From NCBI RefSeq assembly GCF_028737195.1, contig NZ_JAQZAJ010000004.1, positions 62,001 through 126,000 on the forward strand: a stretch of 64,000 bases of DNA. The letters are read 5' to 3'. A program made the position numbers and the translations under genes. Positions 1 through 64,000 of the stretch are shown here, piece by piece. The notes beneath the pieces were generated by a model. The model was not told the origin of the DNA, made no database searches, and saw only the letters and a program-made list of their open reading frames with translations. Source of the DNA: Pseudovibrio exalbescens. Its GTDB lineage: Bacteria; Pseudomonadota; Alphaproteobacteria; Rhizobiales; Stappiaceae. Positions within the stretch are counted from its first letter, which is position 1; each line of letters opens with the position of its first letter.

Positions 1-1102
1 AATTGCCTGCGGTCGTGACGACAACTTCGTTCTTGGTTGGGTCCAGGCTGTAAAGGACGGTGCGTGGCAGCAGGTCTTCCTGATCCAGTGTGTCAAGGAA
101 CTGGTTCAGTGGATTTGCCAGCTCGCGGTCATCTATGCCATCAACGCCTACATCTGGACCAAGTGCCTTGAACAGGCGCGTGCGATTGTTACGAGTTGCC
201 CCCACGTGGATCTGCATTACCCAACCGCGTCTGGCGTATTCCTTGCCAAGAAACACCTGCACGGCAGACTGGAATGCGGTGATGTCGTCAAGGTTCAGGC
301 TCTCAGCATCGAGGCCGAGCTTGAAAATACGCTCCAACTCCGCTGAGCCTGGAACTGGCGAGAACAACATGCAATCGAGGCCATGATCTGCGGCGCGGCA
401 GCCGTGCGCATCGAAATGATCAAGACGCAGCTTGAGTGCTTCAAGAAGCTTCTCGTAGGAAGAGATTTCGAAACCTACAACACCGCCGAGGCGTTCGATA
501 TAACCCGGGAAAGCTGGCTTGTTGATCTTGAATGCGTTGTCTGGGCGGAAGGTTGGACGCACTTTCATGGAAATGTTGGCGTCCTCGGCGATCTGCTTGT
601 GATAACGCAGGTCGTCAGCCGGGTCGTCCGTGGTGCCGAGCATGACCACCTTCTGCATTTCCAGAAGGCCGCGCGCGCCGAACTCCGGCTTGGCCAATTT
701 GGCGTTACAAGCCTCCCAAACATGGTCAGCCGTCTTTGAAGACAGAACCGTGCCTTCGAGGCCGAAGTAGCGGTACATTTCCAAATGGGACCAGTGATAA
801 AGCGGGTTGCCAATAAACTTTGGCATCACCTCAGCATAGGCATTGAACTTGTCGCGAAACGTGGTTTCGGTGCCTGTGATGAAGCGCTCATTCACACCGG
901 CCCAACGCATGGCACGCCACTTGTAGTGATCTCCTGCAAGCCAGGTGCTGCCAATATCTTCAAACTGCTGGTTCTCGGCAATCGCCTTCGGATCGAGGTG
1001 GTTATGGTAGTCAACGATCGGCATGTCTGCCGCATATTCATGATAAAGCTTCTGAGCCGCTTCTGTTTCAAGCAGGAAGTCTTTTCCTAGGAATGGCTGC
1101 AT
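1..1102 (-). CDS. uxaC: Glucuronate/galacturonate isomerase UxaC (partial, 3' end outside window)
   Basis: First enzyme of hexuronate catabolism: converts D-glucuronate to D-fructuronate and D-galacturonate to D-tagaturonate in the cytoplasm. Reading the minus strand from the ATG at 1102 gives an open frame to the window edge, about 367 residues of the usual ~470. The N-terminus begins MQPFLGKDFLLETEAA and carries the amidohydrolase-type metal motif DYHNHLDP (His33, His35), followed by family segments WLAGDHYKWRAMRWAGV and NPLYHWSHLE. It lies 138 bp downstream of uxuB on the same strand, so it is probably the last or next-to-last gene of the dctQM-GH31-uxuB-uxaC operon. A stem-loop sits in the gap. 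Because the stop codon is missing, the C-terminus cannot be judged. Assignment to UxaC is firm. Confidence 0.93.
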   Translation of the reverse strand, partial: MQPFLGKDFLLETEAAQKLYHEYAADMPIVDYHNHLDPKAIAENQQFEDIGSTWLAGDHYKWRAMRWAGVNERFITGTETTFRDKFNAYAEVMPKFIGNPLYHWSHLEMYRYFGLEGTVLSSKTADHVWEACNAKLAKPEFGARGLLEMQKVVMLGTTDDPADDLRYHKQIAEDANISMKVRPTFRPDNAFKINKPAFPGYIERLGGVVGFEISSYEKLLEALKLRLDHFDAHGCRAADHGLDCMLFSPVPGSAELERIFKLGLDAESLNLDDITAFQSAVQVFLGKEYARRGWVMQIHVGATRNNRTRLFKALGPDVGVDGIDDRELANPLNQFLDTLDQEDLLPRTVLYSLDPTKNEVVVTTAGN

Positions 1103-1172
1103 AACGATCTGGCCTTCTATTTTCTTAAGATACGGCGGCGGCCTGCATCTTGAATGTGTGATGAAGGAAGCT

Positions 1173-1213
1173 GACCGGCCCGATCTGTCGCCTGTAGCAA
1201 ATCGTGGCCGGTC
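1173..1213 (-). repeat. Stem-loop between uxuB and uxaC
   Basis: Perfect 8-bp arms GACCGGCC (1173-1180) and GGCCGGTC (1206-1213), extended inward by CGAT/ATCG. No U-run follows on the minus strand, so it is more likely an mRNA processing or stability element, or partial terminator, than a strong terminator. Confidence 0.5.
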
Positions 1214-1240
1214 GCAGAGGTCCTGACGTTTGGGACCTGT

Positions 1241-2719
1241 CTAGTTGGCAAGGTCGGCGACGGCTTGACCTGCGCCCTTGTCAGCTACTTCAGCATAGGC
1301 TGCGTGGACAGATTGAGTGAACTGCTCGTTGGCCACAAGATCAGCCGGGAAGACTGCATCCAGTGCCAGAAGAGCATTCACATACGCTTCGCGATCGTCG
1401 CCATATTTTGACACGATCTCGGCAAGGACATCTTTCATTGGGTCCACGACCTCAAAGGTTTCCTCACCCCGCTTGCCTTTGATGTAGTTCATCCAGCCGC
1501 CGATTCCGAGGATCAGGTGGCGATGATCAGTTCCATGCTGAAGGTGATAGCGGACTGAGTTCAACCAGCGCTGAGGCATTTTCTGGGTGCCGTCTGCTGC
1601 AATCTGCCAGGTGCGGTGCTTCAGTTGAGAGTTGGAATAACGCTTCAAGAGCATGTCTGCATACGCAACAAGGTCCACATCACCCGGTACGTTCAGGGTT
1701 GGGCGCTGTTCATCAACCATGAGTTTGCGAGCTTCTGCATAGAACACAGGATCTGCTGCGCAATCGGCAATGGTTTCCTTACCAGCGAGGAAGCCAAGGT
1801 AGGCCAAGAAGGAGTGCGATCCATTCAGCGTACGCAGCTTCATTTCTTCAAACGGCTCAACATCGGCAACAAGCTGCGCTCCGGCCAGCTCCCATTTCGG
1901 GCGGCCAACCTTGAAGTTGTCTTCAATGACCCACTGACGGAACGGTTCGCAAACGATGCAGTTCGGGTCAGCCTGACCGCCCAATTCTGCGCGGACGATA
2001 TCGCGGGACTCATCTGTCAGCGCCGGTACGATGCGGTCGACCATTGTGGACGGGAAGGAGACGTTTTCCTTCACCCAAGTGGCGAGGTCCGGATCCACCT
2101 TAGCTGCAAATTCCTGTACGGCAATACTGGTCAAATGCCCGTTGTGGGGCAGGTTATCGCAGGACATCACGGTGACGGCCCCAATTCCCAGTTCGCGCCG
2201 TTTTGCGAGAGCTGCAACGATAAGGCCGATTGCGGTCTTTGGGGTGTTGAGGTTTTCAAGGTCATGCTGGATCATCGGGTTGTCCGTGTCCAGATGCTCA
2301 TTCTTGACGCAGTAGCCTTTCTCCGTGATCGTCATTGAGATCACTTTGAGGTCTTCTTCTGCGAGACCATCGATGATGGCCTGAATGCCATCCCGCGCAA
2401 CGTGCTGAGTTTCGCACACAGCGCCAAGAAGGCGGGTGGATTTGCCTTCGTCGCTGGTCTCTACAAGTGTGTAGAGGCGTTGATTTTCGTCCAGCATGTT
2501 GAACAGGTCCGGTGTGCCGAACAGTTCAATCACTCGCATGCCCCAGTCGTCGCCACTGGCAACGAGTGTTTCATGCAGGTGCATTGCAATGTGAGCCCGG
2601 GCAAAGGCGCCAAAGCCAATGTGTGCAACGCGTGCCTTCAGCTTGGAGCGGTCATAGGCTGGCCGTTCGACACTGCTTGGTAGCGTGTTCAAATCGAGAG
2701 CTTTGAATTCTGTTCCCAT
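1241..2719 (-). CDS. uxuB: Fructuronate reductase / D-mannonate oxidoreductase (mannitol dehydrogenase family)
   Basis: NADH-dependent reductase of the hexuronate pathway, reducing D-fructuronate to D-mannonate (or tagaturonate to altronate). The 492-aa product has the N-terminal nucleotide-binding loop IGFGAFARAH (about residues 34-43) of the long-chain mannitol dehydrogenase family. The catalytic triad pattern Lys-x4-Asn-x2-His is intact in KLRTLNGSH (Lys294, Asn299, His302). Length matches UxuB/UxaB homologues. It follows the GH31 gene with a 13-bp gap and precedes uxaC, as expected for one transcript. UxuB and UxaB (tagaturonate reductase) are hard to separate by eye; the neighbouring uxaC serves both branches. 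No uxuA (mannonate dehydratase) is visible here and it must lie elsewhere. Confidence 0.88.
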   Translation of the reverse strand: MGTEFKALDLNTLPSSVERPAYDRSKLKARVAHIGFGAFARAHIAMHLHETLVASGDDWGMRVIELFGTPDLFNMLDENQRLYTLVETSDEGKSTRLLGAVCETQHVARDGIQAIIDGLAEEDLKVISMTITEKGYCVKNEHLDTDNPMIQHDLENLNTPKTAIGLIVAALAKRRELGIGAVTVMSCDNLPHNGHLTSIAVQEFAAKVDPDLATWVKENVSFPSTMVDRIVPALTDESRDIVRAELGGQADPNCIVCEPFRQWVIEDNFKVGRPKWELAGAQLVADVEPFEEMKLRTLNGSHSFLAYLGFLAGKETIADCAADPVFYAEARKLMVDEQRPTLNVPGDVDLVAYADMLLKRYSNSQLKHRTWQIAADGTQKMPQRWLNSVRYHLQHGTDHRHLILGIGGWMNYIKGKRGEETFEVVDPMKDVLAEIVSKYGDDREAYVNALLALDAVFPADLVANEQFTQSVHAAYAEVADKGAGQAVADLAN

Positions 2720-2732
2720 TGGTGATCAACCT

Positions 2733-5132
2733 TTAAAATTCGCTGAGGGCAAAAGTCATGGATGCGCTTGGCAAAGTTTCCCCGTTCATTGACAGAGGAA
2801 TATCCAATCCATTGGTGCCAAGTCCTGCAACACTGACTGTGATCTGTCGTTCGCCGGGCTCGAGGGTGCCCGACCGTTTCACGACGAGCTCATTGCCGGA
2901 TGATTTTCCGGTCAATTGTATTTCGAGAGTTGAGTGCTCTCCCTGTTCCCATTGATGACTGATGCCATCGTCTTCAAAGACGGTTGTGGTGCGTGTACCA
3001 GTTCCCTGGAACGGGAATACGGCCAGCTCTTCCACGTGGCATTCAGTTGTGTTCTTGGCAAATGCGTTTGCCAGCGGAATTACCGTACCTGCGCGGACAA
3101 ACAGTGGCAGACGCTCAAGAGGGGCGTCAACTGTTATGGTTTGACCACCGGCGTGATAAATACCAGTGTCAAACTCATACCAACCAGTACCATTGTTTGG
3201 CAGGTAAACTTCACGGGTGCGCGCTCCTTTTTCGACGACAGAAGCCACCAGAATGTCGTCGCCGAGCATGAAGTCATCATTCTCCGCAAAGGTGTTGGTG
3301 TCGTCTTCATGATCCATCAAAGTAGGGCGGATCATGGGTTCATCATTTACGTGGGCGCGCCATAGCAGGGTGTAGAAGTAGGGCAGGAGCTGTTGACGTA
3401 CCTGCATGGCCGCACGGATCATCGGCGTGACTTCCGGATACATCCAAGCTTCGTTCACCGTATGGTCGTCGTTCCAGGAGTGAATGGTGAAGCGCGGATG
3501 CATGACACCGTTCTGAACCCAGCGCACAAACAGTTCCGGATCCGGGCGATCGCCAGAAAAGCCACCAACATCATGGCCGATGTTGTAGATGCCTGACATG
3601 GACAGGCCGAGGCCCATTTTCACGTTGTACTTCAGATTGTTCCAGGCGGTGCGGTTGTCGCCGGTCCACGTTTGAACGTGGCGCTGAAGGCCTGGGCACC
3701 CGCTTCTTGAGATCAGGTATGGACGTTCTGCTGGCGCAAACTCCAACTGAGCTTCTTCTGATGCACGCATCATGAGCAAGGAGAACAGCGGGCGAATAAG
3801 GCCAACGTCAATTGGTTCGCCAAATCCATCGCATTGCGCCTTGAAGTCCCAGATTTCATACTCGTTGTTGTCGTTCCAGGTGGATCCAATGCCACGGGCC
3901 AACAATTGATCGGTGACGTTCTGTTTCCACCAATCAATGGTTTCCTGTTTGGTGAAGTCCAGATGCGAGCCGTCAGAGTCCCAATAGAGAGAGATTTCGG
4001 GCTGGTCGGCTTCACTGTCCTTGATGAACAGGCCCCGCTTGGCCAGATCCCCGTAGGCTGGATGGCTGGTCAGCAGGCATGGCTTGATATTGGCCGCCAG
4101 ATTAATGCCCGCCTTGAGGAACTTGTCGGTCATTCCCTTTGGATCAGGGATCTTGTCGTAGTTCCAGTTGAAGACGTAGCGCAGGTTGCCGATGGAAGTA
4201 TAGCCGGAGGAAAGCTGGAAGCTGTCGCATGGAATGGCGTGCTCTTCGACCAGATCGATAAAGCCTTCAAGTTGCTCCTGCGCATTGGGCGCGTCGGTGT
4301 AAGACATGGTCGAGCCGGAATAGCCCAAAGACCACTTCGGAGGGAATGCTGTCTTACCGGTCAGACGCACTTGCGCCTTTGTGACCTCTTTAATGGTCGG
4401 ACCGAGGGTGAAGTAGTAGTCCAGATCCCCGTCTTCACAGCGGTAGGCGCGGTAAGCGACATGGTAGTTGTCGAGCTCGTTGCCGAGATCGAACCAGCAT
4501 GTGGCCAGATTGTCGTAGAACACACCGTAGGCGATGCCGCTTTCACTCTTGGTTATGGTGAAGGGCAGGTGCTTGTAGAGCGGATCTGTTGTCTCAGCGT
4601 CATACCCCATGGCGTCGAGGTTGCGCATTTCATAGCGACGACCGTTCCGTTGCAGATTGCCTGCTTTTTCTCCCAGTCCGTAGTACCGGTCACTCTTGTA
4701 ACGGCGCAGGAAGTGGGAGTTCTTGTTATCGCGCAGGCCAAGCATGTATGCATGCGTTGGACGGTCCGCAGCGATGTTGATCCACTCGCCGTTTTCGTCC
4801 TTCGCATCCCAGATCAGTGCGAGCGGTGTCACCACAGTGACGCGAAGTTTGGCGGTTTCGATGACCAGTTTGTCGTCGCTCACTTCCTGTTTGAACTGCG
4901 GAAGCGAGAAGCCGTCAGTTGAAAGGCGTGACCGTCCCTCCCACGGAACGGTTGTCCCGTGGGGCTGAATGGACCAGGTGCGGCCCTGACGCAGTTCCTT
5001 GTTGTTCTGAAGCAGGACGCGGACAACGTCGTCTTCCAGAACAAAGATGGAGAACAGGTGGCGGCCGTCGACTTCAAGATCGACGCGGTTGCCATCGGTG
5101 GAGAGATGAGACCAGTGCTTCAGTGCTTTCAT
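2733..5132 (-). CDS. Glycoside hydrolase family 31 (alpha-glycosidase)
   Basis: Cytoplasmic retaining alpha-glycosidase, 799 aa, without signal peptide. N-terminal galactose-mutarotase-like beta domain (about residues 1-240) is followed by the GH31 barrel. The nucleophile is Asp421 in TWNDNNEYE, in the position of the family WxDMNE motif. The acid/base is probably Asp492 in WTGDNR, and SRSGCPGLQRH precedes it. A C-terminal beta-sandwich (about 640-799) ends the protein. The start has a strong ribosome-binding site (ggaggg, 8 nt upstream). It is 4 bp downstream of dctM and 13 bp upstream of uxuB. Context suggests release of a hexuronate or its partner sugar from an alpha-linked uronide brought in by the TRAP transporter; this is inference. 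Alpha-glucosidase or alpha-xylosidase activity is equally possible. Confidence 0.85.
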   Translation of the reverse strand: MKALKHWSHLSTDGNRVDLEVDGRHLFSIFVLEDDVVRVLLQNNKELRQGRTWSIQPHGTTVPWEGRSRLSTDGFSLPQFKQEVSDDKLVIETAKLRVTVVTPLALIWDAKDENGEWINIAADRPTHAYMLGLRDNKNSHFLRRYKSDRYYGLGEKAGNLQRNGRRYEMRNLDAMGYDAETTDPLYKHLPFTITKSESGIAYGVFYDNLATCWFDLGNELDNYHVAYRAYRCEDGDLDYYFTLGPTIKEVTKAQVRLTGKTAFPPKWSLGYSGSTMSYTDAPNAQEQLEGFIDLVEEHAIPCDSFQLSSGYTSIGNLRYVFNWNYDKIPDPKGMTDKFLKAGINLAANIKPCLLTSHPAYGDLAKRGLFIKDSEADQPEISLYWDSDGSHLDFTKQETIDWWKQNVTDQLLARGIGSTWNDNNEYEIWDFKAQCDGFGEPIDVGLIRPLFSLLMMRASEEAQLEFAPAERPYLISRSGCPGLQRHVQTWTGDNRTAWNNLKYNVKMGLGLSMSGIYNIGHDVGGFSGDRPDPELFVRWVQNGVMHPRFTIHSWNDDHTVNEAWMYPEVTPMIRAAMQVRQQLLPYFYTLLWRAHVNDEPMIRPTLMDHEDDTNTFAENDDFMLGDDILVASVVEKGARTREVYLPNNGTGWYEFDTGIYHAGGQTITVDAPLERLPLFVRAGTVIPLANAFAKNTTECHVEELAVFPFQGTGTRTTTVFEDDGISHQWEQGEHSTLEIQLTGKSSGNELVVKRSGTLEPGERQITVSVAGLGTNGLDIPLSMNGETLPSASMTFALSEF

Positions 5133-5136
5133 TTTT

Positions 5137-6444
5137 TTACCCTCCGTATCCTAGGATTACCCGTGGCAGGAACAGGCTGATTTCCGGGACGAATGTGACG
5201 AGCATGAGGATTGAAATCACGGCCACGTAGAACGGGAGCATCGGCTTGATGATGTCCTTGATGGCGACCTTGCCCACGGAGCATGAGATGAACAGGGCGC
5301 TGCCCACCGGCGGAGTGATGATGCCGATACACAGGTTGTAGGTCATCATGATGCCGAAGTGGACCGGGTCCATGCCGAGCTCGGTTGCCACCGGCAGGAA
5401 GATTGGCGTGAAGATCAAGAGTGCTGGGGTCATGTCCATGAAGGTGCCGATGACCAGCAGGCACAGGTTGATGACCAGCATGATGATCAGCGGGTTCTGG
5501 GAGACATTGGCCAGCGCATCGGCGATGGCGTAAGGAATGTCGGAGAACGCCATGGCCCAGGACATGCCGATGGAACAGCCGATCAGCAGCAGCACGATGG
5601 AAGAGGTGATGGCCGATTCCAGGATCACGCTTGGCAGATCGGTGATTTTCACTTCCCGGTAGATGAACACCGCAAGTACGAGCGAGTAGACCACGGCCAC
5701 CGCGGAGGCTTCCGTTGCGGTGAAGATGCCGCCGATGATGCCGCCCATGATGATGACAATGAGCATCAGGGGCAAGATGGCGTCGAGGGTCTTGTAGAGC
5801 ACTTCCTTCATGGGCGGCATGGGGATGATGGGATAGCCGCGTTTGGCGGCAATGATGCCGGCCACGACCATTACGCCCAGCCCCATGAGAATGCCGGGAA
5901 TGTAGCCCGCCACAAACAGGGTGGCCACAGAGGTGCCGCCTGAGATCAGGGAGTAGACGATCAAGGTGGAGGATGGCGGAATGAGCATGCCGGTTGGGCA
6001 AGAGGCGGCGTTGACGGCTGCGGAATAAGCCGGGTCGTAGCCTTCCTTCTTCTGCAGCGGGGACATGATGCCGCCGACCGCAGCAGCCGATGCCACGGCC
6101 GAACCGGAGATGGCGCCAAACAGCATGTTGGCCAGCACGTTACAGTGGGCCAGTGCGCCCGGCAGGCGGCCGCCCAGAACCTTGGCAAGCTCGATCATGC
6201 GGGCTGCGATGCCGCCCCGGTTCATGACGTTGCCGGCCAGAATGAAGAACGGAATGGCCAGAAGGGTGAAGCTGTCCAGACCGGTGGCCATGCGCTGTGC
6301 CACCACGAACACGGCTTGGTCGAAGGACATGAGAACGGTGATGCAGGTGACGGTTGCCAAGCCGATGGCAAAGGAAATCGGCACGCCGAAGGTCACCAGC
6401 ACGGCGAATACGCCAAACAGGATAAGTGCGCTTTGCAGTTCCAT
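5137..6444 (-). CDS. dctM: TRAP transporter large permease (DctM family)
   Basis: 435-aa, very hydrophobic 11-12 transmembrane-segment protein, the ion-coupled translocation subunit of a tripartite ATP-independent periplasmic transporter. Recognisable family segments are GLDSFTLLAIPFFILAGNVMN near residue 60, the glycine/alanine-rich GAISGSAVASAAAVGGIM loop near 110, and TPPVGSALFISCSVGK near 380. The C-terminus EISLFLPRVILGY is typical. It lies between dctQ (21-bp gap) and the GH31 gene (4-bp gap) in the minus-strand uronate operon. The partner binding proteins are encoded divergently at 7319 and 8722. Substrate by context is a hexuronate or hexuronide. Confidence 0.93.
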   Translation of the reverse strand: MELQSALILFGVFAVLVTFGVPISFAIGLATVTCITVLMSFDQAVFVVAQRMATGLDSFTLLAIPFFILAGNVMNRGGIAARMIELAKVLGGRLPGALAHCNVLANMLFGAISGSAVASAAAVGGIMSPLQKKEGYDPAYSAAVNAASCPTGMLIPPSSTLIVYSLISGGTSVATLFVAGYIPGILMGLGVMVVAGIIAAKRGYPIIPMPPMKEVLYKTLDAILPLMLIVIIMGGIIGGIFTATEASAVAVVYSLVLAVFIYREVKITDLPSVILESAITSSIVLLLIGCSIGMSWAMAFSDIPYAIADALANVSQNPLIIMLVINLCLLVIGTFMDMTPALLIFTPIFLPVATELGMDPVHFGIMMTYNLCIGIITPPVGSALFISCSVGKVAIKDIIKPMLPFYVAVISILMLVTFVPEISLFLPRVILGYGG

Positions 6445-6465
6445 GGGGATCTCTCTAACTCTCTG

Positions 6466-6981
6466 CTATTCAGCGGCGTCTTCGACGGGTTGATCGTTGG
6501 GCCCGGTGCCGGTGCCGTTGATCAGACCGATTGCGAATTCCACGCAGTAAAACAGGATCACGGCTCCGGAGAACGGAATGGCTGCGTAGATGTAGCCCAT
6601 GGGGATGCGTAGGGCCGGAGACAGTTGGCCGGTGGCGAGGGTCTTTGTGACCAGATTGGAGCCGCCATACAGCATGATGGTGATGGCGAACACGGCAATG
6701 GCCAGGGTGATGAACAGGTCGGACAGCAGCTTGGTGCGCCCGACAAGAGAGCCGGTCAAAAGGTCAATGGCAAGGTGGCGGCGCTGGCCAAGCGTATACG
6801 CCGCGCCAATCAGACCAATCCACATGAACATGAACCGCGCCATCTCATCGGTCACCGTGCTGGGCTGACCAAGGATAAAGCGCGACACAACCTGCCACAC
6901 AACACAAACAACAAGCACAGCAAAAACAAAAACCGTAACTGTGCTGAGTAAGCGATTAACAATATTCGATAGTGATTTCAT
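6466..6981 (-). CDS. dctQ: TRAP transporter small permease (DctQ family)
   Basis: Small four-helix membrane subunit that joins the DctP binding protein to DctM. I chose the start MKSLSNIVNRLL (171 aa). An in-frame ATG at 6990 would add only three residues, and a longer upstream frame to 7056 has no family resemblance. Transmembrane segments run near residues 12-35, 50-68, 88-110 and 128-150, and the family signature TDEMARFMFMWIGLIGAAY is present at about 43-61. It is the first gene of the minus-strand operon; its promoter must lie in the 337-bp divergent region shared with dctP at 7319. Confidence 0.88.
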   Translation of the reverse strand: MKSLSNIVNRLLSTVTVFVFAVLVVCVVWQVVSRFILGQPSTVTDEMARFMFMWIGLIGAAYTLGQRRHLAIDLLTGSLVGRTKLLSDLFITLAIAVFAITIMLYGGSNLVTKTLATGQLSPALRIPMGYIYAAIPFSGAVILFYCVEFAIGLINGTGTGPNDQPVEDAAE

Positions 6982-7318
6982 TTCGATCATCCATCTGTCA
7001 CTGAAGGGTTCAGCAGTGTCGCTACAATTGGTCCGCCAATTATCGGGAGGGTTCAACCTGCGCGCCAGTGCCCGGATTGTCGTCGAATTTGCCCTTCAAC
7101 TTCGACTGAATTGCCGCAATGCTAGCGACTTTGCCCCCCAAAGGCAGCCCGCAAGAACACTTAGATTGCAATTTTGGTCGACCTATTTGCCCTTTTGGCC
7201 GATACGCCCCGTTTGGTATAAAGCTGATATACCTTGCGTGAGGTTTGGGTGGATCATCAAGCAAAAAACGCGTAAATCTGGTGTGTGCGCTAAAATCCCC
7301 TTGGGAGAAACAAAAAGA
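6982..7318. promoter_or_regulatory. Divergent control region dctQ / dctP1
   Basis: 337 bp between the divergently transcribed dctQ and first dctP. It contains the inverted repeat GGTATA-N7-TATACC (7215-7233), the only strong symmetric element I see. It should hold both promoters and the site for a uronate-responsive regulator, whose gene is not in the window. Confidence 0.5.
7215..7233. promoter_or_regulatory. Candidate operator GGTATA-N7-TATACC
   Basis: Six-bp perfect arms separated by 7 bp, 86 bp upstream of the first dctP start. The half-site resembles the GGTATACC core of GntR-family ExuR/UxuR operators known from enterobacteria, though the spacing differs. Its position in the divergent promoter suits repression of both the transporter operon and dctP. 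Assignment is inference. Confidence 0.4.
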
Positions 7319-8314
7319 ATGCGAGCGACCCCCTTTCTTCTCTCGTTTGTCATCTCAAGTTGTCTGGTTGCCTCTTCAGTGGCGGCCAACACCAAATTGT
7401 TGCGGCTGAGCCACAATTTGCCTACGGCGAATCCTGCGCATGTCTCTCTGGAATTTTTAGCTGATCGCGTAAAGGAGCTCACGGATGGTGATCTGCGCAT
7501 TCGGGTTTTTCCAGAGGGGGAGCTTGGTACGCAGAAGGAAACCGTTTTGTTGATGCAGGAGGGGTTACTTGATATGGCCCGCTCCAACGCCGCAGAAATG
7601 GAAGCGTTTGAACCTGCATACGCGGTCATGAACCTGCCTTACGTCTTTGAGAGTGAACAGCACTATTATGATGTGCTGACAAGCGATATCGCCGATGAGA
7701 TCCTTGAGGCATCAAGAGGGAAGGGTTTTATTGGCCTCGCCTTCATGGTGGATGGTTCCCGCTCATTTTATGCCAATACCCCGATCAACTCTCCGAAAGA
7801 TCTCGAAGGTATGCGGATACGCGTGCAACCCGCGCCCTCTTCCATTCAGATGGTCGAGCTGTTGGGCGGGACACCTACGCCGATCTCGTTCGGTGAGCTG
7901 TATTCTGCCCTTCAAACCGGACTGGTTGACGGTGCCGAGAACAACCCGCGGGCGCTGATTGAGGTGCGCCATGGGGAGGTTGCCAAAGTCTATTCGCAGG
8001 ATGAGCACACCATGATTCCGGGTGTGTTGATGATCTCAACGCGCGTTTGGGACACGTTGCCCAAAGAGCAGCAAGAGGCGCTGAGGCAAGCTGCGCGCGA
8101 AATGATGGATTATCATCGCGCGCTATATAACGCGCAGACGGAAAAGGTGATCGAAGAAGCTAGGACTGAGCTTGGTGTTGAGTTTGTTTCGGTCAACAAG
8201 GAGGCGTTCATCGAGGCCGTGCAGCCCATGTATGAGGAGCTTGCAGGGCGGTCCGAGCAGATGGCGGACTTGCTTCAGCGCATCAATGCCAAAGCTTCCC
8301 AAGCTAGTCAGTAG
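7319..8314 (+). CDS. dctP: TRAP transporter solute-binding protein DctP, copy 1
   Basis: Periplasmic substrate receptor of the TRAP system, 331 aa. Start ATG at 7319 follows gggaga about 11 nt upstream; an upstream in-frame extension lacks coding character. A signal peptide (about 1-24, cleavage after SVAAN) precedes the mature domain starting LLRLSHNLPTANPAHVSLEF. The ligand-carboxylate arginine lies in GMRIRVQ, followed by QMVELLGGTPTPISFGELYSAL and VDGAENNPRAL, all hallmark DctP segments. It is a paralogue of the next gene with the same motifs throughout. It uses more mixed codons than copy 2, suggesting lower expression. It is divergent from dctQM, hence probably the cognate receptor or an alternative receptor. 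Confidence 0.92.
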   Translation: MRATPFLLSFVISSCLVASSVAANTKLLRLSHNLPTANPAHVSLEFLADRVKELTDGDLRIRVFPEGELGTQKETVLLMQEGLLDMARSNAAEMEAFEPAYAVMNLPYVFESEQHYYDVLTSDIADEILEASRGKGFIGLAFMVDGSRSFYANTPINSPKDLEGMRIRVQPAPSSIQMVELLGGTPTPISFGELYSALQTGLVDGAENNPRALIEVRHGEVAKVYSQDEHTMIPGVLMISTRVWDTLPKEQQEALRQAAREMMDYHRALYNAQTEKVIEEARTELGVEFVSVNKEAFIEAVQPMYEELAGRSEQMADLLQRINAKASQASQ

Positions 8315-8721
8315 CTGAGGCATTCTGTTAAGCTAGATCGAAGAGAAATTTGCAGGTGTCACAACCCGTGCAGAATTTGGACATATCCTTTTGAAAGAGA
8401 TGGGTGCATGACGCTAGTTCCACGCGCATTCATCAAGTGGTTGTCCAATATTAACGACTGGCCTTTCTTGTATGGTAAGGCAGTCAGATAACGTATGCGC
8501 TGAAAAATGCTGATTTTGTAGTGAATTATTCAGTTTTTCCGCATGCGAGACCCACCTTGAAATATTAGGTGATAACACTAAGGCGCATCAAAATAGGTTG
8601 ACCAAATGGGGCAAAAGGTTTGATATCTCCTCCCATGCAGTCGATTCTCACTTGGGGTAAACGAGGGTGATCGTCTGTACCCTGAGCCAGATGGCCACGA
8701 ATACAACGGGAGAAATATTTA
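8315..8721 (+). promoter_or_regulatory. 407-bp spacer between the two dctP copies
   Basis: No ORF with coding character. It contains the short imperfect palindrome GGTTGACC (8596-8603) and a purine-rich ribosome-binding site (gggaga) just before the second dctP. No hairpin terminator with a U-run is evident after copy 1. It probably carries an independent promoter for copy 2. Confidence 0.4.
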
Positions 8722-9705
8722 ATGTTCCGCAAGACACATCTTCTCGGCGCGCTTCTGACCTCAGTCGTGATGGTTGGCGCGACTACCGCTGACGCAAAGA
8801 CGCTGCGTGTAAGCCACAACCTGCCTACAGAGAACCCTGCTCACATTTCTCTCGAGTACATGGCTGACCTGGTCGAAGAAAAGACCGACGGCGCACTGAA
8901 GATGCGCATCTTCCCTAACGCCCAGCTCGGCACTCAGCGTGAGTCCGTTGAACTGGTGCAGAACGGCCTTCTCGACATGGCTCGTTCCAACGCTGCTGAA
9001 ATGGAAGCTTTCGAGCCTACATACGGCGTCATGAACCTGCCTTACATCTTCGAGTCCGAGCCACACTACTTTGACGTTCTGATGTCTGACGTTGCCGATG
9101 AAATCTTCATGGCATCCAAGGACAAGGGCTTCATCGGCCTGGCATTCATGGTGGATGGTTCCCGTTCGTTCTATGCGAACAAGGAAATCAGAACACCTGC
9201 AGATCTGAAGGGCATGAAGATCCGCGTGCAGCCTTCCCCATCCGCTATTCAGATGGTTGAACTGCTCGGTGGTGCACCTACACCAATCGCATTTGGTGAG
9301 CTGTACTCCGCACTGCAGCAGGGCGTCGTAGATGGTGCTGAAAACAACCCGCAGGCTCTGGTTGACGTACGTCACGGTGAAGTAGCTAAAGTCTACTCTC
9401 AGGACGAACACACCATGATCCCAGGTGTTCTGATGATCTCCTCTCAGGTTTGGGACACTCTGCCTGAAGATCAGCAGGCAGCACTGCAGGAAGCTGGTAA
9501 GGAAATGATGGCTTACCACCGCGACATCTACAACGAGCAGACCAAGAAGATGGCGCAGATCGCTCAGGACGAGCTGGGTGTGAAGTTCATCGAAGTTGAA
9601 AAGGGTCCGTTCATTGAAGCAGTTCTGCCAATGCACGAAGAGCTGGCTGCAAAGTCTGATCAGCTTGCAGACCTGATCGAACGCATCAAGGGCATGGCCA
9701 AGTAA
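8722..9705 (+). CDS. dctP: TRAP transporter solute-binding protein DctP, copy 2
   Basis: 327-aa periplasmic receptor, closely related to copy 1 across its whole length (LRVSHNLPTENPAHISLEY, GLLDMARSNAAEMEAFEP, GSRSFYAN, KIRVQPSPSAIQMVELLGG, HGEVAKVYSQDEHTMIPGV). Signal peptide about residues 1-25 with cleavage after TTADA. Compared with copy 1, the third codon positions are strongly biased to C/G-ending and a narrow codon set (CTG, GAC, AAG, ATC), as in highly expressed genes. It is followed by a rho-independent terminator. Likely the main, abundant receptor for the dctQM transporter. Whether the copies bind different uronates cannot be read from sequence. Confidence 0.93.
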   Translation: MFRKTHLLGALLTSVVMVGATTADAKTLRVSHNLPTENPAHISLEYMADLVEEKTDGALKMRIFPNAQLGTQRESVELVQNGLLDMARSNAAEMEAFEPTYGVMNLPYIFESEPHYFDVLMSDVADEIFMASKDKGFIGLAFMVDGSRSFYANKEIRTPADLKGMKIRVQPSPSAIQMVELLGGAPTPIAFGELYSALQQGVVDGAENNPQALVDVRHGEVAKVYSQDEHTMIPGVLMISSQVWDTLPEDQQAALQEAGKEMMAYHRDIYNEQTKKMAQIAQDELGVKFIEVEKGPFIEAVLPMHEELAAKSDQLADLIERIKGMAK

Positions 9706-9738
9706 GACCCCTCGGGTTTACTGAGCTGAGTTTTAAGA

Positions 9739-9766
9739 AGGCGCCTCATCCGGGGCGCCTTTTTGC
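9739..9766 (+). terminator. Rho-independent terminator after dctP copy 2
   Basis: Stem AGGCGCC (9739-9745) / GGCGCCT (9754-9760) followed by a T-run; 33 bp after the stop codon. Confidence 0.85.
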
Positions 9767-9773
9767 TTTTGGG

Positions 9774-10144
9774 TCAACCTGGAAAGAGCTTGATGTACGC
9801 CGAGCACAATCTGCTGGCGAGACTGTTTGAGCCTTGCTCGAAAAATGCCTTGCGGTCGGTCAGGTACTTTTCAACTTGCGCCTCATTCCAGAACAGAGAA
9901 ACCACTGCCAACTCGGTTTTGTGCTTGGCGCTCTTGAGGGAGGCTTCGGCCCTCCGCTTTCCAAAGGGCTGCGGTTCCTCATGAAGCATACCCACGCGCG
10001 CGCCGCCATAGCTGAAGGCCTCATAGCTCGGTGCCTCGCCCTGCCACGGGAGAGTGTGCCGACTTCCGGAGAGTGCCAGTTCTGTAACCCGGATACGCTT
10101 GTAGTGATGGATCTTCCTTGAACTGGTTTCTTTGATCACATCCT
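9774..10144 (-). pseudogene. Detached C-terminal part of the glycosyltransferase at 10136
   Basis: Deleting one copy of the 11-bp repeat at 10145-10174 joins this frame exactly to the upstream gene (…SRFTA|EDVIKETSSRK…), adding 123 codons and ending at a TAA-type stop at 9774, just before the terminator region. The segment contains EDVIKETSSRKIHHYKRIR and VVSLFWNEAQVEKYLTDRK and is free of internal stops. As the sequence stands it is out of frame and untranslated unless the repeat slips. Confidence is that it is part of the ancestral reading frame. Confidence 0.75.
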
Positions 10145-12016
10145 CTGCTGTAAATCTGCTGTAAATCTGCTGTACCGTTGGTACAGGAACCATGCGCACA
10201 GTTTTTCGAGGTCTGGCTGGTTCGGTGGCGCAGGTCTGTTGCTCGCCAGGACGAATGCATGTTGCGTGGAAGATGCAACGAGCGCGTTTGGAACAAGGTT
10301 GTAGAAGGCGTTTCCGATAGTGATGGTGGGCTTGCCGTGTAACAGCGCCAGCAAACCTACGCCCGAGTTGTAACAGATCACAGCCTGAGCCAGCTCCAGA
10401 AGGCAGTGAATGTTGTCTTCCTGATCCGCCCAAACGACGTTGGGTGCCTCGAACCGAGTACTTTGTTTAGACAAGGGGTGAGGCTTGATGACAAATGTTG
10501 TGTCTTTATGCCGATTGCAAAGCTGGGGCAGTTGGTCAAGGAAACTCTGATAGCTCTCAAAACCTTCGTTGAAAAGCGTAACTGCAGTGTCGTCTTCCAG
10601 TTGAAGTGGGATGAAGCAAGTGGGTTTTCCTTTCCAAGTGCGTGGCGGATACTTGGAAAGGGTCGCCGCATAAGGTGCGTTCGCCTCCAAAGTGTCTGCT
10701 CCCTTTCGAAGTTGAGCCATGTACTGCTTCGCGCCACTCTGGTGTTCCGGCGTTGCTTCGTAAGCTTTAAAGCGGGCCTTGGAGAAATCTTCTGATGCAT
10801 AGCAAATGTCGTCAGCGTAGTAGATTGTGCTTGGAAGCGCACCTCTTTCGATCACCAACGTTTCAAGGCCAAGTTGTTTTGCAAGGTCAAACAACGGTTT
10901 GGCTCTCGAATGGCTTTTCATGTAGGGATTGTAGATTGCCAGCGCGTCGATAGCGCGGCTCTTGATAAGCTTGGTCGCCCATTTCAAGCTTGTGTCACTA
11001 AAGTCACCCATGGTGATCAACTTGTAGCCAGCGCTTTTGAGCGGCAGGTGGTACTCATAGTGGGCTGGATCCTTGATGATGCAAAGCACCGAGGGCTTGT
11101 ATGAGGTGGGAAGGAAGTCCTGCTCCAAGAGCTTTCGGCGATCCTGCAGGTAAGGTTCCATCACACGAGTGAGATTGTCGCGCTTCCAGTCATTCTGTCG
11201 AAACCATTGATCTGATTTATTTCTATCGTGCCAAAGGTGAAATGCCTTTAGGCCGCTGAGTTCTGCGGGAAGGCTCAGGACCTCAAGCATCCTGCGGTAT
11301 CCCCTGTAAGCGCGCGTATGGAAAAAGCGCCCCTTTGTTGGACCATAGCCATGAAAGCCCGGTTCATTTGCAAGAGGGATGTCGCCTGTTAACAGCATGG
11401 CACGCAACAGAAAGTCGAAGTCTTCAGAGCCGTGGCCGCGAAAGATCGCGTTCCATCCGCCCACCAGCTTCAGGTAGTCCTTATGGATCAAAAAGATGTT
11501 TGAATAGGGTGCAACGAACTCGAATGAACCGCCGAACTTTTCAAAGAGGCCGTTGAACGCCAGTTTGTTCAAGAATGCATCACTATCTTCGGCTTTATCA
11601 AAGGCCTCTGTCGTTGCCTTTGATAAATGATAGGCAGGCAAGTTGATGATGCGGTCCATGTTTTCGCAAAGGTGAAGATCCTTCGAAAGCCCTTGCAGGC
11701 GTTCAAAGCTATTGCGGAACAAAAAGAAGTCCGGGTCGGTAAAAAAGATCAATGGAGTCTTTACGTGCTCGACGGCAGCATTTCGAGCCTGCGCCAAAGA
11801 AAAGACGCCATGATCCGGAACATGAACATATTGGAAATCATGCTCCTTGCAGATGTCTTGGATCGTTGTAGCGAACTGCTCTTCAGAACCGAAATCTACA
11901 ACAATGACCGGCGGTAAAGCGGTGTAATAGCGTCCAATTCTGCGCAGCCGCTCTGCGACCCAGGGGTTCCCATCATGCAGGCGCACAGCGGTCACTAAAG
12001 TAAAGTCGAAAAGCAT
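10136..12016 (-). CDS. Two-domain polysaccharide glycosyltransferase (GT-A plus capsule-synthesis-like), 3'-frameshifted
   Basis: 626-aa product as read. The N-terminal half (about 1-270) looks like a GT-A glycosyltransferase: VIVVDFGS, the DxD-like TDPDFFLF, and the acceptor/metal-side motif GHGSEDFDFLLR. The C-terminal half (about 315-620) resembles the capsule polysaccharide synthesis/export GT-B fold: FVIKPHPLSKQ then AVICYNSGVGLLALLHGKPTITIG. Role by family: transfer of sugars to a surface polysaccharide; donor unknown. The frame ends abruptly in QRYSRFTADLQQRM within an 11-bp tandem duplication; removal of one unit restores 123 more codons (total about 743 aa). No neighbouring capsule genes are present. 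It may be a phase-variable gene, a fresh mutation or an assembly artefact. Confidence 0.72.
   Translation of the reverse strand: MLFDFTLVTAVRLHDGNPWVAERLRRIGRYYTALPPVIVVDFGSEEQFATTIQDICKEHDFQYVHVPDHGVFSLAQARNAAVEHVKTPLIFFTDPDFFLFRNSFERLQGLSKDLHLCENMDRIINLPAYHLSKATTEAFDKAEDSDAFLNKLAFNGLFEKFGGSFEFVAPYSNIFLIHKDYLKLVGGWNAIFRGHGSEDFDFLLRAMLLTGDIPLANEPGFHGYGPTKGRFFHTRAYRGYRRMLEVLSLPAELSGLKAFHLWHDRNKSDQWFRQNDWKRDNLTRVMEPYLQDRRKLLEQDFLPTSYKPSVLCIIKDPAHYEYHLPLKSAGYKLITMGDFSDTSLKWATKLIKSRAIDALAIYNPYMKSHSRAKPLFDLAKQLGLETLVIERGALPSTIYYADDICYASEDFSKARFKAYEATPEHQSGAKQYMAQLRKGADTLEANAPYAATLSKYPPRTWKGKPTCFIPLQLEDDTAVTLFNEGFESYQSFLDQLPQLCNRHKDTTFVIKPHPLSKQSTRFEAPNVVWADQEDNIHCLLELAQAVICYNSGVGLLALLHGKPTITIGNAFYNLVPNALVASSTQHAFVLASNRPAPPNQPDLEKLCAWFLYQRYSRFTADLQQRM
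10145..10174 (-). repeat. 11-bp tandem repeat causing frameshift
   Basis: Unit ctgctgtaaat occurs at 10145-10155 and 10156-10166, then a partial third copy 10167-10174 (2.7 copies). Eleven is not a multiple of three, so gain or loss of one unit changes the reading frame of the glycosyltransferase. Confidence 0.9.
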
Positions 12017-12281
12017 GTGATGGCACCAAGTCGTGAATAAACCTGATGCAAGTATTAGTCGGATTCACAGACGCCGACTTCTGGGTGAAATGGCCCGCAG
12101 CGTGGCACTAGGCGTAATTGACTAATGGCACTGAGGGAGAGAAAAATCGGTGCCGGTGCCCCTCGCTGATGGTCTTGTTAACCTCAGCAGCAGGAGGGTG
12201 ATCATATCCGTTGACCTTAGGGAATGACCCATTAAGCTCCAAAGAAAACGAGTGCGCCAAGCGCCCTTCTCGGAGCCTGTC

Positions 12282-13178
12282 ATGTCCAAGACCTCACCAA
12301 ACAGCCGCCCTGTGATTACTCAAGAGATGATCAAGGCTTATGACGAGTACACTCATCTTACTTTGGACCGGCGTGGTTTCATGAGGCAGTTGAACAAGCT
12401 CGCCGGTTCCAGCGCAGCTGCTGCAGCCATTGTGCCTTTGCTACAGGCTAACGGGGCTCGGGCTGCTCTCGTTGCACCGGACGACAGTCGCATATCGAGT
12501 GAGACAGTGCGCTTTCAGGGGGCAACAAGCAAGGTTGAGGGCTACCTCGTGCGCCCGGCAGGCAACACGGACAAGCTGCCCGCCATTCTCGTGGTGCATG
12601 AAAACCGAGGTTTGAATGAGCACCTGAGAGATGTCGCCCGCCGCCTTGCGATCGCGGGCTACATGGCAATGGCGGTAGACTTCCTCTCTCCTGTTGGCGG
12701 CACGCCGGACGACGAGGATGAAGCCCGGCAAAAGATCCGTGCTCTTGACGCGCAGCAGACCCTGCAAAATGCAGAGGAAGCCGTGGCCTATCTCGGCATC
12801 AGAGCGGACAGCACAGGCGCGGTTGGGGCTATTGGTTTTTGCTGGGGTGGCTATCTGGTGAACAATCTCGCCGTGGTTTCGCCGGAGCTTAAAGCAGCGG
12901 TCTCCTATTATGGCAGGCAACCAGACACAACACTGGTGCCGCAGATCTCCGCCGCGCTCTTGCTGCACTACGCAGGGCTCGACGACCGCATTAACGCGGG
13001 CATTGAGGACTTCCGCAGTGCGTTGACCGATCACGGCAAGGACTTCACCATTTACATGTATGAGGGCGTCAACCATGCCTTCAACAACGACACTTCTGAG
13101 GCGCGGTATGATGAGAAGGCCGCAGAGTTGGCATGGAAGCGCACATTGGCGTTTTTCAAGGAGAAGCTGCAGTCCTAA
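12282..13178 (+). CDS. Dienelactone hydrolase family protein, secreted (Tat-like signal)
   Basis: 298-aa alpha/beta hydrolase of the carboxymethylenebutenolidase group. The N-terminus has a twin-arginine-like stretch DRRGFMRQLNKLAGSSAAAA (about 27-46), then the mature domain. Catalytic elements: the Cys nucleophile in GFCWGG (GxCxG), an Asp near HYAGLDDRI, and His in GVNHAF. The glutamate expected upstream is in VVHENRGL. Start ATG at 12282 is preferred (ggag upstream) over a GTG at 12252. Family members hydrolyse dienelactone in chlorocatechol breakdown, but most secreted homologues have unknown substrates. It stands alone, with long flanking spacers, convergent with the fasciclin gene. Confidence 0.86.
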   Translation: MSKTSPNSRPVITQEMIKAYDEYTHLTLDRRGFMRQLNKLAGSSAAAAAIVPLLQANGARAALVAPDDSRISSETVRFQGATSKVEGYLVRPAGNTDKLPAILVVHENRGLNEHLRDVARRLAIAGYMAMAVDFLSPVGGTPDDEDEARQKIRALDAQQTLQNAEEAVAYLGIRADSTGAVGAIGFCWGGYLVNNLAVVSPELKAAVSYYGRQPDTTLVPQISAALLLHYAGLDDRINAGIEDFRSALTDHGKDFTIYMYEGVNHAFNNDTSEARYDEKAAELAWKRTLAFFKEKLQS

Positions 13179-13271
13179 AGGTTGCGGTCCTAGAGTATCA
13201 AGGCTTTGCCGACTTTCGTCTAACTAAACCAAGGCCTTGTCGAAGTGCTGTAGAGGCCAGAGCGAAAACGC

Positions 13272-13301
13272 AAAAAAAGCCAGCCGCAGTTAGCGGCTGG
13301 C
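13272..13301 (-). terminator. Rho-independent terminator of the fasciclin gene
   Basis: Stem GCCAGCCGC (13279-13287) / GCGGCTGGC (13293-13301) with a 7-nt A-run at 13272-13278, i.e. a U-run on the minus-strand transcript. Confidence 0.88.
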
Positions 13302-13328
13302 CGGATCGTTCCGGCTTGAGCCCGACCT

Positions 13329-13802
13329 TTATTTCGGCAAGATCACCTTGTCGATGACGTGGATGACACCGTTATCCGCTTCGATATCTGCGGAAACGAC
13401 CTTCGCATCGTTCACCATTGGACCGTTGTCCAAATCGATGGTGATATCACTACCCTGCACGGTCGTTGCCGTCATATCGTCCTGTAGATCGGAGGACATA
13501 ACCTTCCCAGCCACGACGTGGTAGGTCAGCACGGCGACAAGCTGATCTTTGTTTTCTGGCTGAAGCAAGCTTTCTACGGTGCCATCTGGCAACGCGGCAA
13601 ATGCTTCATCGGTTGGGGCAAACACAGTGAAGGGGCCCGGACCGGACAGGGTTTCTACCAGACCGGCGGCCGTTGCAGCGGCGAGCAGAGTGTTAAACTG
13701 ACCAGCGCTCTTGGCAGTGTCAACGATGTTGGCAGCAAGGGCGGTGGATGCAACAGAAGCAGAAAGCAGTGCGGCGGCTGCGGTGACCTTTAGAAACTTC
13801 AT
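13329..13802 (-). CDS. Secreted fasciclin-domain (FAS1) protein
   Basis: 157-aa single FAS1 domain protein with signal peptide (about 1-23, ending STALAA). Conserved H1 region [26 protein letters not shown]-type core and the H2-like [13 protein letters not shown] end are present, plus the YH pair in [13 protein letters not shown]1 domains mediate adhesion or small-molecule binding at the cell surface or in the periplasm; in bacteria the role is often unknown. The start at 13802 has a good ribosome-binding site (ggagg); five residues further upstream are unlikely. Monocistronic, with its own terminator. Confidence 0.92.
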
Positions 13803-14047
13803 GGGGCTAACCTCCAAGTGGTTATGTAATTGACGTGACCCTCTACGACAGGTTTGCTCGGTATGGTTTTAAAAATCGGTGTGGAGGCTGGTCACAAGTT
13901 TGTGCTTAAATGCCGCTGCGATTTGAATGATCTAGACGCTTTCTTGCTTCGTAATGAAGGCCTTTCTCATCACGTCAAGGCCCTATTGAAAACGACTGGT
14001 TAACCCTGCTGGCATGACATCGGTCACAAGCGGGTGCCTTTTCTCGT

Positions 14048-14077
14048 CCCTCCAGATGCCAACAAAAATCTGGAGGG
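14048..14077 (+). promoter_or_regulatory. Perfect hairpin covering a ribosome-binding site
   Basis: CCCTCCAGAT (14048-14057), 10-nt loop, ATCTGGAGGG (14068-14077). The right arm contains the Shine-Dalgarno ggaggg for the ATG at 14082, so the hairpin would block translation when formed. No U-run follows, so it is not a terminator. Confidence 0.7.
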
Positions 14078-14081
14078 CCCC

Positions 14082-14591
14082 ATGGGTAATTTTATTGTGG
14101 TAGTTGCAAATGACCCAAGCATCATTGGTGCAGCGACCGAAACACTTGGCATGTCACACAAGCCGCGGGCTGAAGCCGTTTACTCCTACAAGGTGCACAG
14201 CGAAAAGGGCTACGCCATTTATGATCCGGAAAATGGACAGTGGCTCCCCATGGAGAGCCCGCCCCAAATGACCACTGACATGGATCAGTGCATTGCGTTT
14301 GCTGGCTACGGAGATGGCCATGAGATTGGTCGGCCCAATGCGTCAGTGCCCGGCCCGAACCTTCAGCCGCATCATGTGGCGAGCATGCTCATGGATATGG
14401 GCTACCGGAAGAACAAAGTGATTTTGTCTGTGTGCGGTGAAAAGGCCGCCGACACGCGGTTTGCGCATAACTTGGCCGAAGATCTTGAGCGTCGCACGTC
14501 ACACCATGGCACGATCTACACCCCAAGTGCGGCCCTGTCGCCCGGCGCGGATCCGTTGGTGCACTACAACTTCAAAGGCGTAGAGTACTAA
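14082..14591 (+). CDS. Unknown protein, possible caspase-like (clan CD) fold
   Basis: 169-aa soluble protein I do not recognise. Start ATG 14082 follows ggaggg; a GTG at 14034 would put the hairpin inside the gene. The order of elements, a beta-strand ending IAFAGYGDGHE (His80), a helix LQPHHVASMLMDMG, then strand KVILSVCGE (Cys118) and helix ADTRFAHNLAEDLERR, is reminiscent of caspase-like domains in which a His and a Cys follow two adjacent strands. The His is not followed by Gly as in the classic motif, so this is only a suggestion. There is no signal peptide. It is monocistronic and convergent with pdxY through a shared terminator. Confidence 0.6.
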   Translation: MGNFIVVVANDPSIIGAATETLGMSHKPRAEAVYSYKVHSEKGYAIYDPENGQWLPMESPPQMTTDMDQCIAFAGYGDGHEIGRPNASVPGPNLQPHHVASMLMDMGYRKNKVILSVCGEKAADTRFAHNLAEDLERRTSHHGTIYTPSAALSPGADPLVHYNFKGVEY

Positions 14592-14592
14592 C

Positions 14593-14629
14593 AAAAAGGC
14601 GGGCAGGAAAGCGCTCCCCTGCCCGCCTT
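14593..14629. terminator. Bidirectional terminator between the unknown gene and pdxY
   Basis: Stem GGCGGGCAG (14598-14606) / CTGCCCGCC (14619-14627), A5 on the left and a weak T pair on the right; strongest for the minus-strand pdxY transcript. Confidence 0.75.
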
Positions 14630-14652
14630 GCGTCATGTGCCGTTTGGCTGGA

Positions 14653-15510
14653 TCAGGCGACCTTCTCAGCCTTGAACAAGGTGTCAGGCTCAAGCAGCTT
14701 GAAGCCGGTTTTGACAATCTGCAGCTCGCGGGTGCCTTCTTCCAAGGTGGTTTTGAGCACCTGATAGAGCGCGGACACAGTGCGGCTCAGCGCTTCATCC
14801 GGGCTGTAGCCGCGCAACGTATTGCCCAGAAACAGAGAGCTCAACATGTCGCCAGCGCCGTTTGGCGCGATTGGCAATGGAAGGATTGGTGTCTTCACCA
14901 TCCAAGCACCCTCGCCGGAAACAACCAGAACGTTGATGCTGTCGTCTGCGGTTTCTTCAACCAGCAGGGACGAAACAACCACAACCTTTGGCCCGCGTGC
15001 GCGCAGCGCGTGGGCTGCTTCCAGAGCATCTGCCAAGGTCTTCACGGTGCGTCCTGAAGCCAGTTCAAGCTCGAACAGGTTTGGCGTGATGATATCGGCT
15101 TGCGGGATGGCTTTGTTGATGATCAGGTCAGGGATGCCTTCCTGAACAAAGATGCCTCGGCCCACATCCCCCATCACGGGATCGCAGCAGTAAATTGCTT
15201 CTGGGCTCACGGCCCGCACGCGCGATACGGTGTCAACGACCGCTTCCACGATCGGTGCGCCGCCCATGTAACCGGAGAGAATGGCATCACATTTTGGCAG
15301 CGCTCCACGCGCTTCAATGCCATCAACGAGTTCGCGGATCATTTCACCATCAAACACGCGTCCGGTCCATGCGCCGTAGCCCGTGTGGTTGGAGAACTGA
15401 ACCGTATGAATTGGCCAGGTGTCTTGCCCCATCAGCTGGAGCGGGAACACCGCAGCGGCATTTCCAACATGGCCAAAAGCCACGTGAGATTGGATCGACA
15501 GAATGCTCAT
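14653..15510 (-). CDS. pdxY: Pyridoxal kinase PdxY
   Basis: 285-aa ribokinase-superfamily enzyme phosphorylating pyridoxal in the vitamin B6 salvage pathway. N-terminus MSILSIQSHVAFGHVGNAAA with the substrate loop, then GYMGG, DPVMGDVGRGIF and the ATP/anion-hole motif APNGAGDMLSSLFLG, where the catalytic Asp lies in GAGD. Length agrees with PdxY (about 287 aa). Its upstream region contains two AGATATCT palindromes that resemble the half-sites in front of the adjacent LysR gene. It ends in a bidirectional terminator. Confidence 0.93.
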   Translation of the reverse strand: MSILSIQSHVAFGHVGNAAAVFPLQLMGQDTWPIHTVQFSNHTGYGAWTGRVFDGEMIRELVDGIEARGALPKCDAILSGYMGGAPIVEAVVDTVSRVRAVSPEAIYCCDPVMGDVGRGIFVQEGIPDLIINKAIPQADIITPNLFELELASGRTVKTLADALEAAHALRARGPKVVVVSSLLVEETADDSINVLVVSGEGAWMVKTPILPLPIAPNGAGDMLSSLFLGNTLRGYSPDEALSRTVSALYQVLKTTLEEGTRELQIVKTGFKLLEPDTLFKAEKVA

Positions 15511-15562
15511 AGACAGCCCCTTCTTAGTCGTGAGCTTCTCGAGAATGGGAGAAGTATCTCTG

Positions 15563-15611
15563 AGATATCTTTGTCCTAGCCGCTTTACCCCCTAAAAACC
15601 AGCAGATATCT
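15563..15611. promoter_or_regulatory. Paired AGATATCT palindromes upstream of pdxY
   Basis: AGATATCT occurs at 15563-15570 and 15604-15611, 41 bp apart (about four helical turns), within a larger inverted arrangement (tgAGATATCT … AGATATCTctca). The half AGATAT also forms the arms of the repeat upstream of the LysR gene at 16531. Candidate binding sites of that LysR protein. Confidence 0.45.
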
Positions 15612-15632
15612 CTCAGTGCAAATACCGCGATT

Positions 15633-16529
15633 TTAGAGTTCTCCAAAGGTTTTTGTGATCAATCGGCGCAGCCACCGGTGGGCGGGATCGGTGCGGTAGC
15701 GGCTATGCCAGGCCAGCTCGACCGGAAACCGTCCAAGGTCCACCGGCGGGGCGACAATCTTCAGTCTCGGATCGCTCTTGAGTCGCTCGCATACCCGGTC
15801 CGGCAGGGTCGCGCAGTAATCCGTTGCCGCAATGAGATCTGGCACGGACAGAAAGTGGGTAAGGGACGCCGCAAGGTCGCGGTGCAATCCCTCCCGCTCC
15901 AGCACTTGAAACAACCCTGCTTTCAATGTGCCGGGCGGAAGCACGTTCACATGCTTGAGGTTCTCATAGTGTTGCTTGGTCAGCCTGTCTCCTATGCCCG
16001 GCAGGTCTGCCCGCACAACGCAATGGAGGCCATCCTCAAACAAGCGGTGCACCACCAGATTGTCCGGCGGGTCTACCATCCGTCCCAAGGCAAAAGCCGT
16101 GTCTCCGGACATCAAGCCACTTTCGGATATGCTGGCTCCGAAAGGAATGACCCGGATCGAGATGTGTGGTGCCAGCTCTCTGAGGCGGGCCATGAGGTCG
16201 GGTATCAGGATGAATTCAACGTAGCTGTTGGCCGCGATAACGAAATGCCGGTGGGCGCTGAGTGGGTCGAAGTCCTGCTGCGCTTGTACTACGCCATCAA
16301 TCTGGCGCAGTGCCTCAGCGATGACAGGACCAATGGTCTCCGCCTTCTCTGTTGGCCGCATGCCATAACGCTCGCGAACGAACAGTGGGTCCTGAAGAAG
16401 CTCGCGCAGGCGTGCCAAACTGTTGCTGAGCGCTGGTTGCGTGATCCCAAGTCGTTCCGCAGCACGGCTCACGCTGCGCTCCTCAAGCAGAGTAACGAAT
16501 GTTCTCATGGCGTTCAGGTCATATCGCAT
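15633..16529 (-). CDS. LysR family transcriptional regulator
   Basis: 298 aa. N-terminal winged helix-turn-helix (about 4-62: MRTFVTLLEERSVSRAAERL, TQPALSNSLARLRELL) followed by a periplasmic-binding-protein-like effector domain. It is divergent from the DJ-1/PfpI gene at 16646 and lies just upstream of pdxY on the same strand (122-bp gap). The 116-bp divergent region contains AGATATTC-N7-GAATATCT, a T-N11-A type LysR box. Related half-sites precede pdxY, so it may control both. Confidence 0.92.
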   Translation of the reverse strand: MRYDLNAMRTFVTLLEERSVSRAAERLGITQPALSNSLARLRELLQDPLFVRERYGMRPTEKAETIGPVIAEALRQIDGVVQAQQDFDPLSAHRHFVIAANSYVEFILIPDLMARLRELAPHISIRVIPFGASISESGLMSGDTAFALGRMVDPPDNLVVHRLFEDGLHCVVRADLPGIGDRLTKQHYENLKHVNVLPPGTLKAGLFQVLEREGLHRDLAASLTHFLSVPDLIAATDYCATLPDRVCERLKSDPRLKIVAPPVDLGRFPVELAWHSRYRTDPAHRWLRRLITKTFGEL

Positions 16530-16530
16530 A

Positions 16531-16553
16531 AGATATTCCTATCATGAATATCT
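16531..16553. promoter_or_regulatory. LysR-type box AGATATTC-N7-GAATATCT
   Basis: Perfect 8-bp arms with 7-bp spacer, immediately upstream of the LysR gene and 93 bp before the DJ-1 family start. Fits the inverted-repeat T-N11-A pattern of LysR operators in divergent promoters. Confidence 0.65.
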
Positions 16554-16645
16554 AGAATAAGCAGGATAAATTTGAGAAATACAAAGGGCGGGCTTATCTC
16601 CACTTACAGAACACGCTCACCCGCACCTATTTAAGGAGATACCCC

Positions 16646-17305
16646 ATGAGCAAGATCCTGTTTGTCCTGACCAGCAACCCTTTCATGCTTGATGGTACGC
16701 CAACCGGCCTGTGGCTGGAAGAATTTGCCGTGCCCTACATGGCACTCGCAACCGCGGGGCACGATGTAACAGTCTCATCTGTCGTTGGCGGGCAAGTGCC
16801 AGTGGATCCGAACAGTGCGCCTTCTGAAGAGCAAAAAGAAGCATGGGCGGCTGCGATTGCGAAGCTTGAGAACACGCCAAGCTTTGAGGCGTTCTCAGCG
16901 GAGGAATTTGATGCGATCTACATGCCGGGCGGCCATGGCACCGTGTTCGACATGCCGTTCAACAAGAAGCTTCATGATTTGATCTTCGCGTTCGACAAGG
17001 CAGGTAAAGTGGTGTCCAGTGTCTGCCATGCGCCCGCGGTGTTTGGCGGAATGCGGGACGAAAACGGCCTGCCGTTTGTCAAGGGACGTACATTGGCTGC
17101 CTTCACCAACAGCGAAGAAGAGGCCGCAGGTGCGACCAAGAATGTACCGTTCTTGCTGGAAACCCGGCTCATCGAACTTGGCGCTATCCACCAGCGTTCT
17201 GATGACTGGACGCCCAAGGCGGTGCGAGACGGGAACTTGATTACCGGTCAGAACCCTCAGTCTTCAGCTGCAGTGGCCGAACTCCTCAAAGAGGCGCTGG
17301 CGTAA
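16646..17305 (+). CDS. DJ-1/PfpI family (type 1 glutamine amidotransferase-like) protein
   Basis: 219-aa protein with the DJ-1 fold. The nucleophile-elbow Cys is in VVSSVCHAPAVF, the preceding glutamate-side strand AIYMPGGHGTVFD is present, and FTNSEEEAAG lies downstream, as in Hsp31-like/glyoxalase III-type members. Start ATG has aaggaga upstream. Family members act as glyoxalases, protein or nucleotide deglycases, or chaperones under carbonyl stress. Divergent from the LysR gene, which probably controls it. Followed by a terminator. Confidence 0.88.
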   Translation: MSKILFVLTSNPFMLDGTPTGLWLEEFAVPYMALATAGHDVTVSSVVGGQVPVDPNSAPSEEQKEAWAAAIAKLENTPSFEAFSAEEFDAIYMPGGHGTVFDMPFNKKLHDLIFAFDKAGKVVSSVCHAPAVFGGMRDENGLPFVKGRTLAAFTNSEEEAAGATKNVPFLLETRLIELGAIHQRSDDWTPKAVRDGNLITGQNPQSSAAVAELLKEALA

Positions 17306-17339
17306 CGCGGTGTAAGCCCCACAATCGGCTCAAGACCAA

Positions 17340-17368
17340 CCGGCGCGCCTTCGAGCGCGCCGTTTTCG
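17340..17368 (+). terminator. Rho-independent terminator of the DJ-1 gene
   Basis: CGGCGCGC (17341-17348) / GCGCGCCG (17355-17362) followed by TTTT. Confidence 0.85.
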
Positions 17369-17398
17369 TTTGGTATTCCTACAGAAAACGTGCAGCCC

Positions 17399-18277
17399 CT
17401 ATAGGTTCTCCTCCAGAAATTGGGCAATGTGCGCCGAGGCCGGGCCTACGATCTTTGGGTCATCATAGATGTCCGTCTGTCCCTTTGAGGTGAGGAAGGC
17501 TCGTTCCTTTGGGCCCTGCACGTTGTCGAAAAACTTCTCCGCCCACGATGGATTGAGTGCATTTGGGCCATGCAGCATCAAGAAAGGCTGTTTCACCTTG
17601 GAAGCTGCCGACTGCACATCGAACTGAAGGAACGCCTCACGCGACATGACGGCGAACTCGTTTCGGTAGTTTGGGTGCCTGGCGCGGCCTGCATAGTAGT
17701 CATAGGTTGACTGAAGCAGCATTGCCGCGTCTCCCTCCAGTGCGACGGCAGGGATGAGTTCGACCTCACCGGTCTTTTCATAGTGCTCACGCGCCGCTTT
17801 CCCTTGCGCCACACGGTCGGCAAAACCCTCCGGGTCAGCCGCCTGCATGGCTGGTACATCCCGGTAGTACCCTGCGACCGCTGCGATGGCGTTCACATCC
17901 GGATGACCCGCCAGAGCTTGCAATGCGTAGCCCGCACCAAGACAGATGCCAACCGCCCCAATCCTGTTTGCGTTCACGCGTGCATCTGCTTTCAACCAAG
18001 CCACCGCTTCAACGAGATCCGCCAGTTTGTGCGGATAGTATTCCCATTGGCGGGGCTCCCCACCGCTTTCACCATAATGACGGTGATCGATTGCCAGCGC
18101 GGCAAAACCGTGTGCGGCAAGAGCGCGGGCATAAGTGCCGGTGACCTGTTCCTTGACGGATGTCATGGGCCCCGCAACGAGTACAGAGGAAAAAGGACCA
18201 TTGCCTTCGGGAAGGTGAAGATCCCCAACCACCTTCACTCCTTCGACCGAAAACACGATACGCTCTGGTGTTGTCAT
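17399..18277 (-). CDS. Alpha/beta hydrolase (dienelactone hydrolase-like)
   Basis: 292-aa cytoplasmic alpha/beta hydrolase. Nucleophile position is GICLGAGY, i.e. a Cys in the GxCxG elbow; HRHYGESGGEP precedes it, and the late-strand motif PFLMLHGPNALNPS is present. The C-terminal segment where the catalytic His would be expected has only GPASAHIAQFL. The frame is open to 18586, but the start at 18277 (gagg upstream) is the only one consistent with the fold. Divergent from an HxlR-type regulator (85-bp gap), the common arrangement of a redox or xenobiotic-responsive regulator and its target. Substrate unknown. Confidence 0.85.
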   Translation of the reverse strand: MTTPERIVFSVEGVKVVGDLHLPEGNGPFSSVLVAGPMTSVKEQVTGTYARALAAHGFAALAIDHRHYGESGGEPRQWEYYPHKLADLVEAVAWLKADARVNANRIGAVGICLGAGYALQALAGHPDVNAIAAVAGYYRDVPAMQAADPEGFADRVAQGKAAREHYEKTGEVELIPAVALEGDAAMLLQSTYDYYAGRARHPNYRNEFAVMSREAFLQFDVQSAASKVKQPFLMLHGPNALNPSWAEKFFDNVQGPKERAFLTSKGQTDIYDDPKIVGPASAHIAQFLEENL

Positions 18278-18344
18278 CAGGCCATCCTCTTTACTTGATG
18301 AGAGATTGGTTGCAAGGTGTAAGCTTGAGTCTCTACAGTCAACT

Positions 18345-18352
18345 AGGTACCT
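18345..18352. promoter_or_regulatory. AGGTACCT palindrome in the hydrolase/hxlR divergent region
   Basis: Eight-bp perfect palindrome followed by a related half-site (GGTAACC) 11 bp before the HxlR start; candidate HxlR operator overlapping its own start region. Confidence 0.35.
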
Positions 18353-18362
18353 TGAGGTAACC

Positions 18363-18752
18363 ATGCAAGAACCTGAAAATCCGGTAGCAGACGCTTTTGT
18401 GGCGCATTGTCCGTCCAGAGGTCTACTGACCCGAATTGGCGAGAAATGGACCATGCTCATCATCGTGGCATTGGCCGAGGGCTCGGTGCGCTTTGGTGCC
18501 TTGCATCGCCGGATCGAGGGCGTTTCAAAGAAAATGCTGACACAGTCGCTGAAAAACCTTGAGAGCGACGGTCTGCTGACCCGCAAGCTCTATGATGAGA
18601 TGCCGCTTCGGGTTGAATACACCCTCACACCCAAAGGAGAGGAACTTGTGCCGCTTATCACTGCGCTCAAAACCTGGGCTGAAGGGGTGGTGGTGGAGCG
18701 GGTAAGAAGCGGAGAAATCAAACTTGATCCTGCTTTTCAAGAGGCTGGTTGA
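18363..18752 (+). CDS. HxlR family transcriptional regulator
   Basis: 129-aa winged-helix regulator. The N-terminal Cys typical of HxlR proteins is in FVAHCPSRGLLTRIGEKWTMLI (Cys16), followed by LHRRIEGVSKKMLTQSLKNL (recognition helix) and the wing VEYTLTPKGEEL. Start at 18363 has gagg upstream. Family members such as YodB/HypR sense quinones, aldehydes or disulfide stress through the N-terminal Cys. It probably represses the divergent hydrolase gene. Confidence 0.92.
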   Translation: MQEPENPVADAFVAHCPSRGLLTRIGEKWTMLIIVALAEGSVRFGALHRRIEGVSKKMLTQSLKNLESDGLLTRKLYDEMPLRVEYTLTPKGEELVPLITALKTWAEGVVVERVRSGEIKLDPAFQEAG

Positions 18753-19163
18753 GCGGCACGTAAAAACGGGTTCGATTCCCCCTCCCGAGGCGCTGACTTG
18801 CTATTTGGCTTTGTTAAGTGGCTAAGCTGCGCCGCCTCGGTCATGGCTGTTCCATGAGATCTGCCCCAACGTTCTCTTTGGCTTGCCGGTAGATGATTGT
18901 CGCGGGGCAAACAGCCAAGTTCAAGTTCTTTAAAATATCTCATGTGGGTACTTGCGCGTTTTTGAAGATCAGGTTAAAGAGCTGACTTCAGCAGCAAAAT
19001 TTAGTCGGGCCGGATCGGGTCCACATGTGCGTCTAGTGTAGTTACTGGCAATGGTCAGTGCTGCGCTTTTTCGTGCGCATATCCAAGTAATGCTTAAGCA
19101 TTACTGGTGCCGGCTATTTTATTATCTGCACTAGACATTTTTATACTGCTGAGGAACAGAATT
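18753..19163. other. 411-bp intergenic region before the NCS1 permease
   Basis: No credible ORF. A tRNA T-arm-like string lies at about 18767-18780 without the rest of a tRNA. CCGAGGCG (about 18784) and CGCCTCGG (about 18832) are inverted repeats. The last 100 bp are AT-richer and should hold the permease promoter. Confidence 0.5.
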
Positions 19164-20666
19164 ATGGCGCAAACCGAAGTTCTGAATGAGACTTCGTATG
19201 GCAAGTCACGCCTACTTGAACAGGCAATCCTTCCCGTTTGGCTCAATCAACGCGCCATTTCCAACAAAGGATATATCGGTCTCTGGATTTCCATGGCGGT
19301 GATCATCGCCACATTCCAGCTTGGCGCAGGCGGCGTAGCTGGCCTCCCGCTCTCCACTGTTCTGATCACCATCTTCGCGGCCAATGTGCTTCTCGGTGTT
19401 GTCATGGCCATGACCGCAGACATCGGTACAGAGCATGGTATCTCCTTCGCGGTTTACCTGCGTGCGCCGTTCGGTACGGTTGGCACCCACATCCCCTCCA
19501 TCACACGCGGCGTGGTGGCGGCGATCTGGTTTGGCATCCAGACTTACCTTGGTGCGCTGGCTCTGAACGGCATCTTTGCGCACCTGACCGGCTTTGATAA
19601 CTGGGTGCCGTGGTACATCGGGTTTGCGGTGCTTCAGGTGGCAAACACCGCCATGGGCATTCGCGCGGTTGAGCTTCTGGCCAAGATTGCCGCGCCTGCC
19701 ATCCTCGCAATCTCCGTATGGATGTACTTCACGCTGGACAACCTGGCGACGGCAAGTGGCAAGGACATCTGGACGTTCGTGGGTGACGCGGAAATGTCAG
19801 TGGTCGCGCTTTTGGTAGCAAACATGGCGTTCTGGTCGTCCCTAGCGGTCGATATCCCTAACATCACGCGCTTCATCAAGGTTGAGAGCGGCACCAAGAA
19901 CTTCTTCAAGCGCAACAAGAACATCTTCGCCGCGCAGTTTCTCGCGCTTCCTGTGGTGCAGGTTTGGATTGCCTTTATCGGCGCTATTTCCTTTATCGCT
20001 GCCGGAGATTGGAACCCAATCGCCGTGATCCAGAGCCAAGGGGCGGGTTTCACTCTTGTGGTGCTGTTGGTGATGGTCGTCTTGGCGCAATGGTCCACCA
20101 ACACCAGTGCGAACCTTATTCCGGCCGCGCTGACCTTCATCAACGCAGGCGCGCCGTGGATCAACTACTTCATGGGTCTGATTTTGGCGGCCATCGTGGG
20201 CACCATCGCCATGCCGTGGTTGATCCTTGATCACCTCTTCACCTACCTCAGCTTCTACGGCGGAATGCTGGCTTCGCTCGGCGGCATCATGATCTGCGAT
20301 TACTTTGTCATCCGCCGTCGCCGCTTGAACGTGCCGGATCTTTTTGAAGAAGAAGGTCAATTCCGCTACTTTGGCGGCTGGAACCCGGCGGGTCTGATTG
20401 CATGGGCTGTAGGCGGTGTGCTGGCGGTGGCCTTCATCGACTACTCCTATCTGGTGGGCTTCCCGGTTGGCTTTGGGCTTTACTACCTCCTGATGAAGGC
20501 TTGGGTTCTGCCGCGTTTCAAGCAGGACGAAGTGGAACATCCGGACATGGACAAATATCTGGCCACCAGCATCGATCGCAACTGGGTCTATGTAGAAGGC
20601 AACGGCATGGTGCAGATGGAAACCTCAGCAATTCCTGCACATGCGCTGGCCCGTGAAGACCTCTAG
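19164..20666 (+). CDS. NCS1 family nucleobase/hydantoin-type permease
   Basis: 500-aa, twelve-helix membrane protein. NCS1 signatures: the N-terminal WLNQRAISNKGYIGLWISMA, the helix-1/2 region TFQLGAGGVAGLP, GVVAAIWFGIQTYLGA (TM3) and SVVALLVANMAFWSSLAVDIPNITRF (TM6). These proton- or sodium-coupled symporters import cytosine, purines, allantoin, uracil, thiamine precursors or hydantoins. No catabolic gene adjoins it, so the substrate is open. Start at 19164 has a gagga ribosome-binding site; the longer upstream frame is not supported. Followed by a terminator. Confidence 0.92.
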   Translation: MAQTEVLNETSYGKSRLLEQAILPVWLNQRAISNKGYIGLWISMAVIIATFQLGAGGVAGLPLSTVLITIFAANVLLGVVMAMTADIGTEHGISFAVYLRAPFGTVGTHIPSITRGVVAAIWFGIQTYLGALALNGIFAHLTGFDNWVPWYIGFAVLQVANTAMGIRAVELLAKIAAPAILAISVWMYFTLDNLATASGKDIWTFVGDAEMSVVALLVANMAFWSSLAVDIPNITRFIKVESGTKNFFKRNKNIFAAQFLALPVVQVWIAFIGAISFIAAGDWNPIAVIQSQGAGFTLVVLLVMVVLAQWSTNTSANLIPAALTFINAGAPWINYFMGLILAAIVGTIAMPWLILDHLFTYLSFYGGMLASLGGIMICDYFVIRRRRLNVPDLFEEEGQFRYFGGWNPAGLIAWAVGGVLAVAFIDYSYLVGFPVGFGLYYLLMKAWVLPRFKQDEVEHPDMDKYLATSIDRNWVYVEGNGMVQMETSAIPAHALAREDL

Positions 20667-20691
20667 GCTTTGCCGCAAATGAAGAGAATTG

Positions 20692-20730
20692 AAACCCGGT
20701 GGGAGGCGTCTTCCGCCGGGTTTTCTTTTT
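20692..20730 (+). terminator. Terminator after the NCS1 permease
   Basis: AAACCCGG (20692-20699) / CCGGGTTT (20716-20723) with following T-rich tract. Confidence 0.85.
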
Positions 20731-20942
20731 TCCCGTGCGAGCGCAGAGACCCAGCCCGAGCCTTCTCGCGCGAACGCCTAAAAGAGGACTGCGGACATCC
20801 ACTGCTGCACCTTGATCGGGCTAACTTTCTATGGGGTATTGCGTTTCTGCGTACTTGGAAATAAATATGAGTATGAAATTCAACTTATTAGGCATATTCC
20901 AGAAAAACCTACAGAACAATGCCGGAGAAAGGAGCCACGACA

Positions 20943-21773
20943 ATGGCACCAACCCCCAGCGCGCCTGCGCCACAGCCCTCTGAAAAACGTGGACCCCGCT
21001 TGCTGACGGTCAAGTCTGCTCGATACCTGACCAAGAACATGATCCGCGTCACGTTCATTGGTGGCGGCCTCAAGGACTTTCCGAAGGGTCGGGAAGGGGC
21101 AAATTGCAAACTTATTTTTCCAGAGGGCATGGGGAGCAAAGCGGAGTTTCTCTCGCATTTTGAGGAGGGACCGCCGAAAAAAGGCACCTTCCCTGTGCGT
21201 ACCTACACCATCCGCCATTATCGCGAAGAGGCACAGGAACTGGACATTGATTTCGTTGCCCACGGTGATGAAGGGCCGGCCACACGTTGGGCGCAGGCTG
21301 CCAAGCCGGGCGACTATCTCATGTTGATGGGACCGGGGCCCGTGAAGATGTCGCTGTTTTACGCCCGCTACTACATTGTCGCGGCGGACATGAGCGCCCT
21401 GCCCGTTGCGGCGGCGGCTCTGGAAGCCATGCCACGGGACGCGAAAGGCATCGCCATTTTCGAAGTGATGTCGGAGGACGACAAGCAGGCGATTGATATT
21501 CCCGAAGGCTTCGATGTTCGCTGGCTCATCAATCCGGACCCGCACAAACCGTCAACCGCGCAGCTTGATCTTCTGAAGTCGATCAGCTGGCCCGACGGTC
21601 CGATCCAGACCTGCATTGCAGGTGAGCATAGTGTGATCAAGGGTTTTCGCGAGTTTTTGCTGAAAGAAAAAAGCCTTCCTGCCAAGGATACTTACATCTC
21701 GGGCTATTGGAAAATCGGTCTTGTTGAAGATGAGCACCAGAAGATGAAGCGCGAGGACGCTGCAGCAGCTTGA
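20943..21773 (+). CDS. Siderophore-interacting protein (FAD-dependent ferric-siderophore reductase)
   Basis: 276-aa cytoplasmic flavoprotein of the SIP/ViuB family, which reduces ferric siderophores with NAD(P)H. FAD-binding motif RTYTIRHYR (about 87-95 in this frame), the loop HGDEGPATRWAQAAKPGD, the NAD-side GEHSVIKGFREFL and the C-terminal signature ISGYWKIGLVEDEH are all present. The start at 20943 (aaaggag, 9 nt upstream) is preferred over an ATG at 20919. No siderophore transport gene is adjacent. Iron-responsive regulation is likely in such genes but I could not identify an operator with confidence. Confidence 0.92.
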   Translation: MAPTPSAPAPQPSEKRGPRLLTVKSARYLTKNMIRVTFIGGGLKDFPKGREGANCKLIFPEGMGSKAEFLSHFEEGPPKKGTFPVRTYTIRHYREEAQELDIDFVAHGDEGPATRWAQAAKPGDYLMLMGPGPVKMSLFYARYYIVAADMSALPVAAAALEAMPRDAKGIAIFEVMSEDDKQAIDIPEGFDVRWLINPDPHKPSTAQLDLLKSISWPDGPIQTCIAGEHSVIKGFREFLLKEKSLPAKDTYISGYWKIGLVEDEHQKMKREDAAAA

Positions 21774-21895
21774 CGCTTTCACAATTTTCCGCGCAACTCC
21801 CCAGATAGGGTGATCCGTATGTCGCCGACATGGTTAGTGGCTCTCAAGGGGACGCACTGAACCAACAATACACGCTTGCTGTCTATGGTAATTAT

Positions 21896-21907
21896 GAACA
21901 TATGTTC
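21896..21907. promoter_or_regulatory. Palindrome GAACATATGTTC (copy 1 of a three-copy motif)
   Basis: Perfect 12-bp palindrome between the SIP gene and the thioesterase gene. Related sites occur at 22436-22455 and 22488-22501, flanking the promoter of the DUF134 regulator. Candidate operator. Confidence 0.6.
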
Positions 21908-21946
21908 TAAATCATGGCGCACTTGACTCGTGGGATCTAAAGTTAG

Positions 21947-21978
21947 GGCCTAACCCAGCGTTGGGCCCTTTTTCGTGT
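21947..21978 (+). terminator. Hairpin with U-run upstream of the thioesterase gene
   Basis: agGGCCTAACccagcGTTGGGCCC followed by TTTTT. Lies between the GAACATATGTTC palindrome and the thioesterase start, so it could act as a leader attenuator for a transcript starting at the palindrome, or end read-through from the SIP gene. Confidence 0.65.
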
Positions 21979-22015
21979 CCAGCGCTCCGATAAACAAATC
22001 GAGAGAGAGTGCACC

Positions 22016-22438
22016 ATGTCCCATCCTGCATTCATCAATACACCGAGTTCCCACAGCGGGTGCTGCGTGTGCGGACAAAATGTCGAGAACGGTTTAGCGC
22101 TGCGTTTTTCTGCCAGTTCAGACGGGACCGTCTCAGCCCCGTTCATGCCGAGTACCAAAGTGCAAGGCTATGCCGGTCAGGTTCATGGCGGTGTGATTGC
22201 TACCTTATTGGACGGTGCCATGGCGCAGTTGCTTTTTTTTGAGGGCGTGGAGGCCGTCACCGCTGAGCTTCAAGTGCGCTATGTAAAGCCTGTCCCTGTT
22301 GAGGGCAATCTTAGCGTGCGCGCCAAACGTGAAGGGCAGCGCCGTAATCTTCACCTGCTTGTTGCTGAAGTTCGCAGTGAGACTGGGGATGTTCTCGCGT
22401 GGGCCAAGGGCAAGTTCCTGCCGCGCGGGCCTATGTAA
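22016..22438 (+). CDS. PaaI-type hotdog-fold thioesterase
   Basis: 140-aa acyl-CoA thioesterase-like protein with the hotdog fold. The motif QVHGGVIATLLDGAMAQ (HGG-x6-D, catalytic Asp near residue 66) defines the PaaI/HGG family. An N-terminal SGCCVCGQN cysteine cluster is unusual and might bind metal or sense redox state. The TAA stop codon is part of the second TGAAC/GTTCA palindrome, and the DUF134 gene begins 82 bp downstream, so this gene and the regulator appear physically linked. Substrate not predictable. Confidence 0.88.
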   Translation: MSHPAFINTPSSHSGCCVCGQNVENGLALRFSASSDGTVSAPFMPSTKVQGYAGQVHGGVIATLLDGAMAQLLFFEGVEAVTAELQVRYVKPVPVEGNLSVRAKREGQRRNLHLLVAEVRSETGDVLAWAKGKFLPRGPM

Positions 22439-22455
22439 TGAACCTATGTTCATTA
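22436..22455. promoter_or_regulatory. Palindrome TAATGAAC-N4-GTTCATTA (copy 2)
   Basis: 20-bp element with perfect 8-bp arms overlapping the thioesterase stop codon, 65 bp before the DUF134 start. Same core as at 21896. Confidence 0.65.
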
Positions 22456-22487
22456 TCCTTGCGCGACTCAGGGTCTGGATATTATAG

Positions 22488-22501
22488 TGAACATAAGTTC
22501 A
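22488..22501. promoter_or_regulatory. Palindrome TGAAC-N4-GTTCA (copy 3)
   Basis: TGAACATAAGTTCA, 19 bp before the DUF134 start; centre-to-centre distance from copy 2 is about 49 bp. Probable autoregulatory operator. Confidence 0.65.
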
Positions 22502-22519
22502 TTACACGGAGTGCCAACA

Positions 22520-22945
22520 ATGCCACGTCCAAGAAAGATGCGCCGCATCCAGGAAGAAACCCGCGTCCGCTTTTACAAGCCGCAAGGCATCCCGATGCGA
22601 GAGCTGAGAGCTGTTGTGCTGCCAGAAGATGGCTTGGAAGCCTTGAGGCTCGCTGATGCGGAAGGTCTGGAGCAAGCAACGGCCGCCGAGCTGATGGGTA
22701 TTTCCCGCCCGACCTTTTCGCGCCTCGTCTCGCACGCGCGCACGACGGTGGCGACCGCGTTGACAGAGGGGCTTGCGCTCAAAATTGAGGGTGGAGAGGT
22801 CGAGATTCTCGAAGGAACAGGGCTCATCGAGGACGAGGACAACGGTCATTGCCGCAGAATGCGCCGCCGTCGTGGGTTCTGCGGGCGCGCTTCCTTGGTG
22901 ACTGAGGAAGTCGAGCCTGTACATGCGCGCGAAAGCGATCTTTGA
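22520..22945 (+). CDS. DUF134 (UPF0251) predicted DNA-binding regulator
   Basis: 141-aa protein of the UPF0251/DUF134 family. N-terminus MPRPRKMRRI is the family hallmark, followed by RFYKPQGIPMRELRAVVL and a sigma-like helix-turn-helix EQATAAELMGISRPTFSRLV (about 64-83). The C-terminal 40 residues, HCRRMRRRRGFCGR and beyond, are less conserved. Function in this family is inferred to be transcriptional control. The gene is preceded by two TGAAC/GTTCA palindromes, the expected sign of autoregulation. Start ATG 22520 (ggag upstream) is chosen over the GTG at 22487 that lies inside the operator. Confidence 0.88.
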   Translation: MPRPRKMRRIQEETRVRFYKPQGIPMRELRAVVLPEDGLEALRLADAEGLEQATAAELMGISRPTFSRLVSHARTTVATALTEGLALKIEGGEVEILEGTGLIEDEDNGHCRRMRRRRGFCGRASLVTEEVEPVHARESDL

Positions 22946-23045
22946 GCTGCTGTCAAACACCTGCATCAGGGAAACGAGAAGGAAAACCTTAAAGTCCCAG
23001 GCCCATTCTCGTCGGGCCTCCTCCCGGTTTTCTTTCTCGTGAGAA

Positions 23046-23109
23046 GGCAACGTTGCCGCTCGCGGAGCCAAACAGCTCCATCCACGCTGCAATGAGCGGC
23101 AGCGTTGCC
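23046..23109 (-). repeat. Large stem-loop after the ROK regulator gene
   Basis: GGCAACGTTGCCGCTC (23046-23061) pairs with GAGCGGCAGCGTTGCC (23094-23109), 15 of 16 positions. Inside the loop a second hairpin GGAGC-N6-GCTCC is possible. It starts 6 bp after the ROK stop codon on the minus strand and has no U-run; a processing/stability element or factor-independent terminator variant. Confidence 0.65.
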
Positions 23110-23115
23110 GAAAAT

Positions 23116-24288
23116 CTAACTGCCGCGGAAAAATTCCGAGGTAAACGGCAGTGCCGCTGCGCCGATTGCTGATGCATCCCGTTCTATTTCGGAGATGATC
23201 GGTTTGGCTACCACCCTTGGCACGCCATATCTGGGACGACTGAACCACTGGGTTCGGGCGATGAAAGCCTCGGCCAAAGCGCGGGGTATTTCGCCCCCAA
23301 AGACAATGGCCTGCGGATCAACAATGGCGCAGATGGCGTTCATCATGAGGTTGTAGTTCGGCACCACTTCCTCAATCCACTCGGCAACCCCTGGCCAATC
23401 TGGATTGAACTCGCGTTTCAATCGGTCAACAGAGGTAATGGAGACGCCATTCTCATTCAGGCGTCGGATCAGCAGTTCAAGTGCCGGTCGTTTGTAGTTG
23501 TTTTCATCATCGAACATGCCGCTGAACTCACCGGCGTTGCCATGAGCGCCGCGCATGAGTTTGCCGTTGACGACGACGCCGCCGCCGAAGCCATAGTTGA
23601 ATGACAGGTAGGCGAAGTCGGAGATGTGCCGTCCCACCCCCATGAGATTTTCGCAGATTGCAGCTGCGTTAGCCCCATTTTCGAGCCAGACCGGCGCTTT
23701 AAAGCGGCCGGAAAGCAAGGGGCCCAGCTCGATGAGGGACCAATCCTGCAAAGGCAGCGGTGCATTATACTGTGTCCCGGTAACGTGATAGCCCGCAATT
23801 GCAAAGCCAACACCAAAGAGTTTGTCTTCCGAACGACCAGAGGACGTAATCAGCTTGGCGACGGCCTCCTCTATTCGGTCCAGTGCGGTTTCTCTGTTCA
23901 GGCCTTCGATATCAACGGTTAGGGTGTCATGGCCTCCGGCGAAGTCCATAAGGCAGACACCCGCCTTGTCCGTGTTCACGGAGATACCGAGGGTGTAGGC
24001 GTAATCCGGATTGAGGAACACGGCCGGGCTCGGCTGCCCTCGCCCCTTTGGTGGAACCGGATCGCCGATCCTCAATAGGCCACGCTCCGCCAACGTTTCG
24101 ACCAAGCGATGCACTGATTGCTGGGTCAGGTCTAGGTGGCTGATCAGCTCCGCCCGCGCCAGCCCCGGCTTGCGGTGAATTTCCGAAAGCAGATGACGCT
24201 CATTCCGAGAGGCGACGTCGGCATTGCGGCCCCCTCTTAGAAATGGGGCTCGAATCAAATGACGTGGAGTGTAGGACAGATGTACCAT
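23116..24288 (-). CDS. ROK family transcriptional regulator
   Basis: 390-aa NagC/Mlc/XylR-type protein. Winged HTH (about 20-75: ARAELISHLDLTQQSVHRLVETLAERGLL) followed by a ROK sugar-kinase-like domain: GVGFAIAGYH, the ENGANAAAICENL substrate loop, SFNYGFGGGVVVNGKL and GAHGNAGEFSG. The zinc motif CxCGxxGCxE found in many ROK kinases is absent, as expected for some regulators. Divergent from ugpB, with three TTATCACA half-sites in the region between, one of which overlaps its own start. Probably senses a sugar, polyol or sugar phosphate and controls the ugp operon. Start ATG 24288 is preferred over GTG 24294. Confidence 0.9.
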   Translation of the reverse strand: MVHLSYTPRHLIRAPFLRGGRNADVASRNERHLLSEIHRKPGLARAELISHLDLTQQSVHRLVETLAERGLLRIGDPVPPKGRGQPSPAVFLNPDYAYTLGISVNTDKAGVCLMDFAGGHDTLTVDIEGLNRETALDRIEEAVAKLITSSGRSEDKLFGVGFAIAGYHVTGTQYNAPLPLQDWSLIELGPLLSGRFKAPVWLENGANAAAICENLMGVGRHISDFAYLSFNYGFGGGVVVNGKLMRGAHGNAGEFSGMFDDENNYKRPALELLIRRLNENGVSITSVDRLKREFNPDWPGVAEWIEEVVPNYNLMMNAICAIVDPQAIVFGGEIPRALAEAFIARTQWFSRPRYGVPRVVAKPIISEIERDASAIGAAALPFTSEFFRGS

Positions 24289-24428
24289 TATCACAGCATA
24301 GGTGTGGAAATGGCGTCATGAAAGATTTATCTTTCTGGATTGTCGCCTGTTTCCCATGAGTTTTCTTAAGTTTGAGCTTATTATCACACTTTATGTGTCA
24401 TTATGTTGTCACACCGAAACTGTGATAA
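24288..24428. promoter_or_regulatory. TTATCACA half-sites in the ROK-ugpB divergent region
   Basis: TTATCACA at 24288-24295 and 24381-24388, and its reverse complement TGTGATAA at 24421-24428. The last two form an inverted pair 32 bp apart around the Pho-box-like element. Candidate ROK regulator sites. Confidence 0.5.
24395..24412 (+). promoter_or_regulatory. Pho-box-like element upstream of ugpB
   Basis: GTGTCAT-TATG-TTGTCAC: two 7-bp direct repeats with 4-bp spacer, matching the PhoB consensus CTGTCAT-N4-CTGTCAT at 11 of 14 positions, 61 bp before the ugpB start. ugp operons are known PhoB targets in several proteobacteria. Confidence 0.6.
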
Positions 24429-24473
24429 CTGCCGCGCCAATTCACTTCTGGTCCAAACAATTTGGGGGCGCAA

Positions 24474-25778
24474 ATGAAACTCTTGAAGATCGCAGCATCC
24501 GCGTTGATGCTCTCCACTGCAGCCACAGCGGTTAACGCTGCGCAGTTCGAATTCTGGTACGGCAACACCGGTTCTGTAGAAACTGCAATTCAGGCCGCTT
24601 GCGATGCGTTCAACGCGTCTCAGGAAGAACACACTGCAAACTGCATCGGTCAGGGTGGTTATGAAGCCGGCATGCAGAAGGCGATCGCGGCCTACCGTTC
24701 TGGCAAGCACCCGGTTCTCATTCAGTTCTTTGATGCGGGCACGCTGGATCTGATGCTTTCAGATGCTGTGGTTCCAGTTCAGGACATCATGCCAGACGTC
24801 AATTGGGGCGACTATCTGACTGGTGCACGCTCTTACTACGAGACCTCCACGGGTGAGCTGTTCTCCCAGCCATATAACGGCTCCACGCTGATCTTCTATG
24901 CCAACATGGAGCAACTGGGCGAAGTTGGTGTTACCGAAGTGCCGGCCACCTATGAGGCAATGGTTGAAGCGGCGCGCAAGCTGAAGGAAGCTGGCCACGA
25001 ATGCCCTGTAACCACAGATGCGCATCCATGGCGCGTTCTGGAGCAGTTCTCTGCCCGTCACGGTGCGCCAATTGCTTCCAACAACAACGGTTACGGCGGT
25101 CTGGATGCCGAATACATCTTTAACGAAGGCCCGGTTGCTGACCATCTGAACAACCTTGCCCAGTGGCGCGAAGAAGGCCTCCTTAAGCTCAATCAGGACA
25201 CCAAGGCAGGCAAGTACAACGTTGCCTTCAATCAGGGCGAATGCGCCATGATGGAAGCCTCTACCGGTTCCTACCGTTCTGCCTTTGAAGCTCTGGGCGA
25301 CAAGGTCGAGATCGCAATGGCGCCAATGTATGAAGGAGTTGAGCGCCGCAACACCCTGATCGGTGGCGCGTCCTTGTGGGTCATGAAGGGCCACGAAGGC
25401 GAAAAGCTGGAAGCTGCAAAAGCGTTCCTGAACTACCTGCGCCAGGATGACGTGCAGATCGAGTTCACCCGCATGACCGGTTACATGCCTGTCACCCAGT
25501 CAGCGCTGACCAAGCTTAAAGAAAGCGGCAAGGCGGACATGAAAGAGTTTGCAACCGCCGAAATGGGCGTGAACTCCTTGAACCAGCCGGGTGACGTGAA
25601 CAGCCGTGGCCTGCGACTTGGCTTCTACGTGCAGTTCCGCGACATCTTCATGGAAGAAACCCAAAAGGCCTTTAACGGCGGCCAGACCATGCAGGCGGCC
25701 CTCGATGCAGCCAAGGCCCGTGGTGATGCCCTGCTGCGTCGCTTCGAACAGACCTACCGCGGCGTTGAACTGCCTTAA
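24474..25778 (+). CDS. ugpB: sn-Glycerol-3-phosphate ABC transporter, periplasmic binding protein UgpB
   Basis: 434-aa receptor with signal peptide (about 1-22, VNA-AQ). Family 1 extracellular binding protein; AQFEFWYGNTGSVETAIQ, QFFDAGTLDLMLS, SQPYNGSTLIFYANM, NQGECAMMEASTGSY and the C-terminal LRLGFYVQFRDIFMEETQKA resemble UgpB. First gene of ugpBAEC-ugpQ-imp, all plus strand. A hairpin directly after the stop probably lets the receptor be made in excess over the permeases. Substrate by family: glycerol-3-phosphate and glycerophosphodiesters. Confidence 0.9.
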   Translation: MKLLKIAASALMLSTAATAVNAAQFEFWYGNTGSVETAIQAACDAFNASQEEHTANCIGQGGYEAGMQKAIAAYRSGKHPVLIQFFDAGTLDLMLSDAVVPVQDIMPDVNWGDYLTGARSYYETSTGELFSQPYNGSTLIFYANMEQLGEVGVTEVPATYEAMVEAARKLKEAGHECPVTTDAHPWRVLEQFSARHGAPIASNNNGYGGLDAEYIFNEGPVADHLNNLAQWREEGLLKLNQDTKAGKYNVAFNQGECAMMEASTGSYRSAFEALGDKVEIAMAPMYEGVERRNTLIGGASLWVMKGHEGEKLEAAKAFLNYLRQDDVQIEFTRMTGYMPVTQSALTKLKESGKADMKEFATAEMGVNSLNQPGDVNSRGLRLGFYVQFRDIFMEETQKAFNGGQTMQAALDAAKARGDALLRRFEQTYRGVELP

Positions 25779-25802
25779 CTCCCCAATCACGCGAACCATG
25801 GC

Positions 25803-25828
25803 GGGCCGGTGCATCCGGCCCCCTTTTC
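25803..25828 (+). terminator. Intra-operon hairpin after ugpB
   Basis: GGGCCGG (25803-25809) / CCGGCCC (25815-25821) followed by CCTTTTCC. A partial terminator between receptor and permease genes, as is common in ABC import operons. Confidence 0.7.
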
Positions 25829-25847
25829 CCGTTAAAGGCCGACTTCC

Positions 25848-26732
25848 ATGTCAAACCGCTTTTACAGAAACAAATGGCTTCCGCTCTGGCTGGCTAGTCC
25901 GCAGCTTGTGGTGTTGTTTTTCTTCTTCTATCTGCCGGTGTTTCTGGCGTTCTTCTGGTCGTTTTATTTGGAGCGCCCCTTTGGTGGCGGCTCCCAGTTC
26001 GTGGGCTGGCAGAACTTTGAGCGTGTCCTGAGCGATCCTGAATTTTGGACGTCGCTTTGGCGCACGCTGACCTACATGGTTGTGGCGTCCTCCACCTCCA
26101 TCATTTGTGCTCTGGTCCTTGCACTTGCTGCCGATCGCGGCATTCGCATGTCGCCGTTGGCGCGCAACGTCCTGATCTGGCCAAAGGCTGTTGCTGCTGC
26201 CTCTATCGGTGTCATCTTTCTGTTCATCTTCAACCCGTTCATGGGCATTCTTGCGCCGCTGAACGAGATGTTTCCGGGGTTTTGGAACCCACGCATCAAC
26301 CCGGTGCATACGTGGATCATGATCTACATCGCCAACATCTGGAGCGCGATCCCGTTCACCTTCATCATCCTGCTTACCGGGCTGCAATCCATTCCAGACA
26401 CGCTTCACAAAGCGGCAGCCATTGATGGGGCGGGCCCATGGCGGCGGTTGTTTGACATTCAGCTGCCATTGCTAACCCCGCAGCTCTTCATCGTGGTGGT
26501 GCTGGAAATTGCTGACAGTCTGTCTGGCTCGTTCGCACTGATCGACACAATGAGCCAAGGCGGCCCTGGCGGCGCCACCAATCTGCTTGTCTACAAGATC
26601 TACGTGGATGGTTTCAAAGCTTACGACCTGTCCGGTGCAGCCACACAAACGGCCATGCTGATGATCGTCGTCGCTGCCGTAACCGCGTTCCAGTATCTGG
26701 TCGTCGAAAAACGGGTGAAATACGAAAGATGA
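25848..26732 (+). CDS. ugpA: Glycerol-3-phosphate ABC transporter permease UgpA
   Basis: 294-aa inner-membrane permease, six transmembrane segments. Starts MSNRFYRNKWLPLWLASPQL; the ABC-permease EAA loop is HKAAAIDGAGPWRRLFDIQLPLLTP (about 183-207, G at the invariant position). Downstream of ugpB by 69 bp and overlapping ugpE by 4 bp (ATGA), so translation of the two permeases is coupled and they form the heterodimeric channel. Confidence 0.93.
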   Translation: MSNRFYRNKWLPLWLASPQLVVLFFFFYLPVFLAFFWSFYLERPFGGGSQFVGWQNFERVLSDPEFWTSLWRTLTYMVVASSTSIICALVLALAADRGIRMSPLARNVLIWPKAVAAASIGVIFLFIFNPFMGILAPLNEMFPGFWNPRINPVHTWIMIYIANIWSAIPFTFIILLTGLQSIPDTLHKAAAIDGAGPWRRLFDIQLPLLTPQLFIVVVLEIADSLSGSFALIDTMSQGGPGGATNLLVYKIYVDGFKAYDLSGAATQTAMLMIVVAAVTAFQYLVVEKRVKYER

Positions 26733-27640
26733 TTGAAGATACCCGCTCCATCAACACCACGGCGACACTGCTTCTTCTGGCTGGCTGTGCCTTTGTTCTG
26801 GCACCTCTTGTCTTCGTGGTCATCACGGCAACGCAAAGTTATGGCGACTTCCTGCGCAACAACTTTTCGCTGGTGCCTGGGACCCACTTTTTTGAAAACC
26901 TCCAGCAAGTCTGGGAACTCACGCTCCTGCCACGGCAGACCTTCAACAGTTTCGTGGTGGCTTTCGTTTCCGCATTCGGGCGTTGCTTTCTGGCATTCAC
27001 CACGGCCTACGCGGTGGTGTTCTTTGCGCCGCGCTACAGCATATTTATTTATGCTGCGGTGCTCGCCTCCATCATGCTGCCGCTCGATCTCATGGTGATC
27101 CCGGCCTATCAGGTCGCGGCCAACGTTGCCATGCCCATCAACGCGGTGGCCAATCTGGGTGGTGCCTGGGAAACTCTTTTCGGAGCGCCACTGGATTTGC
27201 AGCTCAACCTGCTCAATACCTACGCCGGTGCTGCGATCCCACTGATGGCGCAAGGGACTGGCACGCTGATTATGGTGCAGTACTTCAAGACCCTTCCGGT
27301 GGATCTCGCAAAGGCGGCCACTCTGGATGGGGCGAGCCCTCTGCGCTTCATGGTGGACATTCTTTTGCCGCTCAGCAAGGGACCGCTGCTCAGCCTGTTC
27401 ATCTATCTCTTTATTGGTGGGTGGGTTGCCTACATGTGGCCACTGGTCTCCATCTCCTCTCCCGACATGCAGACCGCTGTGGTGGGCCTCACCGCATTGG
27501 ATAGCGGCATGGGAGAAGACGAGATCCCCAACTTCCCGTTGCAAATGGCCGGCGCCATCATGGTCACCGCCATCCCGCTCGTTCTGATCGCCCTGACCCA
27601 GCGCCTCATTGTGCGCGGGCTGGTTCTCTCGGAGAAATAA
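26729..27640 (+). CDS. ugpE: Glycerol-3-phosphate ABC transporter permease UgpE
   Basis: 303-aa permease with six membrane segments. EAA loop AKAATLDGASPLRFMVDILLPLSK (about 192-215). MetI-like domain, including the membrane segment ASIMLPLDLMVIPAYQV. Its ATG overlaps the ugpA stop and it is followed 2 bp later by ugpC, giving a tightly coupled ugpAEC block. Confidence 0.92.
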   Translation: MIEDTRSINTTATLLLLAGCAFVLAPLVFVVITATQSYGDFLRNNFSLVPGTHFFENLQQVWELTLLPRQTFNSFVVAFVSAFGRCFLAFTTAYAVVFFAPRYSIFIYAAVLASIMLPLDLMVIPAYQVAANVAMPINAVANLGGAWETLFGAPLDLQLNLLNTYAGAAIPLMAQGTGTLIMVQYFKTLPVDLAKAATLDGASPLRFMVDILLPLSKGPLLSLFIYLFIGGWVAYMWPLVSISSPDMQTAVVGLTALDSGMGEDEIPNFPLQMAGAIMVTAIPLVLIALTQRLIVRGLVLSEK

Positions 27641-27642
27641 TC

Positions 27643-28707
27643 ATGACCGCTTTAGCCCATGCCGCAGGCATTCATCTGGTCGATTTGCAAAAGACCTACA
27701 GCAAAACGCCGGTCATTCCGGGCCTCACTGCCGACCTTGCATCTGGCGAGTTCACGGTAATTCTCGGTCCGTCCGGATGTGGGAAGTCCACTTTGCTCAA
27801 CATGATCGCCGGTCTTGAGAAAGTCTCCGGTGGCAAGATCATGATCGGGTCGCGCGAGGTGCAAGACATCCCGCCCAAGGACCGTGGCCTTGCCATGGTT
27901 TTCCAAAACTATGCCCTCTACCCGCACATGAGCGTAGCAGACAACATTGGCTACGCGCTGAAGGTTGCTGGTGTGCCAAAGGATGAGCGCACCAGCCGGA
28001 TTCAGGCGGCTGCAAACGTCGTGAATCTGGGTGACTACCTTGATCGCCGACCTTCAGAGCTTTCCGGCGGACAGCGCCAGCGTGTTGCGATTGCCCGCGC
28101 GATCGTGCGTGAACCGCAGGTGCTTCTGTTCGATGAACCGCTGTCAAATCTGGATGCCAAGTTGCGTCACGACATGCGCATGGAACTGTCGTCCCTGCAC
28201 CGCCGCATTGGCGCAACCAGCGTTTTCGTAACCCATGATCAGGTTGAGGCCATGACGCTGGCTGACCGCATTCTGATCCTCAATCACGGTCGCATTCAGC
28301 AGTTTGACACCCCGAACAACATCTACCACAAGCCTGCCAATACCTTTGTCGCGGGGTTCATAGGCTCCCCTCCCATGAACCTTGTTGAGGCTCAAGCCTC
28401 GAACGGTGCGGTGAGCGTGGGTGGTGTGCGCCTTGCGGCAACTGAAACCAGCGGGGATGTGACAGTCGGCATTCGGCCGGAACACATCAAGGTTACGGAA
28501 AGCGGCATTCCAGTGCACGTGGCCTACAGGGAAGATCTTGGCTCCCACAGCACCATGGTGGTGGAGATGGAGAACGGTCAGACCCTGCGCCTTGCAACGC
28601 AATTGGGCGAACCCATTCGCGGTGGTGAATGGGTTCATATCACCATCCCAGAAGACAAGCTGCACTTTTTCGACGCCGCCACGGGCGACGCCCTTCGCAG
28701 CGACTAA
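27643..28707 (+). CDS. ugpC: Glycerol-3-phosphate ABC transporter ATP-binding protein UgpC
   Basis: 354-aa ATPase of the MalK/UgpC type. Walker [10 protein letters not shown] (about 43-51), signature [15 protein letters not shown], Walker [15 protein letters not shown], switch His in [16 protein letters not shown], then the C-terminal regulatory OB-type domain with GIRPEHIKV. It energises the UgpAE channel. In E. coli this C-terminal domain mediates inhibition by phosphate and GlpQ/UgpQ contact; whether that holds here is inference. Confidence 0.94.
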
Positions 28708-28734
28708 GCCAATCAAGAACAAAAGGATATTGAG

Positions 28735-29574
28735 ATGAAACCTTATCGCGACTTTATCCGCGGCGTCCGTGCTACCCCAACCATCGTGGCCCACCGGGGC
28801 GCGTGGCACAACGCACCTGAGAACTCCGTCCAGTCGATCCTCAACGCGGCTGAAGCAGGCTATGAAATCGTGGAGATCGACGTGCGCCGCTCTCGTGATG
28901 ATGTTCTGTTCATTTGCCACGATGACACTCTGGAGCGTATGGCCGGCATGGATGTACCTGCTGAAAGCCTGACCATCGCGGAGCTGAAAGAGCTGCGTCT
29001 CAAGGCGCGCGATGGTGGTGAAAACCAACCCTTCACGGAGCACCTGATCCCGACACTTGGAGAGGCTCTGGAAGCGGCCAAGGACCGTGTCTATCTCGAC
29101 ATCGATGTGAAGATCGGCCGCGATCTTACCGATGCGTCCCGGCTCGTCTCAGACTATGGCATGAGCGAGCATGTGGACTTGAAGGTGAAGGTGCAGACCG
29201 CCGAGCAAGCGTCACTCCTGCTGGAACTGCAACAGGCCAATGGGGTCATGGTCATGCCAATGACACGCTTTGAAGCGCACAATGTGGACGTACTCATTGA
29301 TTTGCTTGCTGAAACGGGTGCTTCCATCGTTGAAACCAAGTTTGATGACCTGAACACCATTGCCTCACGGGCGGACCGCTTTCGTGAGGCGGGACTGGCT
29401 GTCTGGGTTAACACGCTGGATGGTGTTGCCTGTTGCGGCCTGACGGACACATTGGGTGCGCAAGAACCTGCAGCCGTATGGGGCCGTCTCATGGACGCAG
29501 GTGTGAGTGTTATTCAAACCGACGAGCCGGAAGCCCTTCAGGCTTACCGCTCCCAACTGGCGAAAGTAGCTTGA
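28735..29574 (+). CDS. ugpQ: Glycerophosphodiester phosphodiesterase UgpQ
   Basis: 279-aa cytoplasmic GDPD enzyme hydrolysing glycerophosphodiesters to glycerol-3-phosphate and an alcohol. Catalytic elements: HRGAWHNAPENS (His and Glu-Asn), EIVEIDVRRSRDDVLFICHDDTL with the metal ligands Glu/Asp and second His. No signal peptide, so it acts after import. It lies 27 bp after ugpC and its TGA overlaps the ATG of the monophosphatase gene. Confidence 0.93.
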   Translation: MKPYRDFIRGVRATPTIVAHRGAWHNAPENSVQSILNAAEAGYEIVEIDVRRSRDDVLFICHDDTLERMAGMDVPAESLTIAELKELRLKARDGGENQPFTEHLIPTLGEALEAAKDRVYLDIDVKIGRDLTDASRLVSDYGMSEHVDLKVKVQTAEQASLLLELQQANGVMVMPMTRFEAHNVDVLIDLLAETGASIVETKFDDLNTIASRADRFREAGLAVWVNTLDGVACCGLTDTLGAQEPAAVWGRLMDAGVSVIQTDEPEALQAYRSQLAKVA

Positions 29575-30404
29575 TGAAGCTGACACCAGCCTTTTATGAA
29601 GCGCTGATCAACGAAGTGCGGCAGATCGCTCGTGAAGAGATCATGCCGCGCTTTCGGAACTTGGAAACCACGCAGATCGACAGCAAGACTGCGCCCGATG
29701 ATCTGGTGACCATCGCTGACAAACGCTCTGAAGAGCGCCTGACTGAGGCTGTGGGCCGCCTGTTGCCGAGTGCTGCTGTGGTGGGTGAGGAAGCGGTCTC
29801 CGATGATCCGTCCCGGCTCTCCCTGATTGACCGTGAAGACATTTGCGTGATTGTCGATCCCGTTGACGGGACCTGGAATTACGCCAATGGCCTTGCGACC
29901 TTCGGCGTTATTATCGCCGTTACGTACAAGGGTGAGACGGTATTCGGCCTGCTCTATGACCCAGTTCTGGATGACTGGATCTGCGCGGAAAAAGGTGCTG
30001 GCAGCCGGTTTCAAACAGCAGCGGGTCATACCAGAAAGATCTCCAGTCTTGAGGGGCCGGGGCTTCTTACTGGCATGGTGCCCTTGTACCTGCTGTCGCC
30101 TGACCAGCGTCTGGCGGTCGGAGCGCGTTTGTCGGAGTTCAATCGCCTTAACTCCCTGCGGTGTTCCTGTCACGAGTATCGGTTGGTATCGCAAGGCCGA
30201 ATTGGCTTCTGCCTGGCTGCCAACCTGAAGCCATGGGACCACGCAGCGGGGGCGCTTATTGTTGAAGAAGCGGGAGGCGCGGCGCAGTTGATTACTGGCG
30301 AGCGGTATCGTCCAACCATGTCTGAGGGCATGCTGCTGACTGCCGCAAGTCCGCAAATGATGGAGGACGCGCTCTCGCGTCTACGGCCTGCCTTGCAGGT
30401 TTGA
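29574..30404 (+). CDS. Inositol monophosphatase family phosphatase
   Basis: 276-aa Mg-dependent phosphatase of the IMPase/SuhB/HisN superfamily. Metal motifs: GEEAVSDDP (Glu near residue 66), DPVDGTWNYANGL (Asp-Pro-Val-Asp-Gly-Thr) and KPWDHAAGALIVEEAGG. Start ATG overlaps the ugpQ stop (ATGA), so it belongs to the ugp operon. With UgpQ upstream it could dephosphorylate inositol phosphate or glycerol-3-phosphate released from imported glycerophosphoinositol. Histidinol-phosphatase activity is an alternative but less likely by context. Confidence 0.88.
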   Translation: MKLTPAFYEALINEVRQIAREEIMPRFRNLETTQIDSKTAPDDLVTIADKRSEERLTEAVGRLLPSAAVVGEEAVSDDPSRLSLIDREDICVIVDPVDGTWNYANGLATFGVIIAVTYKGETVFGLLYDPVLDDWICAEKGAGSRFQTAAGHTRKISSLEGPGLLTGMVPLYLLSPDQRLAVGARLSEFNRLNSLRCSCHEYRLVSQGRIGFCLAANLKPWDHAAGALIVEEAGGAAQLITGERYRPTMSEGMLLTAASPQMMEDALSRLRPALQV

Positions 30405-30411
30405 GCAATCT

Positions 30412-30451
30412 AAAAAGCCCGGTTCTTGGTAATGTATGGAACCGGGCTTTT
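30412..30451. terminator. Bidirectional terminator between the ugp operon and the GNAT gene
   Basis: AAAAGCCCGGTTC / GAACCGGGCTTTT, 13-bp perfect stem (30413-30425 with 30439-30451); A- and T-runs on both sides serve both strands. Confidence 0.9.
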
Positions 30452-30470
30452 CACGTGGGCTCCCGCTCCT

Positions 30471-30932
30471 TCAATCGCGGCGCAGAACCATCCCGTGCTT
30501 CTGGTCAGCAACAAATCCGATCTTTTCATAGAATTGAACGGCCGTCCGTTGCTTGCCGGTCAGCAGCATGATCTTGTAGGCGCCTTCTGCCCAAGCAGCC
30601 GCGATCAAGGCTTCCAAGACAGCCCTTCCCAGTCCGATCCCGCGGTATGCCTCATGAGTGACCACGTTCTCAACCAGCGCGTAAGGCCTGCCAAGGGTGG
30701 TCATGTTGGGCAAGAGATGCAGCGTTGCCATGGATCGGATGCAGCGATCAACTTCTGCGCCAAAGATCACCGTTCCCGGATGCGCGAGCAGCTTTTGGAA
30801 GTGGGTACGACCTTCTGCTCCTGAAGCAACGGGGCGGCCTTCCGTCAGCTGGAAATAGAGATCGACGACCTCTTCATAGTCTTGAAGCGTAACTGGGCGG
30901 ATGATACGCCGGTTTTGAGAGAGGCTCGTCAT
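30471..30932 (-). CDS. GNAT family N-acetyltransferase
   Basis: 153-aa acyl-CoA-dependent N-acetyltransferase. Motif A (acetyl-CoA pyrophosphate loop) is RGIGLGRAVLEALI preceded by ALVENVVTHEAY; motif B is TGKQRTAVQFYEKIGF. Start overlaps the soxR stop by 4 bp, so it is translationally coupled to soxR. Acceptor substrate unknown. Confidence 0.9.
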   Translation of the reverse strand: MTSLSQNRRIIRPVTLQDYEEVVDLYFQLTEGRPVASGAEGRTHFQKLLAHPGTVIFGAEVDRCIRSMATLHLLPNMTTLGRPYALVENVVTHEAYRGIGLGRAVLEALIAAAWAEGAYKIMLLTGKQRTAVQFYEKIGFVADQKHGMVLRRD

Positions 30933-31420
30933 GCCTTGGTTGTATCCTTGGGTTCTGTGACAATGGGCTTGTCGCCAATGATGTAGCGCGGGCCACGGCC
31001 ATAAGCGGCGGCAGCGTCACCCGCATTGTAAAGTTTACAGGACTGCAGCGACAGACACCCGCAGCCAATGCAGCTGTCGAGCTTGTCGCGAAGTCGGGTC
31101 ATTTTTGCAATGCGTTCATCAAGGTGGCGTCGAAATTGCGTGCTGAGTTTGCTCCAGTCCTTCTTTGTGGGCGCACGCCCTGTGGGGAGACTTGCCATCT
31201 GTTCGCAAATCTCGGCAATGGTAAAACCGAACTCCTGCGCAACAAGTACGAGCGATAGACGCCGGATATCGGCGCGCATGAAACGGCGTTGACCGCCTGC
31301 ATTGCGCGCTGGCGTCACAAGTCCCTTGGATTCGTAAAACCGGATGGCGGAAACGGACAGGCCGGTTCTATCTGCCAACTCGCCAATCGTCAGCAGATCC
31401 GGGCTCCTCGCAGTCTTCAC
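30929..31420 (-). CDS. soxR: Redox-sensing transcriptional activator SoxR
   Basis: 163-aa MerR-family protein. N-terminal winged HTH TIGELADRTGLSVSAIRFYE, coiled-coil linker, then the [2Fe-2S] ligands Cys117, Cys120, Cys122 and Cys128 in CIGCGCLSLQSC (C-x2-C-x-C-x5-C). SoxR activates promoters when its cluster is oxidised by redox-cycling compounds or nitric oxide. The divergent region has a near-consensus SoxR box. No soxS is present, in line with most non-enteric bacteria where SoxR directly controls a few genes. Confidence 0.97.
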   Translation of the reverse strand: MKTARSPDLLTIGELADRTGLSVSAIRFYESKGLVTPARNAGGQRRFMRADIRRLSLVLVAQEFGFTIAEICEQMASLPTGRAPTKKDWSKLSTQFRRHLDERIAKMTRLRDKLDSCIGCGCLSLQSCKLYNAGDAAAAYGRGPRYIIGDKPIVTEPKDTTKA

Positions 31421-31439
31421 AGCACCCCCAAAAAAGTCC

Positions 31440-31470
31440 TTGACCTCAACTTAACTTGAGGAATTAAACA
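31440..31470 (+). promoter_or_regulatory. SoxR box within a promoter
   Basis: CCTCAACTTAACTTGAGG (31444-31461) differs from the SoxR consensus CCTCAAGTTAACTTGAGG at one base. It is framed by TTGACC (31440-31445) and TAAACA (31465-31470) with a 19-bp spacer, the overlong spacing typical of MerR-family-activated promoters. It points toward the VOC gene at 31506. Confidence 0.9.
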
Positions 31471-31505
31471 GGATGTCATCTGCTGTCAAACCCCGAGGAA
31501 ACGAG

Positions 31506-31895
31506 ATGACAACAAGCTTTTTGGAACACGTAAACTTCACCGTCACCAATCCGGATGCAACCGCTGAAAGACTGATTAAATGGTTTGGCTGGCATGTGCG
31601 ATGGTCCGGTCCTGCCAAAGACAAAGGCTATGCGGTGCACGTTGGCAATGAAAACAGCTACGTCGCACTCTACGCAAAGCCCGATGTGGATCAGCTGCCT
31701 GGACAAGACACTTACATCACCCGTGGTGGCCTGAACCACGTTGCCATCGTGGTTGACGACCTGGATGCAACGGAAAAGCGCATTCTGGCTGATGGCATCA
31801 AAACCCACAATCACGGGGACTATGAGCCGGGGCGCCGCTTCTATTTTCATGATGATGACGAAATCGAGTTTGAGGTTGTGAGCTATGTTTCGTAA
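31506..31895 (+). CDS. VOC superfamily (glyoxalase/dioxygenase-like) protein, SoxR target
   Basis: 129-aa protein with the vicinal-oxygen-chelate fold: LEHVNFTVTNPDATAERL (first beta-alpha module, His6) and LNHVAIVVDDLDATEKRI (second), FYFHDDDEIEFEVVSY at the end. Start at 31506 is chosen because the SoxR-dependent promoter would initiate near 31477, downstream of an alternative ATG at 31473. Such proteins include glyoxalases and antibiotic-sequestering proteins; with SoxR control a role in redox-cycler or electrophile resistance is plausible. Confidence 0.9.
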   Translation: MTTSFLEHVNFTVTNPDATAERLIKWFGWHVRWSGPAKDKGYAVHVGNENSYVALYAKPDVDQLPGQDTYITRGGLNHVAIVVDDLDATEKRILADGIKTHNHGDYEPGRRFYFHDDDEIEFEVVSYVS

Positions 31896-32085
31896 CGCCA
31901 GTTTTTCAAGCTTCATTGGCACGCTCGCTCGCCTGCGTTCCGGATCTCCGGACCGAATGTTGAAGCGTCGGGACTATGATCCGCTTTGGTATTCAGATTG
32001 CGGCTGTCGCCCGAAAAACGAATGCCCCAATGGGCCTGAGGGGCAAGATTGGCAACGCCACCTGCCCTTCCGGCCGTCTTGCTAA
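31885..32085 (+). CDS. Possible small cysteine-containing protein downstream of the VOC gene
   Basis: 66-residue frame whose ATG overlaps the last codons of the VOC gene (translational coupling is possible). It is basic at the N-terminus and ends with the patterned DYDPLWYSDCGCRPKNECPN, which looks protein-like. No family recognised. It lies between the SoxR-controlled gene and a terminator, so it would be co-transcribed. Could be fortuitous. Confidence 0.4.
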   Translation: MFRNASFSSFIGTLARLRSGSPDRMLKRRDYDPLWYSDCGCRPKNECPNGPEGQDWQRHLPFRPSC

Positions 32086-32148
32086 TCGAGAATCAGAGGT
32101 TTGATTCCCGCAACAGCATGAGATCCAAGCTACCCCTACCAATTGAGC

Positions 32149-32198
32149 AGGGACCGTGTTTGTGTTGAATACACGAGCGCGGTCCCTTTTTTATGCCG
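32149..32198 (+). terminator. Rho-independent terminator of the SoxR-controlled transcript
   Basis: Outer stem AGGGACCG / CGGTCCCT with inner GTGT-N5-ACAC hairpin, followed by TTTTTT. Confidence 0.85.
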
Positions 32199-32579
32199 TT
32201 TTCCCAAGGCTCGGCTCACGCCTTGCATAGCTCTCAGACATGCGCGCCGTGTGGTTACACGTATATTCAGATGCTTAAGTGTCTAATGCATGCAAGATTT
32301 GGGTGGCACGTAGATTCACGCATATCATTAGTTCTACGAAAATTCAGGGATGCCTAGCGGGCGTGAAAACGCATATTACGCATTTTCAATAGGTTAGCGC
32401 CTGTTCCTGCCGCCTTGTTGTGGGTACCTCGCAGCTTTAGGCCTTATTTCGAGCACGCTTTGCCATCGAAAGTTCATAAAATTGCTTGCACATGCATGTT
32501 GACAGGGATCAGCAAATATACTTGTATGCGCAAGCAATCGGGCAGGAGTTGCCCCACGAGACAGAGAGAACGACGTGCT
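32199..32579 (+). promoter_or_regulatory. Promoter region of the carrier-protein gene cluster
   Basis: 381 bp without a gene. A sigma-70-like promoter TTGACA (32499-32504), 17 bp, TTGTAT (32522-32527) precedes the start at 32580. Just upstream is TGCACATGCA (32487-32496), whose reverse complement recurs before the MarR gene (39719). TGCATGCA occurs again at 32287-32294. Confidence 0.6.
32487..32496. promoter_or_regulatory. Candidate MarR operator TGCACATGCA (cluster promoter)
   Basis: Ten-bp element ending 3 bp before the -35 box. The reverse complement TGCATGTGCA lies 48 bp before the MarR gene start. Shared symmetric motif suggests common control. Confidence 0.45.
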
Positions 32580-34070
32580 ATGGTCTGCGAGACATTGAGC
32601 CAAGGTTTCTTGGAGGAGTTTCAAAAGGTTAGAGAAGCGGTGGCGTTGCATACCGATGATGGCGAGGTACGATATCTTGACCTATTGGAGTTGCATGGTG
32701 CCTTCTGCCATCAGGTCGAAAACCTCCCGCTGCCCTCTGGCTCCCGTGTTGCTTTGTTTGCAGAAAAAAGCGCCCGCACCCTCGCCTTGATCCTGGCGCT
32801 CTGGCACCACGGCCATCCGGTTATGATTGTGCCCGCAGGTCTTGGTGACAAAGCATGCGACAAGGTCTTTGAAGATGCAGCGATCTTCGCGCAGATCGGC
32901 CTTGATGCGCACGGAACCATCGAGATTCTGAAGGAAGTGCGTGGCAAGGGCTTTACCAAAAGCACCGACAACTGCGCTTTGATACTCACCACCTCGGGCA
33001 GCACTGGCGTACCTAAAGGTGTGATGCTTCCCGCAAACGCGTTGAAGAGCTTCTTCGCTTGGGCGAAACAACAGTTCTCCTTAGTGCAGAACAGCAAGGT
33101 CTTTAGCTACGCTCCGCTGAACTTCGATCTCGCCCTGCTTGAGATCTGGACCCCGCTCTCCATTGGGGCCTGCTCGGTCCTGGCAGATCCTGCAAAAGGT
33201 GCAGATGGGGCGTATCTGCGGGCGCTGGTTTCCAAGCATAAGCCGGACCTGATCGAAGGTGTTCCGCTGCTTTATCGAATGCTGGCGGAGACAGATGGCA
33301 GCGCGGCTTTCAAGGCTCCCTTCGTCAAGAACGTCATCATGACCGGCGAGAAGTTCTCCAAAGAACAGCGCCTACAGCTGGCCCATATGTTTCCGAAGGC
33401 GATCTTCCGCAATGTTTATGGGGCCACCGAAACCAACGACAGCCTGATCTTTTCTTGCAATGCTGAGGAGCTGACAGACCTTGAGGTGATGCCGGTTGGC
33501 ATGCCGCTCCCTCATGTGAAAGTTCTGGTGGAGCCGACGGATGAGCCAGAGGCAGACGATATCGCCCGCGGTGAACTGCTTGTTTCTACGCCGTTTCAGG
33601 CAACTGGATACACAGATCCTGTAAAAACCGAAGATGCGTTTCTGACCCGGGTTGTAGAGGGCGTTGCTCAGACGTTCTACAAGACCGGAGATCTGGTCCG
33701 CATGAAGAAAAATGGCCTGATTTACCTTGAAGGCCGTAGCGATTTTATTGTGAAAGTTCGCGGCGTCCGCACCAACATTGTCGATGTCGAGATCGCCCTT
33801 ACCTCCCATCCGGATGTGGAGGCGGCTGCCGTGATCCCTCTACCTGACGCCGCTGCAGGCACAAAGCTGGCTGCTGTGGTGCAGGTCTCCCCTGGTGCAA
33901 AGTTGAACAGCCTTACACTGCGCAGCTATTGTGCCGAGCACATTCCACGCTCAGCGATACCTTCCCTTTACAAAATTACAAGTGATCCACTCGCGAGAAC
34001 CTCAACAGGCAAGCCAGACCGCAAGTCACTTGCCGGGTTCTTCCAAGAAGCCGGAGAAACAACTTCATGA
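32580..34070 (+). CDS. Stand-alone adenylation enzyme (NRPS-type A domain)
   Basis: 496-aa AMP-forming ligase that would activate an amino acid and load it on the carrier protein encoded next. Core motifs: A3 TTSGSTGVPKG (137-147), A4 NFDLALLEIW (181-190), A5 NVYGATETND (278-287), A7 YKTGDLVRM, A8 GRSDFIVKVRGVRTNIVDVEI, A10 STGKPDRKS with Lys478. Asp183 fills the position that binds the alpha-amino group in amino-acid-activating domains. By hand alignment to GrsA the pocket residues read D-L-L-E-I-T-V-D-S-K; Glu226 and Asp287 would suit a basic side chain (tentative). Start ATG 32580; stop overlaps the carrier gene by 4 bp. First gene of the ten-gene cluster. Confidence 0.88.
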   Translation: MVCETLSQGFLEEFQKVREAVALHTDDGEVRYLDLLELHGAFCHQVENLPLPSGSRVALFAEKSARTLALILALWHHGHPVMIVPAGLGDKACDKVFEDAAIFAQIGLDAHGTIEILKEVRGKGFTKSTDNCALILTTSGSTGVPKGVMLPANALKSFFAWAKQQFSLVQNSKVFSYAPLNFDLALLEIWTPLSIGACSVLADPAKGADGAYLRALVSKHKPDLIEGVPLLYRMLAETDGSAAFKAPFVKNVIMTGEKFSKEQRLQLAHMFPKAIFRNVYGATETNDSLIFSCNAEELTDLEVMPVGMPLPHVKVLVEPTDEPEADDIARGELLVSTPFQATGYTDPVKTEDAFLTRVVEGVAQTFYKTGDLVRMKKNGLIYLEGRSDFIVKVRGVRTNIVDVEIALTSHPDVEAAAVIPLPDAAAGTKLAAVVQVSPGAKLNSLTLRSYCAEHIPRSAIPSLYKITSDPLARTSTGKPDRKSLAGFFQEAGETTS

Positions 34071-34324
34071 CTTATTCCCATGAAATTCGCAGCTTCATCT
34101 GTAGCGAACTGACCACAGATGTCTCTGCCGATGAAATCCCTGAGGACTATGACCTGTTGGCCTCGGGTGTTTTGGACAGTCTGGCATTGGTACGCCTGAT
34201 TGCATGGCTGGGAGAGACTTTCTCACTGCCGATCAACGAAATGGACCTTGCACCGGAGGATTTTTTGAGTGTGAAGGCCATAGACGACTTCATTCTGAAG
34301 CATGAACAGAAAGCAGTCGCCTAG
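34067..34324 (+). CDS. Acyl/peptidyl carrier protein
   Basis: 85-aa four-helix carrier protein. The phosphopantetheine site is Ser38 in SGVLDSLALVRLI, with the DS(L) core expected for a PCP/ACP. Acidic overall (EIPEDYDLL, EMDLAPEDF). ATG overlaps the adenylation-gene stop (ATGA), so the two are made in step. It presumably holds the activated amino acid as a thioester for the dehydrogenase, cyclase-like and transglutaminase-like enzymes downstream. A 4'-phosphopantetheinyl transferase is not in the window. Confidence 0.92.
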   Translation: MTYSHEIRSFICSELTTDVSADEIPEDYDLLASGVLDSLALVRLIAWLGETFSLPINEMDLAPEDFLSVKAIDDFILKHEQKAVA

Positions 34325-34357
34325 TTTTAACCAGATATCTATTAGGAGGATAGAGTA

Positions 34358-34735
34358 ATGTTCTACCGCAAGAAAGATGAACTTGAGGGCGTTAACTGGG
34401 GCAATGGATCTAGTCACCGTCTGATTACTAAGAAGGACAACATGGGCTTCACTGTTGCCCACACTGTTGTAAATGCTGGTTCAGAGTCTCGCTTGCAGTA
34501 TGAGCGTCATCTGGAAGCCTGCTACTGCATTTCCGGTAGTGGCAAGGTCTATAGCAAGGATCGCAGTATCGTCTTCAACATCGAGCCTGGCGACATCTAT
34601 GCGCTCGATGAACATGACCCGCATATTCTCGTCGCGAACGAAGGCGAAGACATGCACCTCGTGAGCGTCTTCAACCCGCCGTTGAACGGCGATGAACGAC
34701 ATAAGCTCGACCCAGAAGGGTTCTCCCGCTACTAA
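34358..34735 (+). CDS. Ectoine-synthase-like cupin (EctC family)
   Basis: 125-aa single-domain cupin clearly homologous to L-ectoine synthase. HLEACYCISGSG matches HLEAVYCIEGEG of EctC, YALDEHDPH matches YALDKHDKH, and VSVFNPPLNG matches VCVFNPPLTG. The iron ligands established for EctC (Glu57, Tyr85, His93 in the Paenibacillus enzyme) are conserved as Glu53, Tyr81 and His89 with identical spacing. ectA and ectB are absent. Ectoine synthase closes a cyclic amidine from N-acetyl-diaminobutyrate; here the enzyme sits between carrier protein and dehydrogenase genes, so it may cyclise a carrier-bound or released amino-acid derivative. Strong ribosome-binding site aggagg. Confidence 0.88.
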   Translation: MFYRKKDELEGVNWGNGSSHRLITKKDNMGFTVAHTVVNAGSESRLQYERHLEACYCISGSGKVYSKDRSIVFNIEPGDIYALDEHDPHILVANEGEDMHLVSVFNPPLNGDERHKLDPEGFSRY

Positions 34736-34756
34736 GCCAAAAGGAGTGCGAGCGTC

Positions 34757-35893
34757 ATGCTCTCAACTAATCCTTCTGCGCGCTTCGAAGAGCTGGTTTC
34801 AGCTCTTCGTAAGCTCGACCCCTCAATCAATGAGGGCGCGCCGTCCGAGACAGAATTTCCCCGGTCCAAGTGGCAGGCAATCTCCGATGCCGGGTTCTTC
34901 GAAGCGGCTGTAGATCAAGCCTTCTCCCTCAACGATCGTTTGAAGGGCATGCTGACCCTTTGCGAAACACTGGGAGAGGTTTCTCAGGATTCAGGCCTCA
35001 ACTTCACCGTTGCGACCCATCTGGCGAGCACAATTTCAGCGCTGGAACAGTTCGGTAGCGAGGATCTCAAGGCCCGCTATCTGGCTGATCTTTCCGCCGG
35101 GCGGTTGATCGGTGCGCACGCAATCAGTGAGCCTGGTGCCGGGTCTGATGCTGTTTCCATGCAGGCAACGGCTGCCAAGCATGGAGATGAGTACGTCCTG
35201 AATGGCCACAAGGCATTCGTAACAAACGGCCCGATCGCCGACGTGATCGTGGTTTACGCCAAGACCAGTGACAGCAAGGCAGGCGGCATTTCCGCGTTTC
35301 TTGTGCCAACAACCACTAAGGGCGTGAAGATTGGGCCAACCATGAAGAAGGTTGGTCTGATTTCTTCTCCCCTCAGCGAGCTGACGCTGGATGACTGCCG
35401 CATTCCGGCAGCCAATCTCATTGGCCGCGAAGGCGCAGGTTTCCTGATCCTGAGCTATGTCATGAAGCGTGAGATCCTCTATTCCTTCATGATGAATGTC
35501 GGCGAAATGAAGCGCCGAATTGACCGGTGTGTTCGGTATGCCAACACCCGCGAGCAATTTGGCACGTCCATCGGGGCTTTCCAGTCTGTGGCCAACAAGA
35601 TCGTAGAGATGAAAATGCGCTACGAAATGAGCCGCAACTGGATCCTGCACGTAGCGGAAAAGGTCAGCCAGAACAAAGACGTGACGACCGATGTTGCGAT
35701 TGCAAAGGTCTATGTGAGCGAAAGCGCCCTGTCCACGGCCATTGACGCGGTCCATGTGTTCGGTGGTTACGGCTTTCTGGCGGAAAACGGACTTGGCGCT
35801 GAGGTGTGCAATGCTCTGGCGGGACCGATTTACTCCGGAACAAACGACATTCAGCGCTCCCGAATTGCAGCCATGATGGGGATCAGAGCATGA
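34757..35893 (+). CDS. Acyl-CoA dehydrogenase-like flavoprotein (probable carrier-bound aminoacyl dehydrogenase)
   Basis: 378-aa FAD enzyme of the acyl-CoA dehydrogenase superfamily: AISEPGAGSDAVSMQATA (123-140), the FAD-adenine segment NTREQFGTSIGAFQSV, and the C-terminal HVFGGYGFLAENGL and PIYSGTNDIQRSRIAAMMG. The base position used in medium-chain enzymes (Glu in YEGT) is Ser; instead Glu239 in KREILY aligns by hand with the base of isovaleryl-CoA dehydrogenase. In pyrrole pathways (PltE/RedW/PigA) such enzymes oxidise prolyl groups on a carrier protein. Its position after A, PCP and EctC-like genes supports an analogous substrate. Stop overlaps the next gene. Confidence 0.88.
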   Translation: MLSTNPSARFEELVSALRKLDPSINEGAPSETEFPRSKWQAISDAGFFEAAVDQAFSLNDRLKGMLTLCETLGEVSQDSGLNFTVATHLASTISALEQFGSEDLKARYLADLSAGRLIGAHAISEPGAGSDAVSMQATAAKHGDEYVLNGHKAFVTNGPIADVIVVYAKTSDSKAGGISAFLVPTTTKGVKIGPTMKKVGLISSPLSELTLDDCRIPAANLIGREGAGFLILSYVMKREILYSFMMNVGEMKRRIDRCVRYANTREQFGTSIGAFQSVANKIVEMKMRYEMSRNWILHVAEKVSQNKDVTTDVAIAKVYVSESALSTAIDAVHVFGGYGFLAENGLGAEVCNALAGPIYSGTNDIQRSRIAAMMGIRA

Positions 35894-36615
35894 GCACGTC
35901 GCACATCCACTCCAATCAAGACCCGTCCGTTGCTCTGAACCATTTTGGTTTGGACACTGACTTTAGTTTTCTCGGTGTCGAGTGCCAGCCCGGCGAGGTT
36001 CTGGATTATCTCGACCCTGGGGTTCAGAACTACGTGAAGCATGCACTCGGTCGGAAAGATCATTCCGACCGGTCCGTGGCAGTCACGCTGTACTACAAGA
36101 TCCGCGATGGCATCTTCTACGAGGTGTTTGGAACGGACATCAGCAAAGACGGCTTGAAGGCCTCCGGCATCATCAATGCCGGGCGTGGCTTCTGTTTGCA
36201 CAAGGCCATTTTGTATGCTGCATGTTGCCGTGCCGCCAGTGTGCCGTGCCGTGTTGTGGCCTCTAAGGTTCAGAACCACATCACCACACCAAGCCTGGAA
36301 AAATTGGTCGGCGGCAAGGTGTTTCTGCATTGGTACAATGAGGTGAAAGTAGACGGTCAATGGCTGAAGACTGCACCTGTTTTCAATAGCTTGCTTTGCA
36401 AGCTCTACAAGATTGAACCGCTCGAATTCGACGGTTTCAGCGATGCGGTCCATCAGCCGCATACCAAGGGTCGGTCCATGGAATACCTTGGAGAGCCGAC
36501 ACGTTTCTCTAACCCCAAGCACTCGGAACTTGTGTGTCTGGTTCAGTCCCAGCACCCCTTGATGGTGACAGGCAAGGGATCAGTGCCGAAGGAGCGTGAG
36601 TTCCGGGCTGCCTGA
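35890..36615 (+). CDS. Transglutaminase-like cysteine enzyme
   Basis: 241-aa transglutaminase-core protein. Catalytic Cys102 in NAGRGFCLHKAILYAACCRA and His147 in FLHWYNEVKVDGQW are clear; the usual Asp after the tryptophan (W-x-x-x-D-P) is replaced in WLKTAPVFN, so the third triad residue is altered. ATG overlaps the dehydrogenase stop (ATGA). In andrimid biosynthesis a transglutaminase homologue (AdmF) forms an amide between two carrier-bound units; a similar acyl-transfer role from the carrier protein to an amine is the best inference here. Proteolysis or deamidation are alternatives. Confidence 0.82.
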   Translation: MSTSHIHSNQDPSVALNHFGLDTDFSFLGVECQPGEVLDYLDPGVQNYVKHALGRKDHSDRSVAVTLYYKIRDGIFYEVFGTDISKDGLKASGIINAGRGFCLHKAILYAACCRAASVPCRVVASKVQNHITTPSLEKLVGGKVFLHWYNEVKVDGQWLKTAPVFNSLLCKLYKIEPLEFDGFSDAVHQPHTKGRSMEYLGEPTRFSNPKHSELVCLVQSQHPLMVTGKGSVPKEREFRAA

Positions 36616-36643
36616 TCACAAATTTTTTTGAGGATATATTTGC

Positions 36644-37312
36644 ATGTACAACAAAAACACCGGTGACCCATCAAACAGCATTGTCGTCTACACCGACTAT
36701 GTGTGCCCGTATTGCCTCTTGGCTGAGACGGTCATTCGACGTGTCATCGACGGTCACGATGTGCCTATCGAATGGCGGCCTTATGAGCTGCGTCCCGATC
36801 CGGTGCCAACGCTCCGGGTCGAGGATCCATACCTGCCCACCGTATGGGAGCGCTCGGTCTACCCCATGGCTGAGGAACTCGGTGTGCCGATCAAGCTTCC
36901 GCAAATTTCTCCTCAACCACGCACGCAAAAAGCGTTCGAGGGTTTCCAGCTGGCGCAGGAAAAGGGCCTTGGCGAGGCCTACTCCAATCGGTTCTTGCGG
37001 GCCTTCTTTCAAGAAGAGCAGGACATTGGCGACATCGAAGTCATTGTTCGGCTAGGCGAAGAAGTCGGCTTGGATGGTGCGGAGCTGCGCGAAGCTCTCG
37101 ACAAGGGCACCTATGCGTTCACCCATCGCAAGGCATTGGAGCAGGCCAAGGAGCAAGCAAACATCTCGGCTGTTCCAACCATTTTCATCGGAGACAGGCG
37201 CCTGCAAGGCGTTCCGTCGGAGGGCGAACTGCGCGCCGCCCTTCAAGAAGCCGGGCTGTTGAAGGCAACTGCCCAAAACTCAACCACTCCCCTCACTCAG
37301 TCAAAAGCATAG
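36644..37312 (+). CDS. DsbA/FrnE-like thioredoxin-fold oxidoreductase
   Basis: 222-aa cytoplasmic protein (no signal peptide) of the FrnE/2-hydroxychromene-2-carboxylate isomerase branch of the DsbA family. Active site CPYC (Cys21, Cys24) after VVYTDYV; cis-Pro loop ISAVPTIFIGDRRLQGVPS. FrnE takes its name from a gene in the frenolicin polyketide cluster, and such proteins recur in secondary-metabolite clusters. The role here could be keeping a cysteine enzyme or carrier-thiol intermediate in the proper redox state, or an isomerisation step. Confidence 0.87.
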   Translation: MYNKNTGDPSNSIVVYTDYVCPYCLLAETVIRRVIDGHDVPIEWRPYELRPDPVPTLRVEDPYLPTVWERSVYPMAEELGVPIKLPQISPQPRTQKAFEGFQLAQEKGLGEAYSNRFLRAFFQEEQDIGDIEVIVRLGEEVGLDGAELREALDKGTYAFTHRKALEQAKEQANISAVPTIFIGDRRLQGVPSEGELRAALQEAGLLKATAQNSTTPLTQSKA

Positions 37313-37323
37313 AAAGGTATGTC

Positions 37324-37644
37324 ATGAGTTGGTTTTATCTTGGTGTTGCAGTGATCTTTGAAATCGCTGTTGCGATTTCAGCAGGTAATGCAAAAGGTTT
37401 CACAAATGTCAAATGGACCGCGGCAACTCTTGTAGCTGGTGCAATTGCCACGTTCTTCCTCAGCCTCGCGCTCCTCACCTTCGACGTTGGTGTAGGTTAC
37501 GCAATCTGGACTTCCGTTTCCGGGGTCGGGATCGTGATCCTGGGCGCTTTGTTCTTCAATCAGCGTCTCAATTGGCAGAAAGCCCTTGGCATCCTCCTGG
37601 TGGTTGGCGGGGTTGTCGGTCTGCGTCTGACGGGCGCGGCATAA
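37324..37644 (+). CDS. SMR family small multidrug/guanidinium exporter, subunit 1
   Basis: 106-aa four-helix inner-membrane protein. The essential SMR glutamate is Glu13 in WFYLGVAVIFEIAVA; GVGYAIWTSVSGVGIVILGALFF and the C-terminal GILLVVGGVVGLRL are conserved. Paired with the next gene, a pattern typical of heteromeric SMR transporters. Placed inside the biosynthetic cluster, it is a likely exporter of the product or of a small cationic compound. Confidence 0.92.
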   Translation: MSWFYLGVAVIFEIAVAISAGNAKGFTNVKWTAATLVAGAIATFFLSLALLTFDVGVGYAIWTSVSGVGIVILGALFFNQRLNWQKALGILLVVGGVVGLRLTGAA

Positions 37645-37695
37645 GCGGCCGCTTTCAGCCCGCAAACCTCAAGCTTCAAGAGAAGGAATTTTAAA

Positions 37696-38073
37696 ATGTC
37701 GGCAACAACAGAACGCAACGAAACAACCGAAAGTCACGGTAAGGCATGGCTGGCTCTGCTCCTCGCTGGCCTTTTTGAGATAGGGTACGCTTTGAGCGTT
37801 GGCGGAAGCCAGGCCTTCACGGTGCTGAGCTGGTCGATCTCTGCGGTCATCTTCTTCCTGCTTACGCTCTACTTCCTGAGTGTGGCCTTGAAGCAGATCG
37901 ATGTTGGTATTGGCTACGCCGTTTGGGCAGGTATCGGCGCCATCGGTGCGGCGGTCTTCGGCAGCATCCTGCTGGACCAGACCCTGACCTTTTACCAGGG
38001 TGTATGGCTTGCTGTGATCATCGGCGGCGTTGTTTGGCTCAAGCTGGCAGACAGCAAGCAGCTTAACGGCTAA
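37696..38073 (+). CDS. SMR family exporter, subunit 2
   Basis: 125-aa four-helix protein with a hydrophilic N-terminal extension of about 17 residues. Essential Glu in LLLAGLFEIGYALSVG; QIDVGIGYAVWAGIGAIGAAVFG is the TM3 signature. It lies 51 bp after subunit 1 with its own ribosome-binding site (aagga). The paired genes probably form an antiparallel heterodimer. Members of this branch export guanidinium or quaternary/aromatic cations, which would suit a cationic product. Confidence 0.92.
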   Translation: MSATTERNETTESHGKAWLALLLAGLFEIGYALSVGGSQAFTVLSWSISAVIFFLLTLYFLSVALKQIDVGIGYAVWAGIGAIGAAVFGSILLDQTLTFYQGVWLAVIIGGVVWLKLADSKQLNG

Positions 38074-38263
38074 GTCAACCGGGATCGAAGGCTGGCGTCG
38101 TTTCGGTGCTTGATGCCGTCCTTGGGCACTGGTCCTCGCGGTTAACGCATGAACAGGTTCTTAGTGAGCTTCAGTCATGTGTTCGCCGCGGGGGTGAATG
38201 CCCGGTGCCAGCCTTGTCTCCCCTCCCACCAATTCCGAAAGACTATCAGGGAGCGCAGTACTC

Positions 38264-38755
38264 ATGCCCTCAAAAACAGAACACGACGTCATTCACAGTC
38301 TGGTTCAGCAGGCGGTGGACATGTCTATCGAGCATGTCGAAAAGGGTGGCATTCCGTTCACAGCGCTGATTGCCGACCAAAACGGCAAGGTCTATGGCAG
38401 CGGCGTCAACCGTGTCTCCGAAGACCATGACCCGACCGCTCATGCAGAGGTTGTGGCCATCCGAAACGCGTGCAAGCACCGTCAGCACCCCAGTCTGAGC
38501 GGTTTGACCTTGATCGCCTCCGGTGAGCCATGTGCCCTGTGTTACATGGCTGCGCTCTATTCCGGTGTCTCACGCATTGTCTATGCGGTGGACAGAGACG
38601 GCGCTGCACAAGGTGGTTTCAACTACTCGCGCTCCTACGAGATTTTCGCTGTGCCAACAGAGCATTGGGCCATGCGCCCGCAACTTCACGAAGTGGAAAA
38701 TGGTTTTGAACCCTTCCGAATGTGGCTGGCCAAATCCAGCTTCATGCGGTTTTAA
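38264..38755 (+). CDS. Cytidine/guanine deaminase-like zinc hydrolase
   Basis: 163-aa cytidine-deaminase-fold enzyme. Zinc site: His60-Ala-Glu62 in PTAHAEVVAIR and Cys90/Cys93 in GEPCALCYMAALY. The start at 38264 follows agggag; the frame is open further upstream without good start signals. The family includes guanine, cytosine and tRNA-adenosine deaminases; the ~160-aa length and C-terminal FEPFRMWLAK resemble the small guanine-deaminase group. Within the cluster it could deaminate an amidine or guanidine-like ring, or a nucleobase. It follows the SMR pair by 190 bp. Confidence 0.85.
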   Translation: MPSKTEHDVIHSLVQQAVDMSIEHVEKGGIPFTALIADQNGKVYGSGVNRVSEDHDPTAHAEVVAIRNACKHRQHPSLSGLTLIASGEPCALCYMAALYSGVSRIVYAVDRDGAAQGGFNYSRSYEIFAVPTEHWAMRPQLHEVENGFEPFRMWLAKSSFMRF

Positions 38756-38770
38756 TGGAGGTCTGCACTG

Positions 38771-39556
38771 ATGGACGCTGTACTTGAAAAGCAATGGAAG
38801 GCTGATGGATGGAGCGCCCCTGCCCGCATTGGCGTGATTGTACCTCACGCGGATGTGGGGCCTGAAGCCGAGTTCGGCGCAATGGCGGGCGGCGAGGTGT
38901 CTATTCACGGCGGGCGCGTGCACTTTTCCGCCATGCGCGCCGGTGGTGTCATGGACGAGAAGATTGCTCACCAGCCGGTTGAAGCTTTCACTGCGCCGCC
39001 GCATCTGGATGAGGCGGTTGCGTCCCTCGCCACCTCTCCTCTGGACGCCATCGGCCTTGCCTTTACTAGTTCTGCCTACAAACACGGGCCGGACGGCGAG
39101 GCCGCGTTGCTTGAGCGCTTGAAGCCGGTTCTGCGCGGCATCCCCACTACAACAACCTGCAGTGCTGCGGCCAAGGCCTTTCAGAAGCTTGGGACCAAAC
39201 GGTTGGCTTTGATCAATCCACCCTGGTTTGATGATGCTCTGTCCCAAGAGGGGGCGGATTATTTTGAGAAGGCTGGCGTTCCTGTTGCTTACCATGGGCC
39301 TTGTGGTTTGCCGAGCGGACAGCCGCATATCACCCCTGCCGGGCTTTATGATTGGGTTGCCAAAGTGGTCGCAGAAAACGATGTCGATACCGTATTCGTT
39401 GCTGGCAATGGCCAGCGCGCTGTGGGGATTATCGATGCCGTCGAAAAGAACCTCAATGTCACCATGACTTCTGCAAACCAGGTGCTGTTCTGGGATACGC
39501 TCTCCGCGCTTTCAGAAAAGCCAGCGGTGACGGGATACGGACGCCTGTTCGGGTGA
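38771..39556 (+). CDS. Asp/Glu racemase superfamily protein (maleate isomerase/arylmalonate decarboxylase-like)
   Basis: 261-aa cytoplasmic protein resembling the maleate cis-trans isomerase/arylmalonate decarboxylase group: RIGVIVPHADVGPEAEF, AIGLAFTSSAYKHG, TTTTCSAAAKAFQKLG with Cys130, VDTVFVAGNGQRAVGIIDAVE, VTMTSANQVLFWDTL. The cysteine often found in the CTSxS loop is absent (FTSSA) and no Cys is seen in the C-terminal TSANQ segment, so the two-cysteine racemase chemistry is not complete. A decarboxylase-like or altered reaction is possible. Last gene of the co-directional cluster, 15 bp after the deaminase gene, good ribosome-binding site ggagg. Confidence 0.8.
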   Translation: MDAVLEKQWKADGWSAPARIGVIVPHADVGPEAEFGAMAGGEVSIHGGRVHFSAMRAGGVMDEKIAHQPVEAFTAPPHLDEAVASLATSPLDAIGLAFTSSAYKHGPDGEAALLERLKPVLRGIPTTTTCSAAAKAFQKLGTKRLALINPPWFDDALSQEGADYFEKAGVPVAYHGPCGLPSGQPHITPAGLYDWVAKVVAENDVDTVFVAGNGQRAVGIIDAVEKNLNVTMTSANQVLFWDTLSALSEKPAVTGYGRLFG

Positions 39557-39718
39557 ACCTGCTTAAAGTAATTCTGCGCCCGGTCATGGTTTCTGGCCTG
39601 CTGGGCGCATAACTCTTTGTTTTTCCGAAGTCATATTATGGTCGGCATTGCGCGCTTGGGGAATTGATGAACCCTCGTAATTTCTTCGCAACGCGCTCTG
39701 CCTCTTTCCTTATTCATT

Positions 39719-39728
39719 TGCATGTGCA
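39719..39728. promoter_or_regulatory. Candidate MarR operator TGCATGTGCA
   Basis: Ten-bp element followed by TATATAAAA, 48 bp before the MarR start. It is the reverse complement of the site at 32487 in the cluster promoter. Confidence 0.45.
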
Positions 39729-39775
39729 TATATAAAAAGTCTAAATGAATCGATGCGCAGGAAGCGAGCAATACC

Positions 39776-40219
39776 ATGTCCCTCCAGAGTGCCGCATGGG
39801 AGCGGTTGATTTACCTGGTTGATTTTGTCGAAAGCTTTGTCGCCAAGGATATGCAGCGCAAACACAACATCGGACTCTCGGAGTTTCGTGCCCTTAAGTT
39901 CTTGGAGGTCGCCAAGGATTCTGAACTGCGTATGCAAGAATTGGCTGGCCTTCTGGGATTGAACCAGAGTTCCGTCACCCGTCTGGTCGGGCGGCTTGAG
40001 AACAATGGCTATACGGTGAGAGACCTGTGCCCTGACGACAAGCGCGGCATCTATACTGTTCTCACGAACCGGGGGCGCAAGCGTCTTTCAGAGGCCAGGG
40101 TTGACTACGAAAAAGCGCTCTGTGCGGCTCTTGAAGAAGCCAAGGACAAGTTTAGTGCAGGGGACGTGCTTACTTTGCTGAATGCGCTCTCCGCCAAAGA
40201 AGAAGTTGAGGCCAGCTGA
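39776..40219 (+). CDS. MarR family transcriptional regulator
   Basis: 147-aa winged-helix regulator: ELRMQELAGLLGLNQSSVTRLVGRLENNGYTVRDLCPDDKRG (HTH plus wing with the conserved D-x-R region). Ligand-responsive repressors of this family often control neighbouring export or detoxification genes. It lies 219 bp after the last gene of the carrier-protein cluster with its own promoter region, and both promoters share TGCAyrTGCA, so it is a candidate cluster regulator. Confidence 0.9.
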   Translation: MSLQSAAWERLIYLVDFVESFVAKDMQRKHNIGLSEFRALKFLEVAKDSELRMQELAGLLGLNQSSVTRLVGRLENNGYTVRDLCPDDKRGIYTVLTNRGRKRLSEARVDYEKALCAALEEAKDKFSAGDVLTLLNALSAKEEVEAS

Positions 40220-40224
40220 ACCCG

Positions 40225-40265
40225 AAAGCCCTCCGTTCTTTGCAGAGACGGAGGGCTTTGTTTTT
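40225..40265. terminator. Terminator after the MarR gene
   Basis: AAAGCCCTCCGT / ACGGAGGGCTTT, 12-bp perfect stem followed by GTTTTT; also usable by the convergent nitroreductase gene. Confidence 0.9.
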
Positions 40266-40284
40266 AGGGTGACGGCGGATTGGC

Positions 40285-41070
40285 TTATCCGTCGAAGACA
40301 TCGCTTTCCGGCATCCATTCAGGCCGCTCCATATCGAAGCCTTGTGACCTCAAAACCGGCGCCACTTTCGGGAAGTAAATGCTCTTGTAGTACCCTGCGG
40401 TAGAGGCGGAATAGCTTGGCATTTCCGGCAGGCCTTGTTCGTTCCACCATTCCTGCAAAGTTGCCTCATAACGCTTGACGCCGTCGGCGACCTTCTGCGC
40501 GTCATACTTTTCAAACATGGCGAAACTCTCCAATGGAACGCGCGGCTTCACGCCGGAGAGCTTTGCCTTGTCTGGTACGCCAAGCGTCAGGCCGTTGATC
40601 GGGAAAGTGCGCTGAGGCAGGCCAAGCAGCTCAATCATGGCTTCCGGTGCACGGCGAATGCCGCCAATTGCAGTGGAGCCATAGCCGAGGCTTTCGGCGG
40701 CTGTTTGCAAGGCGTTGGTCATGATGCCAGCGTCAACGGCACCCACAAGCAGGCCCTCGGCGGACTTCTCAATGACAATTTCCTCGCCGGCCAGATAGGT
40801 CGCAAAGCCCGGCCGTACATAATCCATCACAACCGTGATGAACACATCTGCGCCCGCAACTTGCGGCTGGCCACCTGCGATCTCAGCGATCTTTTTGATG
40901 GTCTCCTTGTCCTGCGTCACAACAAGCGAGATTTGCTGGCCGTTGATGGAGGTTGGAGCCTGCTGGCCCGCTTTCAGGATCAGGTTGAGATCGTCCTGCT
41001 TGACCGCTTCGCCAGTAAAGGCGCGCACGGAGCGGCGGCTCATCATCTGCTCAATTGTCTTGTTGGTCAT
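40285..41070 (-). CDS. NfsA-like NADPH-dependent nitroreductase
   Basis: 261-aa FMN-dependent reductase of the oxygen-insensitive NfsA/FRP group: N-terminal SRRSVRAFTGEAV (FMN phosphate contact), QQAPTSINGQQISLVV, SLGYGSTAIGGIRRAPEAMIELLGLP and the C-terminal extension present in NfsA. Reduces nitro compounds, quinones or flavin. Monocistronic on the minus strand; the WrbA-like flavodoxin gene upstream has its own terminator. Confidence 0.9.
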   Translation of the reverse strand: MTNKTIEQMMSRRSVRAFTGEAVKQDDLNLILKAGQQAPTSINGQQISLVVTQDKETIKKIAEIAGGQPQVAGADVFITVVMDYVRPGFATYLAGEEIVIEKSAEGLLVGAVDAGIMTNALQTAAESLGYGSTAIGGIRRAPEAMIELLGLPQRTFPINGLTLGVPDKAKLSGVKPRVPLESFAMFEKYDAQKVADGVKRYEATLQEWWNEQGLPEMPSYSASTAGYYKSIYFPKVAPVLRSQGFDMERPEWMPESDVFDG

Positions 41071-41113
41071 CGCTTAAATCCTGATGGTTCAAATCGGTCT
41101 TGGCGGTAAACAG

Positions 41114-41138
41114 CAAAGACCCGCGGAAACGCGGGCCT
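41114..41138 (-). terminator. Minus-strand terminator after the flavodoxin-like gene
   Basis: CCCGCG (41120-41125) / CGCGGG (41130-41135) with AAAG on the left, giving a U-rich end on the minus transcript. Confidence 0.65.
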
Positions 41139-41227
41139 TCTCCTGGGCAATGCATGAATGCACGTGTCATCCAAGATGTCGGTCGAGTACCCACCCTCGA
41201 ACAAGTGGGGGGAACCACCTACCCGGT

Positions 41228-41803
41228 TCAGCGAAGCTTCGCCGCCATTGTGGCAACGCGCTGGCCAAGGTGCTTGGCTGTGGCCAGATCCGCTTCGCTC
41301 ATGGCATCTGCGCCTTGGTCCACGTTGGACTGCGCCATGGCACCGATGAAACCACCAACGCGGTTCAGGTCGCTTTCAGAGCCTTGAGAGCTGTTGTTGC
41401 CCGGCATCAGGTTGAGGTTCACCCAGATCATGCCATGCTGAGCTGCAAGCAGCGAGAAACCGATCAGGGTGTTGAGCTTGTCGCCGGACATTGCACCGGA
41501 GTTGGTGAAGCCAGCGGCCAGCTTATTGGCCCAACGCTGCTCCATCCATGCACCGGAGGTCTTGTCCATGAAGACTTTCATCTGCGCAGAGGCTGAGCCC
41601 ATGTAGGTTGGCGCGCCAAAGATGATAGCGTCAGCCTTATCAAGTGCCGCCCAAGCCGCATCTGCGCCTTCACCTTCGAACTCGTCGGTATGGAAGAACA
41701 GCACCTCAGCGCCCGGTACACTCTGTGCGCCGTCGCGTACTGCTTCTGCCTGACGCTGGGTATGGCCATAGCCGCTGTGATAAACGATTGCCGTTGTCGC
41801 CAT
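41228..41803 (-). CDS. Flavodoxin-fold NAD(P)H-dependent oxidoreductase (WrbA-like)
   Basis: 191-aa flavodoxin-like protein. FMN phosphate loop YHSGYGHTQRQAEAV (about 8-22), second loop FGAPTYMGSASAQMKVFMDKTSG, third GMIWVNLNLMPGN. Resembles WrbA-type NAD(P)H:quinone reductases, but the third loop is shorter. Divergent from a LysR gene (110-bp gap), which probably controls it. Likely two-electron reduction of quinones to avoid redox cycling. Confidence 0.85.
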   Translation of the reverse strand: MATTAIVYHSGYGHTQRQAEAVRDGAQSVPGAEVLFFHTDEFEGEGADAAWAALDKADAIIFGAPTYMGSASAQMKVFMDKTSGAWMEQRWANKLAAGFTNSGAMSGDKLNTLIGFSLLAAQHGMIWVNLNLMPGNNSSQGSESDLNRVGGFIGAMAQSNVDQGADAMSEADLATAKHLGQRVATMAAKLR

Positions 41804-41913
41804 CTTTGTCTTTCCTTACTCGGTGAGGACTGTTTTGTCGGTTGCACACTAGCACTTGCATTTATCAAAAAAAGCAGGAGTGTGGAGGAAACACTTATCG
41901 GATTTATCGGAAA

Positions 41914-42810
41914 ATGAAAATCGAAGATGTTGCACTCTTTGAACGCATAGCGGAGCTGGGCTCTGTTTCCGCAGCGGGCGAGGCGCTTGGCATTACGCCT
42001 AATCTGGCAAGTGAGCGTCTTGCGCGCCTGGAGCGTACCTTGTCTTGTACGCTTGCCACCAGAACCACGCGGAGCTTGTCACTCACCGATGAGGGGCGTC
42101 AGTTTCTGGAACGGGCAAAGGTGCTCCTGGAGGCTTACGAGGAAGCCCGGCACAGCGTTGGAACGCGCTCGCAGGAGCCAACAGGATCTTTGCGTGTTAC
42201 GGCGCCGTCATTCTTCGGGCGGCTGTTTCTGCCAACCGTTATCGAGGCGTTCTTGACCCGCTATCCGAAGGCGGCACTGGACCTGTCTCTTTCCGATCAC
42301 GTGGAAGACTACGCTGCGAGGGGGTTTGATCTCGCTATTCGCATCGGCAACATTCCCGATAGCAGCTATCGCGGACGCAAGCTGGGTGACAATGTCTCCG
42401 TGTTGGTGGCCTCTCCGGCTTATCTTGAAAGATATGGGGCACCGCAAACGCCCGAGGACCTGAAGGACCACAACTGTATGGTTTTTGCCGGTCAGAACAA
42501 ATGGACACTGGAGACCGCAGATGGACCAAGGATCATCCTGGTGTCAGGAACGCTGCGCACAGACAGCGCCGAAATCGACAAGTTTGCTGCCGTCAATGGC
42601 CTTGGCATCGCTCTTCGCTCCAAATGGAGCATTCGCGAGGAGTTGGCGTCCGGCACTTTGGTACAGGTGCTCCCGACGTACCCAGTAACAACAAACATGA
42701 GCATCTGGGCCATTCATCCGCCGGGGCGTTACGTCTCGGTTGCGGCAAAAAGCTTCGTGGAGCTGCTACAGGCGGAGCTTCGCACGGCTTTGCGCGATAC
42801 CTCGGCGTGA
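41914..42810 (+). CDS. LysR family transcriptional regulator
   Basis: 298 aa, CrgA/DmlR-type LysR: HTH about 1-60 (FERIAELGSVSAAGEALGITPNLASERLARLERTL) and effector domain (GSLRVTAPSFFGRLFLPTVIEAFL, RGFDLAIRIGNIPDSS). Start ATG at 41914 is the family-typical one; a longer frame upstream is not coding. Divergent from the flavodoxin-like gene and followed 69 bp later by a thioesterase gene on the same strand. Confidence 0.9.
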   Translation: MKIEDVALFERIAELGSVSAAGEALGITPNLASERLARLERTLSCTLATRTTRSLSLTDEGRQFLERAKVLLEAYEEARHSVGTRSQEPTGSLRVTAPSFFGRLFLPTVIEAFLTRYPKAALDLSLSDHVEDYAARGFDLAIRIGNIPDSSYRGRKLGDNVSVLVASPAYLERYGAPQTPEDLKDHNCMVFAGQNKWTLETADGPRIILVSGTLRTDSAEIDKFAAVNGLGIALRSKWSIREELASGTLVQVLPTYPVTTNMSIWAIHPPGRYVSVAAKSFVELLQAELRTALRDTSA

Positions 42811-42879
42811 CCGGTCTAAAGGCGCAATTGTCTGGCTGCGGTTCCGCCCATAGGTTCCTCCCCGAAAGAGGAGGATGCA

Positions 42880-43422
42880 ATGGACAACAACGACACGCTG
42901 ACAACCAAGAGCCGCAGCTATGAATACGCGGTGGCCAAGTTCAACATTGAAGCGGCCATGAACATGAGCGGGCTGGAGTACATGCGTGCCCTCGCCGCAG
43001 GCGAAATCGGCGCCCCGCCCCCCATTGCGCAGACGGTCAACATGTCCCTGCCCTTCGCGCTGGAAGAAGGCAGTGCCATTGTAGAGGCCTATCCTGCGGA
43101 CTTCCTGCTTAATCCAATGGGGTTTGTGCATGGCGGATTTGCCGCCACCATCTTGGATACGGTCGTGGGTATTGCCGTTCACACGTCGCTGCCAAAAGGC
43201 ATTGGCTACACCACCGCACAGCTGAACCTCAACTACACCCGCGCCATATTGCCGAGCACCGGCAAATTGCGCGCTCAGGGCAAGGTGATCCATTCAGGAC
43301 GGCAAATGGCAACAGCCGAGGGCTACCTGCATGGGGTTGAGGATGGCAAGCTCTACGCACACGCCACAACCACATGTTTTCTGTTTCCGCTAAAGCTGCA
43401 CAAGGGGCAGGTGGCAGGGTAA
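42880..43422 (+). CDS. PaaI-type hotdog thioesterase
   Basis: 180-aa acyl-CoA thioesterase-like protein. The HGG motif is MGFVHGGFAATILDTVVG with catalytic-type Asp, then YTTAQLNLNYTRAILPSTG and the final strand HATTTCFLF. It has an N-terminal helical extension of about 45 residues compared with the thioesterase at 22016. Probably co-transcribed with the LysR gene upstream; followed by a terminator. Confidence 0.88.
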   Translation: MDNNDTLTTKSRSYEYAVAKFNIEAAMNMSGLEYMRALAAGEIGAPPPIAQTVNMSLPFALEEGSAIVEAYPADFLLNPMGFVHGGFAATILDTVVGIAVHTSLPKGIGYTTAQLNLNYTRAILPSTGKLRAQGKVIHSGRQMATAEGYLHGVEDGKLYAHATTTCFLFPLKLHKGQVAG

Positions 43423-43434
43423 CTGGTAATAACA

Positions 43435-43469
43435 AAACCTCCGAGCCGCCGTTTAGCGGCTGGAGGTTT
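43435..43469. terminator. Terminator hairpin between thioesterase and monooxygenase genes
   Basis: AAACCTCC (43435-43442) / GGAGGTTT (43462-43469) with an inner AGCCGC/GCGGCT stem; convergent genes share it. Confidence 0.85.
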
Positions 43470-43492
43470 CCTGCTCTCTGGAAGCCGGGAGC

Positions 43493-43786
43493 TTATGCGA
43501 GGCGGTTGAGCTTCTTGATGTTCACGCCCGCCAGGTATGGCTTCGCACTCTCACCGAACGACTGGAAGTGCTCAGAGGCTGCGTGCTTTTCGAAAGCTTC
43601 TTCGTCTTTGAACTGTTCGATCATGACTAGCTTATTGTCATCTTCTAGGTCGCGATGAAGTTCATAGGAAATGTTGCCAGGTTCCGCGCGCGAAGGTTCG
43701 ATGAGCTTGAGAACTTCTGCCTTCAGGTTTTCGATTTCACCTGGTTTGGAAATGATTTCGGCAACAATAATGATTTTTTCCGACAT
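43493..43786 (-). CDS. Antibiotic biosynthesis monooxygenase (ABM) domain protein, YgiN-like
   Basis: 97-aa dimeric ferredoxin-like ABM protein: KIIIVAEIISKPGEIENLKAE, NISYELHRDLEDDNKLVMIEQFKDEEAFEKH, HFQSF. YgiN-type proteins act as quinol monooxygenases or quinone-redox partners. It lies between reductase genes and fits a quinone-handling theme. Monocistronic. Confidence 0.9.
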   Translation of the reverse strand: MSEKIIIVAEIISKPGEIENLKAEVLKLIEPSRAEPGNISYELHRDLEDDNKLVMIEQFKDEEAFEKHAASEHFQSFGESAKPYLAGVNIKKLNRLA

Positions 43787-44002
43787 AATTCATCTTTCGT
43801 TGGCTTGGGCCCCATTACTGACCTCCAAAACAGGCAACCCAGAAAACAGTGCTGGCGCTCTTATCCCAGCTAACAAAGCCGACTAAAAAGGAGGGAGACG
43901 ACTCTCCCTCTACGATAAACCAGCAACTTATTGGGGCAAGGGAAGTGGCCTACGTGTGAATGCGAAGGTATACCGTCCCGATATTATATTTTTCCCAATG
44001 AA

Positions 44003-44698
44003 TTAGATTGTGCGCACAATCTGCGCCATCGGGCGGCGTGTCTTTTCGACGGACGGTTCGGAAGCGCGGTATCCGAAGGCGGCCATCACGCAAACCCGGT
44101 ATTTGTCGGTGTCTACACCATAGTCTTCTCGTGCCACTCGGTTTGCTTCGTCCATGTCAAACCCTTCAATTGGGCAGGAGTCGATACCAAGCAGCGCAGC
44201 CGCAGTCATCATGTTGGCAAGGGCGATATAGGCCTGCTTTCCAGCCCAGTCGCTGATTTGTTCTGGCGATGTAATCTTGAAGTCGCTCACCTGGAACGTC
44301 TTGTAGGCGGTCGTGCGGAACGCCAAAGCATCTTCTGGAAGCTGCTTGATATCACGCATGAAAGTCTGCAGGTAGTCACTGTCATGGCGCATTTGCTTTT
44401 CGGTGTGGGTCAGGATCACCATAAAGCGGCTTGCGGTGCCAAGCTGACCGGTAGAACCACTGAACTTGCCATTCGCCCCCCAAGAGAACTCCCGCAGCTT
44501 TTCACGTTGCTCTGGCGTGTCGATGACAAGGATCTGCCAGGGCTCAAAGCCGAAGGAACTTGGAGACAACCGTGCGGCCTCCAAAATGGTGTTGAAGTCT
44601 TCCTCTGAAATGTGTCGTGCCGGATCGAAAACCTTGGTTGCATGGCGAAACGTCATGGCTTCGATGAGGGCCTCGCGCGAGATGGCTGGAACAGTCAC
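44003..44698 (-). CDS. NAD(P)H-dependent oxidoreductase/nitroreductase (NfsB-like)
   Basis: 231-aa FMN-binding nitroreductase: FRHATKVFDPARHISEEDF, ARLSPSSFGFEPWQILVI, AYIALANMMTAAALLGIDSCPIEGFD and YRVCVMAAFGYR. Length and motifs match the NfsB/YdgI group. Divergent from a LysR gene (171-bp gap), the usual layout for an inducible nitroreductase. Confidence 0.92.
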   Translation of the reverse strand: MTVPAISREALIEAMTFRHATKVFDPARHISEEDFNTILEAARLSPSSFGFEPWQILVIDTPEQREKLREFSWGANGKFSGSTGQLGTASRFMVILTHTEKQMRHDSDYLQTFMRDIKQLPEDALAFRTTAYKTFQVSDFKITSPEQISDWAGKQAYIALANMMTAAALLGIDSCPIEGFDMDEANRVAREDYGVDTDKYRVCVMAAFGYRASEPSVEKTRRPMAQIVRTI

Positions 44699-44869
44699 AG
44701 GTCATTCCTTTTTCTGGTGTGCGGCCACAGCGAGGCCCTAAAGCTTATTAGAGACAATTACTTATTGCCTCGCTTACAGCACACGATTGATGTTGACCGG
44801 AACATAAGAGGTTGGCAAAATCGAAACAATATCGCTTGTTGCGCAAAAAGAATTTGGAAAATCCAAATA

Positions 44870-45781
44870 ATGAGTTTCGATCTGAAATCTATTCAACTCT
44901 TCACGCGCATCGCGGCATTGGGTCAGATTGGTGCTGCGGGCCGGGAGTTCCGGCTCTCTCCAACCTCGGCGACGCAGCGGATAAAAGCGCTTGAGAATGT
45001 TCTGGGCACCCGCCTTTTGAACCGAAGCACGCGTTCCGTTTCGCTAACGCCCGATGGCGAGGCCTTTTTGCGACACGCCACGAATATCGTCGCCAGCATG
45101 GATGAAGCGTATTCCGAGCTATCTGGCGAAGCGGAGGTCTCCGGCACCTTGCGGGTCACCTCCTCCGCAACGTTTGGACGGCTCTATATCATGCCGCATC
45201 TGCGCCGCTTTATGGACTTGCATCCGAAACTTGAGCTGGAGTTGAACCTCAGTGATACGGTCTTGGACATGGTTGAGGGCGGGTTCGATCTGGCCTTGCG
45301 TATCGGGGTGCTTCGAGACTCTCAGCTCCTCGCCAAAAAGCTTGCCCCCTGTCGGCGCGTTCTTGTGGCCTCGCCCTGTTATCTGGAAAAGCACCCGCCG
45401 ATTTCAACTCCCGCAGACTTGAGCGTGCATGAGTGTTTGGTGGATGGCTACAAAAACAGTTGGCGGTTCCGTCACCCGGACGGGCGTGAGGAGAACGTGC
45501 GTGTCAGTGGACGTTTCAAGTCAAACATCGGAGAGGCGTTTTCCGCCGCTGCGCTGGATGGTTTCGGTATTGCGGCCTTGTCCCTTTGGCATGCGCATGA
45601 GGCGCTAAAACAGGGCGCGCTGCGTGTGGTCCTGCCAGAGGTCGAGCTGCTACCCGATTGGAACATCTATGCAGTGCAGACAAGCACGGGCCATACCCCG
45701 GCACGTGTTCGGGTTTTCCGTGAGTTCATGGAGGCCGAACTCAAGCTGCAACAGCCGATATGGGAGGAAGCGCTGCGTTAG
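44870..45781 (+). CDS. LysR family transcriptional regulator
   Basis: 303 aa. HTH (about 1-60: FTRIAALGQIGAAGREFRLSPTSATQRIKALENVLG) and effector domain (GTLRVTSSATFGRLYIMPHLRRF, GGFDLALRIGVLRDSQ). Same subfamily as the LysR at 41914. Start at 44870 is supported by the standard N-terminus; the open frame upstream lies in the promoter region. Likely regulator of the divergent nitroreductase. Confidence 0.9.
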   Translation: MSFDLKSIQLFTRIAALGQIGAAGREFRLSPTSATQRIKALENVLGTRLLNRSTRSVSLTPDGEAFLRHATNIVASMDEAYSELSGEAEVSGTLRVTSSATFGRLYIMPHLRRFMDLHPKLELELNLSDTVLDMVEGGFDLALRIGVLRDSQLLAKKLAPCRRVLVASPCYLEKHPPISTPADLSVHECLVDGYKNSWRFRHPDGREENVRVSGRFKSNIGEAFSAAALDGFGIAALSLWHAHEALKQGALRVVLPEVELLPDWNIYAVQTSTGHTPARVRVFREFMEAELKLQQPIWEEALR

Positions 45782-45800
45782 CTTTCGGAAAGCAAGGGTC

Positions 45801-45825
45801 GAGGGGCGCGCTACGCCCGCCCCTC
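45801..45825. terminator. Hairpin after the LysR gene
   Basis: GAGGGGCG (45801-45808) / CGCCCCTC (45818-45825); no U-run, so a weak or bidirectional terminator between convergent genes. Confidence 0.5.
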
Positions 45826-45849
45826 TCTGGAGGTCAGCCAGTCGACAGA

Positions 45850-46668
45850 TCAGTCGATCAGCTTACCATCCGGGCCGAAAAAGGGGTGAGGCCCGGAAAA
45901 GTTGCCGATGAAACTCTGATGAGACACCAGCGTATCGTTATTCCAATAAAACAGTCGCAGGCTTGGCGGATCCATGGTGAAGGAGGAAGCGCCCTCAGGA
46001 TCCAGATCCAGTGTAACGATATGCGCAACACATGAACCGATGCTTACCGGAATGCCGTTCTTCATGGAATCGATGTTGCGGTGAACGTGCCCGCACGCAA
46101 TGTGAAGCACTTGCACCTGATCGCGGAACAGCGGCCAAAAGTCCTCGTCAGCATTTTGCAGCATGATGCGATCCATGTGCTTGATGCCGGTTTCAAACGG
46201 CGGATGGTGAATGAAGATCAGTGTCGGCTGGTCTTCGTGGGCCTCAAGTTCGGCTTTCAGCCATGCCTGTTTATCTGCACCAAAGTGACCCTCGGACTTA
46301 CCGGGAACCGAGCTGTCGAGGCCAATGATCCGAAGGCCTTCCCGCTCAATGGAGAACGTCAGTGCGCCCTGTTGTGACAGGTAGTCGTGATCGGAAAACG
46401 CCTCGCGCATGACGCGGTAGTCGTCATGATTGCCGGGGATCACATGGTAGGGCATTGACAGACGGTCAAGCTCCTTGCGCAGGACCGCATATTCTTCACG
46501 CGTGCCGTAGTCACCCAAGTCCCCGCTCACAACCACAAGGTCGATTGCCGGTTGGAAGGCGTTGAGATGGTCGACTGCCCTTGCCAGTGCCCCGAGCGTA
46601 TCCACGTGTCCGTAGGCAAGACGGCCCTCCGCCTTGATGTGAAGGTCGGTAAGCTGCGCAATGATCAT
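45850..46668 (-). CDS. Metallophosphoesterase (CpdA-like class III phosphodiesterase)
   Basis: 272-aa calcineurin-like phosphoesterase with all metal motifs: QLTDLHI (D-x-H), VVSGDLGDYG (GD-x-x-D), IPGNHDDYR (GNHD), IFIHHPPFE and ACGHVHRN (GHxH). Cytoplasmic. ATG overlaps the stop of the ABC ATPase gene (ATGA), so it is the last gene of the LacI-controlled import operon. It may hydrolyse the imported phosphodiester or phosphomonoester. A cyclic-nucleotide phosphodiesterase role is the family's best-known activity but the operon context points to a nutrient. Confidence 0.9.
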   Translation of the reverse strand: MIIAQLTDLHIKAEGRLAYGHVDTLGALARAVDHLNAFQPAIDLVVVSGDLGDYGTREEYAVLRKELDRLSMPYHVIPGNHDDYRVMREAFSDHDYLSQQGALTFSIEREGLRIIGLDSSVPGKSEGHFGADKQAWLKAELEAHEDQPTLIFIHHPPFETGIKHMDRIMLQNADEDFWPLFRDQVQVLHIACGHVHRNIDSMKNGIPVSIGSCVAHIVTLDLDPEGASSFTMDPPSLRLFYWNNDTLVSHQSFIGNFSGPHPFFGPDGKLID

Positions 46669-47759
46669 TGGTTTGTACTCCAAACGGGCAGTACACCGCC
46701 CTCGTCAATTTTGAACTTGAACACGTCACCCGGCGCTGGCGCACTCGCCCATGCCCCTTCAAGCGTGAGGCGCTGCCCGCCGGGCATTTCCACCACAACC
46801 CTGTGGCAGGAACCGAGGAATGCTGCCGTTTTCACGGTGCCCTCAAGGCTGCCGTCTGCGTTGTGGCTCTCTTCAATCCGCTCAATGGTTTCCGGCCTGA
46901 AACAAAGGGTATTGCCGCCAAACGCGGAAGAGCGCGGCGTGGCCACAGGCTTCTCCTGCCCATCTGGCACAAATCCCTCCCGCGTCCACTTGCCGGAGAG
47001 CGCATTGGTTGCGCCGATGAAGGTTGCAACGAACATGTTCACGGGCTGGTGGTAGATTTCCTCCGGCGAGCCGATCTGTTCGATGGTGCCTTTGCTCATC
47101 ACCACGATCCGGTCGCCAAGGGCCATGGCCTCTGCTTGGTCATGGGTCACGTAGATGGCGGTAATGCCAAGGCTGCGCAAAAGGGCGTTGATTTCCATGC
47201 GCAGGTCATCACGCAAGGTGGCATCCAGCGCGGTCAGTGGCTCATCCAGCAGCAACACACGGGGACGGGGCGCGATGGCGCGCGCAAGCGCCACACGCTG
47301 GCGCTGTCCCCCTGAAAGTTGATCGATGGAGCGGTCTGCCAGCTCATGGATGCGCATCATCTTGAGCATGTCCTCAACACGGGCGTCCCGCTCGGCCTTT
47401 GAAAGACGTTCGTTGCCCTGCCCCGTTGTCAGGCCGTACCCCACGTTTTGGCGCACGGTCATGTTGGGAAACAGCGCGTAGGATTGGAACACCATGCCCA
47501 CGTGGCGCTTTTCAATTGGCAGACGGGTTACATCCTCACCGTTGAAGAGCACCGCGCTTCCGTTATCCGGGCTTTCCAAGCCGGAGATGATGCGCAGCAA
47601 AGTGGTCTTGCCGCACCCGGAAGGGCCAAGCAACACCAGCGTTTCACCGGCCTCAATCGTAAGCGTCACAGGCTTGAGGACCTGTTGGCCGCCAAAGCTC
47701 TTTGCGCAGTTCATCAAGGAAATTTCGGTGCTGCCGGAGCCAGTCTGGGTCATCGTCAT
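46665..47759 (-). CDS. ABC transporter ATP-binding protein (PotA/FbpC-type)
   Basis: 364-aa ATPase: Walker A GPSGCGKTT (about 44-52), Q-loop VFQSYALFPNMTV, signature [15 protein letters not shown], Walker B VLLLDEPLTALDA, switch YVTHDQAEAMALGDR, then a C-terminal TOBE domain with CFRPETIERI. Works with the permeases at 47787 and 48593 and the binding protein at 49520. Belongs to the group serving iron(III), polyamine, phosphonate or related substrates. Confidence 0.92.
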   Translation of the reverse strand: MTMTQTGSGSTEISLMNCAKSFGGQQVLKPVTLTIEAGETLVLLGPSGCGKTTLLRIISGLESPDNGSAVLFNGEDVTRLPIEKRHVGMVFQSYALFPNMTVRQNVGYGLTTGQGNERLSKAERDARVEDMLKMMRIHELADRSIDQLSGGQRQRVALARAIAPRPRVLLLDEPLTALDATLRDDLRMEINALLRSLGITAIYVTHDQAEAMALGDRIVVMSKGTIEQIGSPEEIYHQPVNMFVATFIGATNALSGKWTREGFVPDGQEKPVATPRSSAFGGNTLCFRPETIERIEESHNADGSLEGTVKTAAFLGSCHRVVVEMPGGQRLTLEGAWASAPAPGDVFKFKIDEGGVLPVWSTNQ

Positions 47760-47786
47760 GATGAAAAGATCCTTTGAAACTCAGCG

Positions 47787-48587
47787 TCAGCGCCGGGCTG
47801 ACTTGCGTGCGCGGCCCGTCTCGCCAAATTTCTGCATGGCGATCAAGAGCGGCACGATCATGATGAAGAAGACAAGGGTGTACGCGCTGGCCACTTCCAG
47901 CCGCATGGAGGCATAGGAGTCTGCCAGCCCCACCGGCAAGGTCTTGGTCAGCGGCGTGTGAAGCATCCACGAGAGGTTGAACTCACCAATTGAAAGGGTC
48001 ACCACCATCAAGCTGCCCGCCAAAATGCCCGGCATGGCATTGGGTACCACAATGTCAAAGAAGCGGCGGCGTTTGGCGGCCCCCAAACTTGCAGCGGCCT
48101 CCTCATACTCATGGAGCGGAATGGAGGACAGTACCGCCAGCACGGAGCGCACCATGAACGGCAGGGTGTAAAGCACATGGCCCACCAGAATGAACGCCCA
48201 GCTCATGCGGAATTCGCGAAAGCCGCCATAGGTCTGGATCAGCGCCAGTGCGATCGCAAGGCCGGGAATGGCAACGGGCAGGATTAGCGTTTCCTCAAAG
48301 ATGCGCGCCCAACGGCTTTTGGAAAGAGCCAATGCATAGGCGGCTGGAACACCTGCCACCAGCGTGATGATGAGGCATGCCAGGGCGATGCCCATGGAGC
48401 GCCAGATGGTGTCCTGATAGAGGTCCCAGACCTGCACGACCCATTCCAGCGTCAGGCCGCTTTTGATGCCGAGAAAGAAGTTCTTTGTCAGGCCCGCCAT
48501 GACGGACATGATTACCGGCACCACCAGAAAGGCCACGGTGAGAAGGGTAAGCGCGAGCGCGGAATAAAACAGTGTCTTGCGTTGCAT
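47787..48587 (-). CDS. ABC transporter permease, subunit 2
   Basis: 266-aa inner-membrane protein, six helices; EAA loop HEYEEAAASLGAAKRRRFFDIVVPNAMPG. A much longer open frame reaches 49280 but its N-terminal part is an out-of-frame reading of the other permease; the true start is ATG 48587 (aggga upstream), 5 bp after the stop of subunit 1. Confidence 0.92.
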   Translation of the reverse strand: MQRKTLFYSALALTLLTVAFLVVPVIMSVMAGLTKNFFLGIKSGLTLEWVVQVWDLYQDTIWRSMGIALACLIITLVAGVPAAYALALSKSRWARIFEETLILPVAIPGLAIALALIQTYGGFREFRMSWAFILVGHVLYTLPFMVRSVLAVLSSIPLHEYEEAAASLGAAKRRRFFDIVVPNAMPGILAGSLMVVTLSIGEFNLSWMLHTPLTKTLPVGLADSYASMRLEVASAYTLVFFIMIVPLLIAMQKFGETGRARKSARR

Positions 48588-48592
48588 GGTCC

Positions 48593-49411
48593 CTACCCCG
48601 CTGCGGCAACGTTGTTGCCGGAGAGCGAACGCGCAATGAACAACGCGGCCCACGTGATCAGCCCCAGCACAACGGAAAGGCTGGCGGCACTTGCCATGTT
48701 CGCGCCAAGCGTGAACTCGGTATAGATGGTCATCGCCAGCACATCGATTTTGGTTGCAAGTGTGAAAGCCGTGCCAAACGCGCCAACGGATGTGGCAAAG
48801 CAGATGGCGCCTGAAGCAATCAGTCCGGGTTTCAAAGCGGGCAGAAGCACGTCTTTGATGACGCGCCACTGGCTCGCACCCAGAGAACGCGCGGCTTCTT
48901 CCAGCGAAATGTCGAGCTTCTCGGCTGCCGCCATAACGGTCAAGATCACCCGTGGGATCGAGAAGTACAGATAGCCGAGGAACAGGCCGGTCATGGAGTA
49001 GGCAAACACCAGCTTGCTGCCGGTCACCGCTTGGCTCACCGTTCCGATGAGGCCCTGACGGCCCGCGAGCATGATGATGAGAAAGCCTATGACGACACCG
49101 GGAAACGCCAGCGGGAAGGTCAGCATGGACACAAGCAGATTGGACCCTGGAAACTTGTTGCGTACCAAGAACACGCCCACGATGGTGGAAATGACCAGCG
49201 CGGTCAGTGTCACCACGAGGGAGAGCACCAGCGTTGCAATCAGCGCTTCGCGGTGGCGCGGCACGGTCAGGATGCTCCAATAGGCGGCCAGCCCCTCTTC
49301 TCCGCTGGCACCGGTGATCACCAGTTGCACCATGGGCAGCGCAAAGAACGCCAGAACCAGAATGCTCGCCGGAAGCAGCAAAAGCCCCATTGAAAGCGAG
49401 GAGTGTTTCAT
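48593..49411 (-). CDS. ABC transporter permease, subunit 1
   Basis: 272-aa permease with six helices; EAA loop LEEAARSLGASQWRVIKDVLLPALKPG. Begins MKHSSLSMGLLLLPASILVLAF. Follows the binding-protein gene after a 108-bp gap that contains a stem-loop. Forms the channel with subunit 2. Confidence 0.92.
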   Translation of the reverse strand: MKHSSLSMGLLLLPASILVLAFFALPMVQLVITGASGEEGLAAYWSILTVPRHREALIATLVLSLVVTLTALVISTIVGVFLVRNKFPGSNLLVSMLTFPLAFPGVVIGFLIIMLAGRQGLIGTVSQAVTGSKLVFAYSMTGLFLGYLYFSIPRVILTVMAAAEKLDISLEEAARSLGASQWRVIKDVLLPALKPGLIASGAICFATSVGAFGTAFTLATKIDVLAMTIYTEFTLGANMASAASLSVVLGLITWAALFIARSLSGNNVAAAG

Positions 49412-49467
49412 TGGATAGGTCCAGAGAGTTGGGATGGGCTGCGCGCGTTTGTAGCGCGTTTTGAAAG

Positions 49468-49504
49468 CCCCTTCAGAGCCGATGGGTGGGAGACCCTGAA
49501 GGGG
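49468..49504 (-). repeat. Stem-loop between binding-protein and permease genes
   Basis: CCCCTTCAG (49468-49476) / CTGAAGGGG (49496-49504), 16 bp after the binding-protein stop on the minus strand. A 3' stabilising or attenuating hairpin, giving more receptor than permease. Confidence 0.65.
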
Positions 49505-49519
49505 GAGACGAAGTGCGGA

Positions 49520-50533
49520 TTAGCGTACTTCGTTCAGATAGGCCTCTTTGAAAGCTTCCTGGGCTGTCGCCATTTTGGCGTAGTCCACTGGCTTGGCGCG
49601 GGCGTATTCTGCTTCTGGCAGGAACTTGGCAGCCGCTTCCTCAGACATTGCAGAGGCGCGCACTGGACGCAGGAACGCGTTTGCCCAAACAGCCTGACCC
49701 TTGTCTGACATGATGAAATCAAGGATTTCCTTGCCCTTTTCCGGGTTCGGAGAGTTCTTGACCAAGCTCATCACATAGGGAACCACAACGGTGCCTTCCG
49801 CTGGAATGACGAACTCAACATTGGCTTCGTCAGTGTACTTTGCGCGGTAGGCGTTGAAGTCGTAGTCCAGCAGGATCGGGATTTCGCCGGACAGGACGCG
49901 GGCATAGGAGGTTTGCTTTGGAACGATCGGGTCGTTTTCACCCAGTTCCTTGAACCAGTTGATGCCCGGCTGCCAGTTGTCGAAATCACCGCCCATGGCG
50001 CGGTTCACGGCAACTGCGCCAGCATAGCCGACGAATGCGGAGGTTGGGTCAAGGTAGCCCACCATGCCGCGGTACTCTTCCTTGAGAAGATCGGCCCATG
50101 AGGTTGGGACTGGTGCCCCGCCCAGAGCGTCCTTGTTCACGAAGAAGCCCAGAGTGCCAGAGTGAATGGTGAACCAACGGCCTTCCGGATCCTTCAGGCC
50201 TTCCGGAATTTCGTCGAAATGCGCTGGCTTGTAAGCCTCAACGACGCCCTTTTCACCGGCCTGAATGCCAAATGACACGCCATAGTAGGCAATGTCTGCG
50301 ACCGGGTTGTCCTTTTCAGCCAGCAGCTGGGAAAGGGTTTGGCCGGAGTTCTTGTTGTCGTGTGGCAGAACATACCCGAGTTCTTTCTCGATGTTCTTCA
50401 GCTGGCCTGCCCAGTCTGCCCATTGAGGAGGACAATTGTAGCAAATCGCGTCTGCCGCTTGCGCTGAAGCGAAAGGCGCACTAACCATGAGAGTTGCGCC
50501 GAGCGCGACGGACTTCAGTACCTTCGAAAACAT
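49520..50533 (-). CDS. ABC transporter substrate-binding protein
   Basis: 337-aa periplasmic receptor with signal peptide (about 1-26, SAQAA-DAI). The mature end starts DAICYNCPPQWADWAGQL with two cysteines three residues apart; then HDNKNSGQTLSQLLAEKDNP, ADIAYYGVSFGIQAG, and the C-terminal domain. Class of Fbp/phosphonate/thiamine-like receptors. Start ATG 50533 chosen over 50551, as the upstream codons overlap the lacI-type stop region. It is 14 bp downstream of the LacI regulator gene. Ligand unknown; a phosphorylated organic compound is suggested by the phosphoesterase in the operon. Confidence 0.88.
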   Translation of the reverse strand: MFSKVLKSVALGATLMVSAPFASAQAADAICYNCPPQWADWAGQLKNIEKELGYVLPHDNKNSGQTLSQLLAEKDNPVADIAYYGVSFGIQAGEKGVVEAYKPAHFDEIPEGLKDPEGRWFTIHSGTLGFFVNKDALGGAPVPTSWADLLKEEYRGMVGYLDPTSAFVGYAGAVAVNRAMGGDFDNWQPGINWFKELGENDPIVPKQTSYARVLSGEIPILLDYDFNAYRAKYTDEANVEFVIPAEGTVVVPYVMSLVKNSPNPEKGKEILDFIMSDKGQAVWANAFLRPVRASAMSEEAAAKFLPEAEYARAKPVDYAKMATAQEAFKEAYLNEVR

Positions 50534-50547
50534 AACAGTACCCCTGT

Positions 50548-51618
50548 TCATGCTTTTGGTTGCAATGGGTCTGAGGACGATGGTGGGGACTTGGTTGCAG
50601 CCGGCCCCACCGACTCGCCCTCTTGATAGTCGTGGGCAAGCAACTGCGTTGCAGCACAGGCCTCCCCTTTCAACTGGCTGAGCACGAGGGCAGCAGCCTT
50701 TTCACCCATCTCTCGCGACGGCTGGGTTATGGATGCGAGAGTGGGAGACATGAGGGAGCCGATGGCAATGCCATCCACCCCGATTACAGAGACATCGCCG
50801 GGGACGCGGACGCTGCGGCGGCGCAGCTCCTTCATCACAGCAATGGCAAGAAGGTCATTGGAGCAAAACAGCGCGGTCGGGCCGGTGGCAGAGCCCACAT
50901 TCAGACTGTCCAGCGCGCTGGCAACTTCGGCGCTTACGAAATCCACTTCGCACACGCGAGGGTTCGGCAAGCCCGCTTCCGTCAGTGCGCGTTCAAAGCC
51001 CATGCGGCGTGCGCGGCTTCGGTCTGACGCGGAAAAGTGCCCGGCGATCATGGCCATGGACTTGTGCCCCAAGGCGATCAGCTTCTTTGCCACATCCCGG
51101 CCAACCTGCTCATTGTCAACGGTCACCAGCGGCATGGCATCGCGTGTTGCATCGTTTTCCTGATTGAACACCAGCACTGAGGGTACTTTTGCGGCTTTCA
51201 ACAGCGCCAAACCTTCGCATTGGGACGGGTTGGTCACGGTCAGGATTGCGGCGTCCACCTGATGGTTCAGGAATGTCTGTATGCCGTCCAGCTCCAGCTC
51301 CCTGTCATACTCGGAAACGGTTGCGAGCAAGGTGTAGCCTTCACGGCGGGCATGATCGTTCACCCCTGCGAAGATTTCAGCGAAGACAGGGTTGGAAAGC
51401 GAGGGAATTAGGATGCCGATATTGCGCGTTTGGCGGGTTTTTAACGACCGACCGGCCGCAGAGGGCCGATAGCCAAGAGCTTCCACTGCGGCATGCACCT
51501 TAGCGGCAACTTCAGTGCTCACACGCCCTTTGCCTTTGCCATTCAGCAAACGCGAGACGGTGGCAACAGAAACACCTGCGTGTTGTGCAACATCTTTGAT
51601 GGTCGTTGAACCGGCCAT
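50548..51618 (-). CDS. LacI family transcriptional regulator
   Basis: 356 aa. N-terminal HTH TIKDVAQHAGVSVATVSRLLNG (6-27) with hinge helix RPSAAGRSLKTR, then the ribose-binding-like core (IGILIPSLSNPVFAEIFAGVN, LFCSNDLLAIAVMKEL, VIGVDGIAIGSLMSPTLASI). First gene of the minus-strand operon lacI-SBP-permease-permease-ATPase-phosphoesterase. A perfect 16-bp palindrome 36 bp upstream of its start is the evident operator, so it represses its own operon. Confidence 0.93.
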   Translation of the reverse strand: MAGSTTIKDVAQHAGVSVATVSRLLNGKGKGRVSTEVAAKVHAAVEALGYRPSAAGRSLKTRQTRNIGILIPSLSNPVFAEIFAGVNDHARREGYTLLATVSEYDRELELDGIQTFLNHQVDAAILTVTNPSQCEGLALLKAAKVPSVLVFNQENDATRDAMPLVTVDNEQVGRDVAKKLIALGHKSMAMIAGHFSASDRSRARRMGFERALTEAGLPNPRVCEVDFVSAEVASALDSLNVGSATGPTALFCSNDLLAIAVMKELRRRSVRVPGDVSVIGVDGIAIGSLMSPTLASITQPSREMGEKAAALVLSQLKGEACAATQLLAHDYQEGESVGPAATKSPPSSSDPLQPKA

Positions 51619-52062
51619 GGTGGACAGTCATCCTCGTTAATCTCGAGGGGCGAAGGTAAACGTTTACCTCTAGGGTTCAAGTGAACTTTTGATGACGTTT
51701 TTTGAGATGAAATGTCAGAGGCTTAGGTGATTGTGCGAAAGTGCTGATTGTTCTCGTTCGGGCTTGGTCCGTCCTCACACGTACGTGTCACTTCGTGTTT
51801 TTGGTGTTGGTACTCGGTCGTTAAGGGGCTTTGGGGTGTGTCACTGTCGTAGATGACGACATTTATAAGTGTCTATACATATAGTTTTGGGTCTATCATT
51901 TAACGCTCTTATGGATGTATCAATGTTAGTTATATTTTAAAATACTATGCAATGTGAAGAACAGTTGGGGGATATTGGAAATCTTAACTAATCTATACTT
52001 TCAATAGGTGGCATATAGATATATTAGGTTGTACCAGTTACACAAGAAATCGAGTTCGATCC
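51619..52062. other. 444-bp divergent region lacI / chemoreceptor
   Basis: Holds the LacI operator (51654-51669), the perfect palindrome ACACGTACGTGT (51777-51788), and an AT-rich 250-bp part before the chemoreceptor start. No ORF of interest. Confidence 0.5.
51654..51669. promoter_or_regulatory. LacI-family operator AGGTAAACGTTTACCT
   Basis: Perfect 16-bp palindrome with the central CG and AAACGTTT core typical of LacI/PurR-family operators, directly upstream of the LacI regulator gene. Confidence 0.88.
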
Positions 52063-54039
52063 ATGTCACGAGCACATCTTTCAGCGAGATCATCCATCAG
52101 CATACTCAATAGCATCATGACCAAGGTACTGATTGTTGCAATTGGTGCCGTGTTTGTGGTTTTCGCTGGCTTTGCCTACTACAACGATGCGTTGCAGAGC
52201 GATTCAATCAGCAAAGAAGTTTCCAACTATCTGGACAGTGTTGGCAGCACCACTGCAAACAGCATCAACAATTGGCTGCAAGGCCGTATCATGTTGACCT
52301 CGGCTGTGGCTGAAATTGCCGCCAACCTGGAAGAGGGTGAGGATCCTGTCACCGCATTGAAGCGTGACTTCATGACCGAGAACTTCGAGTTCTCTTACAT
52401 GGGCACACAGGATGGACAGTTTCACATGTGGCCAAAAGGCCCGGTGCCGGATGGCTTCGATCCACGCACCCGCCCATGGTACAAGGATGCGGTTCGTGCA
52501 GGCGGAGCGGTTCTAACCGAACCCTATGTGGCGACTGCAAATGGCGAACTCACACTGTCCGTTGCCGCGCCAAGCACCCATGAAGGCCGCCTTGCGGGTG
52601 TTGTCGGCAGCGATTTTACAATCAACGAACTCGTTGAGATGCTCCAGCAGGCCAACCTGAACGGTGCGGGCCATGCCTATCTTGTTTCTGAAACCGGCAA
52701 GGTCTTGGTTCACAGCAACCGTGAGTTCATGGACAAATCCCTGACGGATATCTACCCGGAGGGCGCGCCTGCCATCTCCGCAAAGATTTCTGAGGTTGTT
52801 GAAGGCGACCATACCGCGCTGATTACCTTCCGGGAAATTTCTGGCCTTCCGGTCAAGTGGTATGTCGCGTTGTCCTTAAACAAGGATGTGGCATTTGCAA
52901 ACCTGACGCGTTTCCGCATGTCAGCAGCCATTGCCACCGGTCTAGCGGCGTTGCTGATGATTGTCGTACTGGGCTTCTGTCTGACCAAGATTGTTGCCAA
53001 GCCGCTGCGCAAGATCACCGAGGCCATGTCCATCCTCGCCATGGGTAACCACGGTGTTGATGTGTCTGGTACGGATCGCAAGGATGAGATCGGCGAAATG
53101 GCGTCAGCAGTGCTTATCTTCAAGCAAAATGCCATTGAGCAGGAAGAAATGCGCCTTCTGCAGGCTGAAGAGGAAGAAGCCAAACGCCGCCGGATGGAGC
53201 GCGTTGACGAGCTGATCTGCGAGTTTGACCGAGCAGTGGGCGATGTTCTGGGGACTATCACCTCCTCCTCTTCCGAGCTTGAGAGCACGGCAACCCACCT
53301 CACCTCCACGGCGGACGCTGGAAGCGAGAACGCGGCCACTGTTGCGGCAGCTTCCGAAGAAGCGTCAACAAATGTGCGCTCGGTCGCTGCGGCATCAGAG
53401 GAGCTGGCAGCTTCCATTTCCGAAATCGCTCGTCAGGTGAACAAGTCCCGTGAAATAGCAGAGCGTGCATCCGGCGCGGCTGCCGAAACAGACAACACCG
53501 TTCAAAGCCTTGTGGCGACGACGGACCGCATCAGTCAGATCGTTGGCTTGATCAGCGATATCGCAGAGCAAACCAACCTTCTTGCATTGAACGCAACGAT
53601 TGAGGCCGCGCGCGCGGGTGAAATGGGTAAAGGCTTTGCGGTCGTGGCTTCCGAGGTCAAGTCGCTTGCCGACCAAACCTCCAAGGCAACGGAAGAGATC
53701 GCAGGTCAGATCAACTCCATGCAGTCGGTCTCCAATGAAGCGGCAACAGCGATCCGTGACATCGGGAGCGTCATTAACGAGATCAATGCCATTTCCTCCG
53801 AAATCTCTGCAGCTGTCGACCAACAGGGCAGTGCCACACAGGAGATTGCCCATAACGTCAGTGAAGCGGCGAAGGGTACCCAGGAAGTCTCCGAAAGCAC
53901 GGTCTTGGTGAAGCAGGGTGCCTCCGATACCAAGCACAACGCCTCACGGGTGCTGACTGCGGCGCATGACCTTTCCGGCAAGTCCGACACCCTGCGTGAA
54001 ACAGTGGAACACTTCGTCCAATCAATCCGTTCTGCCTAA
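52063..54039 (+). CDS. Methyl-accepting chemotaxis protein, Cache type (copy 1)
   Basis: 658-aa chemoreceptor. TM1 about 19-39, periplasmic double-Cache sensor (about 45-285) with the ligand-pocket motif [11 protein letters not shown] followed by [15 protein letters not shown]2 near 290-312, HAMP ([15 protein letters not shown] to [13 protein letters not shown]), then a long cytoplasmic signalling coiled coil with the conserved tip around [20 protein letters not shown]. No CheR-binding pentapeptide at the C-terminus (ends SIRSA). dCache receptors with this motif usually sense amino acids or other small organics. Tandem paralogue of the next gene; own terminator. Confidence 0.95.
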
Positions 54040-54382
54040 CTCACGCTATACATGACTTGATTTAAGTCTCGGGCTCGCATCACGGTGCGGGCCCTTCTTT
54101 TTGGTCAATGCTTACCCTTGGAAAGATGAAACGAATCCTCGCAATAATCGACCAGTAAATCCCGAATTTGATTTGCGCCGCCGAAGAACTCTTATTCTGG
54201 AACGGCTTTTTCTATCATTTTCATGTCAAAATTGCTTACTTTAACGGTTATCAGGCCACTTCCTGCACGACATGCGGGAAAACCCCTGCCATTATGGTGA
54301 ATAAAAATAACCCATAAATGTTTGGTTAGGGTTTGCATCGCTACCCTAGGGGCAATTCGATCACTGAAAATCCGGGCCTAAA
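54040..54382 (+). other. 343-bp spacer between the chemoreceptor genes
   Basis: Contains the terminator of copy 1 (54071-54102) and then about 280 bp without coding character that must carry the promoter of copy 2. No symmetric operator stands out. Confidence 0.5.
54071..54102 (+). terminator. Terminator of chemoreceptor copy 1
   Basis: GGGCTCGCA (54071-54079) / TGCGGGCCC (54086-54094) followed by TTCTTTTT. Confidence 0.85.
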
Positions 54383-56359
54383 ATGACATCTTCACATTCT
54401 CAGCAAACGGCTTCCGTCAAGCTGCTCGACAGCATCATGACGAAAGCTCTATTGGTTGCCGCCGCGGCCGTTTTCTTCGTTTTTGCCGCTTTCGCGCTCT
54501 ACAATGATGCGTTGCAAAGCAGTTCCATCAAAAAGGAAGTGTCAAGCTTCATGGATAACGTGGGGCAGACAACGGCGAACAGCATTAACAACTGGCTTCA
54601 GGGCCGCATCATGCTGATTGATGCGGTGGCCGAGACCGCCGGAAAAGTGCCTGCCAATGAGAATGTGGGTTCTGTGCTCCAGCACAGGTTCATGGAGGAG
54701 AACTTTCAGGCTTCCTATATCGGTGAAGAAACCGGGAAGTTTCATATCTGGCCGGCTTCAGACATGCCCGCCGATTACGATCCACGCGTGCGCCCTTGGT
54801 ACAAGGATGCCGCGCGCAAGGGTTCAGCGGTCCTTACGGATCCTTATGTAGATGCTTCCTCTCAGGAACTCATCATTTCCGTCGCTTCCCCAGTGCGCGG
54901 GAGCCGCGGTCTGATGGGTGTGGCAGGCGCTGACTTTGACATTGGCCGTCTGGTGAGCATGTTGCAACAGACCGACCTTAACGGGGCGGGCCACGCCTTC
55001 CTCGTTTCAAACTCTGGCAAGATCCTTGTTCATTCCGATAGCCGCCTGATCGCCAAGACATTGAATGAGGCTTACCCTAAGGGTGCGCCGCGTATCTCCA
55101 ATGAGATTTCTGAGGTCGAGGACGGCGATGGCACCTCGCTGGTCACTTTCCGCGCCATTGATGGCTTGCCGGTTGACTGGTATGTGGCACTGTCCATGGA
55201 CCGTGACGTTGCCTATGCCAACCTCACCCAGTTCCGCATCTCTGCTTCGATCGCGGTGGTGCTGGCAGCTCTGGTCATGGTTGTGGTTCTCGGCGTGTTC
55301 TTGACAAAGATGGTTGCAAAGCCAATCCGCGACATCACCGGCGCCATGGGAAGTCTTGCGCATGGCAACAACGCGGTTGAGATCGCAGGTGTTGGACGCA
55401 AGGATGAGATCGGCGCAATGGCTGATGCGGTTCTGATCTTCAAGCAAAATGCGATTGAAAAAGAACAGCTAGCTGCACAGCAGGCTGAGGAAGAAGCTGC
55501 AAAGCAGCGCCGTGTCGAACGCGTGAACCAGCTTATCCTGGATTTCGATGGCAGCGTGAGTGAGGTGCTGGAGACAATCAGCCGGTCTTCCGGGGATCTG
55601 GAAGGCACAGCCTCTCACCTGAACATGACGGCTGAATCCAGTGCCCGCAGTGCCGCGACAGTGGCAGCGGCCTCTGAAGAAGCCTCAACCAACGTGCGTT
55701 CCGTGGCAGCCGCCTCGGAAGAGCTGGCAGCGTCGATCTCCGAGATTGCACGTCAGGTGAACAAGTCTCGCGAGATTGCAGAGCGCGCAGCTGGTGCAGC
55801 GACGCAAACGGACGGGACCGTTCAAAGCCTTGTCACAACAACGGATCGTATCAGTCAGATCGTGGGTCTCATCAGCGATATTGCTGAACAGACCAACCTG
55901 TTGGCGCTGAATGCCACCATTGAGGCGGCCCGTGCCGGTGAAATGGGTAAAGGGTTTGCGGTCGTGGCTTCTGAAGTGAAGTCCCTCGCCGACCAGACCT
56001 CCAAGGCAACGGAAGAGATCGCAGGTCAGATCAACTCCATGCAGACTGTCTCCAATGAAGCGGCAACGGCAATCCGCGGAATTGGTTCGGTGATCAGCGA
56101 AATCAACGCCATCTCCTCCGAGATTTCCGCAGCTGTTGATCAGCAGGGTGCAGCCACGCAGGAAATCGCTCATAACGTCAGCGAAGCGGCCAAGGGTACG
56201 CAGGAAGTGTCCGAAAGCACCGTTCTGGTGACGCAAGGCGCTTCTGAGACCGAAGAAAACGCGCAGCGGGTTCTTTCTGCCGCTAATGACCTTTCTGCCA
56301 AGTCCGCCAACCTGCAGAATACGGTGAGCGACTTCGTGCAGGCGATCCGTACCGCCTGA
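54383..56359 (+). CDS. Methyl-accepting chemotaxis protein, Cache type (copy 2)
   Basis: 658 aa, exactly as long as copy 1 and alignable end to end without gaps I can detect. Same architecture: TM1 about 19-39, double Cache with [11 protein letters not shown] and [15 protein letters not shown]2, HAMP, signalling domain. From about residue 425 to the end the two proteins are nearly identical, while the sensor halves have diverged (for example [13 protein letters not shown] versus [13 protein letters not shown]). Ends QAIRTA without a CheR pentapeptide. The pair suggests duplication followed by ligand divergence with sequence homogenisation of the signalling half. Confidence 0.95.
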
Positions 56360-56382
56360 CGCACAACATGGCCCATAAAGTG

Positions 56383-56412
56383 AAAAGGCTCCCATTCTTG
56401 GGGGCCTTTTTT
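56383..56412 (+). terminator. Terminator of chemoreceptor copy 2
   Basis: AAAAGGCTCCC / GGGGGCCTTTT (one mismatch) followed by TTTT. Confidence 0.85.
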
Positions 56413-56429
56413 ATGCGCTTGCGATGGGA

Positions 56430-56918
56430 TTAGTCTAGGAGGGCAGCGTTGTAAGCAGATGCAGCCAGTGCTGTGTCCAGCGCAACGAGCTTCAGAACGG
56501 CCTCCTGCGCTTGAAACTTGAGCGCATTATCTAGCCCCGCTGCGCCGAGGATTTTTGCTCTGATCAGTTCGGAAAATACGGCGGAGCCTGCGATGTACCA
56601 ACCAAATGGCAAATCTCGCACGCGATAGCTGATCGCCATGCGCATGGTCGAACGCACATAGTCTTCACCAAGGCGGCTCGTAAACAGCATGGTGATGTTT
56701 CTTTTTTGCTTGTCTATCAGAGCGCTGCGTTCGGCGTAGGTGTAATCGCCAAGACCGTCAATCAAACTCGTGCGGTCGTGAAACGCCACCAGAACATCGT
56801 CCAGCTCTGGCGCAATGTGAGGCCAAATGGACAACAGAACAGTCAAATCGCCCTCAGTAATGCCGAGGAAACGACGATAATCGGGAACAATACTGTCTAG
56901 GTCCGAGTAAAGGTCCAT
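56430..56918 (-). CDS. Single-domain globin-coupled-sensor-like protein lacking proximal His
   Basis: 162-aa protein consisting only of a protoglobin/globin-coupled-sensor fold: DYRRFLGITEGDL, ERSALIDKQKRNITMLFTSRLGEDYV, then RMAISYRVRDLPFGWYI. In heme-binding members the segment is (V/A)H-x-R-x-G-L-x-P-x-WY, with the proximal heme ligand His; here that position is Tyr98. The paralogue at 57235 keeps His98. No output domain is attached. It may bind heme through Tyr, bind another ligand, or have lost heme. Convergent with chemoreceptor copy 2. Confidence 0.78.
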   Translation of the reverse strand: MDLYSDLDSIVPDYRRFLGITEGDLTVLLSIWPHIAPELDDVLVAFHDRTSLIDGLGDYTYAERSALIDKQKRNITMLFTSRLGEDYVRSTMRMAISYRVRDLPFGWYIAGSAVFSELIRAKILGAAGLDNALKFQAQEAVLKLVALDTALAASAYNAALLD

Positions 56919-57234
56919 CTCTCGCTAACATAAACAACGCCACAACTAAGAATTGACTAGCAAACCTAACTCTACGAAACAAGCTGATAAGGATGATGCA
57001 TGCTTAAGCGAACTCTAAATTAATGCATTGATCAGCAACGCCAGTGGGAAAACTCTCGTGGGTTCATAGGAGAATTGATCAAGTAGCTCTCAGAAAAGCC
57101 TTTGAATAGAACCTGTTGCCGCTTGAGTTGACTAGGATGGCGCCATGTAGAGTGCGCAACTTGAGCTAAAATCTGCGCAATTCATAGATGTGGAAAACTT
57201 CAGCAACAAGATTTTGGTGCGCTAGGTGCCTCGT
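56919..57234 (-). other. 316-bp spacer between the two globin-domain genes
   Basis: No ORF or clear operator. AT-rich, containing the promoter of the upstream-facing 56430 gene and no strong terminator hairpin for 57235. Confidence 0.45.
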
Positions 57235-57723
57235 TTAATCCAGCAGCACAGCTTCATAGGCGGAGGAAGCGACAGCGATGTCCAGTGAGACCAGCTTGCA
57301 AATGGCGTCTTCAGCCGCCCTCGCCCTTACCGGATCCCCCTCATGGCAAGCGGCAACGTGTTTGCAGATCATCTCTCCGATCACCACGTGGGAGTTGATG
57401 TACCATGCCAGAGGCAGGCCCTCTTCTCGGTGAGCCAGCGCCGTACGCATGGTTGAAGCAACATAGGCCCCGTCCAGCTTTCCATTCAAGAGAAGGGCAA
57501 TATGTGCTTTTTGTTTGCGGATCAAAGCCGGGCGTCGGGCCGCGGTGCGTTCGCCGAGGCCCTGCACTTTATCGGTCTTGTTGTGGAATTCGGAGAGGAG
57601 CGGTTCCAGTGCCGGCTCAAGTTCAGACCAAAGCGAGCGAGCTGTTTCAAGCATCTGATCATCGATGCCAAGAAATGCCCGGTACTTTGGAATAACGCTG
57701 GTCACTGGACGGTGTAGGCTCAT
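57235..57723 (-). CDS. Single-domain globin-coupled-sensor-like protein with proximal His
   Basis: 162 aa, a paralogue of the protein at 56430 with the same length and layout: KYRAFLGIDDQML, RPALIRKQKAHIALLLNGKLDGAYV, RTALAHREEGLPLAWYI with His98 at the proximal-ligand position and WY following. Ends SSAYEAVLLD, matching ASAYNAALLD of the paralogue. It should bind heme and sense oxygen or another gas, but has no attached methyl-accepting, cyclase or kinase domain. The adjoining chemoreceptors suggest, without proving, a role in aerotaxis signalling. Confidence 0.82.
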   Translation of the reverse strand: MSLHRPVTSVIPKYRAFLGIDDQMLETARSLWSELEPALEPLLSEFHNKTDKVQGLGERTAARRPALIRKQKAHIALLLNGKLDGAYVASTMRTALAHREEGLPLAWYINSHVVIGEMICKHVAACHEGDPVRARAAEDAICKLVSLDIAVASSAYEAVLLD

Positions 57724-57866
57724 AATTCCCTAAAACTCTAATTAATTCGCCAGCGTAACACCTAGGGTAGCATATGTCCTGACACAACACGCCAAGAGTT
57801 CATATTCTGTGTTTTCCTGAGATTTGTGCATCGCACTGCAAAATATTGCTGCGCGATGCACGGGAT

Positions 57867-60800
57867 TCACGCGTCTATGGGGTCGGCGCGCTCATGTGGC
57901 GCATGAGGAACGCTTGAAGGTGTCTCCAGTGTTCCAGGCTCGACAGCCGGAAAGGATGGCTCTTTGGTCTTGCCCCAGATCAGGCGGCGTATGTCTTCTC
58001 CAATGGAAAGAAGAACCGGGATCAGGATCAAGGTGATCAGCGTGGCAAAGATTTCGCCATAGGCCAAAGACACAGCCGCTGGGATCAGGTAGCGCGCTTG
58101 CTCCGAGGTTTCGCTCATGAGTGGGATCAGGCCAACCACCGTGGTGGCTGTGGTCAGGAAAATTGCCTGAAACCGGTCTACCCCACAGCGGAACGTGGCA
58201 TCCTCGTGAGACATGCCCTCCTCTCGGGATTGGAGATAGAACGTCATCATCACCAGGGAGTCATTCACGACCACGCCGATCAGAGCCAGAACACCGAAGA
58301 ACGACAGCAGCGAGAACGGCAGGTCCATGATGCCATGGCCAATGACCGCCCCAACGAAACCAAAGGGCACCACCGACATGATGAGCAAGGGTTTCCAGTA
58401 GGATTTCAGCGGCACTGCAATCAAGATGTAGATCAGAAGCCCGGCGATGATGAAGGCGCGCAGCAACCCGCCTTTCATTTCTCCAATGTCTTCCAGCTCA
58501 CCGCTTTGCTTCAGCTCAACGCCCGGATATTTGGCCTCGATCTCCGCAGCAAACGCGCCGAACAGCGCTTGCCCGAGTTCTTCCGGGGGCACCACTTCAC
58601 GGTTTACATCCGCCGAGATCAGCGAGATCTGAGAGGAATTGCGCCGGGTGATTTCATTGTTGACATAGCGGGCTTCTACATCTGCCACAGCCTGCAGCGG
58701 AATCCATGTGCCGTCGGCACTCTTGAGGCGCAGCTGCAGAAGGTCCTCAATGGTGTTGCGGGCTTCCAGGACGGAGCGCACCACCACACGAACTTCCGAG
58801 GTGCCTCGTTGAATGCGCTGTGCTTCACCCCCGCCGAAGGCATAGCCAATCTGGCTGGCGAGGCGTTCCGAAGAGAACCCGAGATGCCGTGCTTCTGGCT
58901 TCAGGCGCAGGCGCAGTTCCGGCTGGCCAGAGTTGAATGTGTCGCGCACATTGCTCACACCTTTGAAGCTGGCAAGCTTATCTCGCACTTCAGCTGAGGC
59001 GGCTCGCAACAGCTCAGCATTTTCGCCAAGCAAGCGAATTTCAAAGCCGCCGCTGAACTCTTCAAAACCGGAGAACGAGATTTCAGAGATGCCCTCCAAC
59101 TGGCCAACCCGCTGTTCCCAAGCCTCCATGATGTCGCGGGTGGTTAGGTCTGGGCGCTGTTCGGAAGGAATAAGCTCCATGTACAGGGAGGCGTTTGCAG
59201 CCCCGCTCATGTAAGTGAAAAGGTGCTCAATGGGTTGTTTGTTCTGCGGAACGCGCTGTGCAAACTCTTCGTTCAGTTCCAGCGCTGCTTGTTCGATGAT
59301 CTCCACGTTCTTGCGTGTCAGCTGCACCGGTGCGCGGGAGTCCATCTCCATGCTCACTGAAACAATCTGCCCCGGTACATTGGGGAAGAAGGTGGACTTG
59401 ATCTGCCCGGTTGCCATCAAGCCGAAGACAAAGGTAGCAACGGCAAAGAACAGCACCAGCACGGCGTAGCGATTTGCCAGAGCAACCTTGAGAACCGGTG
59501 CGTAGATCTTGTCGCGAAACCCGAACAGCCCGGAGCGGAAAAATCGCTGCACATGTCCCCAAAGGCGCGCGGGCAGAGACTTCTTGGTCTCACTGTGAAT
59601 GGAGATATGCGCAAGGTGGGCTGGCAGGATCAGCTTGCTCTCCAGAAGGGAGAAAAGCAGCGCAAGGATCACCGCACCTGCAAAGCTGGCGAGCACCTTG
59701 CCCAAGGGGTTGTCGATGAGCAGCATGGGCGCGAACGCCGCAACAGTGGTCAAGACACCGAACACGGTGGCAATCGACACCCGCTCAACGCCGATTTCCG
59801 TGCCTTTGATGGGATCAGCAAATCGGCGGCGCTGTTCGTGAACGCTTTCACCCACCACCACGGCATCGTCCACCAGAATGCCGAGCACAATGATGAAGCC
59901 AAAGGTGGTGATGTCATTGAGCGAATAGTCGATCCAGCCTGTCGTGGAAACCGCCAGCGCGCCGGCCATGGAAATTGGAATGCCCATGGCCACCCAGAAA
60001 GCGAGCTTCACATTGAGGAAGATCGCCAAGAGCAACGCCACCAGAAACAGGCCCTGCACGGCACTTGAGCTGAGCAGTTGCAACCTGTCAGAGATGTAAG
60101 TGCTGGAATCGCCCCAGATCTCTGCAGTCACGCCCTCCGGCAGTGTGCGGTTGAAGTCCTCAATGATTTCATTTGCTTCTGCCGAAACGTCGAGCAGGTT
60201 GTCCTTGCGTCCAATGAGCACTTCCATGCCAACAGACTGAAGGCCATTGAAGCGGGTTTGAAAGTCTACCTCTTCAAAGCCATCCGTGATTGTTGCCACG
60301 TCGCCGAGGTAGGTGGTGGAGCCATCTGCCCATTCGATGAGCGGGATCTGTCGATAATCCTCTACCGAATAGGCTTGGCTATCTGCGCGCAGGGAAATGT
60401 ATCCCCCTTCCCGGCGCAGCGTGCCGCCCTGAAAATAGAGCGAGCTTTCCTGAATCTTTGCCATCACTTCTGAGATGGTCAGATCCAGCCTCTCGAGCGT
60501 GCCGGGTTTCAGCTCAACAGCAATTTCTTGTCCCTGAAGCCCCCAGTCGTTGACGCGAGATATCTCCTCGCCTGCCAGCAAGCGCAGGCGCAACGAACGC
60601 GCAAGGCTTTGCAACGTTTTGAGGTCCGTCTCACCGTGGATGGAGACATAGAGCGCGGGCACATCGAAATTGTTGGTTTCGATGATCGGGCGGCGGGAAT
60701 CCTTGGGAAGGTCATACACGCCATCCACCTTGAGACGCACGTCATCCAGCAGCTTTTGCAGCTCGTAGCCATTCACCTTTTGAATGCGAATTCTGGAGAA

Positions 60801-61064
60801 GCCCGGTTCAGAGACGGAGCGGATGTTTTTTACGCCCTGCAAGCCTTCTATGGCTTTCTCAATCTTGCGAGTTATCTGCTGGTCAACTTGCTCGGTGTAG
60901 GCGTTGGGCAGCGTGGTCGTCACCACCACCGTGTCCGCAGGGATCTTGGGAAATCCCTCGATGCGCATGGTCATGAGGGAGGTCACCCCCACCACGAGCA
61001 GGAACACCATGAGCAGGTTGGCCGCAACCGGGTTGCGAATAAACCAGTTTGTCAGCGCAGTCAT
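57867..61064 (-). CDS. RND efflux transporter, inner-membrane pump (HAE-1/AcrB-like)
   Basis: 1065-aa resistance-nodulation-division pump. Starts MTALTNWFIRNPVAANLLMV; twelve transmembrane helices in two halves with large periplasmic loops. TM4 proton-relay aspartates are in GILVDDAVVVGESVHE (about 400), and the second-half repeat VVNDSLVMM is present. Porter-domain segments such as GFEEVDFQTRFNG are recognisable. Uses the proton gradient to extrude lipophilic compounds or metals through an outer-membrane partner not encoded here. Three bp after the adaptor gene; regulated with it by the divergent TetR. Confidence 0.95.
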   Translation of the reverse strand: MTALTNWFIRNPVAANLLMVFLLVVGVTSLMTMRIEGFPKIPADTVVVTTTLPNAYTEQVDQQITRKIEKAIEGLQGVKNIRSVSEPGFSRIRIQKVNGYELQKLLDDVRLKVDGVYDLPKDSRRPIIETNNFDVPALYVSIHGETDLKTLQSLARSLRLRLLAGEEISRVNDWGLQGQEIAVELKPGTLERLDLTISEVMAKIQESSLYFQGGTLRREGGYISLRADSQAYSVEDYRQIPLIEWADGSTTYLGDVATITDGFEEVDFQTRFNGLQSVGMEVLIGRKDNLLDVSAEANEIIEDFNRTLPEGVTAEIWGDSSTYISDRLQLLSSSAVQGLFLVALLLAIFLNVKLAFWVAMGIPISMAGALAVSTTGWIDYSLNDITTFGFIIVLGILVDDAVVVGESVHEQRRRFADPIKGTEIGVERVSIATVFGVLTTVAAFAPMLLIDNPLGKVLASFAGAVILALLFSLLESKLILPAHLAHISIHSETKKSLPARLWGHVQRFFRSGLFGFRDKIYAPVLKVALANRYAVLVLFFAVATFVFGLMATGQIKSTFFPNVPGQIVSVSMEMDSRAPVQLTRKNVEIIEQAALELNEEFAQRVPQNKQPIEHLFTYMSGAANASLYMELIPSEQRPDLTTRDIMEAWEQRVGQLEGISEISFSGFEEFSGGFEIRLLGENAELLRAASAEVRDKLASFKGVSNVRDTFNSGQPELRLRLKPEARHLGFSSERLASQIGYAFGGGEAQRIQRGTSEVRVVVRSVLEARNTIEDLLQLRLKSADGTWIPLQAVADVEARYVNNEITRRNSSQISLISADVNREVVPPEELGQALFGAFAAEIEAKYPGVELKQSGELEDIGEMKGGLLRAFIIAGLLIYILIAVPLKSYWKPLLIMSVVPFGFVGAVIGHGIMDLPFSLLSFFGVLALIGVVVNDSLVMMTFYLQSREEGMSHEDATFRCGVDRFQAIFLTTATTVVGLIPLMSETSEQARYLIPAAVSLAYGEIFATLITLILIPVLLSIGEDIRRLIWGKTKEPSFPAVEPGTLETPSSVPHAPHERADPIDA

Positions 61065-61067
61065 GGG

Positions 61068-62201
61068 TTAGCGCTCCTCAAGAACAGGCTTGACCTTCTG
61101 GCCCGGCAGGTAAGCAGCCATTGGCATGACCAGAACACGCAAGGAGCCCTCTTCCACCAGATTTTCAGGTGGGCGTACCACCACATGGCCGTCGTTACGG
61201 AACAGCGCGCGGGCTTCAAACCGGCGCAAGAGGTCGTTTTCGTCGGCATACCAGACAAAGCCATTTGGGGTTAGCGCGCTCTCCGGTATTTCCAGTGTGT
61301 TGTCGACCGCCTGTCCCGGCAGAGCGACGGTTACAAACTGGCCCGGCAATGCCCCTTGGTTTTCGGTGCCGTCCACTTCCAGAAACAGTTGATACCGGCG
61401 GCTTTCCCGATCCAGAAACCCACCTCCGCTCTGCACGGTCGCTGTTCCGATAAACGCACCGCTCTCATCCAGAATGCGGGCACGGCTGTCGCTCCAACGT
61501 TTGTCAAGCAGCGCCCATTGGCGCGCGTCCAGAGAAACATGGATGTCGAGTTGGCTGTCATCCAGAAGCGTGAACAGGGTGTCCCCTGCCGATACGCTCT
61601 GGCCGATGCTCACAGAACGGCTGGTGATGATGCCATCAAACGGGGCGGTAATCGTCGTGGAGTCCACATCATATTGCGCCGAAGCAACGCGGCGCTTTGC
61701 TGCTTCTACGGCGCTTTCAGCCACTTGCACCTCAGGAAGGTGTATGGCCATTTCCGGTGGGTTTTCATTGGGACGGCTGGCGCGCCAGTCGTTTTCGGCA
61801 ATGCGGCTCTTGTTGCGCTTTTGGCGCAATGTGAACTCTGCGTTGGCCAACTCGTATTGTGCATTGGCAAGCTCAGCGTTGTAGGGGGCTTGTTCAAGGC
61901 GCACCATCTGCGTGCCCTTGGTCACACGCTTGCCCGCAAGAGCCTGCATTGAGACGCTGCGCACCGTGCCTGAAACGCGTGCCTTGAGGTCAATGGACCA
62001 ACGCGGGTCCACTTCCGCGAACACGGAAACATATCCCTGATGCCGAGTGATGTTTGCGGGCACCACGCTCACAAGTGGCCTGGATTCCTCCTGAGTTTCG
62101 TCCTCAGCTACTTCCGGTTCGTCTTCCTGCATTGAAAGAAATGCCAAGACGCCACCCAACACCATGAAAGCCGCAAGCAGCCACAAGAGACGCTTTGCCA
62201 T
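61068..62201 (-). CDS. RND efflux periplasmic adaptor (membrane fusion protein)
   Basis: 377-aa protein with an N-terminal membrane anchor (about 5-22) rather than a lipoprotein signal. Lipoyl-type half-motifs (VSMQALAGKRVTKGTQMVRLEQAPY and ITAPFDGIITSRSVSIGQSVSAGD), a coiled-coil hairpin between them (about 125-175) and a C-terminal beta barrel. Links the pump to an outer-membrane channel. First gene of the efflux operon; promoter overlaps the inverted repeat at 62315-62361. Confidence 0.93.
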   Translation of the reverse strand: MAKRLLWLLAAFMVLGGVLAFLSMQEDEPEVAEDETQEESRPLVSVVPANITRHQGYVSVFAEVDPRWSIDLKARVSGTVRSVSMQALAGKRVTKGTQMVRLEQAPYNAELANAQYELANAEFTLRQKRNKSRIAENDWRASRPNENPPEMAIHLPEVQVAESAVEAAKRRVASAQYDVDSTTITAPFDGIITSRSVSIGQSVSAGDTLFTLLDDSQLDIHVSLDARQWALLDKRWSDSRARILDESGAFIGTATVQSGGGFLDRESRRYQLFLEVDGTENQGALPGQFVTVALPGQAVDNTLEIPESALTPNGFVWYADENDLLRRFEARALFRNDGHVVVRPPENLVEEGSLRVLVMPMAAYLPGQKVKPVLEER

Positions 62202-62314
62202 TTTTTTCTCCTAGAACCCGATTCTTGCCCCTGTGGAACGGTAGGCGAGCAAATCTGCTCATGAATTGACCTAGACAGTGGTGAGGTGAGTTGTCCTCAG
62301 GGCTTCTAATTTTC

Positions 62315-62361
62315 GAGACATACTTGTATCATAATAACAATATATGATACAAGTATGTCTC
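62315..62361. promoter_or_regulatory. Perfect 18-bp inverted repeat, probable TetR operator
   Basis: GAGACATACTTGTATCAT (62315-62332), 11-bp spacer, ATGATACAAGTATGTCTC (62344-62361): all 18 positions pair. Each arm carries its own ATAC-N2-GTAT symmetry, so two TetR dimers could bind side by side. Lies between the efflux operon and the TetR gene. Confidence 0.9.
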
Positions 62362-62389
62362 ATAAAATTCTCTCGCTCGATAGGCTCCA

Positions 62390-62956
62390 ATGACGCAGCA
62401 GGACAAACGCATCGTACAATCCAGAAATGCCCTCATTAGCGCAGGGCGGCAGTTGTTGCTCAAAAATCCAGGCGCGTCTTTAAGTGAGGTTGCAAAGTTC
62501 GCAGGGGTTGGGCGGGCCACGCTTTATCGGCATTTTGCCACGCGCGATGCGTTGATACTGGCTGTGTTCATTGACTCTCTGGAGGTACTGGCGGCAGAGA
62601 TCGCCGCTTTGGAGGCAACCGGGCAGCGCGGTCGAGAGGCCATCGTGGCCTTGGTTGCAGCGCTCCTGCCAAAGGCTGAACACTTTCGTTTTGTTGGCGT
62701 GCATTGGGATGAACTTGCGCCCAAGGTTCTCAGCGCTCAGGAGCTCGCGGAGCGGGACAAGGAGATGGTTCAGTTCATTGTCGAGGCGCAGGCCGAGGGC
62801 GTCTTGCGCCCGGATCTGCCGCCAGAATGGATCGGATCAACCGTTGATGCATTGCTGTTCACGGCGTGGGAGTTGCGCGCAGGCGGCAAGGTGACCGATG
62901 AACAAGCGCTTCAGATCGTACTGACCACCCTTTTTGAAGGCGTCGGCCCAAGGTAG
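62390..62956 (+). CDS. TetR family transcriptional regulator
   Basis: 188-aa AcrR-type repressor. HTH SLSEVAKFAGVGRATLYRHF (about 31-50) followed by RDALILAVFIDSLE and an all-helical ligand-binding domain. Divergent from the RND operon, with the large inverted repeat between them; expected to repress both and to be released by a pump substrate. A GC-rich hairpin starts right after its stop codon. Confidence 0.93.
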   Translation: MTQQDKRIVQSRNALISAGRQLLLKNPGASLSEVAKFAGVGRATLYRHFATRDALILAVFIDSLEVLAAEIAALEATGQRGREAIVALVAALLPKAEHFRFVGVHWDELAPKVLSAQELAERDKEMVQFIVEAQAEGVLRPDLPPEWIGSTVDALLFTAWELRAGGKVTDEQALQIVLTTLFEGVGPR

Positions 62957-62984
62957 ATGTTCCGGCCCCGCAGGGCCGAAACAT
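62957..62984 (+). terminator. Hairpin directly after the tetR stop codon
   Basis: ATGTTCCGGCCC (62957-62968) / GGGCCGAAACAT (62973-62984), one mismatch. No U-run, so an atypical or factor-assisted terminator. Confidence 0.55.
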
Positions 62985-63647
62985 CCCGGTGGCGTTAATG
63001 AGAGGGTGTTTCAAGCTGGTTTTCAAAGCGCAAACAACTTGGAATGTGTCTTGAGTTTTTGCTCCTGGAAAATTTCTTCTGCTGCAGACCCCTCGCCAAG
63101 GCACCGCTGTCAGGTCGACCGGGGCAGAGACGTCCAGTTCGACTGAAAACAGGTCGGATGAAAAGCGAATGCGCAACGGGTGAAATGGCGGTCTCTGCGC
63201 GTTTCCACGTAGCGTTGAGTGCAGGCTTGGGCCTTTGATGTGATCCTGATTCACTCAAAACAGGTGAACTGCCCACAACAGATGAAAATTATTTGAAATA
63301 TATTAGACCTGTTCAAAGTTGCAGCAGTGAGGTGGGATTGCACTCAGTGCGCGTATTCTCGAACTTGAGTTTTACTTTGGTGGCCCCAGTCGAGGTATTG
63401 GCTCGTGAGATATTAACTAGCGGAACTCACTCGAAAAATCCTGTTCCCTGAAATTTCAGAGGTAGCGTATGGCTCAACAAAACACCTAGATATTGACCCG
63501 CTGTAATTCAGTGGTCATAAAGATTCCCTAAGGTCAGAGTTTCTCCCTAGCAGTGATATATAAGTAGGAAAACGATTGCGCAAACGTTTGTCTGGGGTTT
63601 TAATGCCTCCAACGACACGATTCATGATCTGTTTGGGAGCGGCCCTC
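62985..63647. other. About 660-bp intergenic region before rbsD
   Basis: Frames in 62985-63254 are open on both strands but lack family resemblance and good starts; I do not call a gene. The right half is AT-rich and ends with the CAAACGTTTG operator. Possibly a decayed gene or simply a long promoter region. Confidence 0.4.
63582..63591. promoter_or_regulatory. LacI/RbsR-type operator core CAAACGTTTG
   Basis: Perfect 10-bp palindrome (gCAAACGTTTGt) 57 bp before rbsD, with the AAACGTTT core seen in RbsR and other LacI-family sites. A related half-site, AAACGATTGC, lies just upstream. Confidence 0.7.
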
Positions 63648-64000
63648 ATGAGAAAAAGCGTTCTTCAAAACGCACCTATTTCCGACATCATTTCCCGCAT
63701 GGGCCATGGCGATGGCATCTGCGTGGGTGATGCAGGCCTGCCAATTCCAGCAGGTACCGAGCGGATCGATCTTGCGGTCCGTCGTCACTTGCCTGGCATG
63801 CTTGATGTGGCCGAGACCATTGGTGGTGAGCTTCAGATCGAACGTGTTCTGATCGCGAAAGAAATGGTCGAGCAACAGCCCGACTACCACGCGGAAGTCA
63901 TGGCGTTCATAGCGCGCATTGCGGATGCGCAAGGCACCGACATTGCCGTCGCCACTACTTCCCATGATGATTTCAAGAAAGAAACAGCAAGTTGTAAGGC
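63648..64000 (+). CDS. rbsD: D-ribose pyranase RbsD (partial, 3' end outside window)
   Basis: The open frame from ATG 63648 (gggag upstream) to the window edge encodes about 117 residues of the usual ~139. MRKSVLQNAPISDIISRMGHGDGICVGDAGLPIPAG aligns with E. coli RbsD through the SRLGHTD and CDAGLPIP motifs, including the catalytic His20. RbsD interconverts beta-pyranose and beta-furanose forms of ribose before phosphorylation. It is presumably the first gene of a ribose uptake operon continuing to the right. A minus-strand frame over the same DNA is a shadow. Confidence 0.93.
   Translation, partial: MRKSVLQNAPISDIISRMGHGDGICVGDAGLPIPAGTERIDLAVRRHLPGMLDVAETIGGELQIERVLIAKEMVEQQPDYHAEVMAFIARIADAQGTDIAVATTSHDDFKKETASCK

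What the first reader, a model, noticed from the sequence alone, without database searches (positions are those of the whole stretch)
32580..39556. Undescribed carrier-protein-tethered amino-acid pathway with EctC-like, dehydrogenase, transglutaminase-like and SMR genes
Ten plus-strand genes, several overlapping by ATGA: adenylation enzyme, carrier protein, EctC-like cupin, acyl-CoA-dehydrogenase homologue, transglutaminase homologue, FrnE/DsbA protein, two SMR exporters, deaminase-like and maleate-isomerase-like enzymes. A + PCP + dehydrogenase is the known logic of pyrrole-carboxylate formation (PltF/PltL/PltE), and AdmF shows a transglutaminase homologue can make amides from carrier thioesters, but adding an ectoine-synthase-like cyclase and paired SMR exporters makes a set I do not recognise. 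Proposal: a basic amino acid is loaded, oxidised, cyclised to a cyclic amidine or similar cation, released or coupled by the transglutaminase homologue and exported by the SMR pair.
Basis: partly seen in the sequence, partly recalled or inferred. Interest (0 to 1): 0.85.

Follow-up and report, generated by a model that had tools for sequence, protein, structure and literature searches.

The report
Sugar-free cousin of showdomycin gene cluster
Eleven neighbouring genes in a marine Pseudovibrio bacterium form a gene cluster shared with distant bacteria; it probably uses the showdomycin antibiotic's route from glutamine to an aminopyrrole ring, but finishes with different enzymes and pumps to make a small, still unknown compound.

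Summary
The ten genes are real, and an eleventh (MarR, 39776-40219) belongs with them. The set is not a chance neighbourhood: of 42 loci with the window's Amdase-type gene, 39 carry the whole set, in Pseudovibrio, Vibrio, Grimontia, Alteromonas, Leisingera, Streptomyces, Kribbella, Nocardia, Actinokineospora and others.

The five-gene core (adenylation enzyme, carrier protein, EctC-like cupin, prolyl-carrier-dehydrogenase-like ACAD, transglutaminase-like protein) matches what a review describes for showdomycin: glutamine is cyclised to 2-amino-1-pyrroline-5-carboxylate, loaded, oxidised and hydrolysed to an aminopyrrole acid. So the core is known, and cyclisation most likely comes first.

New here: the same core, with a nearly uniform adenylation code, stands beside at least five different sets of tailoring genes. 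The window's set (type I) has no C-glycosidase. It has an arylmalonate-decarboxylase-fold protein lacking that family's catalytic cysteine, a guanine-deaminase-like enzyme, a FrnE-like DsbA protein and an SMR pair. I propose decarboxylation of the aminopyrrole acid to a small cation, oxidised to an imino-maleimide/maleimide-type electrophile, with pump, deaminase and thiol-redox protection. The product is inferred. The listings of ten open-access searches showed no description of type I.

The parts
32580..34070 (+). A: stand-alone adenylation enzyme; code D-L-L-L-I-T-V-D-S-K, proline-like start plus Asp at position 330; proposed substrate 2-amino-1-pyrroline-5-carboxylate
   Evidence: Pfam AMP-binding; positions 235, 236, 239, 301, 330, 331, 517 conserved in 80-83 of 83 proteins (position numbers recalled and mapped by motif)
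34067..34324 (+). PCP: carrier protein, phosphopantetheine Ser38
   Evidence: Pfam PP-binding; Ser38 in 81 of 81
34358..34735 (+). EctC-like cupin; proposed glutamine cyclase
   Evidence: Ectoine_synth 120.7 bits; metal ligands E53, Y81, H89 in 83 of 83; the ectoine carboxylate contact Asn38 is Asn in 0 of 83
34757..35893 (+). ACAD: acyl-carrier dehydrogenase near the prolyl-PCP dehydrogenases
   Evidence: PigA 335 bits and RedW 310 bits, both under their cut-offs; proposed base Glu239 in 86 of 86
35890..36615 (+). TG: transglutaminase-like protein, proposed thioester hydrolase
   Evidence: Transglut_core; Cys102 and His147 in 86 of 86; in frame with ACAD as one 619-aa ORF in Vibrio L032
36644..37312 (+). 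Dsb: FrnE-like DsbA protein, CPYC; no signal peptide seen by eye
   Evidence: DSBA; best solved-structure match by sequence is FrnE; both Cys in 41 of 41
37324..37644 (+). SMR1 exporter subunit
   Evidence: Multi_Drug_Res; Glu13 in 47 of 47
37696..38073 (+). SMR2 exporter subunit
   Evidence: Multi_Drug_Res; Glu28 in 47 of 47
38264..38755 (+). Deam: guanine-deaminase-like zinc deaminase (ORF opens at 38198)
   Evidence: best solved-structure match by sequence is guanine deaminase; HAE and PCxxC residues in 46-47 of 47
38771..39556 (+). AMD: arylmalonate-decarboxylase/maleate-isomerase-fold protein without the catalytic Cys188; proposed decarboxylase
39776..40219 (+).
   Evidence: homologue in 41 of 42 loci; MarR-type NCBIfam hits, all under cut-off

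Best explanation
The window holds a biosynthetic cluster built on the showdomycin front end. Step 1: the EctC-like cupin cyclises L-glutamine to 2-amino-1-pyrroline-5-carboxylate. Step 2: the A enzyme, whose pocket code is proline-like with an extra Asp for the amidinium, loads it on the PCP. Step 3: the ACAD removes two hydrogens next to the thioester, giving 2-aminopyrrole-5-carboxyl-PCP. Step 4: the transglutaminase-like protein hydrolyses it to the free aminopyrrole acid. Steps 1-4 are inferred from homology to a published pathway and from residue conservation; none was shown here. Step 5 (inferred by comparison): the sugar step of showdomycin is absent; AMD, a relative of arylmalonate decarboxylase without its catalytic cysteine, removes the carboxylate. 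Step 6 (speculative): the aminopyrrole is oxidised, perhaps by air, to an imino-maleimide, which Deam can turn into maleimide. The SMR pair exports the small cation; Dsb and MarR serve redox protection and control. Rough odds: core chemistry 0.85, no sugar 0.85, AMD as decarboxylase 0.45 (lowered from 0.5 on re-check, as one UbiD locus is a 3.1 kb contig), maleimide-type end product 0.35.
For: Core identity: a review gives cyclase on L-Gln, adenylation of 2-amino-1-pyrroline-5-carboxylate, PCP loading, oxidation, hydrolysis, then C-glycosylation (PMC8724604 passages). The core stands beside PsuG-like C-glycosidase and HAD phosphatase genes in 18 of 80 loci. The Halomonas elongata ectoine synthase can make this amidine from glutamine (PMC6344544 passage). 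Near-uniform adenylation code over all types: D235 83/83, T301 83/83, D330 81/83. Types swap on the core tree: 14 label changes; a type II clade lies inside type I with support 0.92-1.0, as expected if the core product is shared. Conserved set: Dsb 39, SMR1 40, SMR2 40, Deam 39, MarR 41 of 42; the misses are in L079, L094, L104, which are near contig ends. Decarboxylase: Amdase-type genes are in 65 of 80 loci; the 4 loci with UbiD have none, and UbiD with UbiX lies beside an SMR pair in L074 and L087. AMD is on the core strand in 42 of 42, while SMR1, SMR2, Deam and Dsb are all on the strand opposite to A in 24 of 39. No EctA match and no EctB over cut-off in the genome, so ectoine is unlikely.
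Against: No product, enzyme assay or metabolite was seen. D330 is Asn in L044 and in L038, the window's nearest relative. AMDase uses Cys188 (role recalled), which AMD lacks; 5 of 6 AMD relatives from other alphaproteobacteria also lack it and show no other cluster gene in the about 3.7 kb seen, so its reaction could be another. The review calls late decarboxylation and deamination in showdomycin nonenzymatic. The UbiD/AMD exclusion rests on 4 related loci, one (L110) a 3.1 kb contig, so it is weak. SMR pumps favour cations, whereas maleimide is neutral. The primary showdomycin papers were not held, and the S. showdoensis sequence was not compared. The TG has Thr, Ala or Ser at the usual Asp position, so hydrolysis is not certain. 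One swap on the tree (L101 with L048) has support of only 0.675.
Confidence: 0.6

Rival explanations
1. The transglutaminase-like protein joins the carrier-bound ring to an amine (AdmF-like), so the product is an amide of the aminopyrrole or of the pyrroline amidine, which the SMR pair exports.
For: Cys102/His147 conserved in 86 of 86; the usual Asp position is Thr/Ala/Ser; amidine-headed amides such as noformicin and anthelvencin exist (recalled).
Against: A homologous TG sits in all 16 C-glycosidase loci, where the review has hydrolysis to a free acid; none of the eleven conserved genes looks like an amine-making enzyme.
Confidence: 0.12
2. Deam and AMD are both ordinary biosynthetic steps and the end product is a neutral lactam or imide (3-pyrrolin-2-one or maleimide); the pumps only remove side products.
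For: Three of 16 type II loci also carry Deam, and showdomycin itself ends as an imide.
Against: Deam lies with the SMR pair and Dsb on the strand opposite to A in 24 of 39 loci, which looks like a protection unit.
Confidence: 0.25
3. The strain makes a showdomycin-like C-nucleoside using a PsuG gene elsewhere in the genome.
For: One PsuG-family gene exists on another contig, 416 bits.
Against: It lies beside a PfkB-type kinase ORF, as in pseudouridine breakdown (my reading of the translation, no family search run); PsuG is within the held flanks in 0 of 40 plain type I loci, though 2 mixed loci have both sets.
Confidence: 0.05
4. The EctC-like gene is a stray ectoine synthase and the neighbours are unrelated.
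For: It passes the NCBIfam ectoine synthase cut-off, 141.9 against 128 bits.
Against: No EctA match, no EctB over cut-off; Asn38 position changed in 83 of 83; conserved order across phyla.
Confidence: 0.02

Closest known systems
Showdomycin cluster (sdm), Streptomyces showdoensis
   Same: Front end as described in a review: cyclase on glutamine, adenylation, carrier protein, oxidation, hydrolysis; an Amdase-type gene is also in the 16 plain type II loci that resemble it
   Different: Window has no C-glycosidase or HAD phosphatase in the cluster; it has an SMR pair, Dsb, its own Amdase subfamily, Deam and MarR
Pyrrole-2-carboxylate module (PltF/PltL/PltE, RedM/RedO/RedW, PigI/PigG/PigA)
   Same: Stand-alone A, PCP and a related ACAD; code starts D-L-L (PltF code recalled)
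   Different: Extra cyclase, Asp at code position 330, ACAD scores under the PigA and RedW cut-offs, transglutaminase-like protein
Ectoine synthase EctC
   Same: Family match, metal ligands, and Trp, Arg, Thr and Tyr of the pocket
   Different: Carboxylate contact Asn38 lost; no EctA match and no EctB over cut-off in the genome
Arylmalonate decarboxylase / maleate cis-trans isomerase
   Different: Cys188 position is Gly, Gly74 position is Phe, Tyr126 position is Trp
Anthelvencin/ADPC-type amidine pathways (recalled)
   Same: An EctC-like enzyme making the same cyclic amidine from glutamine
   Different: There the amidine is kept and built into an amide; here it is probably aromatised

Membership tests
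Showdomycin-type C-nucleoside cluster | A, PCP, glutamine cyclase, dehydrogenase, hydrolase core | tested here: met
   Same five-gene core as the 16 type II loci and a shared code; by homology only, and not compared with S. showdoensis itself
Showdomycin-type C-nucleoside cluster | PsuG/YeiN-like C-glycosynthase in the cluster | tested here: not met
   No hit in the window; 0 of 40 plain type I loci
Showdomycin-type C-nucleoside cluster | HAD phosphatase in the cluster | tested here: not met
   No hit in the window; 0 of 40 plain type I loci
Ectoine synthase (ectoine pathway) | Metal ligands Glu57, Tyr84, His92 | tested here: met
   83 of 83
Ectoine synthase (ectoine pathway) | Asn38 carboxylate contact | tested here: not met
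   Position is Cys, Ala or Thr in 83 of 83
Ectoine synthase (ectoine pathway) | EctA and EctB partners in the genome | tested here: not met
   EctA 0 matches; EctB 3 matches, none over cut-off. None of the 14 control genomes was over either cut-off, so no positive control
Prolyl-PCP dehydrogenase (PigA/RedW/PltE) | Score over the family's curated cut-off | tested here: not met
   335 of 500 and 310 of 650 bits
Arylmalonate decarboxylase | Catalytic Cys188 | tested here: not met
   Gly in 45 of 45 type I proteins
Arylmalonate decarboxylase | Fold and oxyanion-hole Thr75/Ser76 (residue roles recalled) | tested here: met
AdmF-type transglutaminase amide synthase | Amide formation from a carrier thioester | not testable with these tools
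   Needs an enzyme assay
SMR heteromeric exporter | Two adjacent SMR genes each with the membrane Glu | tested here: met
   Glu in 47 of 47 of each; pairing as a heteromer not testable

The most novel reading that the evidence does not exclude
Glutamine-derived 2-aminopyrrole carboxylate is a shared hub: one carrier-bound module has been wired to at least five outlets (decarboxylation and export; C-ribosylation; a TrpD/TrpF/TrpC/TrpA-like annulation; TrpB-like coupling; UbiD plus flavin monooxygenase). The window's outlet makes a free imino-maleimide or maleimide electrophile through a cysteine-free Amdase-fold decarboxylase, a step that a review calls nonenzymatic in showdomycin.
Probability: 0.3. 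Interest if true: 0.8.

Novelty: new variant of a known kind. Interest (0 to 1): 0.62.

Why it matters
The core explains what the unfamiliar gene set starts with, and the comparison turns a puzzle into a testable family: same ring, different finishing genes. It predicts a substrate for each enzyme, gives a candidate enzyme for the decarboxylation that a review treats as nonenzymatic in showdomycin, and points to clusters in two phyla whose EctC-like gene is labelled 'ectoine synthase' in several records and that may make thiol-reactive or amidine compounds.

Tried and rejected
Rejected: a new core (the showdomycin front end fits better); ectoine pathway (no EctA match, no EctB over cut-off); a basic amino acid as starter (code and review favour the glutamine-derived amidine); a showdomycin-like nucleoside in this strain (only a housekeeping-like PsuG elsewhere).

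Led nowhere or limited: the transglutaminase profile found no solved relative (0 sequences at E 0.01 or better); its structure was never modelled because the machine was busy. The Cys in the MarR wing (RDLCPDDKRG-like) was seen in most of the 45 proteins, but I could not say whether it senses electrophiles. Primary showdomycin papers are not held. The 80 loci are the best 80 of 200 confirmed relatives of the window's TG, so type counts lean towards type I. Type I is defined here by AMD over 200 bits, so 42 of 42 for AMD is by construction. Gene presence was judged by tblastn bit-score limits that I chose within the held flanks (at most 10 kb each side), so an absence may be a gene further out. 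One of 85 rows (L110) was dropped from the tree for gaps; in that tree's printed labels L086 and L100 read III and are really I+II, corrected. Paper listings were capped: 5 of 12,434, 20 of 25, 5 of 7, 4 of 5, 2 of 3, 12 of 31.
Full report
What is there. The window lies on contig C21 of a 4.39 Mb genome whose nearest named relative in the GTDB scan is Pseudovibrio exalbescens DSM 16456 (L038: same TG protein, the other ten proteins 85-98% alike). An eleventh, a MarR regulator at 39776-40219, belongs with them.

Conserved unit. A profile of the transglutaminase-like protein found 200 confirmed relatives in GTDB genomes; the best 80 were kept with flanks. By tblastn limits of my choosing, the five-gene core A-PCP-EctC-ACAD-TG is complete in 74 of 80. 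Forty-two of 80 carry the window's Amdase-type gene (AMD over 200 bits): 40 plain type I and 2 (L086, L100) that also hold C-glycosidase genes. Of these 42, Dsb is in 39, SMR1 and SMR2 in 40, Deam in 39 and MarR in 41; the misses are in L079, L094 and L104, which lie near contig ends. ORFs beside the unit in the window (22001-52000) are shared with at most 4 loci other than L038, so its borders are about 32580 and 40219. Loci from Vibrio coralliilyticus, Grimontia and Alteromonas have the window's ten-gene order, with MarR at the other end. In a Vibrio plasmid record, ACAD and TG are one 619-aa reading frame. In the window's own family, 2 of 87 genomes have the EctC-like protein at 98-100% with the core beside it; one more (G062, L006) shows an EctC-like and a TG-like gene together in the 3.3 kb seen. 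In 385 genomes of the class, 2 have AMD at E below 1e-50, the window's own and G393, whose 3.75 kb locus shows no other cluster gene. The spread is patchy, which suggests horizontal transfer.

What the core does. A review (PMC8724604, passages) states for showdomycin: SdmE is proposed to cyclise L-glutamine to 2-amino-1-pyrroline-5-carboxylate, SdmC activates it, SdmD carries it, oxidation and hydrolysis follow, then SdmA and SdmB add the ribose and remove the phosphate, and the last steps are called nonenzymatic. Loci with this core plus PsuG-family and HAD genes are in our set: 16 plain type II plus the 2 mixed (families named by Pfam for L030). The EctC-like proteins keep the metal ligands and the Trp, Arg, Thr and Tyr of the ectoine synthase pocket in 83 of 83, but the place of Asn38, which contacts the carboxylate, is Cys, Ala or Thr in all 83. 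The Halomonas elongata ectoine synthase can turn glutamine into the same amidine in a side reaction (PMC6344544 passage). The adenylation code is mostly D-L-L-(M/L)-(V/I/L)-T-(V/I/L)-D-S-K over 83 proteins of all types; the Asp is Asn in 2, one of them L038. Its start matches the proline code of PltF (recalled), with an Asp where that code has Val; an Asp could hold the amidinium. ACAD keeps Glu239 in 86 of 86 and scores best to prodigiosin and prolyl-carrier dehydrogenase models, under their cut-offs. One two-electron oxidation is enough to make the aminopyrrole from the amidine (my chemistry).

One core, several outlets. Besides types I and II, 8 loci carry tryptophan-pathway-like genes (TrpA 8, TrpF 6, TrpC 3, TrpD-like 3; families from L037). 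Seven carry an Amdase-type gene with a TrpB-like PLP enzyme (type IV). Three carry an SMR pair with a styrene-monooxygenase-like flavoprotein; two of those three also have UbiD and UbiX, while the contig of the third, L088, ends early (type V). Four others carry the TrpB-like gene without an Amdase-type gene over my limits. On a tree of EctC+ACAD+TG (84 of 85 rows) the type label changes 14 times, against a mean of 38.1 and a minimum of 33 in 500 shuffles: types are inherited yet exchanged. A type II clade sits inside type I with support 0.92-1.0, and L065 (II) pairs with L051 (I) at 0.99; L101 with L048 has only 0.675. That is what a shared core product predicts.

Proposal. Aminopyrrole acid is decarboxylated to a small cation, which may oxidise to an imino-maleimide; Deam could turn this into maleimide or disarm it; the SMR pair exports it; Dsb keeps thiols in order. 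Showdomycin itself is a maleimide. The end product here is my inference.

Literature check. Ten searches of open-access papers (one search failed) showed no description of the type I set in their capped listings; subscription papers are mostly not held, so this is weak evidence of absence. Papers seen: PMC8724604 and PMC6344544 as passages; the rest as search listings only.

Noticed in passing
L037:8326-15664; also L106, L114, L052, L036: Core genes beside TrpD-like, TrpA, TrpF and TrpC homologues (EctC not over limit in L052, no TG hit in L036): possibly a tryptophan-like ring closure on aminopyrrole instead of anthranilate, giving a pyrrolo-pyrrole.
   Followed up: partly
L077:10652-13732; also L099, L102, L109, L115, L098, L058: The core followed by a TrpB-like PLP enzyme (over its cut-off in L077) and an Amdase-type gene, with an EamA exporter in six of the seven: possibly an aminopyrrole amino acid.
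   Followed up: partly
L074:10711-14790; also L087, L088: The core followed by an SMR pair, a styrene-monooxygenase-like flavoprotein, and (L074, L087) UbiD and UbiX.
   Followed up: partly
window 35890-36615 against L038:10001-10726: TG DNA is 99.4% identical to P. exalbescens while the other ten cluster genes are 78-93%: looks like a recombined tract.
   Followed up: partly
L100 and L086: Brevibacterium iodinum and Streptomyces triticisoli loci hold both the window-type genes and the C-glycosidase set beside one core.
   Followed up: no
L033:10001-19103: Rhizobium etli plasmid pB: an EctC-like gene beside genes annotated saccharopine dehydrogenase, D-alanine-D-alanine ligase and diaminopimelate epimerase; similar EctC-like genes are on many plasmids of legume isolates. 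A different, unexplained neighbourhood.
   Followed up: no
L034:7321-12184: Agrobacterium vitis plasmid: EctC-like gene beside genes annotated adenylate-forming enzyme, methyltransferase, MFS transporter and RidA.
   Followed up: no
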